From Spirochaetaceae bacterium (GTDB lineage: Bacteria; Spirochaetota; Spirochaetia; DSM-27196; Alkalispirochaetaceae), in contig REEH01000091.1 of NCBI GenBank assembly GCA_007695175.1, positions 1 to 42,435 on the forward strand: DNA of 42,435 nucleotides. Direction: 5' to 3'. The notes under the pieces are model-generated. The model had not been told where the DNA came from. It saw nothing but the letters and a program-made list of their open reading frames with translations, and did not search any database. The position numbers were made by a program, and so were the translations under genes. Positions 1 to 42,435 of this stretch are shown piece after piece. The number at the start of each line of letters is the position of its first letter. Within the stretch, counting starts at the first letter, position 1.

Positions 1-262
1 CGTCGGATCGTGCATAGTCGATCGATTCCCGCAGATCCGAGAGTGCATCAGGATCGACCTTGAGGTTCTCCCGCGATCGTTCGATCAGCGCGACCAGGGT
101 GATCAGTTCCTGGTGGCTCGCCACGGTGAGGGCAAAACCGACAAGTTCATCCCCCGGTGAGAACCGATCCGCGCACAGCGCAAAGAGCGTTCGCAGAAAT
201 CGCGTCCACTCTTCGTCGGCAACCTTCAATCCATTGGAACGGCGTACGTGTGGTCTTGTCAT
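1..262 (-). CDS. Partial hypothetical protein (N-terminal 87 residues)
   Basis: A reading frame starts with ATG at 262 on the minus strand and stays open to the left edge, so only the N-terminal 87 residues are seen and the C-terminus lies outside. It begins MTRPHVRRSNGLKVADEEW and has the amphipathic, charged composition of a soluble protein (WTRFLRTLFALCADRF, then LITLVALIERSRENLKVDPD). I do not recognise a family. No clear Shine-Dalgarno precedes the ATG. It faces away from the toxin-antitoxin pair starting at 561, and an operator-like inverted repeat lies at 328-343, upstream of its start. The real frame is supported by the open run to the edge and plausible protein composition only. Confidence 0.5.
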   Translation of the reverse strand, partial: MTRPHVRRSNGLKVADEEWTRFLRTLFALCADRFSPGDELVGFALTVASHQELITLVALIERSRENLKVDPDALSDLRESIDYARSD

Positions 263-327
263 GGTGAGAAGGATAACCGAGAGGGTGCGACACAGGATGT
301 CAGCGGGAGCGCGTTGCGAGTAACGTT

Positions 328-502
328 TGCACAACCTTGTGTACGCGTCCGGTGAGAAAACGCCGTAATTGCTTTCAGTACAAGGATCGGGCGCAGCGAA
401 ATCCTGCGTGCACCCGACGTTCCGCAGGGGAGCGGCTGATAATTCTCACTCCCGGCAGCTTTTACGCCCCCTTTCCATCCTCGAAATACACAAGGTTGTG
501 CA
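328..502. repeat. Pair of operator-like 16-bp inverted copies (CACAA-NN-TTGTG)
   Basis: TGCACAACCTTGTGTA at 328-343 recurs as its exact reverse complement at 487-502. Each copy is itself a near-palindrome with arms CACAA and TTGTG around two bases. The copies lie in the divergent intergenic space between the gene starting at 262 (minus) and the antitoxin at 561 (plus). They look like two binding sites of one dimeric regulator, 159 bp apart centre to centre. I see no gene between them. Confidence 0.5.
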
Positions 503-525
503 TACTGTTCAACTTGTTCCGAGCG

Positions 526-557
526 TTGACAATCGCGTGACAATAAAGTAACTTTAT
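526..557 (+). promoter_or_regulatory. Promoter and palindromic operator of the first toxin-antitoxin pair
   Basis: A -35 TTGACA (526-531) and a -10 TAACTT (549-554) are 17 bp apart. A perfect inverted repeat, ATAAAGT-A-ACTTTAT (543-557), covers the -10. The predicted transcription start falls on or next to the ATG at 561, so the mRNA would be leaderless; no Shine-Dalgarno is present. A palindrome over the -10 fits the autorepression usual for Phd/YefM-type antitoxins. Confidence 0.6.
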
Positions 558-560
558 GTC

Positions 561-845
561 ATGAAATTTATCACCGTCCGTGACATCCGGACCTCTCCAG
601 CAAAGATTTGGAAACAGCTCCCGGCGGAGCAGGAGATGGTGATCACGAACAACGGGAAACCTATCGCACTTCTCACTCCGCTATCAGGGGAGACGCTGGA
701 AGAGACGTTATCGTCGGTTCGGAGCGCCCGAGCCGCCAATGCGGTCCGTCAATTGCGGAAAATCGCTCAAAAAGCCGGCATCGACCACATGACTGACGCT
801 GAGATCCAGGCGGAAATCGACATGGTTCGTCGTGAGCGTTCGTAG
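561..845 (+). CDS. Phd/YefM-family antitoxin
   Basis: This 94-residue protein has the N-terminal fold signature of the Phd/YefM antitoxins: a start like MKFITVRDIRTSPAKIWKQL, then a strand-turn-strand VITNNGKPIALLTPL. The N-terminal part normally dimerises and binds the operator; the C-terminal part (from about residue 45, charged and helical) would wrap and inhibit the toxin. The next gene, a PIN-domain RNase, starts on the last base of this stop codon (TAGTG), so the two are translationally coupled. Regulation is probably by its own palindromic operator at 543-557. The family assignment is firm; the partner assignment rests on the overlap. Confidence 0.85.
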   Translation: MKFITVRDIRTSPAKIWKQLPAEQEMVITNNGKPIALLTPLSGETLEETLSSVRSARAANAVRQLRKIAQKAGIDHMTDAEIQAEIDMVRRERS

Positions 846-1243
846 TGCGAATCGTCCTCGACACCAACGTACTGATTTCGGGAATCCTCAATCCTCATGG
901 TGCGCCCGGGTCAATCCTCAACGCCGTTCTTAACGAGGAGGTGACCGTTCTTGTGGACGATCGGATTCTCTCCGAATATCGAGATGTCCTTCTCCGCCCG
1001 AAATTTCGCTTTCCCGAGGATTACGTGGAGTCAGTCCTGGAGTTTCTCGAGTGTGGTTTACCTCCGATTACCGCCGGACCGACCTCCGCGGCGATATCCG
1101 ATTCCGACGATATTCCGTTCTACGAGGTAGCGATCGCGGGCGGTGCAGACTACCTGGTCACAGGAAACGACAAGCACTTCCCTGCCGGACAGCTCATTGT
1201 GTCACCGCGAACGTTTCTCGAGATCCTGCGCCGACCCACTTGA
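845..1243 (+). CDS. PIN-domain toxin (COG1569-type ribonuclease)
   Basis: This 132-residue PIN protein starts with GTG at 845, overlapping the antitoxin stop by one base. It opens with MRIVLDTNVLISGI, typical of the COG1569 putative toxin family. The acidic residues expected to hold the catalytic metal are visible: D6, E44 (ILSEYRDVL), D89 (in SDSDDIPF) and D109 (TGNDKHF). PIN toxins are Mg2+-dependent RNases that stop growth by cutting RNA when the antitoxin is lost. Length and motif order are normal, so it looks intact. The RNA target cannot be told from the sequence. Confidence 0.85.
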   Translation: MRIVLDTNVLISGILNPHGAPGSILNAVLNEEVTVLVDDRILSEYRDVLLRPKFRFPEDYVESVLEFLECGLPPITAGPTSAAISDSDDIPFYEVAIAGGADYLVTGNDKHFPAGQLIVSPRTFLEILRRPT

Positions 1244-1707
1244 GAAGCCGTCACTCCCAGGGACCACGTTCCGGGCGATCATGGTCCGGGCGGTGTTTGA
1301 TTCTTACGCGCACAATGGATAGCGTAGTGCGAGCCGTGCACCGGATACCCGACAAACGGGAAGGTTCACGGTTTGAGGAGGACGGGAGTAATGGGCGTGA
1401 TCGCGCGGGAGGATCAGGAAAGAGTTCAGGTGTACCAGCTCACTGAAGGGCCGCCGGCGGGGACGCCGATTTGTTTTTACGGGCGCCAAAAGCGGACCTG
1501 AAACAGATATCGGCGCTTGTGAAGAAACGCCACCGTATGATGCAAAAAGTCTACCAGAACTACCGGATACGCACCGACGCTCGTGCTGGCGATCACCACG
1601 GTGGTCTCGCCGACAGCCTCACCCCGCCGGCTCTCCACGGTTCGCCACCACCGCAGATCAGTTCGGCGTGAGCGTCCGTAGTGCGGTTGCTCGGCGCTCG
1701 CCCCGGA
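1244..1707. other. 464 bp without a convincing gene (gene debris)
   Basis: No frame here looks like a complete conserved protein. The exception is a short reading frame at 1391-1501 with a good ribosome site. Downstream, fragments in different frames (KRHRMMQKVYQNYRIRT, then APTLVLAITTVVSPTA) look like frameshifted remains, but I cannot name a family. It sits between two toxin-antitoxin pairs, in keeping with a decayed accessory region. Confidence 0.5.
1391..1501 (+). CDS. Possible small protein or truncated gene start (36 aa)
   Basis: An ATG at 1391 has a strong Shine-Dalgarno (GAGGAGG, 1376-1382) with 8-nt spacing. A possible promoter lies upstream: TTGATT at 1297-1302 and TAGCGT at 1320-1325, 17 bp apart. 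The 36-residue product begins MGVIAREDQERVQVYQLTEG and ends at TGA 1499-1501. It may be a real small protein or the stump of a longer, frameshifted gene. I do not recognise it. Confidence 0.3.
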   Translation: MGVIAREDQERVQVYQLTEGPPAGTPICFYGRQKRT

Positions 1708-1968
1708 TCAGCCGGAAATAGCCACGAGATCCGCCCGCTGTTTGTCCGTCAGCGGCAGGTCTCGGGAGTTGCTGCTGTGGGTGTCGCGGTTCTCCACGAT
1801 CAGTACCTTCGCGTCCGGGCCGGGCGTGTGGGTATGCCACACCCCGCGACATACGTTGTAGACCCTGCCCGGGAGCATATCGATGTGTCCAAACTCTCGC
1901 TTCAACTCATCCTGCAGGGCCGGAAGACGGCTGTATCGTTCCCGCAGCTTCGAGACGTACGCGGCGAC
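1708..1968 (-). pseudogene. Remnant of a small cupin-like protein
   Basis: The minus-strand frame reads LPGRVYNVCRGVWHTHT, then a stretch ending VENRDTH. This resembles small cupin proteins in which a 'GVWH' strand is followed by 'LIVENRDT'. The frame is open from about 1998 to the TGA at 1708-1710 (with RERYSRLPALQDELKREFGH before the core), but contains no ATG or GTG. The only standard start is TTG at 1905, just ahead of the cupin core. The 5' part runs into the 3' end of the neighbouring PIN gene. I read it as a gene whose start was lost, probably when the toxin-antitoxin pair arrived; a TTG start giving a 65-residue protein is the alternative. The family call is by resemblance only. Confidence 0.4.
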
Positions 1969-1969
1969 G

Positions 1970-2395
1970 TCACGCCCGGAGCAACACCGCCCGGAACCTC
2001 AGGGCCCGGGCGCAAAGGTTCAGCGTGTGATCGTGGGAGAAAACGGACACATCCGCCGCGGTCATGTCCCCCAGCAACTCAAGGGCACTCGCCAGGTGCA
2101 GCGCGTCCAGCGTTTTCACGTGCACGGGAAACGCCTCCATGGCGCGCTTCTTTACCGACCCACTCAGCTCGAGGAGGTCCATCTCGGCAAGAACCTCCTC
2201 GAGTCGCTCCGTCGCGGTAACGAACGTCTCATCGTTCAGCTTTCCTTCCATCCGTGTACGCAGGAGGACGCGACGACACTCGGTCTCCAGGAGCTCGCTG
2301 GATACGATCCGGGGAAACTCCGCAGCGTGTTTCAGGACAATCTCTCCCAGAAGGATATACCGCAGTACCACCGAGGAATCGAGATACGCTACCAC
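1970..2395 (-). CDS. PIN-domain toxin (VapC-like ribonuclease)
   Basis: This 141-residue protein begins MVAYLDSSVVLRYIL and carries the VapC/PIN acidic residues: D6, E39 (in ETECRR), D97 (TLDALHLASAL) and D122 (SHDHTL). It would be a metal-dependent RNase. It starts with GTG at 2395 inside the end of the antitoxin gene (7-nt overlap, GTGGTAG), so expression is coupled. The sequence is unlike the first PIN toxin at 845-1243, so this is a separate module and not a duplication. It looks intact. Confidence 0.85.
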   Translation of the reverse strand: MVAYLDSSVVLRYILLGEIVLKHAAEFPRIVSSELLETECRRVLLRTRMEGKLNDETFVTATERLEEVLAEMDLLELSGSVKKRAMEAFPVHVKTLDALHLASALELLGDMTAADVSVFSHDHTLNLCARALRFRAVLLRA

Positions 2396-2643
2396 GAGTC
2401 CGCCCGTTCCTCGTCAACCAGGGACTGCACGTCACCGGATAGCAGCGGCGGCAACTCCCGCCACTGAAAGGCGCGATCTCTCCGCTTGACGTAACGGGGA
2501 CCACCGGTGATCCCGACGAGCCGAGCCACGGGCTGTTTGTGATCGAGAATCGTAATGCTTTCTCCCGCTTTGACCCGACGGATCTCCGCGCTAAGGTGCG
2601 CCTTGAGTTGAGCGATCGCCACGCCCCGCTCTTTTATGACCAT
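2389..2643 (-). CDS. Phd/YefM-family antitoxin
   Basis: This 84-residue protein has the Phd/YefM N-terminal pattern: IAQLKAHLSAEIRRVKAGES followed by ITILDHKQPVARLVG. The C-terminal half is charged and probably disordered until bound to the toxin. It overlaps the PIN toxin gene by 7 nt. The ATG at 2643 has no Shine-Dalgarno and lies about 10 nt after a good -10 box, so translation is probably leaderless. Three direct repeats around the -10 and the start codon are probable autoregulatory sites. Confidence 0.85.
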   Translation of the reverse strand: MVIKERGVAIAQLKAHLSAEIRRVKAGESITILDHKQPVARLVGITGGPRYVKRRDRAFQWRELPPLLSGDVQSLVDEERADSW

Positions 2644-2681
2644 AATATGACTATCTTATGACTATTATTGCAGCGCGTCAA
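2635..2681 (-). promoter_or_regulatory. Promoter with three 11-bp-spaced operator repeats
   Basis: On the minus strand, -35 TTGACG (2681-2676) and -10 TAAGAT (2658-2653) are 17 bp apart, and the ATG follows at 2643. The hexamer TATGAC (plus strand) occurs at 2635-2640, 2646-2651 and 2657-2662, exactly 11 bp apart, so all copies face the same side of the helix. The repeats cover the -10, the transcription start and the start codon, which fits repression by the antitoxin. Confidence 0.6.
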
Positions 2682-2745
2682 GTGACGATACTCTTCCGGG
2701 TCTTCCGTTCCGTAACAACAAAGAAGGTTTATAATTTCCCCTGTT

Positions 2746-3006
2746 ATGACACGTTTTTTCACCATAACAGCAATACTTGCCGCGGTGCCGTTCATGAGCC
2801 CCCTATACCTCTGGTATGATCACCACCCTGGATAAAGCGTCCTGGCAGTACGGGCGATTCGAGTTCCGCGCCCGGCTTCCCCGTGGTCAGGGAATCTGGC
2901 CGGCGATCTGGATGCTCCCGGATGATCCGGGCCCCCGGACGAGACGACGGAGTTTCCACAGAAGATGTATCTGGACTATGTGCGGGTGTTCCAGAAGGAA
3001 GAGTGA
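2746..3006 (+). pseudogene. GH16 glycoside hydrolase (laminarinase-like) remnant with internal deletions
   Basis: Three pieces of one GH16 gene remain. First comes a signal-peptide-like start (MTRFFTITAILAAVPFM from ATG 2746, frame 1). Next is a GH16 core strand in frame 2 from 2816: WQYGRFEFRARLPRGQG followed by IWPAIWMLPDD. Last is the C-terminus, back in frame 1: FPQKMYLDYVRVFQKEE then TGA at 3004-3006. The catalytic E-x-D-x-x-E block that should follow 'WMLPD' is missing, so no enzyme can be made. The promoter survives: TATAAT at 2730-2735, ten bases before the ATG. Intact GH16 enzymes are about 250-300 residues; here about 87 codons remain. Confidence 0.75.
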
Positions 3007-3030
3007 TCAGACCGGACGCGCATCGCAACG

Positions 3031-5418
3031 CTACCACGCCAGGTCAAGATCGTAGGGCATACGCATCAGGATGATCTCGTCCCCGTATGCTCCCAGCGTT
3101 TCCAGAGCCTCCGCGACCATTCGGACTTCCGGCGGTAAGTCCCGGTAGGCCCGGGCGCGGGTGATGCGCCAGGTGCGTTCCCTCGAGAAAACCCCCTGCC
3201 TGCCCCCGACCGGCACAAGCTGCACGGCACGATTGGGATTGGTGCGCAGTCGGATCGCCTCTACCGCGTCGGCCAGGCCACCGAGCTCATCCACAAGACC
3301 GAGGTCCGCCGCCTGGGCCCCGCTCCACACCCTCCCCTGGGCGACCTCGTGCACCGCGTCACTCTCCATGGCCCGTCCCGCCGCCACGACCTCCAGAAAA
3401 CGCTCATAGCTCGCGGCGACACTGCGCTCAATCAGCTCCAGCTCCTCCGGCGAGAGGCGGCGCAGGGGTACACCAAAGTCCGCTCGCTCCCCGCGCCGAA
3501 TCGTCTCCCAGTTGATATCGAGCCGCTCCGCAAGCCCTTCCACGTTGGGCAGCACCGCCAGCACGCCGATGGAACCGGTGATCGTAACGGGCTGGGCTAC
3601 GATATGGTGCGCCGGCGCGGCGATGTAGTACCCACCGGACGCCGCTGTTCCCCCGAATGAGACCACCACCGGTTTCTCCGCCGCCGCGAGGGCAACCTCG
3701 CGAGCGATCGAGTCCGATGCCAGCGTCGATCCCCCGGAGCTCGCCACACGCAGCAGAATACCCTCGATCGATCGGTCCTCCCGCGCGTTCCGGATCGCCT
3801 CCGCCACCGTTCGTGAACCGGCGCTCATCCCGGGATCACTCTCTCCCCGACGTATGTCACCCACCACGTGAATGAGCGCGATATTCGTGGCCGGCGGCAC
3901 GCTCCAGTCGGCCCGCATTTCCCGGGAGAAACGTACTTCCGCCACGTGCGAGCGTGGATGGAGCCGCTCCAGCCGATCCGTCAACTGATCCTGGTAGATC
4001 AGTTCATCCACGAGGCCCGCCTCCAGCGCCTGTGCCGCCACGAGGTAGGGTCCGCGATCGATCAGTTCCGCCGCCGGCGCCGCAAGTCGATGCTCCCGCC
4101 CTTTCTCGATCGAGGTGAGCAGATCGGCGTACAGGGAATCAAAGAGTGATTCCAGCGCTTCCCGTTCCGCGTCGCTCATGGATGAGCGGGAGAGGGCGTC
4201 GCCACCGGTCTTGAAGTCGTGGCTTGGCACGGCCACCACCTCTACGCCAAAACGATCGAGGAACGTCGCCAGGTACAGCTGGACGGATGAGAACCCCACC
4301 AGATTGAGGTAGCCCTGCGGGTGGAGGTAAATCGCGTCGGCCACCGAGGCGGCAAGGGCGTAGTTCAGGGTATTGGTCTGCTCGTAGTAGAAGACGATCT
4401 TCTTCCCGCGCGACCGGAAATCATCAAGCGCGGCGGCGATCTCCTTGAAGTTTGCGTGGGAGGTGAGAAAGTTGTGATCCACGAAAATGAGCCCCGCCAC
4501 TGCCGGGTCATCGCGCAATCGGGCGATCTGATCCAGCAGTTCCGGAAGAGGAAGCGGCTGATCCAGCCAGGAGAAGGGAAAATGATCGGGCAGGAGGCGC
4601 TGTTCCATAATAGCGGGGCCCGGCGAGTATTCGATCCAGGTGTTGCTCTGGGGGGTGCCCAGGGAGCGAAAACGGGAGGGCGAAAGGTGCACAAATGCCG
4701 TCCCACGCTCAGACTCGCCGTCGGCCAGGCGCGCCCCCGTCCCCAGGCGAAGGTGAGGCGTCGCGATCGAAATGGAGAGAGAAAGCGTTTCCTGCTCCAG
4801 ATCAAACCGGGCATCGCCGCGCACTCCGTTGAACAGTTCCGTTTCCAGGCCGAATGTCGGCTGCAGGAGATCACCGTCGGAGAGGGTGAGATCCGCCGTC
4901 AGAGTGACACGGTTCTCCATGCGCCGGTTGAGGAGGGCCATGGGGCGGATTCCCAGCCCCGCCCCGTAATCCCAGGTCTCACTAGCGGCATGGTACCGTG
5001 CCCTCCCGCCCAGGGAAAACTGATTGAGGGGCCGCAGGAGGAGGCCCGTGGTATAGCTGCCTCGGGCGCGGTTGAACTCCGGCAGATCCGCTCCTGCACC
5101 GAGAAATACGTTAGGGGTCAGGGATCCGGCGATCGCGAGGGAATGAAGGTGGGAACCATCCCGGCGCCGATAGACATAGCTTGCGTTTTTCCCGGAAAAG
5201 AAAAGAGAAAACTCCTCCCGGCTCACGCCGGGGGGCTCATAGTCCAGGGCAAAGGCAAAACCACGGGCGTTTCCAACCGCGACACCGGCGGGGTTGACGA
5301 GGGGGGCCACGTAGTCATCGGCGGTGGCAAGGGAATAGCTCAGCTCCTGAGGACGCACGGTCGCCGTGACCAGTAACGCAAGCAGACAGAAGACGGACGC
5401 TGAGCGCATCTGTTTCAT
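3031..5418 (-). CDS. sppA: Signal peptide peptidase SppA (S49) with a large N-terminal beta-rich domain
   Basis: This 795-residue protein has two parts. Residues ~1-25 are a signal peptide, and ~26-260 are rich in alternating short strands (LFFSGKNASYVYRRR, LGGRARYHAASETWDYGAG) like a surface or barrel domain. From ~280 it is a double S49 protease of the long SppA type. The catalytic dyad is visible: Lys403 in HDFKTGGD and Ser594 in GTAASGGYY, 191 residues apart, as in E. coli SppA (~200). SppA degrades cleaved signal peptides in the membrane. ATG at 5418 is chosen because GGGAG lies 6 nt before it and a good signal peptide follows; an in-frame start 14 codons upstream lacks this. cutC lies 48 bp upstream on the same strand. 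The extra domain is not part of usual SppA. Confidence 0.85.
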   Translation of the reverse strand: MKQMRSASVFCLLALLVTATVRPQELSYSLATADDYVAPLVNPAGVAVGNARGFAFALDYEPPGVSREEFSLFFSGKNASYVYRRRDGSHLHSLAIAGSLTPNVFLGAGADLPEFNRARGSYTTGLLLRPLNQFSLGGRARYHAASETWDYGAGLGIRPMALLNRRMENRVTLTADLTLSDGDLLQPTFGLETELFNGVRGDARFDLEQETLSLSISIATPHLRLGTGARLADGESERGTAFVHLSPSRFRSLGTPQSNTWIEYSPGPAIMEQRLLPDHFPFSWLDQPLPLPELLDQIARLRDDPAVAGLIFVDHNFLTSHANFKEIAAALDDFRSRGKKIVFYYEQTNTLNYALAASVADAIYLHPQGYLNLVGFSSVQLYLATFLDRFGVEVVAVPSHDFKTGGDALSRSSMSDAEREALESLFDSLYADLLTSIEKGREHRLAAPAAELIDRGPYLVAAQALEAGLVDELIYQDQLTDRLERLHPRSHVAEVRFSREMRADWSVPPATNIALIHVVGDIRRGESDPGMSAGSRTVAEAIRNAREDRSIEGILLRVASSGGSTLASDSIAREVALAAAEKPVVVSFGGTAASGGYYIAAPAHHIVAQPVTITGSIGVLAVLPNVEGLAERLDINWETIRRGERADFGVPLRRLSPEELELIERSVAASYERFLEVVAAGRAMESDAVHEVAQGRVWSGAQAADLGLVDELGGLADAVEAIRLRTNPNRAVQLVPVGGRQGVFSRERTWRITRARAYRDLPPEVRMVAEALETLGAYGDEIILMRMPYDLDLAW

Positions 5419-5435
5419 GAGTACTCCCATACCGT

Positions 5436-5465
5436 CAGTATACACTGAAGCAGTATACACTGAAG
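5436..5465 (-). repeat. Tandem 15-bp direct repeat with duplicated -10 box upstream of sppA
   Basis: CAGTATACACTGAAG occurs twice head to tail (5436-5450 and 5451-5465), filling the gap between cutC and sppA. Read on the minus strand each copy holds a TATACT, a good -10 hexamer, and the partial palindrome CAGT-GTAT-ACTG. It may be a tandem promoter or a two-site operator for sppA. The copies are identical, so the duplication looks recent. Confidence 0.65.
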
Positions 5466-5466
5466 C

Positions 5467-6201
5467 TCAGCGAGAGAAACCGCGGATCCAGGTGCCGTCG
5501 AGACGATCCACGCTCACCTCCGAGGGATAGAGAGCACCTCCGAAATGGATCTCCCCGTTTCCCGTGCAGCTTCTGTCTTCCGTCTCCTCCCATCGCGCGA
5601 CGTGCAGCTCCGCAACACCCGTTTGAGCCACGACGGATTCCACGTCTCTGGGAGATACTCCTCCCAGGAGGATTCCGATCCGGTTTCCGGCGGTACGCAC
5701 CAGCTCCGCCACGTGCTCCAGAGCGTCCCGGGGATCCGCCCTGCCGCCGGTGGTGAGTACGCGCTCAAAACCAAGATCCACCAGCGTTTCGAGTGCAGCG
5801 AATCGGTCGGGAACAACGTCAAAGGCCCGGTGGAATACCACGGGCGTTCCTTCAGCCTGCTCAATCAACGCCCTGTTTCTCTCGTAGTCGACCCTTCCGT
5901 CCCGATGCAGCACACCGAAGACAAAGCCGGCTATCCCGATCCGTCGGTATTCGGAAATATCCCGCAACATGCACCGGTAGTCTTCCTCGTCGTAGCAGAA
6001 GCCGCCGGGACGCGGTCGGATCATCACCACAACCGGAATGCCGCAATCCTCAACAGCGGCGCACACCGTTCCGTAGGAGGGCGTGAGCCCCCCCAGGAAG
6101 ATCGCGGAGTTCAGCTCCACCCGGTCGATTCCGTTCTCCGCGGCAATCCTCACGTCCGAGAGCGAACCGCAGCACGCTTCAAGCAGTGGTCTGGTATTCA
6201 T
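5467..6201 (-). CDS. cutC: CutC family protein
   Basis: This 244-residue protein matches the CutC TIM-barrel family: it opens LLEACCGSLSDVRIAAENGI and DRVELNSAIFLGGLTPSYG, then VVMIRPRPGGFCYDEED, and near the middle VLTTGGRADPRDALE. CutC was named for copper homeostasis in E. coli, but its biochemical role is still uncertain. Length is normal for the family. It follows htpG by 23 bp on the same strand and may be cotranscribed with it. No clear Shine-Dalgarno precedes the ATG. Confidence 0.9.
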   Translation of the reverse strand: MNTRPLLEACCGSLSDVRIAAENGIDRVELNSAIFLGGLTPSYGTVCAAVEDCGIPVVVMIRPRPGGFCYDEEDYRCMLRDISEYRRIGIAGFVFGVLHRDGRVDYERNRALIEQAEGTPVVFHRAFDVVPDRFAALETLVDLGFERVLTTGGRADPRDALEHVAELVRTAGNRIGILLGGVSPRDVESVVAQTGVAELHVARWEETEDRSCTGNGEIHFGGALYPSEVSVDRLDGTWIRGFSR

Positions 6202-6224
6202 GAAGAGTATGGCCCCCGCCGCGA

Positions 6225-8096
6225 CTAGAGGGCGGTCTCCATGACCCGATTCAGACGCTTCACGAACTCCGCGGGATCCTTCACGGGAGCGCCCTCCACC
6301 AGCAGGGCCTGATCCAGGAGCAGGAATGCCGCGTCCGCGAAGCGGTCATCCGCTTCCAGATCCTTCATGCGCAGCACGATGGCGTGGTCCGGATTGATTT
6401 CCAGGATCGGCTTCACCTCGGGCATGTTCAGATTGCCCATGGCCTTCATCATCTGTGCCATCTTCATGGTGGGATCGCTCTCGTCCACCACGATACAGCT
6501 GGGACTGTCGGCGAGGCGCACCGAGGTAACCACATCCTTGACCTGGTCGCCCAGAACCTTCTTCATCCGGTCGATAACCGGCTGGAGCTCCTTGTCCTTC
6601 TTCTTGTCCTTCTTCTCCTTGAGGTCCTCACCGGCGTCGGAGCGGTTCACGGCCTTGAGTTCCGTTTCCTTGTACGTGCCCACCATGGGGATGACCAGCT
6701 CGTCCACGTCTTCCGACATGACAAGGACTTCAATATCCTTCCTGCGGTACGCCTCCAGGAGCGGTGAGTTGCGAAGGGTACTATCGTTATCGCCGGTAAT
6801 GTAGTAGATCGCTTTCTGGTCCGGGAGCATGCGCTCCTTGTATTCCGCCAGACTCGTCCAGCCCTCCGCCTTCGTGCTCTTGAAGCGTACCAGCTCCAGA
6901 AGCTGTTCCCGGTTTCCGTAATCCGAGTAGAGCCCCTCCTTGAGCGGACGATTGAATTCCTTGATAAACTCCAGCCACTTCTCCGGCTCCTCCTGAGCAA
7001 CCCGGGCAAACTCCGTGAGAATCTTCTTGACCGAACTCTCGCGGATCTTGGCCATGATCCGGTTCTGCTGCAGGATCTCCCGGCTCACATTCAGCGGCAG
7101 ATCCTCCGAGTCGATAATGCCCCGAACGAAGCGCAGATAGGTGGGCATGAGCTCCTTCTCGTCATCGGTTATGAAGACCCGTTTCACGTACAGCTTCACG
7201 CCGGGGCGATAATCCACCTGGTACATGTCGAAAGGAGCATTCTTCGGGACGAAGAACAGCGTGGTATATTCAAGCGTCCCCTCCGCTCGGGTATGCAGGT
7301 AGAAGAGCGGATCCTCCGTGTCGTGACTGATCGTCTTGTAGAACTCCCGGTACTCCTCCTCGGTGATCTCCGCTTTCGGCCGCTTCCAGAGCGCCGCGGC
7401 GGAGTTGATCTGTTCCGTGGTGGGCGTCTTTCCCTTTTCCTTGCCCTTGTCGTCGTACTCGGTCCTGGTGTAGTGCAGGAAGATCGGAAAGGCGATGTGG
7501 TTGGAGTATTTCTTGACGACCTGCTCGATCTGCCAACGCGATGCGTACTCCCTGCCCTCCTCTCCCAGATGCAGGATTACGGTGGTTCCCTGGGTGTCTC
7601 GTTCAGCCTCGGTGATCTCGAACTCGCCCTTCCCGTCACTGATCCATTTCCAGGCCTTCTCCTCCCCGGCTTTGCGACTGATTACCTCCGCCTTGTCAGC
7701 CACCATGAAGACGGAGTAAAACCCCACGCCGAACTGGCCGATCAGATTGGAGTCCTTCCGCGTGTCCCCGGTGAGCTTACCCAGAAACTCTCTGGTACCG
7801 CTCTTGGCGATCGTTCCGAGACTCTCCACCAGCTCCTCGCTGTTCATGCCGATGCCGGTGTCCCTGACGGTGAGTGTCTTCTCGTCGCCATCCTCGGTGA
7901 ATTCCACGTCGATGCGGGGATCGAAGGGGAGACTCTTGAACTCCTCATCGGTCAGGGTGAGGTACTTGAGCTTGTCCAGGGCGTCGCTGGAGTTGGAAAT
8001 GAGCTCGCGCAGGAATATTTCCTTGTGGGAATAGAGCGAGTGAACGATCAGGTTGAGCAGCTGGTTTACTTCCGTCTGAAACTGGTGCTTTGCCAT
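6225..8096 (-). CDS. htpG: Molecular chaperone HtpG (bacterial Hsp90)
   Basis: This is a full-length 623-residue Hsp90. The N-terminal GHKL ATPase motifs are in order: IFLRELISNSSDALDKLKYL, VRDTGIGMN and GQFGVGFYSVF. The middle-domain catalytic region includes LPLNVSREILQQN. The C-terminal dimerisation part ends MKDLEADDRFADAAFLLLDQ. It refolds and remodels client proteins in the cytoplasm using ATP. The ATG at 8096 has GGAG 8 nt upstream. A promoter lies at 8147-8176, leaving a ~45-nt leader, so this gene belongs to the leader-bearing class. No CIRCE element is seen. Confidence 0.97.
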   Translation of the reverse strand: MAKHQFQTEVNQLLNLIVHSLYSHKEIFLRELISNSSDALDKLKYLTLTDEEFKSLPFDPRIDVEFTEDGDEKTLTVRDTGIGMNSEELVESLGTIAKSGTREFLGKLTGDTRKDSNLIGQFGVGFYSVFMVADKAEVISRKAGEEKAWKWISDGKGEFEITEAERDTQGTTVILHLGEEGREYASRWQIEQVVKKYSNHIAFPIFLHYTRTEYDDKGKEKGKTPTTEQINSAAALWKRPKAEITEEEYREFYKTISHDTEDPLFYLHTRAEGTLEYTTLFFVPKNAPFDMYQVDYRPGVKLYVKRVFITDDEKELMPTYLRFVRGIIDSEDLPLNVSREILQQNRIMAKIRESSVKKILTEFARVAQEEPEKWLEFIKEFNRPLKEGLYSDYGNREQLLELVRFKSTKAEGWTSLAEYKERMLPDQKAIYYITGDNDSTLRNSPLLEAYRRKDIEVLVMSEDVDELVIPMVGTYKETELKAVNRSDAGEDLKEKKDKKKDKELQPVIDRMKKVLGDQVKDVVTSVRLADSPSCIVVDESDPTMKMAQMMKAMGNLNMPEVKPILEINPDHAIVLRMKDLEADDRFADAAFLLLDQALLVEGAPVKDPAEFVKRLNRVMETAL

Positions 8097-8146
8097 GAAT
8101 ATTTCTCCGTGCAGTCAGGTGATGGTTTGGTTATTCGGGTAGGGGG

Positions 8147-8176
8147 AATATAACAAGGAGGGATCGCGTGAGGCAA
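8147..8176 (-). promoter_or_regulatory. Promoter of htpG
   Basis: On the minus strand, -35 TTGCCT (8176-8171) and -10 TATATT (8152-8147) are 18 bp apart. It lies just beyond the 3' end of argA, suggesting htpG has its own promoter. The match is good but is based on hexamers only. Confidence 0.5.
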
Positions 8177-8200
8177 ACGAGTCGCGCGGGCCGGCAGGGA

Positions 8201-9610
8201 TTACGTCAGTTTCAGATACAGGATCACGCTGTTCCGGTCAAGATCGTAGCGACGCCGCTTCTCCTCCGGAAGTTTGCCCGGAGCAACCCGCCGGAAACCG
8301 ATCGATTCAAACCAGTCGGCGGTCTGGGTGGTGAGTACAAAAACTCCCCGGAGGCCTCGCTCCCGAGCCATCTCGATGAGATAAAGCACGATCCGCCGGC
8401 CTATTCCAAGCTCCTCATAGGCCGGGTCCACCGCGATCGCCGCGATTTCCGCCTCTCCCCCGGCGTACTCGTGAAGAGCACCGCATCCGTGAAGCCGCCC
8501 ATCCGACTCGTGGACCACGTAGTCCTGATACCGGGCCAGCACGTCCTCGCTGGTCCTCGGGATGAGCACCCCCGCCTCCGCCAGGGGCTGGAGAAGCGTC
8601 AGAACCTTGGGCACCTCTTCAGACTTCATGGGCCGGATACTCTGGTAGACGTTGGCATGGATCATCGTCCCCACGCCCAGATTACTGAAAACCTCCACCA
8701 GGACGACCCCGTCCTGGCTCCCGTCCACGATATGGACGCGGTTCACATTGACCCCGGCCGCGAGATAGGCCAGACGCACAAACTCCAGCGTCTCCCGCTC
8801 GCCCTCGTGGTAGCCGCTCGTGACGGAACCGTTTTCCAGGGACACTCCCGCCGCACCGGTACCGAGTCGCCCCAGTTCCCGTTCGGCCAGCCCGTTCAAC
8901 CGCAGGAAATCCCGCGCCTCCTCCACGGAGAGGCGGCTTATCCGCTTGTCCGGACCCAGCTCCACCCCCTCGGGAACGGCGAAATCCGCCCCGCTTATTC
9001 CCATACGATCGGTGATGAAGAAGAGCTTGTCCGCCTCCACGGAGACAGCAATGCGCAGCGCCAGCTCCCGGGAGGAGATGTTGTAGGGCTTGCCGCTGAC
9101 GCTCCATCCGATACAGGGGAAGATGGGGATAATACCCTGATCCAGAGTGCTGCGTACCAGGTCCAGCTGAACGCGCTCCACCACCCCGGCGTGCTCGAAA
9201 TCGATCCCTTCCACGACGCCGATACCGCGGGCTCGCACCCAGTTACCCACCACGGCGTTGGTGTGGTGAGCGCTCAGGAGCGTCATGAAACGATTGGTCA
9301 CGTCCACGGCAGCCATCTTGATGAACGGGATCGCGTCTCCGGAAGCGATGCGGATACCCCGCTCGCGACGCCAGGGGATATTGTACCGTGTCAGCACCTC
9401 GTCGATGCGTTGCCTCGCACCCGGTACGAGCAGGATGCGTATCCCCGCCTGGTGCAGCAGAACCAGGTCCTGCACAAGCGAGGGCAGACGCGCGTCGTCC
9501 ACGGCACCATAATCCACGTGGATGACAAAGGTCTTACCGCGGAAGCGGTGCAGATAGGAGAACACCTCCCGGATCAGGTCCACCTGGCCGATTATCTCGT
9601 TGCTTTCCAT
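8201..9610 (-). CDS. argA: N-acetylglutamate synthase ArgA (amino-acid N-acetyltransferase)
   Basis: This 469-residue protein joins an amino-acid-kinase-like domain (~1-290: HRFRGKTFVIHVDYGAVDD, GIRILLVPGARQRI, AVVGNWVRARGIGVVEG) to a GNAT acetyltransferase domain (~320-469: IAAIAVDPAYEELGIGRRIV, TADWFESIGFRR). This is the ArgA architecture, which makes N-acetylglutamate in the first step of arginine synthesis; the kinase-like domain normally binds arginine for feedback inhibition. Two ATGs are possible, at 9616 and 9610. The second has AAGGA at the right distance, while the first abuts it, so 9610 is preferred. It follows the lipoprotein gene by about 20 bp in the same operon, with no obvious functional link. 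Confidence 0.9.
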   Translation of the reverse strand: MESNEIIGQVDLIREVFSYLHRFRGKTFVIHVDYGAVDDARLPSLVQDLVLLHQAGIRILLVPGARQRIDEVLTRYNIPWRRERGIRIASGDAIPFIKMAAVDVTNRFMTLLSAHHTNAVVGNWVRARGIGVVEGIDFEHAGVVERVQLDLVRSTLDQGIIPIFPCIGWSVSGKPYNISSRELALRIAVSVEADKLFFITDRMGISGADFAVPEGVELGPDKRISRLSVEEARDFLRLNGLAERELGRLGTGAAGVSLENGSVTSGYHEGERETLEFVRLAYLAAGVNVNRVHIVDGSQDGVVLVEVFSNLGVGTMIHANVYQSIRPMKSEEVPKVLTLLQPLAEAGVLIPRTSEDVLARYQDYVVHESDGRLHGCGALHEYAGGEAEIAAIAVDPAYEELGIGRRIVLYLIEMARERGLRGVFVLTTQTADWFESIGFRRVAPGKLPEEKRRRYDLDRNSVILYLKLT

Positions 9611-9631
9611 GGTCATTCCTTCAGGATGCGT

Positions 9632-10933
9632 TCAAGGCGTCCCCGGCGGGAGCTCCACGATATCCGTCATAAAACCACCGATCGTCGGGACAAAACTCGT
9701 GTCCAGCGTCAGATCGTGCCGCAAGCGAACGAGACCGTTCGCGGGTATCCATTCAGACACGCTTCCGGAAATCAGATCGCGGACGCGAAAATCAAAAAAA
9801 GTCCCGCCCAGGTAGATACCGGAGGAGAGGGTTCTCGACCGTTGGACTTCGCCACCCCCAATCTCACCGGAGAAGCTCCCGAGCCCCCCCTCCGGCTCTA
9901 TCACGATCGCAGCCGTTTCAGGGAAAAAGAGGCTTTTACCGCCTACAAACACACGCCCGCCCGGCAGTGACTGCGTCGTCCACGCCTGGCTGTTGAAATC
10001 CAGATCGTCCAGGGAAACAGCGCGAGTTCGCTCAAAAGGTACCACCGAGTACTCCAGAAGCGCCAGGGCTTCAAATCCATCCTCAAGATCTCCGGAGAAG
10101 ACGTACCGCCCGCGCTCCACATCCTGAGTGATGGAAAACGCGGTCCCGGAAACACCCTGCGTAAACGCAACCAGCTCGCCGCTTTGATTGAGGATCGCTC
10201 CCGGCGCGCCGGTCGCAGCGTCGAATATCAACGAACCAGCTACGGCCACCGTCCAGCCGCTTTCGCCGAACCCCGGCGCCAGGCCGCGAACGAGAGAATT
10301 ACCGAAATCAAGCGTCTCACCGGCGAGAAAGCTCTGACGCACGGCACCACCGGGCCACTCCACCTCCACCAGACTCGCGTATCGTCCGTCCGTGGTCGGG
10401 CCGGCGTCGCCGGGAGATTCGTACACATCCTCCCAGTTCCCGGCGAGCAGAACAGTTCCCCTCTCCGGCACGGGAAGAATCGTGAATACCGCGGAAAACA
10501 CGTCGGGAAACAACCGGGCAAACTCCGGTCGCAACGTCCCGTCCATGTTGAGCACCGCAATCCCGATGCGCTCCTGGCCGTTCACCTCGGTAAAAAACCC
10601 TCCCGCAAGCAGCACCGGCACACCGTCGATCTCCAGCACCTGCAGGCTGAGGACGGTATCGTCGAAGGTCGGAGCAAAGGAGGTATTGATCTCACCCGAT
10701 TGGGACATGCGCACCAGGCCCACGTCCAGCAGGCCCTGATCCGAGAAAAAATCTCCCGCCACCACCAGGTCCCGCTCGAATCGGTTCGTGTCCAGAGCGG
10801 GGCCAAAGACCGACCGGGAGGGTAGTCCGCACGCGGCGACGAGCAGGATGGCGAGGGCGGCCGGAACGACCAGGTATATTCTCCGGAGGCGGGACCCAAG
10901 ATGGCTGCGCCGTAAGGTAAAGCAGCGGATCAG
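9632..10933 (-). CDS. Lipoprotein with delta-60-type repeats; probable CTG start
   Basis: The body of the protein carries repeats of the delta-60 type (LVRLRHDLTLDTSFVP; VRMSQSGEINTSFAPTF; IGIAVLNMDGTLRPEF), which probably form a beta-propeller-like fold. The first ATG/GTG/TTG in frame is GTG at 10765, inside the repeats. Upstream the frame stays open and encodes a clear lipoprotein signal: an arginine-rich stretch, then PAALAILLVAAC (lipobox VAAC). The frame reaches CTG at 10933, which overlaps the upstream TGA as CTGA, where one expects ATGA. I therefore take CTG as the start (433 aa). Alternatives are a start at a later CTG or a changed start codon. Function unknown; surface-exposed or periplasmic lipid-anchored protein. 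Confidence 0.65.
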   Translation of the reverse strand: MIRCFTLRRSHLGSRLRRIYLVVPAALAILLVAACGLPSRSVFGPALDTNRFERDLVVAGDFFSDQGLLDVGLVRMSQSGEINTSFAPTFDDTVLSLQVLEIDGVPVLLAGGFFTEVNGQERIGIAVLNMDGTLRPEFARLFPDVFSAVFTILPVPERGTVLLAGNWEDVYESPGDAGPTTDGRYASLVEVEWPGGAVRQSFLAGETLDFGNSLVRGLAPGFGESGWTVAVAGSLIFDAATGAPGAILNQSGELVAFTQGVSGTAFSITQDVERGRYVFSGDLEDGFEALALLEYSVVPFERTRAVSLDDLDFNSQAWTTQSLPGGRVFVGGKSLFFPETAAIVIEPEGGLGSFSGEIGGGEVQRSRTLSSGIYLGGTFFDFRVRDLISGSVSEWIPANGLVRLRHDLTLDTSFVPTIGGFMTDIVELPPGTP

Positions 10934-12174
10934 AAGCGCCCCCCCAGACCCAGACCGAGTCCGATGAAGGAGAAGACCTGGTCCTCCGCCTCCTCGTAGA
11001 TGCCCTGGTAGGATATATTCAGGGAGAAGCGCATGGCCTCCCCCACCCCGAAGCCAAACTCCATGGAGCCGGCGAAAGCGGGAGCGTACCCGTTGTCGTC
11101 AAACTTGAACGCGATCCCGATTGGGTCGTACCACACCTTTGTCCGGGTGAGCGCCATGCCTCCCCCCGCACGAACGATGTAATCCACCTTGGAGACGGGG
11201 CCTACGGAGATTCCCGTCGTTGCGATGAGGGAGGTAATCTCCATTTCCAGGTCCAGCCCGTCCATTTCTCCATCGGGTCGATAATTGATGTACCCCGCCT
11301 CGAATCCGAAGACATGGCCCGTGAAGAGGACGTGATTGAACAGAGCGGTTGCAAAGGCGCCGTAACCTACTCCCTCCAGGTCACCGAATCCCTGCTGCGG
11401 TATCATCACCGCTCCCCGGATATCAAAGAGCGCGTTCCACCGGTCGGTCGGGTCGGTCAGGCGCAGAAACCCCGGTACGGGCGGTGGGTTTCGCTCCATG
11501 CGAAAGCGTAGCTCCAGAAAATCCTCATCCCGCAGCGTGACGGAACGGCGGCCCACAACGTGCTCAAACCCCTCGTCCCGCCGCCGGATTTCCATGTTGT
11601 AGGTACCGGGAGTGAGCTCCAGGGCCCGCGGACTCACCCCTATCAGGGTACCGTTTGCGTATACGTAATAGGGCTGGTCAAAGCCCGTGTTACGGAAGGC
11701 GATCCGCCCGAATCCCGGAAAGGTCCGCGCCAGCTCCCGTTCCACGCTCCGCGCCAGATCCGCCGCCACGCGAAAGCGTTCCCGTCCCAGGGGCAGCTGG
11801 GATTCCAGGGACCAGACGAACCGACCGTCCCGCCATATATCGAGCTCCACCCGAAGGCTGCCGTCGCGGCGCGGCGCCGTGCGGGCAAAGACGGCTGCTT
11901 CGCTCCGCAGGCCGGGCGCGTGGCGCTCCGGCGCGTCCGCCGTGCGCGTCCGGGTGAGAACGTAACGAAGGCTCGATCGCAGTTCCCCCTCGATCGCGGT
12001 CTCCAGGAGCTCCCGCGCCTCTTCCGTCACGGCCGTATCCTCAGGTGTGGTCACCCCGAAAACGAGGATCACCCGGGGCTGCACCGCTTCCGGCGCGGGC
12101 ACCCCCGGCTGCTGGGCGGGGAGAAATACCGTAAAAACGGTAATAAGGATGCATACAGATACTACTGAGCGCAT
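10930..12174 (-). CDS. PEGA-domain outer-membrane-type protein
   Basis: This 414-residue protein has a signal peptide (MRSVVSVCILITVFTVFLPA), then a ~140-residue N-terminal domain (RVILVFGVTTPEDTAVTEEA). A PEGA domain follows (YYVYANGTLIGVSPRALEL, PGTYNMEIRRR). The C-terminal ~170 residues look like an outer-membrane barrel (VFGFEAGYINYRPDGEMDG, AFAGSMEFGFGVGE) and end in Phe, as OM proteins often do. ATG 12174 is chosen for its signal peptide and an AAGGGAAG ribosome site; an earlier in-frame start adds 14 residues without such features. It is the first gene of a minus-strand operon with the delta-60 lipoprotein and shares a divergent promoter region with the DUF4230 genes. PEGA domains are thought to contact the envelope. 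Confidence 0.7.
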   Translation of the reverse strand: MRSVVSVCILITVFTVFLPAQQPGVPAPEAVQPRVILVFGVTTPEDTAVTEEARELLETAIEGELRSSLRYVLTRTRTADAPERHAPGLRSEAAVFARTAPRRDGSLRVELDIWRDGRFVWSLESQLPLGRERFRVAADLARSVERELARTFPGFGRIAFRNTGFDQPYYVYANGTLIGVSPRALELTPGTYNMEIRRRDEGFEHVVGRRSVTLRDEDFLELRFRMERNPPPVPGFLRLTDPTDRWNALFDIRGAVMIPQQGFGDLEGVGYGAFATALFNHVLFTGHVFGFEAGYINYRPDGEMDGLDLEMEITSLIATTGISVGPVSKVDYIVRAGGGMALTRTKVWYDPIGIAFKFDDNGYAPAFAGSMEFGFGVGEAMRFSLNISYQGIYEEAEDQVFSFIGLGLGLGGRF

Positions 12175-12199
12175 TGTTCTTCCCTTTACTCTACCACAA

Positions 12200-12240
12200 A
12201 GCGTATACATTTGCACCGTTTACGCCAATTCTCTTACACT
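12200..12240. promoter_or_regulatory. Divergent promoter region between the PEGA and DUF4230 genes
   Basis: Plus strand: TTGCAC (12211-12216) and TACACT (12235-12240), 18 bp apart, with the ATG at 12253 only 12 bp after the -10. Minus strand: TTGGCG (12228-12223) with TACGCT (12205-12200) 17 bp away, serving the gene starting at 12174, which has a Shine-Dalgarno. The two promoters overlap, so use of one may interfere with the other. Confidence 0.4.
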
Positions 12241-12252
12241 GTTGTACGTACC

Positions 12253-12855
12253 ATGAAACGGATTCTTTCCTGGCTGATCACAGTCACGGCGCTCATTCTC
12301 GTTCTGGCGGCCCTGGCTGTGCACCTGCGCACTCCCCCCTCGCAGCCGGGACCCTCGGAAGCGGAGATCGCTACCCGTATTCGCAATCTCCAGACGATAA
12401 CGTCCACGGAATACCGCTACCGCGACGTGATCTATTTTGGTGAGGATGCCCGCTTCCTGGGAATTCTGACCGGGAGCCGCCGGATCCTCTTCGCCGTGAC
12501 GATCTCCGTCACGGCCGGAGTCGATCTGCACCGGGGCATCGAGGTGCAGTTTGGCAATGATCGTGACACCGTTTTCGTGACACTTCCCGCGCCGCAGGTG
12601 CTCCGGGTGGACGCGGAAGAGCGCTCGATTTCCCAGTACTTCGTCCAGGACCGGGCAGGCCGGCTCGACTGGCTCGCGATCAGTGATGAGGTGGAAGCCG
12701 CCAAGGAACGCAACCAGGCGGATGCGATCAACAGGGGAATTCTCCTCCGCGCGGAGGTACAGGCTCGTACCGCCGTGACCAGGCTCCTTCAGGCAGGCGG
12801 CGTCGGCGTGGTGCATGTGCGCTTTCGCTCAGATTTCCCGGGAGTTACCGGATGA
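12253..12855 (+). CDS. DUF4230-domain membrane-anchored protein
   Basis: This 200-residue protein starts with a membrane anchor (MKRILSWLITVTALILVLAA) followed by a DUF4230-like domain: TSTEYRYRDVIYFGEDARF, VTAGVDLHRGIEVQFGND, VFVTLPAPQVLRVDAEE. The pattern 'tyrY.dvi...v.aGiDl...v....v.LP.p.il' is that of DUF4230, whose function is unknown. ATG 12253 is chosen because the membrane segment follows directly; an upstream TTG would add 14 residues. Its stop overlaps the next gene's ATG (ATGA), and that gene has a related layout, so the two probably act together at the membrane. Confidence 0.75.
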   Translation: MKRILSWLITVTALILVLAALAVHLRTPPSQPGPSEAEIATRIRNLQTITSTEYRYRDVIYFGEDARFLGILTGSRRILFAVTISVTAGVDLHRGIEVQFGNDRDTVFVTLPAPQVLRVDAEERSISQYFVQDRAGRLDWLAISDEVEAAKERNQADAINRGILLRAEVQARTAVTRLLQAGGVGVVHVRFRSDFPGVTG

Positions 12856-13667
12856 GTCCGACCGGAAAGAAACGTACCGGCCGTAGCGCCCGCTCGCGGC
12901 GCCGTGTTCCGGCCCCTCCCCCGTGGCTCAGCGCACTTCTCCTGCTCGTCGCTACGGCGGCCTTCGTCCTTGTTCTGGTGACAAACCGGGAACGCTCCTC
13001 TCTTTCCTGGCTCTTCCGACGTGAACAGGAGAGTGCGTCCCTGGGCACGTTCCAGGAGATCCGGGATCTGGCGCAGCTTGAGACACTGGCTTACGTGAGG
13101 CGGAGCGTGTTTCCCCACGACTTCCTCCAGCCGCATCTCACCGTGCCGGGACTTCTGCGCGTGGTAGCGGCGGCGGATACCACCGCGGCGGAGGCGCTGC
13201 AACCGGAAGAGCTGGCCCACCTGCGGGCGGCCAACCTGGCGGCGTCGCTCAACCTGGCCGGGAGTCGGAACGATGAACGGTTCGTGGTGGTCACGACGAC
13301 GCTCATTTTCGGCTACGATCTGGACCTGGTTGCCACCGGCCTGGAGAACGCCCGGATCCCGAGCGATGCCGATCCTGACGGGAGCTCCATTCCCCTCTAC
13401 GTTCTGCCGCCGCCGGCGCTGCTTTCCGTGATAACGGAGAACATCAACCGCGCCAATTACCCCTTCCCGCCGATACACCTCGATGCGGAAGGGTGGCGCC
13501 GGGTGACTTCCTTTGTGGAGGACCACGTTACGATCACCGCACCCATGCACGAGCTTCTGCGCAGCGCCGCGGAAAACGGCAGGGAGACGCTCCAGGCACT
13601 GCTTGGTCCGGAAGCGACACAGATCCGGATACGCACAGGGGAAAACAATTTTCCCCGCACCCCTTGA
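12852..13667 (+). CDS. Second DUF4230-like membrane-anchored protein
   Basis: This 271-residue protein has a basic, proline-rich N-terminus (TGKKRTGRSARSRRRVP), one membrane segment (WLSALLLLVATAAFVLVLV), and a domain with the same layout as the upstream protein. Matching pieces are LAQLETLAYVRRSVFPHDF, TTTLIFGYDLDLVATGLEN and YVLPPPALLSVITEN, parallel to 'tyrY', 'aGiDl' and 'LPaPqvL'. The match to DUF4230 is weaker and has an inserted segment. It overlaps the preceding gene by 4 nt (ATGA). I infer a paralogous pair that may form a heteromer; the reaction or ligand is unknown. Confidence 0.6.
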   Translation: MSPTGKKRTGRSARSRRRVPAPPPWLSALLLLVATAAFVLVLVTNRERSSLSWLFRREQESASLGTFQEIRDLAQLETLAYVRRSVFPHDFLQPHLTVPGLLRVVAAADTTAAEALQPEELAHLRAANLAASLNLAGSRNDERFVVVTTTLIFGYDLDLVATGLENARIPSDADPDGSSIPLYVLPPPALLSVITENINRANYPFPPIHLDAEGWRRVTSFVEDHVTITAPMHELLRSAAENGRETLQALLGPEATQIRIRTGENNFPRTP

Positions 13668-13727
13668 TTTCTCCGCTCTGCGTGGTTATTGTCTATATAG
13701 AACTTTTTATATCAATGGAGCGAAGCA

Positions 13728-14084
13728 ATGACGGAAAATCTTACGAAGCAGACATTCGTGGACAAGGTATTTGATTTTGAAGCGGACAAGGAGTGGTCTT
13801 TCAAGGGCGAGCGCCCGGCAATCATCGATTTCTACGCGGACTGGTGCGGCCCGTGCAAAATGGTTGCGCCGATTCTCGAGGAACTCTCCGACGAGTACAA
13901 GGACAAACTGGATATCTACAAGGTCGACACGGACGCCGAGCAGGAACTGGCCTCCGTTTTCGGCATTCAGAGCATTCCTTCCATGCTTTTTATACCCCTG
14001 GGCGACAAACCGCAGATGGCGGTGGGAGCCCTGCCCAAGGACAGCATCAAGCAGGCCATGAAGGAAGTCCTCAAGGTAGAGTAG
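13728..14084 (+). CDS. trxA: Thioredoxin
   Basis: This 118-residue thioredoxin has the active site DFYADWCGPCKMVAPILEEL with the classical WCGPC, and the cis-proline region GIQSIPSMLFIPLG. It reduces protein disulfides in the cytoplasm. It is about 10 residues longer than E. coli TrxA, mostly at the N-terminus (TENLTKQTFVDKVFDFEADK). GGAG lies 7 nt before the ATG, so it is translated with a normal leader. An AT-rich stretch at 13,689-13,713 probably holds its promoter, but I cannot settle the hexamers. No terminator follows directly; the strong one at 14231-14276 could serve it. Confidence 0.95.
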   Translation: MTENLTKQTFVDKVFDFEADKEWSFKGERPAIIDFYADWCGPCKMVAPILEELSDEYKDKLDIYKVDTDAEQELASVFGIQSIPSMLFIPLGDKPQMAVGALPKDSIKQAMKEVLKVE

Positions 14085-14122
14085 CAATCACCGATCCCGA
14101 TTCTCCATCAACCGGGGGAACT

Positions 14123-14147
14123 GCAAATTGTTTGCACTTTGGTGCAA
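14123..14147 (+). promoter_or_regulatory. Cluster of small inverted repeats upstream of the small-RNA promoter
   Basis: Two overlapping inverted repeats occur: GCAAA-TTG-TTTGC (14123-14135) and TTGCAC-TTTG-GTGCAA (14132-14147). They end 6 bp before the -35 of the strong promoter at 14154-14182, which is a typical place for an activator or repressor. The regulator is unknown. Confidence 0.4.
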
Positions 14148-14153
14148 TATTTG

Positions 14154-14182
14154 TTGATACGGATCGTATATCGGTGTATACT
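14154..14182 (+). promoter_or_regulatory. Strong sigma-70-type promoter inside the trxA-SDR gap
   Basis: TTGATA (14154-14159) and TATACT (14177-14182) are exactly 17 bp apart, each matching the consensus at five of six bases. The predicted transcription start is about 14188-14190. No good start codon with a ribosome site follows before the terminator at 14231-14276, so it appears to drive a short RNA. Confidence 0.65.
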
Positions 14183-14188
14183 TGCGAG

Positions 14189-14276
14189 TAGATTCGGTGT
14201 CCCTCTCCAGAGGGCACCTCCTGGGCCCATCGCCCTCCCGGGTTTTCACCTCCTTTCCCGGGAGGGCGTTTTTTTT
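14189..14276 (+). ncRNA. Putative ~88-nt small RNA with two anti-Shine-Dalgarno motifs
   Basis: A near-consensus promoter (14154-14182) and a strong intrinsic terminator (ending 14276) frame a short transcript. It has two hairpins. The first pairs GGTG (14196-14199) with CACC (14215-14218) and CCCTC (14201-14205) with GAGGG (14210-14214), loop TCCA, one bulged T. The second is the terminator. CACCTCCT occurs twice: 14215-14222, on the 3' side of hairpin 1, and 14247-14254, fully inside the terminator loop, where the longer TCACCTCCTTTC (14246-14257) matches the known 3' end of 16S rRNA. Such C-rich loops are used by several known regulatory RNAs to cover ribosome sites. An alternative is a leader with an attenuator for the SDR gene at 14305. 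Confidence 0.5.
14231..14276 (+). terminator. Strong intrinsic terminator
   Basis: A perfect 12-bp stem, CGCCCTCCCGGG (14231-14242) with CCCGGGAGGGCG (14257-14268), encloses a 14-nt loop and is followed by eight T (14269-14276). It ends transcripts coming from trxA and from the internal promoter at 14154-14182. Confidence 0.9.
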
Positions 14277-14304
14277 GATCCCCCGTGTTAAGATTGCCCC
14301 TGTT

Positions 14305-15024
14305 ATGAGACAAGGCAAAACGATCGTGATTACCGGCGCATCCCGCGGCATTGGACTTGCTCTCGCCCGGGAATGCCTCCTGCACAACCACAGCGTGGCG
14401 GCCCTGAGCCGCCGGCCCCGGGATTCCGGGGGGCTGGATGAACTCCTCCGGGACTATCCCGAGCGCGTGATTCCCCTTGCGGTGGATGTCACTGACCCGG
14501 ACTCACTCTCCGCCGCGGCGGACACGATTGCGGACCGGTTTCCCCGAGGCGTGGATATTCTCGTCAACAACGCGGGAGCGATGATTTCCCGGGAGATCCC
14601 GGAGGCAGGCGAGTTCCGGACCACTGAGCTGGAAACACTCTTTCGCGTGAACACGGTGGCCCCCCTTATGGTTACCCAGGCTCTCCTTCCGCTCCTCCGC
14701 AAATCGCCGGCTCCCCAGCGGCTTGTGATGAACGTAACCTCCGTCATGGGCAGCATCGCCCGCGTGGCGGAGCGCCGCAACTACAGCTACTCCGTGAGCA
14801 AGGCGGCCCTCAACATGCTGACTCGACTGATGCACCAGGATCTGCGCGACGAAGGGATCAACGTCTTTGCGATACACCCGGGATGGGTGCGGACGGAAAT
14901 GGGCGGCGAGAAAGCACACTTCTCCCCGGAAGAATCCGCGGCGGGCCTCTACGCGCGGATGCTTTCCTGGCGCCCCGGGGACGCGGAGCTGCTGGATTTC
15001 CGGGGTGAAGTGCTCCCCTGGTAA
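14305..15024 (+). CDS. Short-chain dehydrogenase/reductase (SDR)
   Basis: This 239-residue protein is a classical SDR. It has the nucleotide motif VITGASRGIGLALARE near the N-terminus, then VDILVNNAGAMIS, the catalytic Ser in MNVTSVMGS, and the Tyr-Lys pair in YSYSVSKAAL. It will be an NAD(P)-dependent oxidoreductase; the substrate cannot be told. The frame extends upstream through the terminator to 14182, but ATG 14305 is the first start that gives the family N-terminus. No Shine-Dalgarno is seen. A TAAGAT box at 14289-14294 lies ten bases before the ATG, in a setting nearly identical to that of the GH16 pseudogene, so a leaderless mRNA is possible. Confidence 0.9.
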   Translation: MRQGKTIVITGASRGIGLALARECLLHNHSVAALSRRPRDSGGLDELLRDYPERVIPLAVDVTDPDSLSAAADTIADRFPRGVDILVNNAGAMISREIPEAGEFRTTELETLFRVNTVAPLMVTQALLPLLRKSPAPQRLVMNVTSVMGSIARVAERRNYSYSVSKAALNMLTRLMHQDLRDEGINVFAIHPGWVRTEMGGEKAHFSPEESAAGLYARMLSWRPGDAELLDFRGEVLPW

Positions 15025-15027
15025 GAC

Positions 15028-15576
15028 TCAGGGAGTATAGGGCTCAAAGGAGAAGTTTATGCCCGTGGCAAGGCGTGTCCCCGTGCTTATCCAGTCATCG
15101 CCGCCGACGAGCAGGTCCTGCTGGGCGGACACGAACCAGCTCATGATCGGGTGAACGCGGAGGCGCACTTCGGCCTTTGCGTAGGGTCCCATGAAAAACC
15201 GGAAGTCCCGATCGTCATCGGGATTTATCGCGAATACCGGGGTGAGCCCCGTACCGAATACGAAGGTCGCGGGATGACGGGGAAAGGAGAAGTTCAAACC
15301 CACGTTTGCCGGTATCAGAAAACGCGCTTCCGTACTGCCCTCATCGTCGTAGGTGTGAATCGCAAACTCACCGCCTATATTTAGCTCCAGCCCCCGGGTT
15401 AGCTCGTGCAGGTAGGTGGCGTTCATAACGGTAAGGTACGTCGTATCGTACTGAAAGAAATGCACACCCATTCCCGCGGAAAGCGAGCTCTGGGCAGCCA
15501 CGGGAGCCACGGCCGCCCCCATAGCCGGCAGAACGAGCGCGATCAAAATAATACCCATCTTCCTCACTGGTCTCAC
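15028..15576 (-). CDS. Small outer-membrane beta-barrel-type protein
   Basis: This 182-residue protein has a signal peptide (MRPVRKMGIILIALVL then PAMGAAVAPVAAQ), followed by strongly alternating strands (LSAGMGVHFFQYDTTYLTV, LNIGGEFAIHTYDDEGS, TFVFGTGLTPVFAINPDD, GINFSFEPYTP), as in small porin- or opacity-like barrels. GTG 15576 is chosen: GGAGG lies 5 nt before it and it adds the basic n-region that ATG 15558 would lack. It converges with the SDR gene, ending 3 bp from its stop. It lies just after the AmmeMemoRadiSam operon and may be read through from it, without evident functional link. Confidence 0.65.
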   Translation of the reverse strand: MRPVRKMGIILIALVLPAMGAAVAPVAAQSSLSAGMGVHFFQYDTTYLTVMNATYLHELTRGLELNIGGEFAIHTYDDEGSTEARFLIPANVGLNFSFPRHPATFVFGTGLTPVFAINPDDDRDFRFFMGPYAKAEVRLRVHPIMSWFVSAQQDLLVGGDDWISTGTRLATGINFSFEPYTP

Positions 15577-15598
15577 AAATACCTCCAGGTACTGATTT

Positions 15599-16594
15599 TC
15601 AGGAAAACACCCCGTACAGAAGGTGTCCACACCGGGGACAGGCGCCCCGGAGGGTGTGGTCCTCCGCGACGGAACCCCGAGTGATGCACACCGTATCACA
15701 TTGCGGGCACATCGTCTGTTGATTCTCATAAAATCGGCTGTTCCCGGCGTATAGATAAGGGATTCCTCTCCGGAGGGATCGCAGCGCATCCTGCAGAAAG
15801 GTCTCACTCGTGGCACGCTCTCCGAGCATGGAACCGGCCGGATGAAAGCGACTCAGATGCCATACCTGCACGCCTGCGTGGTGCAGCTCTTCCTCCAGCC
15901 GACCCAGGAGCGCGGAATCGTGAAAGCGCTCCATCAGCATCGTTGTAACTTCCAGATGCCGGTGCGGCGCGACGCGGCGTATCGTGTCGATCACGGGGGC
16001 GTCCGTAGCGCGGCAGAGAGTCCGGTAAAACTGCTCGTCCCCCTTGAGATCGATATTGAAACCATCCACCAGCGGAAGCAGGCGCTCCACCGCCCGAGGC
16101 GTGAGAAACCCGTTGGAGATCATTACGATCCGTGCTCCCTCCGGCCGGGCCAGGCGTGCGCAGTCAATCACGTAATCCTGCCACACGCCGGGCTCGGTGT
16201 AGGTGAACGCTATGGTAGGTGAACGGGATCGCTTCCACGCGGCCAGCAGATCCGGAGGCTCCCAGTGCGCCCGGGGTGGCCCCAGGCGGTCGGCGAAGGC
16301 GATGTGATCGTTCTGGCAGAAGCGGCAACGGAAGTTGCATCCTCCCAATGCGACGGAAAAGGCCGTGGAGCCGGGCAGAAAATGGTAAAGGGGTTTCTTC
16401 TCGATCGGATCAACGGCGGCGGCCTGAATCTCCCCGTAAACGGTGGTGACTATCTCCCCCGATCGCTCTCCCGACTGAGTGCCTGCCACGGGGACGTGAT
16501 ATCGAACGCCGCACAGTCCCTTCCCTCCCGGCGGTATCCGGCAACGGTGCGCACAGAAGTCGCATTCCCGGCGATTATCCGTGTCCCCACTCAA
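15599..16594 (-). CDS. amrS: AmmeMemoRadiSam system radical SAM enzyme
   Basis: This 331-residue protein has the radical SAM cluster motif CxxxCxxC in GGCNFRCRFCQND. An N-terminal Cys set precedes it (CDFCAHRC, then GLCGVR) and a C-terminal zinc-ribbon-like end follows (MCPQCDTVC, ACPRCGHLLYGVFS). It binds a [4Fe-4S] cluster and S-adenosylmethionine and starts radical chemistry on an unidentified substrate. It starts with TTG at 16594 directly after the stop of the AMMECR1 gene, with GAGGAG 6 nt before it. All three parts of the system are present in the order Memo, AMMECR1, radical SAM. The chemistry of the trio has not been settled as far as I know. Confidence 0.9.
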   Translation of the reverse strand: MSGDTDNRRECDFCAHRCRIPPGGKGLCGVRYHVPVAGTQSGERSGEIVTTVYGEIQAAAVDPIEKKPLYHFLPGSTAFSVALGGCNFRCRFCQNDHIAFADRLGPPRAHWEPPDLLAAWKRSRSPTIAFTYTEPGVWQDYVIDCARLARPEGARIVMISNGFLTPRAVERLLPLVDGFNIDLKGDEQFYRTLCRATDAPVIDTIRRVAPHRHLEVTTMLMERFHDSALLGRLEEELHHAGVQVWHLSRFHPAGSMLGERATSETFLQDALRSLRRGIPYLYAGNSRFYENQQTMCPQCDTVCITRGSVAEDHTLRGACPRCGHLLYGVFS

Positions 16595-17203
16595 TCAGAT
16601 CTCCTCACCGTAGTGCTGCGTACGAAATACCTGGAACCGGGCATCCTCCCGGCGCCAGGCGTCCTCCGGCAGACCCGCTTTCAGGGAGAGGGAGGCGAGC
16701 GTTTTATCCAGATCCCAATCGTGCTGCAGAGCCACTTCCGGCAGAAAGAGGGCCCGCGCACCTTCCACGGTCATGACGACGCCGTGCTCACCAATGCGGA
16801 TGGCCTCCGGCTCCTCCACGTCCTCCAGGGGAGAGAGCAGGGAGTGCTCGATCGAGAGGAATCCCAGCTCCTCCGCCCGGAGCGGTGGGAAGCGACGGTC
16901 CCGGAAGGCCGCATCCAGGGACCTCCGTCGGATCGCCTGCACGAGCGGTTCTTCCCCCGTGATCGAACCGACGCATCCCCGCAGTTTTCCCTGGTGGCGC
17001 AGGGTGACAAAGACTCCCGGGCGCTGCCCGGACAGGACCTCACTCCGCGGCGGCCGGGGCTCACCGGCCGTTCCAGGTCCAGCCGCCCTCAGAAGAGAGT
17101 GTTCGAGTAGCAGACGGGAGTATCGCAGGAGTACGCTCTGGAGCTCCGGCGGAACCGGTTCAAAGGAATCCCCGGCTGGAACCATACCGCCCGTACCGGT
17201 CAT
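16595..17203 (-). CDS. amrA: AMMECR1-domain protein of the AmmeMemoRadiSam system
   Basis: This 202-residue protein contains the AMMECR1 fold signature GVFVTLRHQGKLRGCVGSI ('LRGC-G' is the most conserved part). It also has AFRDRRFPPLRAEELGFLSI and the C-terminal LPEVALQHDWDLDKTLASL. The domain's biochemical role is unknown. It overlaps the MEMO gene by 4 nt (ATGA) and is directly followed by the radical SAM gene, so the three are coupled and probably form one enzyme system. Confidence 0.92.
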   Translation of the reverse strand: MTGTGGMVPAGDSFEPVPPELQSVLLRYSRLLLEHSLLRAAGPGTAGEPRPPRSEVLSGQRPGVFVTLRHQGKLRGCVGSITGEEPLVQAIRRRSLDAAFRDRRFPPLRAEELGFLSIEHSLLSPLEDVEEPEAIRIGEHGVVMTVEGARALFLPEVALQHDWDLDKTLASLSLKAGLPEDAWRREDARFQVFRTQHYGEEI

Positions 17204-18150
17204 GGCGTGGCAACCTCCACCGTGGCGTAACAGACAAAGTCCCGCTCATTCCGGGGATCCCGCGCCAGATCGGCCGAGGTGTAATAGGTCAATACCCGGC
17301 CGCGACGTCCCTCTGCGGTAGCTTCCAGAATCGCCAGGGCCAGGAGAATGGCGTACCTGCCGCAGACCGTGCTGCCCCTACCGAAAGCACTCCAGAACCG
17401 CTCCACCCCTCCCGACGCGGCGGCTTCCGCCACCGCCCGGTCCTCCCGTTCCACCAGGGGTCCCACAACGCCGTACCCTTCTCCGCCGTGGGGCTGAAAG
17501 CCAAACCGTGGTCCGTAGTGCGTAAAATCGGAACTCACCAGCCAGAGCACTCGTTCGGAACGAATCCCCTCCCGGGAGAGTCGCTCCAGGAGGCGCTGCG
17601 CCGCGGCACGCACCGCTTCGGTTGATCTGAAGGCGCTCACCAGAACCGCGGCAACCGGGCTGCTCACGCCGTGAGCGGCGAGCGCGGGCAGAAGCAGCTC
17701 CACCGCGTGCTCCCGTTCCAGAGTGCTCCTGTCCTCCCGGTCTCCCAGGCAGAGGGGCAGACCCGAAAGCACCGCCTCCGCCGCCTGGTGCCCCCTGAAG
17801 GCGGCCCCCACGGTGGCGTCCGGTGCAAGCGGTTCGTAGTGACTGGGAGCAAGAATGACAATCGCTTCCGGGCAGGTGTCGGTGCTCGAGATCGCTCCGG
17901 GGGGTGCACCGCCGGGCGAGTCCCCGAGAGGATACCCACCACACAGTGCGGCCCGGCCGTGCCAGAATGCCTCCTGGCCGCGGGCGGAATAGGAGAGTCC
18001 CGCGTGAGGAAGGACTGCGACCCGCGGCCGGCTCCCATCCGGAGGGGATGGAGCCGCGGTCACGGCGCGCGCCAGGAGCGCCTGCACTTCACCGGAATCC
18101 GCCGGGTACCAGGAACCGGCGAAGCGCGCCCTGTTTATTCCCTGGTCCAT
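17200..18150 (-). CDS. amrB: MEMO-family protein of the AmmeMemoRadiSam system
   Basis: This 316-residue protein begins with the MEMO signature RARFAGSWYPADSGEVQALL. It has VAVLPHAGLSYSARGQEAFW, a histidine-bearing motif (IVILAPSHYEPL) and WLVSSDFTHYGPRFGFQPHG. MEMO proteins share the fold of LigB-type extradiol dioxygenases, and these His motifs line the corresponding metal site. An inserted segment (~70-90: GYPLGDSPGGAPPGA) is unusual. The ATG at 18150 lacks a ribosome site. A promoter (TTCACA 18186-18181, TAGACT 18162-18157, 18 bp apart) ends 6 bp before it, so the mRNA is probably leaderless. It is divergent from leuS. Confidence 0.92.
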   Translation of the reverse strand: MDQGINRARFAGSWYPADSGEVQALLARAVTAAPSPPDGSRPRVAVLPHAGLSYSARGQEAFWHGRAALCGGYPLGDSPGGAPPGAISSTDTCPEAIVILAPSHYEPLAPDATVGAAFRGHQAAEAVLSGLPLCLGDREDRSTLEREHAVELLLPALAAHGVSSPVAAVLVSAFRSTEAVRAAAQRLLERLSREGIRSERVLWLVSSDFTHYGPRFGFQPHGGEGYGVVGPLVEREDRAVAEAAASGGVERFWSAFGRGSTVCGRYAILLALAILEATAEGRRGRVLTYYTSADLARDPRNERDFVCYATVEVATP

Positions 18151-18156
18151 ACCAAC

Positions 18157-18200
18157 AGTCTACGCCACGATTGACGGTACTGTGAAGCATTGAGTACCAT
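18157..18200. promoter_or_regulatory. Overlapping divergent promoters of amrB and leuS
   Basis: Minus: TTCACA (18186-18181) and TAGACT (18162-18157), 18 bp apart, 6 bp before the amrB ATG. Plus: TTGACG (18171-18176) and TACCAT (18195-18200), 18 bp apart, 7 bp before the leuS ATG at 18208. The -35 boxes lie within each other's promoters, so only one polymerase can bind at a time. Both would make leaderless mRNA. Confidence 0.5.
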
Positions 18201-18207
18201 GCGGCGC

Positions 18208-20664
18208 ATGAAGAAGTATCCCTTTCGCGAAATTGAGCAGAAGTGGCAGAAATACTGGGAAGAGAACCGGACCTTCCGCGCGGTGGAGGACCCTTCCGTA
18301 CCGAAGGAGCGCCGCCGGTACGTGCTCGACATGTTCCCCTACCCCTCGGCGGCGGGATTGCACGTGGGTCATCCCGAGGGATACACCGCCACGGATATAT
18401 ACTGCCGTTTTCTCCGCATGAAGGGATATAACGTTCTTCATCCCATGGGATTCGACAGTTTCGGTCTGCCCGCGGAGAACTACGCCGTTCAGACCGGCAC
18501 CCATCCGCGCACCACCACGGAAGCCAACATCCGGCGGTTCCGGGAACAGATCAAGAGCCTGGGATTCTCCTACGACTGGGACCGGGAGGTTTCCACCCAC
18601 GAGGCGGACTACTACCGGTGGACGCAGTGGATCTTCCTCAAGCTCTGGGAACAGGGATTGGCCTACGTCGCGGAGATACCCATGTGGTACTGTGAAGCGC
18701 TGGGTACCGTTCTGGCAAACGAGGAGGTCCTGGCCACCCCGGAGGGTCCCCGGAGCGAACGGGGAAACCACCCCGTGGAGCGGCGCCCCCTGAGGCAGTG
18801 GATGCTGCGGATCACGCAGTACGCCGATCGTCTCCTGGAGGGTCTGGAGGGACTGGACTGGCCCGAATCGATCAAGGCGATGCAGCGCAACTGGATCGGC
18901 CGCTCCGAGGGCGCAAATGTACGCTTCACCGTGGCGGACGGCGCTACCGGGTCCGCCTCCACCCGGGAAATCGAGGTCTACACCACCCGGCCGGACACTC
19001 TCTTTGGCGCCACCTACATGGTTCTTGCCCCGGAACACGCCCTGGTGGCTCAGGTGACGACACCGGAGCACGCCGGGGAAGTCCGGGCTTATGTCGAGGC
19101 GGCGCGCCTCAAGAGCGACCTGGAGAGGACGGAGCTCAACCGCGACAAGACGGGCGTCTTTACCGGTGCCTTTGCGATCAACCCGGTGAACGGGAAGGAG
19201 ATTCCGATCTGGATATCCGACTATATCCTGGTGAGCTACGGAACCGGAGCGATCATGGCGGTACCCGGTCACGACGAGAGAGACTGGGAGTTCGCGCAGC
19301 AGTTCGGCCTGCCTATCACCAAGGTTGTCGCCCGGACCCCGCAGGAGGATCCCGCTGAACCCTTGAGGGAAGCCACACCCCAGTACGGTTTTGCCGTCAA
19401 CAGCGGTGAGTTTGACGGCCTCCCCACGGAAGAGTTCAAGGACCGTATAATCGCCTGGCTGGAGGAGCGGAAAATCGGCGAACGCACGGTAAACTACAAG
19501 CTCCGGGACTGGATCTTCAGCCGTCAGCGCTACTGGGGTGAGCCGATTCCTCTGGTAAACTGTGAGGGCGAGTTCGTTCCGATCCCTCTGGACCAGCTGC
19601 CCCTGACGCTGCCGGAAGTGGAACGGTATACACCGACGGGAACGGGGGAGAGCCCCCTGGCGGCGGTAACGGAATGGGTGGAATGCGAATGCCCCGACGG
19701 CAGTGGAAAAAAGGGCAAACGGGAAACCAATACGATGCCCCAATGGGCCGGAAGCTGCTGGTACTATCTGCGCTACCTGGACCCGAAGAACGATCGGGCT
19801 CTGGCGGATCGGGACAAGATTGACTACTGGATGCCGGTGGATCTCTACGTGGGCGGCGCGGAACACGCGGTACTCCATCTCCTTTACGCGCGTTTCTGGC
19901 ACAAGGTGCTCTACGATATCGGCGTGGTAAACACGGACGAGCCCTTCCTGCGCCTGGTAAACCAGGGAATGATCCTCGGCGAGGGCGGGCAGAAGATGTC
20001 CAAGAGCCTGGGAAACGTGATCAACCCCGACGTGGTGGTTCAGAAGTTTGGTGCGGACAGCATGCGTGTCTACGAGATGTTCATGGGTCCCCTGCGTCAG
20101 GAAAAACCCTGGTCCACCCAGGGTCTGACCGGCGTCTTTCGCTTCCTGGACCGGGTATGGCGCCTGACCGAACGTCCCCTTTCAGCAAAAGCCGCACCGG
20201 AAGAGCTGCTGAGATTGCTTCACAAGACGATTCGCAAGGTATCAAACGACACCAACGAGCTCGCCTTCAACACCGCTATCAGCCAGATGATGATCCTGGT
20301 GAACGAGCTCTACCGGTACGAAACACGCCCCCGGGAGATCTGGGATCCCTTCGTTCGCCTGCTCGCTCCCTATGCTCCGCATATCGCGGAGGAACTCTGG
20401 GAGATGATGGGCAAGGCGGCGCCCGTTTCTCTCGCGCCCTGGCCCGAGTACCGGGAGGAGCTGACCCGGGACGAGCAGGTCACGGTGGTTCTTCAGGTGA
20501 ACGGCAAGGTCCGTTCCCGCATGGAGGTGCCGGCCGGGACCGACAAGGCGACGCTCCAGACGGCGGCCGCGCAGAACGAGCGCATCCAGGAGTACACCGG
20601 GGGCAGGAGCGTTCTCAAGGTGATCGTCGTACCGGATAAACTGGTCAATTTTGTAGTGAACTGA
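18208..20664 (+). CDS. leuS: Leucyl-tRNA synthetase
   Basis: This 818-residue class I synthetase charges tRNA-Leu. The HIGH motif is HVGH at residue 52 ([18 protein letters not shown]) and KMSKS is at 596-600 ([13 protein letters not shown]). The editing domain is present ([40 protein letters not shown]), as are the C-terminal anticodon and contact domains. ATG 18208 is taken as the start since [19 protein letters not shown] matches the family N-terminus; ATG 18199 and TTG 18190 are possible but fall on or before the -10 box. No Shine-Dalgarno is seen. It converges with the lipoprotein gene and overlaps it by 20 bp at the 3' ends. Confidence 0.97.
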
Positions 20665-21508
20665 GATCGGAGAGCGGCACCTCCACCACCGTGTGGTAGG
20701 CGTTGCCCGCCGGTGTCCGGTGCACGATCAGCACCTGGTGGCAGAGCTCCCCGGAACAGGGACGCCACAGGCGTCTCACCTCACCGTCCATGACCGGCAC
20801 GGAAAAGAGTTCGTACGCTCCGGCCGGGGCGGGCAGGTACGGTTCTTCCCGCGGGTCGTCACCGATCCAGGCAACAGTATCCGCGCCCCGTGGCAGCCTC
20901 ACCTGGTGCAACGTCGCCCACCGTTCCGCCACGTGATGGCTGCGCATCGCCTGCCCCGCCAGAGCCGTCACAAGGCGATCCCGGTCCAGCCGTCGGGGGT
21001 TCCTGGGGACCCGCGCGCGTATCAGATCGTCCAGGCGGGCCACGTTTACCAGGGACGGATCGATACCGGCCCGGGCTACTGCCAGGAGAACCTCTCCCAG
21101 TTCGCCTCCGTGCCGATCGGGCACGATTGAGCTTTCTCCCGGCGGGAGCCACCCTCCGTAGGGGGCCAGCGGCTGCCCGGGACCGGGTCCGGCAACGGGC
21201 ACGAGCACGACCACCGGGAGCACCACGCCACCGGAATCGAGGGGCAGGATAAACGGCGCAGCGTCGCCGGCAGATAGACCCTCCCGCCGCTCTTCCCGCA
21301 CGGAATTTCCGTCCCACCACCGCACATCCCACGTGTGTACCTGGTACTGTTCCGGAAGATCCGGTACGGCAACGGTCAGGGTGATACCCGGCAGCTCGCA
21401 GCCCGCCAGCAGTCCGGACACGAGAACACCGGACGCGAGGAGACCGATCAGCATCGGTGCCCCGTGAACCCGGCACCAGCGGATAACGGAAAAAATCGAT
21501 TGTTCCAT
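20645..21508 (-). CDS. Hypothetical lipoprotein
   Basis: This 287-residue protein has a lipoprotein signal ending in [14 protein letters not shown] (lipobox LLAGC, Cys at residue 37), so it is lipid-anchored. The rest includes [20 protein letters not shown] and a C-terminal region [19 protein letters not shown]. It has no family I recognise. The signal peptide is long because of a basic n-region ([17 protein letters not shown]). ATG 21508 is preferred; a TATATA box ends 5 nt before it and no ribosome site is seen. Its 3' end overlaps leuS by 20 bp on the opposite strand. Confidence 0.65.
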
Positions 21509-21541
21509 ACCCATATATAGAGGCGGAATCTGCATTCTCGC

Positions 21542-21571
21542 TTGCGGCAAGGCTCACCTTTTCCGTATGAT
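21542..21571 (+). promoter_or_regulatory. Promoter of the coiled-coil gene at 21578
   Basis: TTGCGG (21542-21547) and TATGAT (21566-21571) are 18 bp apart. The -10 ends 6 bp before the ATG at 21578, so transcription should start at or within a base or two of the start codon. Confidence 0.5.
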
Positions 21572-21577
21572 TGGGGC

Positions 21578-22993
21578 ATGACGGAGCTGGACCAGTTTGC
21601 ACAGGACCTGGAGGAGGCCCTTGAAGCGCGGGAAGCGGAACTCCGGGAGACGACGCTCCCCGCCTTGAAGCAATGTTACGTCCGCATGAACTCCAGTTTT
21701 GAGGCGCTGCATACCCTTCTTCTGAAAAAGGGACTCGTAAAGAGCGACCCCTACGGGTTTGAGGAGCGCATCTCGGAGATCACTATTCCCTCGGACCAGC
21801 CCTTTCTGGAGAGTGAACGGGAGCGGGAAATGAGCGTCCGTACCGCTCAGTACGGGGCTCAGCTTGCATTCGTGATCAATTACTACGATTTTTCCCTGGA
21901 ACACCTGGACCTGCGGGAGCTGAAGAAGCTTTCCCAGTTCACCCGTTACCTGAACTGGCAGAATCTCAGCGAGACCGCCACTCAACCCACCACCCGGGCC
22001 CTGGGCGAACAGGTGAGCAAGGTGAAGCGGGGGTCCGATCAGCTTTCGGTCAATATTGCGACTGATGCGCAGGAGCAACTGGACAGCGCCTCCCGGGAAG
22101 CACTGGACCATCTCAAAAGGATAACCGCGTGCAAGCGGGAGCGGTACAAGCTGGACGTGCGACGACGGGCTCTTCCGGCGGCCGGTCTGACGCGGGAGAT
22201 TTCCTCGCCGGAAGCAGCGGTGCAGAAAGTCCGGTCCGCCTGGCAGGGGACGATGGCGGGACAGCCCTTTGCACGGGAACTGGTACTGGAAGTCTTTCAG
22301 GAGAATAGTGGATCCGGTGGCGAGGCGGCCCGCAGAGTACTCCTGGAAACGTTAAGAACAGCCGCTCCCAGGGCGAAAAAGGTGCGGAAGGCGGAGCCGG
22401 ATCTCAGGGAGACACTTCTGGAATCGACCCGTGCGCTCGCATCATGCAGCCGATCCCTGGAAGATACGGTGCAGAAGCTCAACGACAACGCGATGATTCT
22501 GGAAAACAGAAAACTCTCCTTCGGAGAGATGCTTCGGGCCATATGGAAGCGTCTGCGATCGGGGGAGGAAGATGGTCACGTCTATGCCGTGGAGTACATC
22601 GACGAGAAGACGGGAATGCGCAAGGCGGAGGAGATTCGTTTCGAGGAGTTCGTCAACGGGCTCTCCAGGAGAGCCCGCGTGTACAACGGCATCCTCAGCC
22701 GATCCGGCAGCGCATGGACGAAGCTTCAACAGTCAAAAGAGGAAGAACTGCTCCAGTTCGTCACCAGGGATCTCCAGGAGCTGACGCTGGCCCTGAGACG
22801 GATCGAATCCCTGGACACGATGTTCCGGGGAGAGATCGATCGGGAACAGCGCAAGCGCCTGCGCGGCGTAAATGCGGAGATTGCCTTGATGCGGGAAAAC
22901 ACGCAACGGGCACGGAAAAAGAACCACGAATACGTTTCCCGGTACGAGGAAATCGAGCAGCTGAAGCGTCTCGGGATCGACCCGACCGACTAG
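21578..22993 (+). CDS. Unrecognised large helical/coiled-coil protein
   Basis: This 471-residue protein is almost all charged helix (LDQFAQDLEEALEAREAELR, REREMSVRTAQYGAQLAFV, RIESLDTMFRGEIDREQRKR) with no signal peptide or membrane segment, so it should be cytoplasmic. A less helical patch near residue 345 reads DGHVYAVEYIDEKTGMRKAE. I know of no domain that fits; it may be a lineage-specific structural or cytoskeleton-linked protein, which is inference only. ATG 21578 is chosen over a frame extending 12 residues further because a good -10 box lies directly before it. It converges with the DAHP synthase fusion gene, overlapping by 4 bp. Confidence 0.7.
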   Translation: MTELDQFAQDLEEALEAREAELRETTLPALKQCYVRMNSSFEALHTLLLKKGLVKSDPYGFEERISEITIPSDQPFLESEREREMSVRTAQYGAQLAFVINYYDFSLEHLDLRELKKLSQFTRYLNWQNLSETATQPTTRALGEQVSKVKRGSDQLSVNIATDAQEQLDSASREALDHLKRITACKRERYKLDVRRRALPAAGLTREISSPEAAVQKVRSAWQGTMAGQPFARELVLEVFQENSGSGGEAARRVLLETLRTAAPRAKKVRKAEPDLRETLLESTRALASCSRSLEDTVQKLNDNAMILENRKLSFGEMLRAIWKRLRSGEEDGHVYAVEYIDEKTGMRKAEEIRFEEFVNGLSRRARVYNGILSRSGSAWTKLQQSKEEELLQFVTRDLQELTLALRRIESLDTMFRGEIDREQRKRLRGVNAEIALMRENTQRARKKNHEYVSRYEEIEQLKRLGIDPTD

Positions 22994-24927
22994 AACCCGC
23001 GGGATCCCTTGAACGTTCCCAGAAGACGCAGGTCATGAGTCTCCGCTTCCAGTGCGGCGAATGCCTCGGCAAACTGCGTCTCGCTGCCCGGCAACTCCAC
23101 GTCCACGTAAAACATGTATCGCCAGGGTTGACCGAGAATCGGACGCGACTCCAGTTTCTTGAGATTCAGCTCCCGTTCCGCCAGGATTCGCATGCACTCG
23201 TACAGGGCACCGGGCTTGTCCGGCGTGGAGAAGACAAGGGTCGCCATGTCCGCATCCGCCGCCGGCGTGGACCGGTCCTCCCGGGCAAGGATGGCGAATC
23301 GCGTATAATTCCGCGGATTCGTCTCGATACCCTGCCGCAGGATCTTCATTCCATAGAACTCGGCGGTGCGGGCGTTGGCGATCGCCGCCAGGGTTGGATC
23401 CGCGGCGTCACGAACGTGCGCTACCGAACCGGCAGTATCGTAGTAGGGTTGCACCGTCCATTCCGGGTGACTGTCAAGAAAGTCCCGGCACTGTTCTATC
23501 CCGGGCGCCTGGGAGATAACCGTGCGAATCGACTCCAGGGAGGAATCGGGTGTTCCGATCAGGCTGTGCTCGATACGGATATGAGTCTCCCCGGTCACGC
23601 GGATGTCAGGGTACTGCAGAAGCAGGTCATAGTTCTCATGTATTGATCCCATGAGCGAGTTTTCCAGCGGTATGATCCCGCATCCGGCTTCACCGGAGAG
23701 TACTGCCTCAAAAACCTGACGGAAACGGTCACAGCTGCGCGGTACGATCTCCCGGGCTCCCTCATCAAAGTGCCGCAGGAGCGCAATTTCACTGTAGGCG
23801 CCGCGCGCACCCTGAAAGGCTACGGTGAGGGGAGAATCGGGAGTTGCCGTGTCCGGCATTCCCGAAACAAGGGTCGCAACCCCCGCGCTCCCGCCAGGCA
23901 TTCTCACCGGCAGGCGCGCAACCTCGCGGCCCACAACCGGCGAGAGCGCCTCGATATCCCGCATGAGTTTCTCAAACTGCTCCGGGTAGAGGGACTGGGG
24001 TCCGTCCGAGGCGGCATTGGGTGGATCGGGATGCACTTCCACGATAAGTCCGTCCGCACCCGCGGCGATCGCCGCGAGACCGACCGGTATCACCTGGTCC
24101 CGCAGGCCCGTAGCGTGGCTGGGATCCACGAACACCGGGAGGTGACTCAGCTTCTTGACCACCGGTATCGAGGAGATATCAAGACTGTTCCGCGTATAGG
24201 TCTCAAAGGTACGGATACCCCGCTCGCACAGGATCACATCCTCCGCACCGTGAGCGAGGAGATACTCCGCCGCCATGAGCCATTCCTCGATCGTTGCGGC
24301 CAGACCACGCTTGAGCATGACCGGGTATCGCTCCGCCCCGACGGTTTTGAGAAGCTCGTAGTTCTGCATGTTCCGGGCGCCGATCTGAAAGACATCGACG
24401 AAATCGCGCATCTCCGGTACCTGCAGGGGTGAGACAATCTCACTGATGACGGCCAGGCCGTACCGGTCTCCCGCTTCGCGGAGATACTGCAGCCCCTCCC
24501 GACCCAGTCCCTGAAAGGAATAGGGTGAAGTCCGGGGTTTGAACGCTCCCCCCCGCAGTATCACGCCTCCGGCGGCGGCTACTATATCGGCGCACTCAAG
24601 AATGTGGTCGCGGCTCTCCACGGCACAGGGTCCACCGATTATGACCACGCGATTGCCGCCCACTTTTACCGAACCCACGGGAAAAACGGAATCGCTCCGC
24701 TTGAACTCCCGGGAAGCGAGTTTGTAGGGCTTGCTTATGGGTACGACCCGAGCGACACCGGCCTGCATCGCCACCTCGCGGTGATCGATGCCACCGCTGC
24801 CCACGGCACCGAAGATCGTTTCATCCTCACCCACAACCTCGCGGACCTGAAAGCCCCGCTCCGTGAGAAAGGCCCGGAGATCATCCTTCTCCCGCGCGGT
24901 TATATCCTTATCGAGTACGACAACCAT
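22990..24927 (-). CDS. Bifunctional DAHP synthase / prephenate dehydratase
   Basis: This 645-residue fusion has two aromatic-pathway enzymes. Residues 1-332 are a type I-beta DAHP synthase with a small N-terminal regulatory domain (MVVVLDKDITAREKDDLRAF); motifs are IGGPCAVESRDHI, RGGAFKPRTSPYSFQG and FVDPSHATGLRD. After a linker, residues ~366-545 are prephenate dehydratase (VAFQGARGAYSEIAL; IPLENSLMGSIHENYDLLL; NYTRFAIL). Residues ~565-645 form an ACT domain with the ESRPILGQPWRYMFYVDVEL motif that binds phenylalanine. So it joins the first committed step of aromatic synthesis to the last dedicated step to phenylpyruvate, and both may be controlled by Phe. It follows the SLT gene by 18 bp. 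Confidence 0.92.
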   Translation of the reverse strand: MVVVLDKDITAREKDDLRAFLTERGFQVREVVGEDETIFGAVGSGGIDHREVAMQAGVARVVPISKPYKLASREFKRSDSVFPVGSVKVGGNRVVIIGGPCAVESRDHILECADIVAAAGGVILRGGAFKPRTSPYSFQGLGREGLQYLREAGDRYGLAVISEIVSPLQVPEMRDFVDVFQIGARNMQNYELLKTVGAERYPVMLKRGLAATIEEWLMAAEYLLAHGAEDVILCERGIRTFETYTRNSLDISSIPVVKKLSHLPVFVDPSHATGLRDQVIPVGLAAIAAGADGLIVEVHPDPPNAASDGPQSLYPEQFEKLMRDIEALSPVVGREVARLPVRMPGGSAGVATLVSGMPDTATPDSPLTVAFQGARGAYSEIALLRHFDEGAREIVPRSCDRFRQVFEAVLSGEAGCGIIPLENSLMGSIHENYDLLLQYPDIRVTGETHIRIEHSLIGTPDSSLESIRTVISQAPGIEQCRDFLDSHPEWTVQPYYDTAGSVAHVRDAADPTLAAIANARTAEFYGMKILRQGIETNPRNYTRFAILAREDRSTPAADADMATLVFSTPDKPGALYECMRILAERELNLKKLESRPILGQPWRYMFYVDVELPGSETQFAEAFAALEAETHDLRLLGTFKGSRGF

Positions 24928-24945
24928 AGTGCCGTCACTCTACCA

Positions 24946-25635
24946 TTACGCGTTGTAGGAGGGGAACTCGCTGAGGATATATTTCTGAAACCGTTCTTCC
25001 AGTTGCGTCCGGTACTGGCGGATACGCTCCACGTACACCAGGGTGCTGGCCGGCGTCCTGCCCGCCCGGACGCGGGTTAGTCCCGCGTTGTACACGGCCA
25101 CGGCCTGATATTCGTCCTTCGTGTGCGCGAGACACCAGGTGAGGTAGTCGATCCCGTGGTACGTATTCACGTCAACGTGAAAAAAATCCTCGTCCGTGAG
25201 GTTGCGGAAGGTAAGTGAGTTAAGCTGGAAAAGTCCCCGGTCCACGGAGGATGCATTCCGGTTGACCGCTACCGGGGAGAAGCGGCTCTCCACCCAGGCA
25301 AGCGAGAAGACCAGGGAGAAGGATATGTCCGCCCGTTCCGCGTGGTACATCATGGGCAGGGCGGTCTCGGGAGAGCCCGTAAGGTTCACGAAGAAATCCA
25401 TCACCGCCTGGTGCGTCACGTCTTCCCGATACAGGGCAAGCATGGGGTTCTCGCTCTCCAGGAGATTGAGGATATTGGCATGATCCGCCGGTGTTACCCG
25501 CTGGACCGGCCGCGATTGCCAGGCAAAGGAGAACCTTCCTGCTTCCGTACCGCCCTGGTGATTCCTGATCGGGCCGGTGGTACTGCAACCGAGGGCCAGC
25601 GCCACCAGGAAAAGAGAAAGCATTCTGTTTGTCAT
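24946..25635 (-). CDS. Lytic transglycosylase (SLT domain) lipoprotein
   Basis: This 229-residue protein has a lipoprotein signal (MLSLFLVALALGCSTTG; lipobox LALGC) and an SLT-type domain. The catalytic Glu is in FSLAWVESRFSPVAVN, followed by DRGLFQLNSLTF, YHGIDYLTWCLAH and AVAVYNAGLTRVRAG. It would cleave peptidoglycan glycan chains from a membrane anchor. It overlaps the methyltransferase gene by 4 nt (ATGA) and precedes the DAHP synthase fusion; these neighbours do not suggest a shared pathway. Confidence 0.88.
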   Translation of the reverse strand: MTNRMLSLFLVALALGCSTTGPIRNHQGGTEAGRFSFAWQSRPVQRVTPADHANILNLLESENPMLALYREDVTHQAVMDFFVNLTGSPETALPMMYHAERADISFSLVFSLAWVESRFSPVAVNRNASSVDRGLFQLNSLTFRNLTDEDFFHVDVNTYHGIDYLTWCLAHTKDEYQAVAVYNAGLTRVRAGRTPASTLVYVERIRQYRTQLEERFQKYILSEFPSYNA

Positions 25636-26348
25636 GATTCACGTCGCCTCTCACTCGTTTTGACGACTACCGCGTGGCCGTTGAGGTTTGCTGTAACCAC
25701 CAGATCGTGGTTGTCTCTCAGGGTATGAACGTACCGGGTGACCCCCTCACAGCCGAGGAAGCCGTAATCGTCAAATACGACGATGCCCCCCACGGGCATG
25801 CGCCGCCACGTCCATTCAAACACGTCCCGTGCGGACTGGTAGACATCAACATCGATATGGCAAAAGGCGATGTCCGCCACGGGTACGCGGTGAGCCGTCT
25901 CGTCCGGGAAAACTCCCGCCAATACCGTAACATCCGGTATAGCGAGATCTTCCATGAAAGAGACGAGGCTGTCAAGGGAGGTATCGGCGTGCTCCCCCCC
26001 CCGGTAGTAGGGATCCTTCTCTCCCGCTTTCGCCACACCCTCAAAGGTATCGGCCACCACCAGCGGACGGTAATCACCCAGTTCCCGGAGGCGCAGACCC
26101 AGGAGCGCCGCGCTCCCGCCGCGCCAGGCCCCCACTTCCAGAACAGCGCCGGGGAGATCCGGTGGAATCTGTCCGGCGAGCTCCCACAGCTCGTAGAGCC
26201 GGGCACAATCCACCATCGTCCGGTCCCTCACCTTTTTCCAGGAGGCGAGGAAGGAAAGATCCGCTTCCCAGGGACGGTAATCGGACTGTATCGGCGAATG
26301 ACCGTACCCGGGCGGGTAGATGCGGGTTGAAACGCCACGCTCCTCCAT
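25632..26348 (-). CDS. TylF/MycF-type SAM-dependent O-methyltransferase
   Basis: This 238-residue protein resembles the macrocin O-methyltransferase (TylF) family. It has the SAM-binding motif GAVLEVGAWRGGSAALLG, VVADTFEGVAKAGEKDPYY, and the metal-binding acidic segment AFCHIDVDVYQSARDVFEW with GGIVVFDDYGFLGCEGV. Members methylate sugar hydroxyls in antibiotics and glycans; no biosynthetic cluster is visible here, so the substrate may be a surface sugar. The ATG at 26348 is only 14 bp from the divergent ATG at 26363 and a TACACT box ends 6 bp before it, so it is probably leaderless. Confidence 0.82.
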   Translation of the reverse strand: MEERGVSTRIYPPGYGHSPIQSDYRPWEADLSFLASWKKVRDRTMVDCARLYELWELAGQIPPDLPGAVLEVGAWRGGSAALLGLRLRELGDYRPLVVADTFEGVAKAGEKDPYYRGGEHADTSLDSLVSFMEDLAIPDVTVLAGVFPDETAHRVPVADIAFCHIDVDVYQSARDVFEWTWRRMPVGGIVVFDDYGFLGCEGVTRYVHTLRDNHDLVVTANLNGHAVVVKTSERRRES

Positions 26349-26362
26349 GGCTATAGTGTACT
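26327..26362. promoter_or_regulatory. Compact divergent promoter with overlapping -10 boxes
   Basis: Only 14 bp (26349-26362) separate two opposite start codons. Plus: TATAGT (26352-26357), 5 bp before ATG 26363, with TTGAAA at 26327-26332 (19 bp apart). Minus: TACACT (26360-26355), 6 bp before ATG 26348. The -10 boxes share three bases, and each -35 must lie inside the opposite gene. There is no room for ribosome sites on either side. Confidence 0.55.
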
Positions 26363-27385
26363 ATGAGCGGTAGCGGATGTGCCACACACATTTTTACGGG
26401 CCCTCTCGATATTCCCCTGGGGTTTGGTACGTGGGCTCTGGGCGGTACCGACTGGGGCCCGATTACCGCCGGCGAGGCGAAAGAGGTTATCCGCTGCGCC
26501 TGGGATCTGGGCTTTCGCCATTTCGATACGGCCGAGTCCTATGGGGGCGGCAGAGCGGAGCAACTCCTGGGACAGGCTCTGCGGAGGGAGATCCGGCAGG
26601 AGCGGGATTCCCTTTACCTGGCGACAAAGAGCGTGGTACGGGAGCCGGATGCGCTGGCAAAGCACCTGGAACGCTCCCTGCGCCGCCTGGGAACACCCCG
26701 GATCGACCTTTATTATATCCACTGGCCCCGGCGGGGCATCAGCCTCCTCAAGGCGGTGGAAGAACTGGAACGCCAGCGCGAACGGGGTCGCATCGGAGCG
26801 ATCGGGTTGAGCAACATCAGCGCCGATGAGTACCACCAGGTGTGCGATCGATTCCCCGTGGCGGCGGTTCAGGTGGGCTACAGCTTTCTCTGGCGTGCGC
26901 CGGAGGAAGATCTCTGGCCTGCCCTCCGGATCACCGGGGGTAAGACGTGCAGAGTCGCGTACAGCCCGCTCGCCCAGGGTCTGCTGGCCAGGGCCTTTCC
27001 GCGGGAGCCGCGCTGGGACGCCCGGGACCACAGGAAAGAAACGCCACTCTTTTCCCCCCCCGCGTGGAACGTGCTGCACCGCTTCAACGATCGGTACGTG
27101 GCCCTGTGCCGCGGTGCGGGCTTATCCCCCGCCTCCGTTGCACTGCGCTGGCTTCTTGCGCCGGGGCGGGCGGATGCGGCCATCGTGGGGGGCCGCACCG
27201 CGGAGCAGTTGCGGAGCCTGGTGGCCGGACTGGCGGCGATCAACGCAGGGGAAAGCGAGAATGCCGTTCAGGCGGTGGCTGCGGAGATCGAGGAGCTGTA
27301 TGAGATCACGAAACACGCGATCCCTGACCTTCCCAACATGTTCGGGTACGTGCCCCGCCCGCTGCCGGAGCATGATGGCTCTTGA
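26363..27385 (+). CDS. Aldo/keto reductase
   Basis: This 340-residue protein is an aldo/keto reductase with the catalytic Asp-Tyr-Lys-His set: FRHFDTAESYGGGRAEQLLG (Asp, Tyr), LATKSVVREP (Lys) and DLYYIHWPRRG (His). The NADPH-binding end is AIVGGRTAEQLRSLV. It reduces carbonyls with NAD(P)H; the substrate is unknown. Length is normal. No ribosome site precedes the ATG and a TATAGT box ends 5 bp before it, so a leaderless transcript is likely. It is divergent from the methyltransferase gene. Confidence 0.93.
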   Translation: MSGSGCATHIFTGPLDIPLGFGTWALGGTDWGPITAGEAKEVIRCAWDLGFRHFDTAESYGGGRAEQLLGQALRREIRQERDSLYLATKSVVREPDALAKHLERSLRRLGTPRIDLYYIHWPRRGISLLKAVEELERQRERGRIGAIGLSNISADEYHQVCDRFPVAAVQVGYSFLWRAPEEDLWPALRITGGKTCRVAYSPLAQGLLARAFPREPRWDARDHRKETPLFSPPAWNVLHRFNDRYVALCRGAGLSPASVALRWLLAPGRADAAIVGGRTAEQLRSLVAGLAAINAGESENAVQAVAAEIEELYEITKHAIPDLPNMFGYVPRPLPEHDGS

Positions 27386-27410
27386 TTTGTGGTGAATTTG
27401 TGAGTATATC
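27382..27410 (+). promoter_or_regulatory. Promoter of the peptide-binding protein gene
   Basis: TTGATT (27382-27387) and TATATC (27405-27410) are 17 bp apart. The -10 ends 6 bp before the ATG at 27417, predicting a leaderless mRNA. The -35 overlaps the stop region of the aldo/keto reductase gene. Confidence 0.55.
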
Positions 27411-27416
27411 CTGCAT

Positions 27417-29003
27417 ATGAGGTTTTTACGCGGCCTGCTGGTACCGTTACTGGCGATCTGCATTGCGGGGGCGGCTACCGCCGGAACAGGCAGTGACGAG
27501 TTTGTCGTCTCCTTTATTGACAGCGGAATACAGTTCAATCCCATATTCAGTTATACCGCCACGGAAGCGCAGATATATACGGCTATCTACGAGGGACTGG
27601 TTGGATACGATCCCCTCACGATGGAGCCCGTTCCGGGGGTCGCGGAGCGGTGGGACATTTCCAGCGACGGCAGGACCTATACCTTTCACCTGCGGCGCAC
27701 CGCACGATACTGGAACGGCGACAGCGTGACGGCGGATGACTTCCGCCGGACCTGGCTCAGACTCATCGATCCGGAGGCCGATGCGGCGTACAACTTTCTC
27801 TTTGATATCATCAAGGGCGTCCGGGAGTACCGTACGGGGGCCAATCCCGATCCACAGTCGGTGGGACTTCGCGCCCCCGATCCTCACACCTTTGAGGTGG
27901 AGTTACGCACCCGGGCGTCACATTTTGTCAGGATTCTGGCGCATCATGCCTTTGTACCGGTTCACAGTTCGGTCCGGGACGTGAGGGACTGGTCGGGACT
28001 CCGGGAGATTCCGGGAAACGGACCCTACCGGATCGTGGAGCGGGGGGAGGGTGTGATCCTTCTGGAGCGCAACCGCCACTACTGGGACGCCCGCAATGTC
28101 TCCATCCCCCGGATGAGGTTTCTGCTCTTCGCGGACGACGACGAAACGGTGACGCGACGCTTCAACGACGGCGAGATCGACTGGGTAACGGGAGGCATGT
28201 CGCTCATGGAGGTGGATAACCCGCGACACATCGTGGTGAACCCCCTCTTTGCCACCACGTACTACTTCATGCGCTCCGACAGGGAACCCTTTTCCGACCC
28301 CCGCGTGCGTCGCGCTCTGGCACTGCTCGTACCGTGGGAGACGGTTCGTGATCCGGAAATACAGTTTATCCCCTCCTCGGTTCTCGTCCCCAGCATACCC
28401 TACTATCCGCCCATGGAGGGTATCACGACGCGGGACCGGGACGAAGCGCTCGCGCTGCTCGAGGAGGCAGGGTACCGACAGGGGGTACGCATACCCACCA
28501 TTACAATTCATATCCCCCGGGGCACCGAAAGTACCCGCGTGGCGGAGATCATGAAGAAGGCATGGGAAGAGGCGCTGCACGTATCGGTCGATATCGTCTC
28601 CACACCCTATCCGGACTACTTCGAATCCCTGCGGGACAGCGATTTTACCGTGGGAACCGTCAGCTGGATCGGTGACTTCGCGGACCCCCTCACCTTCCTG
28701 CAGATGTGGATCAGTGACAGCAACGTCAACGATGCGGGATTCTCCGATTCCCGCTACGACGATCTCCTGGACGAAGCCATGGGACAGGCCGGGATTACCC
28801 GCTACGAGACGCTGGCCCGGGCGGAAGAGATCCTGCTGCAGACTGGAACGGTCATGCCCGTCAGTCACTCTCCGGCCATCAACCTGATAGATCTGCAGGG
28901 GGTGGACGGCTGGTACCCGAATCCACTCGATATGCACCCGGTAAAATACCTGAAATTCACCGACCGAGCCCCCGCTCCGGGAGTCATTCGCTTCCGATAT
29001 TGA
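27417..29003 (+). CDS. Oligopeptide ABC transporter substrate-binding protein
   Basis: This 528-residue exported protein has a signal peptide (MRFLRGLLVPLLAICIAGAA) and the family 5 solute-binding fold. Family pieces are AQIYTAIYEGLVGYDPLTME, YTFHLRRTARYWNGDSVTAD, IPGNGPYRIVERGEGVILLE and VRRALALLVPWETVRD. It would bind peptides or similar solutes outside the inner membrane. No permease or ATPase genes adjoin, so it is an orphan that must use a transporter encoded elsewhere, or serve as a receptor. There is no lipobox; it looks soluble in the periplasm. Confidence 0.92.
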   Translation: MRFLRGLLVPLLAICIAGAATAGTGSDEFVVSFIDSGIQFNPIFSYTATEAQIYTAIYEGLVGYDPLTMEPVPGVAERWDISSDGRTYTFHLRRTARYWNGDSVTADDFRRTWLRLIDPEADAAYNFLFDIIKGVREYRTGANPDPQSVGLRAPDPHTFEVELRTRASHFVRILAHHAFVPVHSSVRDVRDWSGLREIPGNGPYRIVERGEGVILLERNRHYWDARNVSIPRMRFLLFADDDETVTRRFNDGEIDWVTGGMSLMEVDNPRHIVVNPLFATTYYFMRSDREPFSDPRVRRALALLVPWETVRDPEIQFIPSSVLVPSIPYYPPMEGITTRDRDEALALLEEAGYRQGVRIPTITIHIPRGTESTRVAEIMKKAWEEALHVSVDIVSTPYPDYFESLRDSDFTVGTVSWIGDFADPLTFLQMWISDSNVNDAGFSDSRYDDLLDEAMGQAGITRYETLARAEEILLQTGTVMPVSHSPAINLIDLQGVDGWYPNPLDMHPVKYLKFTDRAPAPGVIRFRY

Positions 29004-29032
29004 GGTGGCTTCGGTTTAACAGGCAGGGCACT

Positions 29033-29062
29033 TTGACCTACGGCCCTGTTCCGGGGTATACT
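29033..29062 (+). promoter_or_regulatory. Promoter of the CarD gene
   Basis: TTGACC (29033-29038) and TATACT (29057-29062) are 18 bp apart, and the ATG follows at 29071, eight bases after the -10. The sequence CAGGGC before the -35 and GCCCTG after it form a 6-bp inverted repeat around the -35, a possible operator. Confidence 0.6.
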
Positions 29063-29070
29063 GTGGCGCA

Positions 29071-29706
29071 ATGAGCGCCAAATCCACCGCAAAAAAAACC
29101 ACTTTTAAGATAGACCAGCGTATCGTCTACCCCCTGCAAGGGGTTGGACAGATACAGGAGCTGGTTGAGATGCCCTTCAAGGGCGAAACCATCCTCTACT
29201 ACGTGATCTACATTCCCGTATCGGATATGACGGTAAAAGTTCCGGTGGATCGAGCGGAACAACTGGGAATCCGCGCGATCGTACCCCGGACGGAATCAGA
29301 ACGGGCCCTGGAGATGTTCTCGGAGGATTTCGAGCCGATCCCGGCCGACTGGAAGATGCGATACCAGATGAATCTGGATCTCCTCAAACAGGGCTCGATC
29401 CTGGATATAGCCTCGGTGGTGCGCACCCTCTACCAGCGCAAGAAGGTGAAGGAACTGCCCATCATGGAGCGGAAACTCTATGACAGCGCCCTGCAGCTGC
29501 TGGTGGACGAGATCTCATTCTCCCTCGGCATCTCCACCGACGAGGTGGAGGAGATGGTCTTCAGCAAGCTGGAAGCGGGTTCCGGATCGAACGGCACGCC
29601 CCTGGAAGATATCATTTCTGACGAGGACGAGGAGGCGGAGGCGGAGGCGGAACCGGCCACCCTCAACGGAGGCGGGGAAGACGAGGACGAGGACGAGGAC
29701 GATTGA
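29071..29706 (+). CDS. carD: CarD-family transcriptional regulator
   Basis: This 211-residue protein has the CarD/CdnL layout. The N-terminal RNA-polymerase-interacting Tudor-like domain starts FKIDQRIVYPLQGVGQIQEL and includes YYVIYIPVSDMTVKVPVDRA. The C-terminal helical DNA-contact domain includes DLLKQGSILDIASVVRTLYQ and KELPIMERKLYDSALQLLVD. CarD binds the beta subunit and stabilises open promoter complexes, mainly at rRNA and housekeeping promoters. The last ~35 residues are a low-complexity acidic tail (DEDEEAEAEAEPA, EDEDEDEDD) coded by GAC/GAG repeats, longer than in typical CarD. The gene probably has a leaderless mRNA and overlaps the endonuclease III frame. Confidence 0.93.
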   Translation: MSAKSTAKKTTFKIDQRIVYPLQGVGQIQELVEMPFKGETILYYVIYIPVSDMTVKVPVDRAEQLGIRAIVPRTESERALEMFSEDFEPIPADWKMRYQMNLDLLKQGSILDIASVVRTLYQRKKVKELPIMERKLYDSALQLLVDEISFSLGISTDEVEEMVFSKLEAGSGSNGTPLEDIISDEDEEAEAEAEPATLNGGGEDEDEDEDD

Positions 29707-30367
29707 CCCTCACCGATGGGAGGAAGTACTGCCCGCCATCGCCCGCCACCCGGACGTTGCGGCGTACACCGCAAGCGTAAACGTCGTTGCCGGACAACCG
29801 GAACGGTCCGATCCCTTTGGTGTTCTCATGGCGACGATCATCAGTCTCAGGACTCGGGATGAGGTGACGCTCCCGGCGGCGCAACGGCTGCTCGCTCGGG
29901 CGGATACGCCCGCCGCGATGAGGGAGCTTTCCTCCGGAGAAATCGAACAACTGATATACCCGGCCGGTTTCTACCGCACCAAGGCCCGGACGATTCTGCA
30001 CGTGGCGAAACTGCTGCAGGACGAGCACGCCGGCAAGGTTCCTGCCACTGTTGAGGAGTTGAGGGCCCTGCCCGGTGTCGGTTTGAAGACGGCAAATCTG
30101 GTTCTCGCCCTCGGGTTTGGAATCCCCGCGATCTGTGTGGACACACACGTTCATCGCGTCGCAAACAGAATGGGTTGGGTCGAGACAAAAACACCTGACG
30201 GGACGACGGCCGCCCTGCAGGAGATCCTGCCGAAGAAGTACTGGATTCCCCTCAACCAGTGGCTGGTGGCCTTCGGCAGGACGATCTGTACTCCGGGACA
30301 CCCCTACTGCAGCCGGTGCCCGGTACAGACCAGCTGTGACCGGGCTGGTGTCTCCCGGTCACGCTGA
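29702..30367 (+). CDS. nth: Endonuclease III (start codon uncertain)
   Basis: This DNA glycosylase/AP lyase removes oxidised pyrimidines. The helix-hairpin-helix and catalytic Lys are in LPGVGLKTANLVLALGFG, the catalytic Asp in CVDTHVHRVANRMGW. The [4Fe-4S] cysteines have the standard C-x6-C-x2-C-x5-C spacing (CTPGHPYCSRCPVQTSC). No ATG, GTG or TTG in frame precedes the conserved N-terminal region. Upstream the frame runs through the acidic-repeat part of carD as arginine-threonine nonsense. Plausible starts are ATT at 29702, overlapping the carD stop (ATTGA), or CTG at 29732 with GGAGG 5 nt before it. I use 29702 because IDPHRWEEVLPAIA looks like a natural N-terminus. Confidence 0.85.
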   Translation: MDPHRWEEVLPAIARHPDVAAYTASVNVVAGQPERSDPFGVLMATIISLRTRDEVTLPAAQRLLARADTPAAMRELSSGEIEQLIYPAGFYRTKARTILHVAKLLQDEHAGKVPATVEELRALPGVGLKTANLVLALGFGIPAICVDTHVHRVANRMGWVETKTPDGTTAALQEILPKKYWIPLNQWLVAFGRTICTPGHPYCSRCPVQTSCDRAGVSRSR

Positions 30368-30374
30368 AGGAACG

Positions 30375-31082
30375 TCAGCTTTCCTCTTCCCGGATCAGCA
30401 ACGTTCGGCTGTCCAGCTCCAGATGCAGATCTTCCGGCCGATACTCTCCCCGATCCCTCAACAGCCGCAGTTTGACGTGGTCCCTGTCCGGTGTGAGGGA
30501 TATCAGAACGTCTATAGCTTCAGTAAAGGGAGCGAGAACTGATGGTACTCCATGTTCGTCCCGGGGATCTTCCCGATGGATTGAGGCGCTGAACCAGAAC
30601 CGCAAACCGTTTTCCCGCCCGAAGTCCCGAAGCGCGACAAGAGTAGCCGGATCCCCCTTGCTGAAGTCATATCCATCAACAATAACTACGTCGGCGTGGA
30701 ACTGGCCATCATCGATCATCGCCTGAATACTCCTCAGGAGCTGGTTCACGGTAACCCCATCCTGGTTGAAATTCATGATCACCCGGTTGCGGATAATGCT
30801 GTCGTGGATATCCATGGCGTCGATCAGGTCTCGTTTCCGGGCTATCTCCCGGAAGATATCCTCGTACCACGTAACGATGTAATCGGTCCGTCCCGAGAAG
30901 GAAACGTGTATAACGTGATTTCCCTGCAGGAGCTGATCGGTGGCAATATGCACCAGACACGCCGTCTTTCCTGTTCCCTTCCGGGCGGCAAATACGCCGA
31001 TGCTGCCCGTCTCCAGTCCTCCATGGAGCGACTGCTCCAGAAGCCGCAGGGGGCTGCGCTTTATCAGTTCTTCTTTTACCAT
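30375..31082 (-). CDS. RecA/KaiC-like P-loop ATPase
   Basis: This 235-residue protein has a Walker A (GVFAARKGTGKTACLVHIAT) and a Walker B-like strand (DVVIVDGYDFSKGD). Between them is SGRTDYIVTWYEDIFREIAR, and later LRFWFSASIHREDPRDEHG. The layout is that of a single RecA/KaiC-type ATPase domain, but I cannot assign a subfamily. It is cytoplasmic. It follows the EF-G gene by 13 bp, so it is likely cotranscribed with it. ATG 31082 is chosen because the conserved domain starts soon after and purine-rich ribosome sites precede it (AAGGAG, GGGAGG). A link to translation is only suggested by position. Confidence 0.75.
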   Translation of the reverse strand: MVKEELIKRSPLRLLEQSLHGGLETGSIGVFAARKGTGKTACLVHIATDQLLQGNHVIHVSFSGRTDYIVTWYEDIFREIARKRDLIDAMDIHDSIIRNRVIMNFNQDGVTVNQLLRSIQAMIDDGQFHADVVIVDGYDFSKGDPATLVALRDFGRENGLRFWFSASIHREDPRDEHGVPSVLAPFTEAIDVLISLTPDRDHVKLRLLRDRGEYRPEDLHLELDSRTLLIREEES

Positions 31083-31095
31083 CCTCCCGTTCTCC

Positions 31096-33183
31096 TTACT
31101 TGTTTCCTTCGCGCTTGGCCTTGAGGTACCGTTCGCGCAGCTCCTCGGCGATACTCTGAGGAACCTTGCCGTATTTTTCAAACTCCATCGTGTACTCTGC
31201 CTTTCCCTGTGTGAGCGAACGCAGAATCGTGGAGAATCCGAACATCTCCGCCAGAGGAACCTCCGCGGTAACGACACTGAACATCCCGTCTTCGCTGGAG
31301 GAGATAATCACGCCCCGCCGCTGGTTGATGGCGGCATAGATGTTGCCCTGAAACTCCGTGGGACCTTCCACGGACACTTTCATGATCGGCTCCAGCGCAA
31401 TGGGTTTTGCCTTCTCGTAGGCACTGCGGAACGCACCGATACCCGCCGTCTGGAACGCCTGGTCCGAGGAATCCACCGGATGCGTCGCTCCATCGTTGAT
31501 CGTGGCGCGAATATTCACGATCGGGAACCCGATGAAGGTACCTTTCTCCATGGCAATCCGGAATCCCTTGTCCACGGAGGAGATGTAGTCATTGGGTATG
31601 ACACCGCCCTTGATCTGGTTGACGAACTCGTAGTTCTCATCCCGGAAAGGCTCGATAAAACCGGCGACGCGACCAAACTGTCCGGAACCACCGGTCTGCT
31701 TCTTGTGCGTATAATCAAAATCAGCCCGGGTGGATATTGTCTCCCGGTATGCCACCTGGGGCATGCCTGTCTCCACCTCGGCCTGGTACTCCCGCCGCAT
31801 ACGCTCCACGTAGACGTCCAGGTGAAGCTCCCCCATTCCCTGAATGATCGTCTCGTTGCTTTCATCATCCACGTAACTGCGAAAGGTGGGATCTTCCTTG
31901 ATAAAACGCCCCAGGGCCTTCCCCATCCTATCCGAGGAAGCCTTGTCCTTCGGTTTGATGGAGAGGGAGATGACCGGATTGGGTACGAACATGGAGGTCA
32001 TGGATACGTTGAGACCGGGGTCACAGAAGGTGTCGCCCGACGCGCAGTCCACGCCGAAAAGCGCCACGATGTCGCCGGAGCCGGCCTCGGAGATGTCCTC
32101 CATGTGATTTGCATGCATCCGTATCAGGCGACCCACCTTGAGCTTTCTGCGGGTACGCACGTTGAAGAGTTCCGATCCCTTCCTTACCAGGCCCTGGTAA
32201 ATCCGGATGTAGGTGAGTTGTCCATACTGGCCGTCTTCCAGTTTGAAGGCCAGGGCCACCGCGGGCTTGGAGTCGTCGGAGACGGTTATGAACTCCTTCT
32301 CCTCGTTGTTCAGATCCAGAGCCCTGTTCGTGATATCCGGCGGTGAAGGCAGATACGCCAGCACCGCATCGAGCAAAGTCTGGACCCCCTTGTTCTTGTA
32401 GGCACTGCCCACGAAGACGGGGCACAACTCGTTTGCCAGTACGCCCGTACGGATCGCTTTCTGGATCTGGTCAACGGTGGCCTTGCCGTCCAGGGCCGCT
32501 TCCATCAGTTCCTCGTCAAACATCGACGCGGCGTCCAGAAGCGTTTCCCGATACTCTTCAGCCTGGGCCCGCAGCTCCGCCGGAATCTCGTCGATCCGTA
32601 TCTGCTCGCCTACATCGCCCTCGAAGTAGTAAGCCTTCATCGTAACCAGGTCCACCACACCCCGGTGCTTGTCCTCCAGCCCGATCGGCAGTTGAGCCAT
32701 GACGGAGTTCAGGCCAAGCTTCTCCCGCAGGTGTCCGCATACCTTGAGGGGGTCCGCCCCGGTGCGATCACATTTGTTGACAAAGGCAAGGCGGGGTACG
32801 CTGTACCGCTTGAGCTGCCGGTCTACCGTGATCGACTGGGACTGGACGCCCGCAACGGAATCGAGGATGAGGATCGCCCCATCCAGTACGCGCAGGGCGC
32901 GTTCAACCTCGATCGTGAAGTCCACGTGCCCCGGCGTATCGATGATATTGATCGGGTGCTCTTTCCAGGATACGCTGGTTGAGGCGGATTGGATCGTAAT
33001 TCCCCTCTCCCGCTCAAGTTCCATTGAATCCATGGTCGCTCCAACGCCGTCCTTGCCCCGAACCTCGTGGAATGCGTGGATCTTGTCACAAAAAAAGAGA
33101 ATGCGTTCCGTCAGGGTAGTCTTACCGCTGTCGATATGGGCGCTGATGCCGATATTTCGCATTCTTTCCAGTCTGTCCTTCAT
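31096..33183 (-). CDS. fusA: Elongation factor G, EFG1-like subtype
   Basis: This 695-residue GTPase has all G motifs: [18 protein letters not shown] (P-loop), [20 protein letters not shown] (switch I), [20 protein letters not shown] (switch II), [14 protein letters not shown] and [20 protein letters not shown]. The pairing GITIQSA with [20 protein letters not shown] is like mitochondrial EFG1 and the spirochaete EF-G1, which is dedicated to translocation while a second EF-G handles recycling. Domain IV has [17 protein letters not shown] variant P-loop (HIDSGKTT where most bacterial EF-G have HIDAGKTT) is typical of this subtype. ATG 33183 is chosen for the family N-terminus ([13 protein letters not shown]). 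Confidence 0.95.
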
Positions 33184-33371
33184 GCGTTTCTCTTCCTTAC
33201 AGTTCTTCCCGTTATCATCCTGCAAAGGGTGTGCATATCTGTAACGGTATTGGTTTTCCTTCTATGCCCGCCACGGTAGGGGGGAAAAGCGGATGCGGCC
33301 GCACGGACACACCGTCCCGACCGCCATTCTTTATACAACGGCGAGGCATTTTATGTCTACCGCCGTTCAGC
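33184..33371. other. 188-bp gap upstream of fusA
   Basis: This gap separates fusA from the coiled-coil operon, both on the minus strand. It contains purine-rich ribosome-site-like sequence before the fusA ATG and a 10-bp palindrome (TGCGGCCGCA). I see no convincing promoter hexamer pair or terminator, although one of each is expected. Confidence 0.4.
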
Positions 33372-34481
33372 CTACCGATAATCGTTGAAATAGAGCGCGT
33401 AAATCGCCTGTACATGGCGGCTGTGAAGCGGGTCAACGCCATCCGGTAGTTCATCATTTACCCTGTCCCGGGCATCATCCGCCTCCAGCCCCGGCTCCGC
33501 CCGGCGCAGCTCCACTACGCGGGCTACCGCTCCGGGATCCAGCTCACGGAGAGCGCCAAAAAGCTTGCGGCCCGCCAGAGCGATCGCGCCCTCCCGCAGA
33601 GCTTCAAACTCCGCCAGCAGTTGCCCCTGTGCCTGCAGAAGTGCCTCGTGGTCCGCTCTGAGCGCCTCATGCCGTGCCGAGAGTTCCGCCAGAGCAAGCT
33701 GTGTTTCCTTGCGCAGCGTTTCCGCTTCCTCTGCCAGGTCCCGCTGAAAATCACGGCGCACTGCACGCTCCGCCTGCTCCGCTCGGCGCACTTCCCGGTT
33801 CAGCGCTTCCTCACCGAGCTGAAGGGATCGCGCGATCTCATCCTCAAGGCGGGCGATCGCCTGATTCTGAATGATGTCGGTGGCCCGGGCGCCGTCCAGA
33901 AGGGACTGCTGCTCCTCCAGGCGTCGCGCAAGAAACTGGGGGTCCGAACTCTCAATGTAGGCCGCGGGATTGTCAATCGCCCGCACGATGCGCTCCCTGA
34001 ACTGCTCCTCCGTCAGGTACTGGCCGTTGACGCGAAGCGCCAGGTTATCCGCCAGCATCCGGAAGTCAAAAGCGAGGGATTCGTCATACATAAACTGCAT
34101 ACCCGAGGGCATGTATCCGCTGTACTCCCGGCCGTTGATGCGGTAGGAGCGCGGAGCCACGACAGCCGTCGCGCGGTCCTGATCAAAGACAATGCGAGTC
34201 CTGCGAATGTCCAGCCCCTCCAGGGAGAACACCGTCTCCCGGATGGACTGCAGCGCGAGCGCCCTGGCCTCCGTAAGAGGGCCGACCATGCTGAGCGTGA
34301 AGGGGATTCTCTCCTCATGCCGCAGATCCCACGTGGGCCTGCCGGCATCGGTACGCGGATTCTCGACTGTGTATCCCCGGGCACGCAGGCTTTCGGCGAC
34401 TCCGGAAGCATCCTGCCCGGGCAGCGCCAGGGCCACGACCGTCAGAAGCGACACCATCAACAGTACTCTCTTGCGCGCCAT
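33372..34481 (-). CDS. Secreted coiled-coil protein, last gene of the cyclase operon
   Basis: This 369-residue protein has a signal peptide (MARKRVLLMVSLLTVVALAL then PGQ). A globular N-terminal domain (~25-165) includes ESLRARGYTVENPRTDAGRP and EYSGYMPSGMQFMYDES. A long charged coiled coil spans ~170-300 (ARRLEEQQSLLDGARATD; EALNREVRRAEQAERAVRR). A C-terminal segment ends DPLHSRHVQAIYALYFNDYR. I recognise no family. ATG 34481 is chosen over GTG 34490 because a G-rich ribosome site lies 8 nt before it. It directly follows the membrane coiled-coil gene (1 bp between), so the two are coupled and probably interact in the periplasm. Confidence 0.7.
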   Translation of the reverse strand: MARKRVLLMVSLLTVVALALPGQDASGVAESLRARGYTVENPRTDAGRPTWDLRHEERIPFTLSMVGPLTEARALALQSIRETVFSLEGLDIRRTRIVFDQDRATAVVAPRSYRINGREYSGYMPSGMQFMYDESLAFDFRMLADNLALRVNGQYLTEEQFRERIVRAIDNPAAYIESSDPQFLARRLEEQQSLLDGARATDIIQNQAIARLEDEIARSLQLGEEALNREVRRAEQAERAVRRDFQRDLAEEAETLRKETQLALAELSARHEALRADHEALLQAQGQLLAEFEALREGAIALAGRKLFGALRELDPGAVARVVELRRAEPGLEADDARDRVNDELPDGVDPLHSRHVQAIYALYFNDYR

Positions 34482-34482
34482 C

Positions 34483-35994
34483 CTACTCACCCCCCTGCAC
34501 TTCTATCAGAACCTTGTCAAACGCCCGGATCTCCAACTCCTCCACAGTCTCCTCCACGCGGGCGGTAAACCCGCCGGCACCACCGGTGAACCGGATCGTC
34601 CCGACGAACTCGTCATCCCTCCGGAACACGTACCCCACCATTCCGGGCACTACAGTGAGTATGGGATTCACGTAAACCACGACCGCCTCGGGATCCCGGG
34701 GATCAATAACGTACCCCGTGTCACCCTGGAAGCGGCTCAGTTCGTTCAGGGAGAAATTGTATCTGTCTATGGCCAGCTGCTGATTCTCTATAGTCTCGTC
34801 GCGGCGCGCGATGATTCCGTCCCGCTCCTGTACCGAATCTCCCAGGGCCCGCCAGATCCGGTCATACTGCCGGACAAGATCCCTCGCACGGAAATCAAGC
34901 TGCTCCAGAAGCGGCGGGACGGAGTTCTGAAAGGGAATCGCCCGCATCCGATCCAGGAGCAGGAGAAAATCCTCGTATTGCCGCTGAACCGCCCGGTAAT
35001 CGCCGGGGGAGGCAGCTCCCTCCTCCTGCAGGACCGGACGAAACGGACCCGGCCCCGTAAAGGCAGTGATGCCCGCCGGAGGGGCGGCATCCAGCAGTGG
35101 CTGCAGGGCCTCGCCATCCATCCTCGGATTGAAGCTCAGCGTAAGTGCCGCGATTTCATCGGCGTGGCGCGCACGGAGCCGCGCAAGCTCCTCGGAATGG
35201 CGCATTCGGATCGTTCGCTCGAACTCAGCCTGAAACTGCTCCAGTTCGCTTATTTCCCGCTCATAGTCGGAAGTCAGTCGTTCTATCTGCCGCTCATACC
35301 GGTCCCGGACTTCCGCCATTTCCAGCTCGAAAAGGCGCTGCTGGTTATTGAGAATCTCTTCCTGCTCCCGCGCCTGTTCGAGCTGACGCGAGTCGTACTG
35401 AGCTATCCGATCCTGCAGATCCGCTATCCGTTCCTGCAGCTCCTGGATGGCAGGCTCTGTCTCCACTCGTACCGCGGCGATTTGCTGCTCCGCTTCATTG
35501 CGCAGTTCCTGCTCGCGGGCCGTCCGCGCGGCGGAGCCCAGGGGTGACTCCGCCAGCAGGCCGATCTCGCGGTCTCGGGCTCTTTCAAACTGGCGGATCT
35601 GCACGTCCCGCTGTTCCTGAAGATCTCGCAGTTCCCGCTGGGCAACCTCCAGCTGATTCTGAAGGCGCTGCGCTTCATCGAGAATATCCCGCAGATTGAC
35701 ATCGGCAAAATCATCGATGTCCACCGTGATCGCGAGACTGGAAGACTGGATGTACCGCGTCACTCCCGCTACGACGACGCCGAAAATGAGAATCAACCCT
35801 ACCACGGCGAGCGGAATCACAACGCTTCGATTCCGCTTCGTCTTGGCGAACTCCGTCTCCAGGTCGTACTGCTGCTGACGACGCTTGAACTCGTTGACGA
35901 TCTCCCGGAGAAAGACCATCTTGCTGCGTTCAACGATGTCCGTGGACCTCTCGGAGCCGGGTTCGCTCGGATTTACTTTTCGGTCATTGTCCAT
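34483..35994 (-). CDS. Membrane-anchored coiled-coil protein of the cyclase operon
   Basis: This 503-residue protein has a charged cytoplasmic part (~1-55), one membrane segment (VVIPLAVVGLILIFGVVVAG), and a very long periplasmic coiled coil (~95-280: LRDILDEAQRLQNQLEVAQR; EQELRNEAEQQIAAVRVETE; RDRYERQIERLTSDYEREIS). A second helical stretch follows, then a beta-rich C-terminal domain (~435-503: YVIDPRDPEAVVVYVNPILT; RFTGGAGGFTARVEETVEEL). The start overlaps the cyclase gene by 22 bp, so it is translated with it. An outer-membrane-spanning or sensor role is inference. No known family is recognised. Confidence 0.75.
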   Translation of the reverse strand: MDNDRKVNPSEPGSERSTDIVERSKMVFLREIVNEFKRRQQQYDLETEFAKTKRNRSVVIPLAVVGLILIFGVVVAGVTRYIQSSSLAITVDIDDFADVNLRDILDEAQRLQNQLEVAQRELRDLQEQRDVQIRQFERARDREIGLLAESPLGSAARTAREQELRNEAEQQIAAVRVETEPAIQELQERIADLQDRIAQYDSRQLEQAREQEEILNNQQRLFELEMAEVRDRYERQIERLTSDYEREISELEQFQAEFERTIRMRHSEELARLRARHADEIAALTLSFNPRMDGEALQPLLDAAPPAGITAFTGPGPFRPVLQEEGAASPGDYRAVQRQYEDFLLLLDRMRAIPFQNSVPPLLEQLDFRARDLVRQYDRIWRALGDSVQERDGIIARRDETIENQQLAIDRYNFSLNELSRFQGDTGYVIDPRDPEAVVVYVNPILTVVPGMVGYVFRRDDEFVGTIRFTGGAGGFTARVEETVEELEIRAFDKVLIEVQGGE

Positions 35995-37673
35995 ATGCCA
36001 TTCCAGCCTTCCGGTGCACGCTTCCCGGAGATTCTCTCCCGGAAAACATCGGATACCACAAGTTTGCACCGATCGAAATGCTCCACAGCCGCAACCCAGT
36101 CTCCCTGGTAGTAGCTGTGCAATCCCTCGGAGAAGAGCTCTATATCGTGGCGCAGTTCCTCATCCATACTGGACTGATGAACAGGCCAGAAGATCTTTTT
36201 CCCGAGCGTCTTGCCCTTGACCTGCACCCGATCCAGCTCCACGAAGGCGTAATCGTGGGAGTGTTCCATGATCTCGTCCTTGACGTATTCGGAGCAGATA
36301 ATGGGTACCTTGTAGAAGCGTGTGAGACCCTCCAGGCGGGCGGAACTGTTCACGTTGTCCCCGATGACCGTGTTTACCATGCGCTCGTAACTGCCGATGT
36401 TTCCGTAGAATACCTGTCCGCCGTCCAGACCTACCCCGACTTCCAGCAGCACCGCCCGGTAGACGTTTTCCTCCGCCTCCGTGAGGCTCCCCCGCTGCTG
36501 CAGGATCAGTTCGCGCCGTTTGTGCATTTCCTCCCGGAGATTGGCTGCAACCTCGGTAATCTTGTAAGCCGACCGCAAGGACTGCACGCTCTTGTTCTCC
36601 CGGTCCTCCTCGACGGTACCGAAAATCGCCAGGAGCGCATCACCGATGATTGATCCGATATCCCCGTTGTAATCGTGGATGTGCCGTATCGCCTGGTCGT
36701 AGTGCAGGTTGAGCAGTTTTATGATATCCGTACCGAGCGTCTCGGTCATGAAAGTAAAACTCTTGATATCCGTAAAGAGAATGGTCAGCTCCCGCTTCGT
36801 CCCTTCCAGCCGTATCTCCCGCTCCCGGTATGCCTTGGTTGCCACATCCCGGGCGACGAATTTCTTGAAGATTCCCATGAGGTTGTCAATCGTGTTGGCC
36901 AGGGAGTTGAAAGCGATCCCGAGGTACGTCACGTCATCGTTTGGAGCCCCCTTGAGATCCATCAGCTCCAGACTTTGCTCCGCCTGCATGCGCATGATGT
37001 TGTCCGTGATGACTCGGACAAAGCGAAGTATGCGTCGGAGTATCAGTATGCCCACCAGGGCGAAAATGATGGTGATACCGACTATGATGAGGGAAACGTC
37101 GCGGAATATGCGGACCGAGTCGGCATAGAACTCGGTCAGTTCCTCCGCCCGGATCTGAAAAATCCCCCAGGAACTGCTGTACTTGTAGACACCGAAATAC
37201 TCGAATCCCTGGTGGGTGAACCGGAGAGTCCCCTCCTCGACACCCTGAGCCAGGGCGGAGCGCATCCGTTCCAGCGCGGCCTCATCGGTAAATACATCCT
37301 GTCTCTCCAGCTCGCCGGCCTGGAAGAAGACCGCACCCTCCGGCCGTACTCCCATGGAGAGCGATCGCGCTCCGCGGTGGTTGCGCACCGCCGCATTCTC
37401 AAGGTTGCGCACTGCCGCCGCCTCGTCCGGATTGAAGGAGAAAATCTCAAACTGGTTTCCCGCAAAGACGTGCATTTCCTTCAGGTCCTTTACGAGCAGC
37501 TGATTGAGAAGGCGGATCTGTTCACCCCGGTTCAACATGAGGTTGATGTAGTTTGTCGTGAAGTTTGAAACCAGGAGAAAGACCGTGAAGATCACCACAA
37601 TTTTCAGTATCAGGGGTACCACTCGGGTACCGCTCACCTTTTGCCCGAAAACGCGGGATAGTGGATCGTTCAT
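35973..37673 (-). CDS. Membrane nucleotide cyclase (class III) with extracytoplasmic sensor and HAMP
   Basis: This 566-residue protein has two membrane segments (~19-41 and ~193-213) flanking a ~150-residue periplasmic sensor region. A HAMP-like linker (~214-266) precedes a class III cyclase domain (~290-480). Metal-binding Asp302 (LTILFTDIKSFT) and Asp345 (SIIGDALLAIFG) are present, as are Asn442 and Arg446 (GDNVNSSARLEG). The base-specifying residues are not: Ser341 stands where Lys is usual before IIGD, and Val433-Asn434 where Asp-Tyr is usual before TVIGD. So cAMP, cGMP or another product cannot be predicted. A C-terminal extension (~480-566) follows. It is first in a coupled operon with two coiled-coil proteins; a TATACT (37689-37684) lies 10 bp before the ATG. 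Confidence 0.88.
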   Translation of the reverse strand: MNDPLSRVFGQKVSGTRVVPLILKIVVIFTVFLLVSNFTTNYINLMLNRGEQIRLLNQLLVKDLKEMHVFAGNQFEIFSFNPDEAAAVRNLENAAVRNHRGARSLSMGVRPEGAVFFQAGELERQDVFTDEAALERMRSALAQGVEEGTLRFTHQGFEYFGVYKYSSSWGIFQIRAEELTEFYADSVRIFRDVSLIIVGITIIFALVGILILRRILRFVRVITDNIMRMQAEQSLELMDLKGAPNDDVTYLGIAFNSLANTIDNLMGIFKKFVARDVATKAYREREIRLEGTKRELTILFTDIKSFTFMTETLGTDIIKLLNLHYDQAIRHIHDYNGDIGSIIGDALLAIFGTVEEDRENKSVQSLRSAYKITEVAANLREEMHKRRELILQQRGSLTEAEENVYRAVLLEVGVGLDGGQVFYGNIGSYERMVNTVIGDNVNSSARLEGLTRFYKVPIICSEYVKDEIMEHSHDYAFVELDRVQVKGKTLGKKIFWPVHQSSMDEELRHDIELFSEGLHSYYQGDWVAAVEHFDRCKLVVSDVFRERISGKRAPEGWNGIWTMTEK

Positions 37674-37759
37674 AACTCAGTAAAGTATAGCCACAACACT
37701 CATCAGGCGAAAGGGGCATTCCCGAAAAAAGATTACCTCAGAAGTTATGAATATGCAAA

Positions 37760-38410
37760 TCATACTTCCCGTATATCTATCACCTCCAGAATATGCTTCT
37801 CCACTGAAGAAATAAACTGGTCGCGGGTCATACCGGAAACCTTGATGATACACACCGCGTTGGTGGGCTTGTCGCCGGGCCATGTTCCGATGGATATGAT
37901 ATTCCCGTTGTGGTCCGCTACGTCGGAGCTGAGTTTCGCCAGTTCGTAACGCTCCTCGGGAATGCGGAGCGTAGCCCGGATGCCCGGTTCACGCGTACCG
38001 AAGAGATCGATGAAGAGGCGGAACATATCCGTTTCCGTGACAATGCCCACGGGATAATCCTCCTCGTCCACCACGGGCAGACAACCGATATCGTTATCCA
38101 CCATCTTGCGCGCCGCATCCTCCACGGTGTCGTTGGCGTGCGCCGTGATTACGGAGCGACTCATAATTTTGTTGAGGGTGAGTTTGGACAGGAGGCGCGT
38201 CATTTCGTACACATCCAGGGTGGATGCGGGCGAGGGCGAAGCGTAGAGGAGATCCTTCTCGCTGACGATCCCCACCAGCTTCCGGGTCGTGTCGTCGATC
38301 ACCGGCAGGTGGTGAATGTGCTCCCGTCGCATCATCTCCTGCGCGTCCGTCACGTTCGTGCGCGGATGCGCGAGAAAGAGGTTGTCCTTCATGATTTTCT
38401 TGACCAGCAT
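37760..38410 (-). CDS. CBS-domain protein with C-terminal ACT-like domain
   Basis: This 216-residue protein has two CBS repeats: KIMKDNLFLAHPRTNVTDAQ with HLPVIDDTTRKLVGIVSEKD, and KIMSRSVITAHANDTVEDAA with CLPVVDEEDYPVGIVTETD. An ACT-like C-terminal domain follows (~135-216: NIISIGTWPGDKPTNAVCII). This is the AcuB-like architecture. Such proteins bind adenine nucleotides or small ligands and regulate others; the partner is unknown. It lies directly after the Liv transporter operon but has its own TATAAT promoter box and a ribosome site (GGGGAGG), so it may be separately controlled. Confidence 0.88.
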   Translation of the reverse strand: MLVKKIMKDNLFLAHPRTNVTDAQEMMRREHIHHLPVIDDTTRKLVGIVSEKDLLYASPSPASTLDVYEMTRLLSKLTLNKIMSRSVITAHANDTVEDAARKMVDNDIGCLPVVDEEDYPVGIVTETDMFRLFIDLFGTREPGIRATLRIPEERYELAKLSSDVADHNGNIISIGTWPGDKPTNAVCIIKVSGMTRDQFISSVEKHILEVIDIREV

Positions 38411-38432
38411 GATCAGCCCTCCCCTTCTATCT

Positions 38433-38438
38433 ATTATA
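38433..38438 (-). promoter_or_regulatory. Perfect -10 box (TATAAT) for the CBS gene
   Basis: TATAAT on the minus strand (38438-38433) overlaps the stop codon of livF. GGGGAGG lies between it and the ATG at 38410. No good -35 is seen 17 bp upstream, so it may need an activator or be cotranscribed with liv. Confidence 0.45.
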
Positions 38439-39141
38439 CACCGAGGTAGGCTTTTTTCACCTCTTCATTGGCCAGCAGGTTGCTCGCCGTGTCGGTGAGG
38501 GAGATCCGCCCTGTTTCCATCACGTATCCGCGATCCGCTACCTTGAGCGCCTGGTTGGCGTTCTGCTCGACCAGGAAAATAGTCGTTCCGTTCTCCTCGT
38601 TTATCTGCCGGATGATCTCGAAAATCTGCTGCACGATCAGGGGTGCGAGCCCGAGACTGGGCTCGTCCAGCAGGAGGAGCTTGGGTCGAGCCATGATCGC
38701 CCGGGATATGGCAAGCATCTGCTGCTCGCCACCGGAGAGGGTCCCCCCGGCCTGACCCTTCCGTTCCGCCAGGATCGGAAAGAGGGAATAGACATAGTCG
38801 ATATCGCGGCGCACCCCATCCTTGTCGCGCCGCAGGAGCGCCCCCATATCGAGATTCTCTTTCACCGTAAGGTGGGGAAAGATTCGCCGCCCTTCCGGCA
38901 CCTGGGAGATCCCCATGGCTACGATCCGGTCGGGGTCCATATCGACGAGCGACTCGCCCTCAAAGATGATCTCACCCTCCCGAGGCGGCACGACACCGCA
39001 GATGGACATGAGGGTGGTCGACTTGCCGGCGCCGTTGGCACCGATCAGAGTTATGATCTCTCCCCGCTCCACCAGGATATCGATTCCCTTGATCGCCTGA
39101 ATATTCCCGTAGTAGGTCTTCATGGACCGCAGTTCAAGCAC
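38434..39141 (-). CDS. livF: Branched-chain amino acid ABC transporter ATPase LivF
   Basis: This 235-residue ATPase has Walker A (LIGANGAGKSTTLMSICG), the signature GGTLSGGEQQMLAISRAIM, and Walker B (LLLLDEPSLGLAPLIVQQIF), with the LivF-typical GISQVPEGRRIFPHLTVKEN. It powers uptake of leucine, isoleucine and valine (or related amides) together with LivG. Its start overlaps livG by 8 bp. Gene order livK-H-M-G-F is the usual one. Confidence 0.96.
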   Translation of the reverse strand: MLELRSMKTYYGNIQAIKGIDILVERGEIITLIGANGAGKSTTLMSICGVVPPREGEIIFEGESLVDMDPDRIVAMGISQVPEGRRIFPHLTVKENLDMGALLRRDKDGVRRDIDYVYSLFPILAERKGQAGGTLSGGEQQMLAISRAIMARPKLLLLDEPSLGLAPLIVQQIFEIIRQINEENGTTIFLVEQNANQALKVADRGYVMETGRISLTDTASNLLANEEVKKAYLGV

Positions 39142-39922
39142 TGACTTCCTCCCCGAGATACGCCTTTATGACCTCCGGATCGTTCTTGACTTCCTGAGGC
39201 GTACCCATGGCGATCAGCTTCCCGTAATCCATGACGTAGATCCGTTCCGAGAGCGACATGACGAGGCTCATGTCATGCTCGATCAGGAAGATCGAGACCT
39301 TCTCGGTGTCTCTGATCTTGCGTATCAACGCCTCCAGCGTCCGCGTTTCCTGCGGATTCATACCGGCGGCGGGCTCGTCCAGCAGGAGCAGGAAAGGTTC
39401 CGTCGCCAGCGCCCGGGCGATTTCCAGGCGCCGCTGCGCGCCGTAGGGAAGATTTCGCGCCAGATCGTTCACGTGGTGCCCGAGGTTGAGCTTCTTCAGG
39501 ATCTCGTAGCTGTCCTCCAACACCTTCCTTTCCTCCGCTCGTGTCCGGGGACCGCGTAGAATAGCGCCAAGAACGCCCGACTTGAGCTGGGTATGGCGCC
39601 CGATCATGACGTTCTCGATAACGGTCATATTGGGAAAGAGGCGGATATTCTGAAAGGTGCGGGCCAGGCCCTTCTCGGTGATACGGCTCGGTTTCAACCC
39701 CTTGATCGACTCCCGATCACCCCCGGGCGGTTGAATCGATATCCCTCCCCTTGTGGGGGTATAAACTCCGGTCACGCAGTTGAAGAAGGTCGTCTTCCCG
39801 GCGCCGTTGGGGCCGATCAGGGCGATGATCTCGTTCTGCTCCATGGAAATGGAAACGTTGTTTACCGCCCGCAGACCCCCGAAATCCATGGTCATGTCCT
39901 GTACGTCCAGTATGAGGCTCAT
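39134..39922 (-). CDS. livG: Branched-chain amino acid ABC transporter ATPase LivG
   Basis: This 262-residue ATPase has Walker A (LIGPNGAGKTTFFNCVTG), the LivG-type signature (LPYGAQRRLEIARAL) and Walker B (LLLLDEPAAGMNPQETRTLE). The segment ITEKGLARTFQNIRLFPNMT is typical of LivG. ATG 39922 overlaps the livM stop by 4 nt (ATGA); a longer open frame upstream is antisense noise in the same strand and is not used. It works in a pair with LivF. Confidence 0.96.
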   Translation of the reverse strand: MSLILDVQDMTMDFGGLRAVNNVSISMEQNEIIALIGPNGAGKTTFFNCVTGVYTPTRGGISIQPPGGDRESIKGLKPSRITEKGLARTFQNIRLFPNMTVIENVMIGRHTQLKSGVLGAILRGPRTRAEERKVLEDSYEILKKLNLGHHVNDLARNLPYGAQRRLEIARALATEPFLLLLDEPAAGMNPQETRTLEALIRKIRDTEKVSIFLIEHDMSLVMSLSERIYVMDYGKLIAMGTPQEVKNDPEVIKAYLGEEVSA

Positions 39923-41181
39923 TTCTGCTCCTCCACGTGAAATGTATAGGCCCGCCGCCGCTTCTGAATCAGACCGCCCGGGCGGAAAACCATCATCGTA
40001 ACGAGGATCGCTCCAAATACGAGCATGCGGTAATCGGAGAAGGCTCGCAGGTATTCCGGGATCAGGATCAGGCCCAGAGCGCCTATAATGACGCCCGGAA
40101 TCGATCCCATCCCCCCCAGCACAACGCAGGAGAGAACGATGATCGACTGCCAGACGGTGAAACTCGCGGGGTTGATGAAGGCGGTACGGGAGGCAAAGAT
40201 CACGCCCCCTATTCCGGCCCAAAGGGAACCCAGGGCAAAGGCCGTCAGTTTCACCCGGGAAATATCAACGCCCATCGCCTCCGCCGCTATATCATCCTCC
40301 CCCATGGCCACCAGGGCTCGACCTATGCGGGAGTTCTCAAAACGCCAGACCACAAAAACGGTGAGCACTACTGCTGCCAGGACGATGTAGTAGATGTAGA
40401 TCGAAACCTGGTAGAGGTTCATGGTCATCCCGAAGAAGGAGGGTCTCGGTATCCCGCTGATACCGGCCGGCCCGCCGGTGAGGTTTCGCGCGTTGTTGAG
40501 GAGGATCCTCACTATCTCCGCAAAACCCAGCGTAACGATAGCGAGATAATCCCCCCGGAGACGCAGCACCGGAAGCGCCAGCAGTATTCCCGCCAGGGTG
40601 CTCAGCACCGCCGCTACGGGGAGAGCCGCCCAGAATCCAAGTCCCAGGTACTGGTGCATCAGGCCGTACGTATAGGCTCCGACGGCAAAAAACGCAATAT
40701 ACCCCAGGTGGAGCATATTGCCCAGGCCTATAACGATGTTGAGACCCAAAGCGAGCATGACGTAGATCAGCGCGGTTATCATAATGTTGGTCTGGTAGAG
40801 CGAACTCAGATGGGGAAAGAGAAGCGCTGAGAAAACGGCAAGGGCAATCAGACTGCGGCGCGTGCGTTTCTGCGCGACTTTCACCCTGAGTATCCCCAGC
40901 CGGCGAGCGATGCCGGACTCCGCCTTGACGTCGGTAACGTCCGGGTCCTCCGTGAGAACCTCCGGCTGCTTGGCCTGTCGCGCCGATGCCGGCTTCCGGT
41001 CCAGGGCAAGCCGCCACAACAGACCGCCAAAAAATGTACCCAGGGCGATAAAGGCCATGTTATGCCATCGCCAGGTGATCGTCTGGGTGATCGTATTTAC
41101 ACGGATGACCATTATGGGAAAGGTGAGAAAGACGAACCAGAGCGATACCAGGGCCGTTTTCTTTATTTGCTGCAGAGTCAT
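39919..41181 (-). CDS. livM: Branched-chain amino acid ABC transporter permease LivM
   Basis: This 420-residue membrane protein has the LivM core: LGLNIVIGLGNMLHLGYIAF, PVLRLRGDYLAIVTLGFAEI, NLTGGPAGISGIPRP and LGGMGSIPGVIIGALGLILI. The N-terminal ~110 residues are an extra region with two membrane segments and a charged cytoplasmic loop (DRKPASARQAKQPEVLTEDP), as in the longer E. coli-type LivM. With LivH it forms the transport channel. It follows livH by 3 bp. Confidence 0.95.
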   Translation of the reverse strand: MTLQQIKKTALVSLWFVFLTFPIMVIRVNTITQTITWRWHNMAFIALGTFFGGLLWRLALDRKPASARQAKQPEVLTEDPDVTDVKAESGIARRLGILRVKVAQKRTRRSLIALAVFSALLFPHLSSLYQTNIMITALIYVMLALGLNIVIGLGNMLHLGYIAFFAVGAYTYGLMHQYLGLGFWAALPVAAVLSTLAGILLALPVLRLRGDYLAIVTLGFAEIVRILLNNARNLTGGPAGISGIPRPSFFGMTMNLYQVSIYIYYIVLAAVVLTVFVVWRFENSRIGRALVAMGEDDIAAEAMGVDISRVKLTAFALGSLWAGIGGVIFASRTAFINPASFTVWQSIIVLSCVVLGGMGSIPGVIIGALGLILIPEYLRAFSDYRMLVFGAILVTMMVFRPGGLIQKRRRAYTFHVEEQK

Positions 41182-41184
41182 GAT

Positions 41185-42093
41185 TTACACCTTTTGGACT
41201 TCCGGCTTACCCAGCAGTCCGGAGGGTTTGAAGATGAGAATGAGCACCAGAATGACAAAGGCAAAGACATCCTCGTACACGCTGGAGATATACCCCGCCG
41301 CAAAGGCCTCGGCCATACCGAGCACGAGGCTCCCCAGCACCGCGCCGGGGATGCTGCCGATACCGCCCAGCACCGCCGCCACGAACGCCTTGATGCCGGC
41401 GATGAAGCCCACGTAAAAGTTGATCTGCCCCGTGAACGAACTGATCAGGATCCCGCCCAGGGCGGCGGTAAAGCTGCCTATAATGAAGGTCCAGCTGATT
41501 ACCCGGTTCACGTTGATCCCCACCAGGGTAGCCATCGTGCGGTCCTGGCTGGTGGCGCGCATGGACTTGCCCATGGTCGTATACTTGATGAGCAGCGTTA
41601 GCAGCACCATCACCACCGCCGTGGTAGAGAAGATAATAAGCTGCGGCCCGCTCACGAGCCCCTGCAGGAACCGTGGAACGGGAATGCGCGGCAGCAGGGA
41701 GGGATAGGGCAGGAAGTTGGATGTCTGTGCCAGCAGGACGTAGTTCTGCAGGAAGAGCGACATCCCGATCGCACTGATCAGTACGGACAGCCTGGGAGCC
41801 TTCCGCAGAGGCTTGTAGGCGAGCTTTTCTATCGTGAAACCGTACGCTGAGGAATAGACCATCGCGATTATACTGGATAGCACCAGGATCGCCAGGGCCG
41901 GCATACCGGCAAAGGAGAAGACGGTGGCCATGATCAGGGCGGTAAAGGCACCGATCATGTAGATCTCGCCGTGGGCGAAGTTGATCAGCTTGATGATCCC
42001 GTACACCATGGTGTACCCCAGAGCGAGAAGCGCGTATATGCTGCCCCTGGTGAGCCCGCTAAAGAACAACCGGAAAAAATAGTCTAAATCCAT
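41185..42093 (-). CDS. livH: Branched-chain amino acid ABC transporter permease LivH
   Basis: This 302-residue permease has typical LivH motifs: GSIYALLALGYTMVYGIIKL followed by INFAHGEIYMIGAF, and near the C-terminus GIKAFVAAVLGGIGSIPGAV. About eight membrane helices are apparent. ATG 42093 is chosen because MDLDYFFRLFFSGL fits the family; an upstream in-frame start would run through the intercistronic hairpin. Ribosome site is weak. Confidence 0.95.
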   Translation of the reverse strand: MDLDYFFRLFFSGLTRGSIYALLALGYTMVYGIIKLINFAHGEIYMIGAFTALIMATVFSFAGMPALAILVLSSIIAMVYSSAYGFTIEKLAYKPLRKAPRLSVLISAIGMSLFLQNYVLLAQTSNFLPYPSLLPRIPVPRFLQGLVSGPQLIIFSTTAVVMVLLTLLIKYTTMGKSMRATSQDRTMATLVGINVNRVISWTFIIGSFTAALGGILISSFTGQINFYVGFIAGIKAFVAAVLGGIGSIPGAVLGSLVLGMAEAFAAGYISSVYEDVFAFVILVLILIFKPSGLLGKPEVQKV

Positions 42094-42124
42094 GGATGGG
42101 TTCCGCCTGTTTGGGATAGGAACA

Positions 42125-42146
42125 GGCGGGTGGAAATCCACCCGCC
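42125..42146 (-). other. Intercistronic hairpin between livK and livH
   Basis: A perfect 10-bp inverted repeat, GGCGGGTGGA (42125-42134) and TCCACCCGCC (42137-42146), leaves almost no loop (in practice a 9-bp stem with four loop bases). No T-run follows on the minus strand, so it is not a full terminator. Such hairpins after binding-protein genes usually protect the upstream mRNA and lower downstream permease expression. Confidence 0.7.
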
Positions 42147-42167
42147 CGCGAAACAATTATACAAGTC

Positions 42168-42386
42168 TTACTGCAGCTCGACGTACGTGCCGTTCTGCAC
42201 CTGGTACACCGCGAAACCCACGCCGATCGCGTCACCCTTCTCGTCGAAGGTGATGTTACCAACCGGCGTATTCACCGGGCTGGTGCGAAGAGCGTTCATG
42301 ATCGCCTGCGGATCCGTGGAACCGGCTGCCTCGATCGCGTTCACGATTGCCAGCATGCCGGAGTACGCGTTCATGAAGAAGGGCAT
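42168..42386 (-). CDS. livK: Branched-chain amino acid binding protein LivK, C-terminal fragment only
   Basis: Only the last ~72 residues are present: AYSGMLAIVNAIEAAGSTDP, then PVGNITFDEKGDAIGVGFAV and a C-terminal VQNGTYVELQ. This matches the end of family 6 periplasmic binding proteins of Liv systems. Upstream of the apparent ATG (42386) the frame hits TAA at 42392-42390, where a normal livK would continue for ~300 codons. So the gene is broken at about 42,380-42,390. The sequence beyond is much richer in GC and codes on the other strand. Either a rearrangement or an assembly join at the end of the window is the cause. Confidence 0.8.
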   Translation of the reverse strand: MPFFMNAYSGMLAIVNAIEAAGSTDPQAIMNALRTSPVNTPVGNITFDEKGDAIGVGFAVYQVQNGTYVELQ

Positions 42387-42435
42387 GGATTACGCGCGCG
42401 AAGCGGGCGCGCCGGGCGTCCTCGAAGTCAACGCC
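42385..42435 (+). CDS. Possible start of a glycosyltransferase-like fragment (partial)
   Basis: The plus-strand frame at the right edge reads YAREAGAPGVLEVNA, resembling the 'G-P-vLEVNAP' motif of group 1 (GT4) glycosyltransferases. The base composition is more GC-rich than the rest. Only about 17 codons are seen, and the ATG at 42385 need not be the real start. It lies opposite and next to the broken end of livK. Confidence 0.3.
   Translation, partial: MDYAREAGAPGVLEVNA

Follow-up and report, generated by a model that had tools for sequence, protein, structure and literature searches.

A predicted anti-Shine-Dalgarno small RNA of a widely conserved, apparently undescribed family in Spirochaetota

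Background

The alpha-r14 (cuckoo) RNAs of Alphaproteobacteria are multicopy, and their anti-Shine-Dalgarno (anti-SD) motif is identical and unpaired in hairpins with widely differing stems; in a 123-nt RNA, CCUCCUCCC is present in three such hairpins (PMC10746234). NfeR1 of Sinorhizobium meliloti does not depend on Hfq, and the mRNAs that it silences are bound at their translation initiation region (PMC10746234). The csRNAs of streptococci, members of the CiaRH regulon, include several similar small RNAs per genome under one regulator, have a terminator stem-loop and occur in a host that has no Hfq. In these CiaR-driven RNAs the anti-SD motif, together with an anti-start CAU, lies in an unpaired stretch between two stem-loops (PMC3091779). 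RybB and MicA are sigmaE-dependent small RNAs that were proposed to lower the synthesis of envelope proteins (PMC1804206). In the open-access literature, no described family of anti-SD small RNAs was found for spirochaetes.

The locus between trxA and the SDR gene

The window analysed here is a stretch of 42,435 nucleotides from a Spirochaetaceae bacterium (contig REEH01000091.1 of assembly GCA_007695175.1). The interval between its trxA and SDR genes, whose identities are both confirmed by Pfam, holds a sigma70-type promoter, a small hairpin and a terminator with a perfect stem of 12 bp. The features are as follows:

14154..14182, plus strand: sigma70-type promoter TTGATA-17-TATACT (TTGATA at 14154-14159, 17-nt spacer, TATACT at 14177-14182), 10/12 consensus positions; position and 17-nt spacing kept in four orthologs
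14189..14276, plus strand: predicted small RNA of about 88 nt, with the start set from the -10 element and the end from the T-run
14196..14218, plus strand: 5' hairpin, GGTG (14196-14199) with CACC (14215-14218) and CCCTC (14201-14205) with GAGGG (14210-14214)
14215..14222, plus strand: first anti-SD motif CACCTCCT, half paired, not kept in orthologs
14231..14276, plus strand: intrinsic terminator with 12-bp stem, 14-nt loop and T8, the conserved element of the family; stem CGCCCTCCCGGG/CCCGGGAGGGCG (14231-14242 with 14257-14268), T8 at 14269-14276
14243..14256, plus strand: loop TTTTCACCTCCTTT displaying the anti-SD, with the core kept across Spirochaetota and identity to the 16S tail

The promoter and the perfect terminator between trxA and the SDR gene had been claimed in the first-pass annotation, and both are present as described. 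The promoter ranks first of three promoter-like sites in 5 kb (1.3 expected from shuffles), and an alignment read by eye places a TTG...-17-TAT... element at the same position and with the same spacer in four congeneric orthologs (L002, L008, L009, L010). The computed fold of the RNA has -43 kcal/mol, with a z of -4.9 against shuffles.

The same annotation had CACCTCCT displayed twice. The motif does occur twice, at 14215-14222 and 14247-14254, and the terminator-loop copy is fully unpaired in the computed fold (P = 1.00), but the upstream copy is only partly free (unpaired P = 0.62), its CACC being paired with GGTG, and it is absent from the congeneric orthologs of the window copy, where the alignment shows that the 5' hairpin is not kept either. 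The proposed equality of the loop with the 3' tail of 16S rRNA was borne out, as judged on three congeneric genomes, the organism's own 16S 3' end being absent from the assembly: TCACCTCCTTTC (14246-14257) is identical to their tail TGGATCACCTCCTTTCT at 12 of 12 positions, the last C of this 12-mer being the first base of the closing stem and not part of the loop.

The SDR gene (14305-15024) intervenes after the hairpin in this genome; in congeners, a convergent outer-membrane-protein-like gene and a radical SAM gene directly follow the hairpin, with no SDR gene between.

A family of hairpins in Spirochaetota

In spirochaetes, the window copy belongs to a family of small RNA genes that is widely conserved and apparently undescribed. 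Its recurrence as a family places the element far beyond chance, and it is more than a plain terminator. A DNA search of relatives returned many matches, which were limited to the terminator, and the family hairpins have differing stems around one loop, TTT(T)-N0-3-ACCTCCTTT. In a hand-anchored alignment of 11 sequences, 99.1% of the stem cells were paired and two-sided changes occurred in 6 of 10 pairs; among 73 model matches, 98.4% were paired, with 149 compensatory cells as compared with 46 in shuffles. The homologous loci with compensatory changes that the first-pass annotation proposed to look for were found, such changes affecting 8 of the 10 terminator-stem pairs while the loop core is kept. 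As the outcome speaking for a plain terminator it had named a stem kept with its loop lost, and the reverse was observed: the loop is conserved and the stem varies.

The covariance model matched 80 of 393 Spirochaetota genomes and 54 of 167 genera (E <= 0.01); about 80% of the sampled Spirochaetota gave no match at this cut-off, partly due to strict filters. The model was built from loop-containing hits and its hit list alone is no proof of loop conservation; the loop-pattern and promoter tests are independent of this bias. Weak matches to the model occurred in four of 35 non-spirochaete control genomes, none of them a GC-rich terminator with the family loop; in one (L207) the loop is TTTTCCCGATCGAA, and another (L210) is a short palindrome of the SD itself. 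A search of 84,980 named genomes used the pattern AGGTTTN0-5ACCTCCTTTCCT, comprising the loop and three stem bases. The stem was extended to at least 7 bp at 41 of the 42 sites in spirochaetes, as compared with 1 of the 42 sites in other phyla. The hairpin is a real structure and, for this loop sub-pattern, is essentially limited to Spirochaetota. Among the matches is Alkalispirochaeta alkalica DSM 8900, a species that is in culture. Five Streptococcus genomes (L077, L111, L115, L120, L132) have one common conserved loop-pattern site with no extended stem.

The genome of the window has three paralogs, including the window copy; the other two are at C253 and C89. Rfam, searched at gathering scores and at E up to 5, gave weak matches only (LhrC, Hrs12, anti-hemB).

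The neighbours of the hairpin are constant within groups and different between groups, and their names rest partly on recognition of the sequence. The groups comprise trxA; a CBS/CNNM-type gene with leuS; phosphofructokinase with glucose-6-phosphate isomerase; acyl-CoA synthetase; and lipoyl synthase, with DNA ligase and aconitase as further neighbours within the genus. Given the leuS neighbours, the Termite-leu RNA was a candidate; the permissive Rfam scan gave no match to it.

Second motifs and tandem hairpins

Of the 88 family hairpins, 29 have a second CCTCCT no more than 110 nt upstream, with 2.1 expected; 10 of them show the arrangement CAT-N0-6-CCTCC, which joins an anti-start to the anti-SD motif (0.7 expected). 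The window copy has no CAU adjoining its loop motif. In seven members (L020, L029, L044, L046, L061, L062, L066), the linker before the terminator contains CAT-N-ACCTCC, complementary to an SD and an AUG start codon. Tandem hairpin pairs with identical loop occur in some members (L012, L026, L028, L037).

The ligase-type paralog (L167, L168, L172, L175, L180) is only about 60 nt long and begins with GGGTGAGTCAGCACGT, a 5' end that hardly varies within the genus. This end could pair with TTCACCT of the loop, perhaps masking it; such pairing of GGGUGAG at the 5' end with UUCACCU of the loop fits the ligase-type paralog and is not kept in the aconitase type.

Promoters and the ECF sigma operon

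TGTWAC-N17-GTT is present upstream of 43 of the 88 family hairpins, as compared with 0.15 expected from shuffles at the same spacing, and the 17 bases between the two elements are variable, as in a promoter. We take the form TGTAAC-N17-GTT to resemble ECF-sigma promoters, for example that of B. subtilis sigX. Both other paralogs of the own genome (C253, C89) carry this element; the window copy is without it and has the sigma70-type promoter instead. In a promoter-only search within the genus, about ten of 15 sites were family small RNAs, each with the loop. A stricter promoter pattern gave nine sites in 46 genomes of the order and none in a reversed control; seven of these are family small RNAs, and the other two each immediately precede an ECF sigma gene with a membrane anti-sigma gene behind it. 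The ECF-type promoter is common to the sigma operon and to the paralogs of the small RNA, not to the window copy.

ECF sigma and membrane anti-sigma operons with a TGTAAC-type promoter like that of the small RNA paralogs right upstream were seen at L214, L215 and L216 (G000:C241). L216 is the sigma ortholog of the own genome, 47-49% identical, with TGTAACC and a spacer one base longer before GTTAT; its partner protein has a weak likeness to RseA_N (E 0.019, below the cut-off). A TGTAAC-type promoter of its own suggests that the ECF sigma factor is autoregulated. Since the promoter of the paralogs also precedes the ECF sigma/anti-sigma operon, envelope stress probably induces some members of the family, and several of its RNAs would then belong to an envelope-stress regulon, with a stress signal presumably of that kind.

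Genes of predicted envelope proteins were also seen behind ECF-type promoters. Two related proteins of the own genome (L164, G000:C60; L166, G000:C84) have the motif SPANQDG(I/V)QD. At L170 and L171, related genes for outer-membrane-like proteins are preceded by the ECF-type promoter and, closer to the start, by one of sigma70 type.

Proposed mechanism and alternative explanations

In the proposed mechanism, the window copy would be transcribed from its sigma70-type promoter, and the paralogs from TGTAAC-N17-GTT, partly under envelope stress. The GC-rich terminator hairpin would end and stabilise the RNA and would present ACCUCCUUU single-stranded in its loop; the loop would pair with the SD of target mRNAs and block 30S binding, and translation of chosen mRNAs would probably be switched off. 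Pairing of the loop with a full SD is calculated at -18.7 kcal/mol; for two typical short SDs the value is about -10.5 kcal/mol. The own genome has six sites with the full 13-nt complement of the loop, of which three are the small RNA loci themselves, and none of its ribosome sites carries the full complement. The use of SDs in this genome is modest, with at least six matching bases in 41 of 241 genes as compared with 14 of 235 internal controls, and genes for signal-peptide or envelope proteins were not significantly enriched among its strong-SD genes. Hfq was not found in 41 genomes.

Taken together, it is likely that the locus encodes a stand-alone, Hfq-independent, trans-acting anti-SD small RNA of this family, some members of which are probably induced by envelope stress. 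The idea of an RNA displaying the anti-SD, already put forward in the first-pass annotation, gains from a loop that is conserved while the stem changes, but the repression that it foresaw is here a prediction from pairing. Tentatively, and with less confidence, an old Hfq-free envelope-stress circuit can be pictured for Spirochaetota, in which an autoregulated ECF sigma factor would drive minimal RNAs of about 60-90 nt, with the looped 16S anti-SD as their one fixed element, that brake the translation of strong-SD mRNAs, the sigma70-driven window copy setting a basal level.

The equality of the loop with the 16S tail over 12 nt, and a loop that is always single-stranded in computed folds, would also suit a protein decoy, which would imitate the 16S 3' tail, titrate Era, S1 or an rRNA maturation factor and tune ribosome assembly with no pairing to mRNA. 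The site bound by Era is GAUCACCUCC; it is not kept in the family, where the bases before CCUCC vary (CACC, TACC, AACC, TTCC, CTCC) but the core that would pair with the SD, CCUCCUUU, stays the same across members, and the anti-start CAU of ten members is not needed by a decoy, which we regard as unlikely. A plain terminator, or a 3' UTR element of trxA and other upstream genes whose loop is kept for termination or RNA stability, would agree with the strength of the terminator and with an upstream gene that is often on the same strand. Termination does not, however, require a loop that stays while its stem changes, and separate conserved promoters between the upstream gene and the hairpin, along with an extra motif copy enriched upstream of the hairpin, further argue against this explanation, which is quite improbable.

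In one group the hairpin is found a short distance before leuS, on the same strand, and in another it precedes the acyl-CoA synthetase gene, as would be expected of a cis-acting leader or attenuator that controls the gene behind it. Neighbours that differ between groups argue against a cis leader of one gene, and the downstream gene, which varies by group, is convergent in several (for example L008, L010 and the glucose-6-phosphate isomerase group), so that a leader is very improbable.

A trans-acting anti-SD RNA, the reading preferred here, would make this phylum-wide family, with its one fixed functional element, its testable ECF-type promoter and a member in the cultured A. alkalica, a means to test whether mRNAs can be silenced selectively by a bare anti-SD loop, with no known chaperone.

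Comparison with known systems

LhrC of Listeria (RF00616) is, like the spirochaete RNAs, a multicopy small RNA with C-rich motifs, one of them in the terminator loop. The likeness in Rfam is limited to one member (L003), with 28.9 bits (E 1.9) as compared with a gathering score of 110 bits, and the host of LhrC is Gram-positive.

As in the cuckoo RNAs, the motif is constant and the stems are variable in the spirochaete family. The loop core is ACCUCCUUU, unlike that of the cuckoo RNAs, and in place of three hairpins there is usually one motif hairpin, sometimes two in tandem. The cuckoo analogy drawn in the first-pass annotation would fit in mechanism, but the spirochaete family has no match to cuckoo/alpha-r14, or to any other family, in Rfam. 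Resemblances to the csRNAs are the terminator stem-loop, the several similar small RNAs per genome, the lack of detected Hfq, and CAU-N0-6-CCUCC upstream in 10 of 88 members; unlike in the csRNAs, the motif of the spirochaete RNAs lies in the terminator loop, and the promoter is of ECF type or sigma70 type.

Paralogs with an ECF-type promoter resemble RybB and MicA in their link to an ECF sigma factor that is paired with a membrane anti-sigma. RybB and MicA depend on Hfq and act through specific seeds, unlike the spirochaete RNAs, which have a bare anti-SD loop in a setting of 41 genomes where no Hfq was detected; the window copy, moreover, is not ECF-driven. The family is filed in none of the compared families because the motif, the architecture, the Rfam score or the Hfq dependence fails to agree. 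It would work like the cuckoo RNAs and the csRNAs while being a member of neither, and it could be the spirochaete counterpart of the sigmaE-RybB/MicA system.
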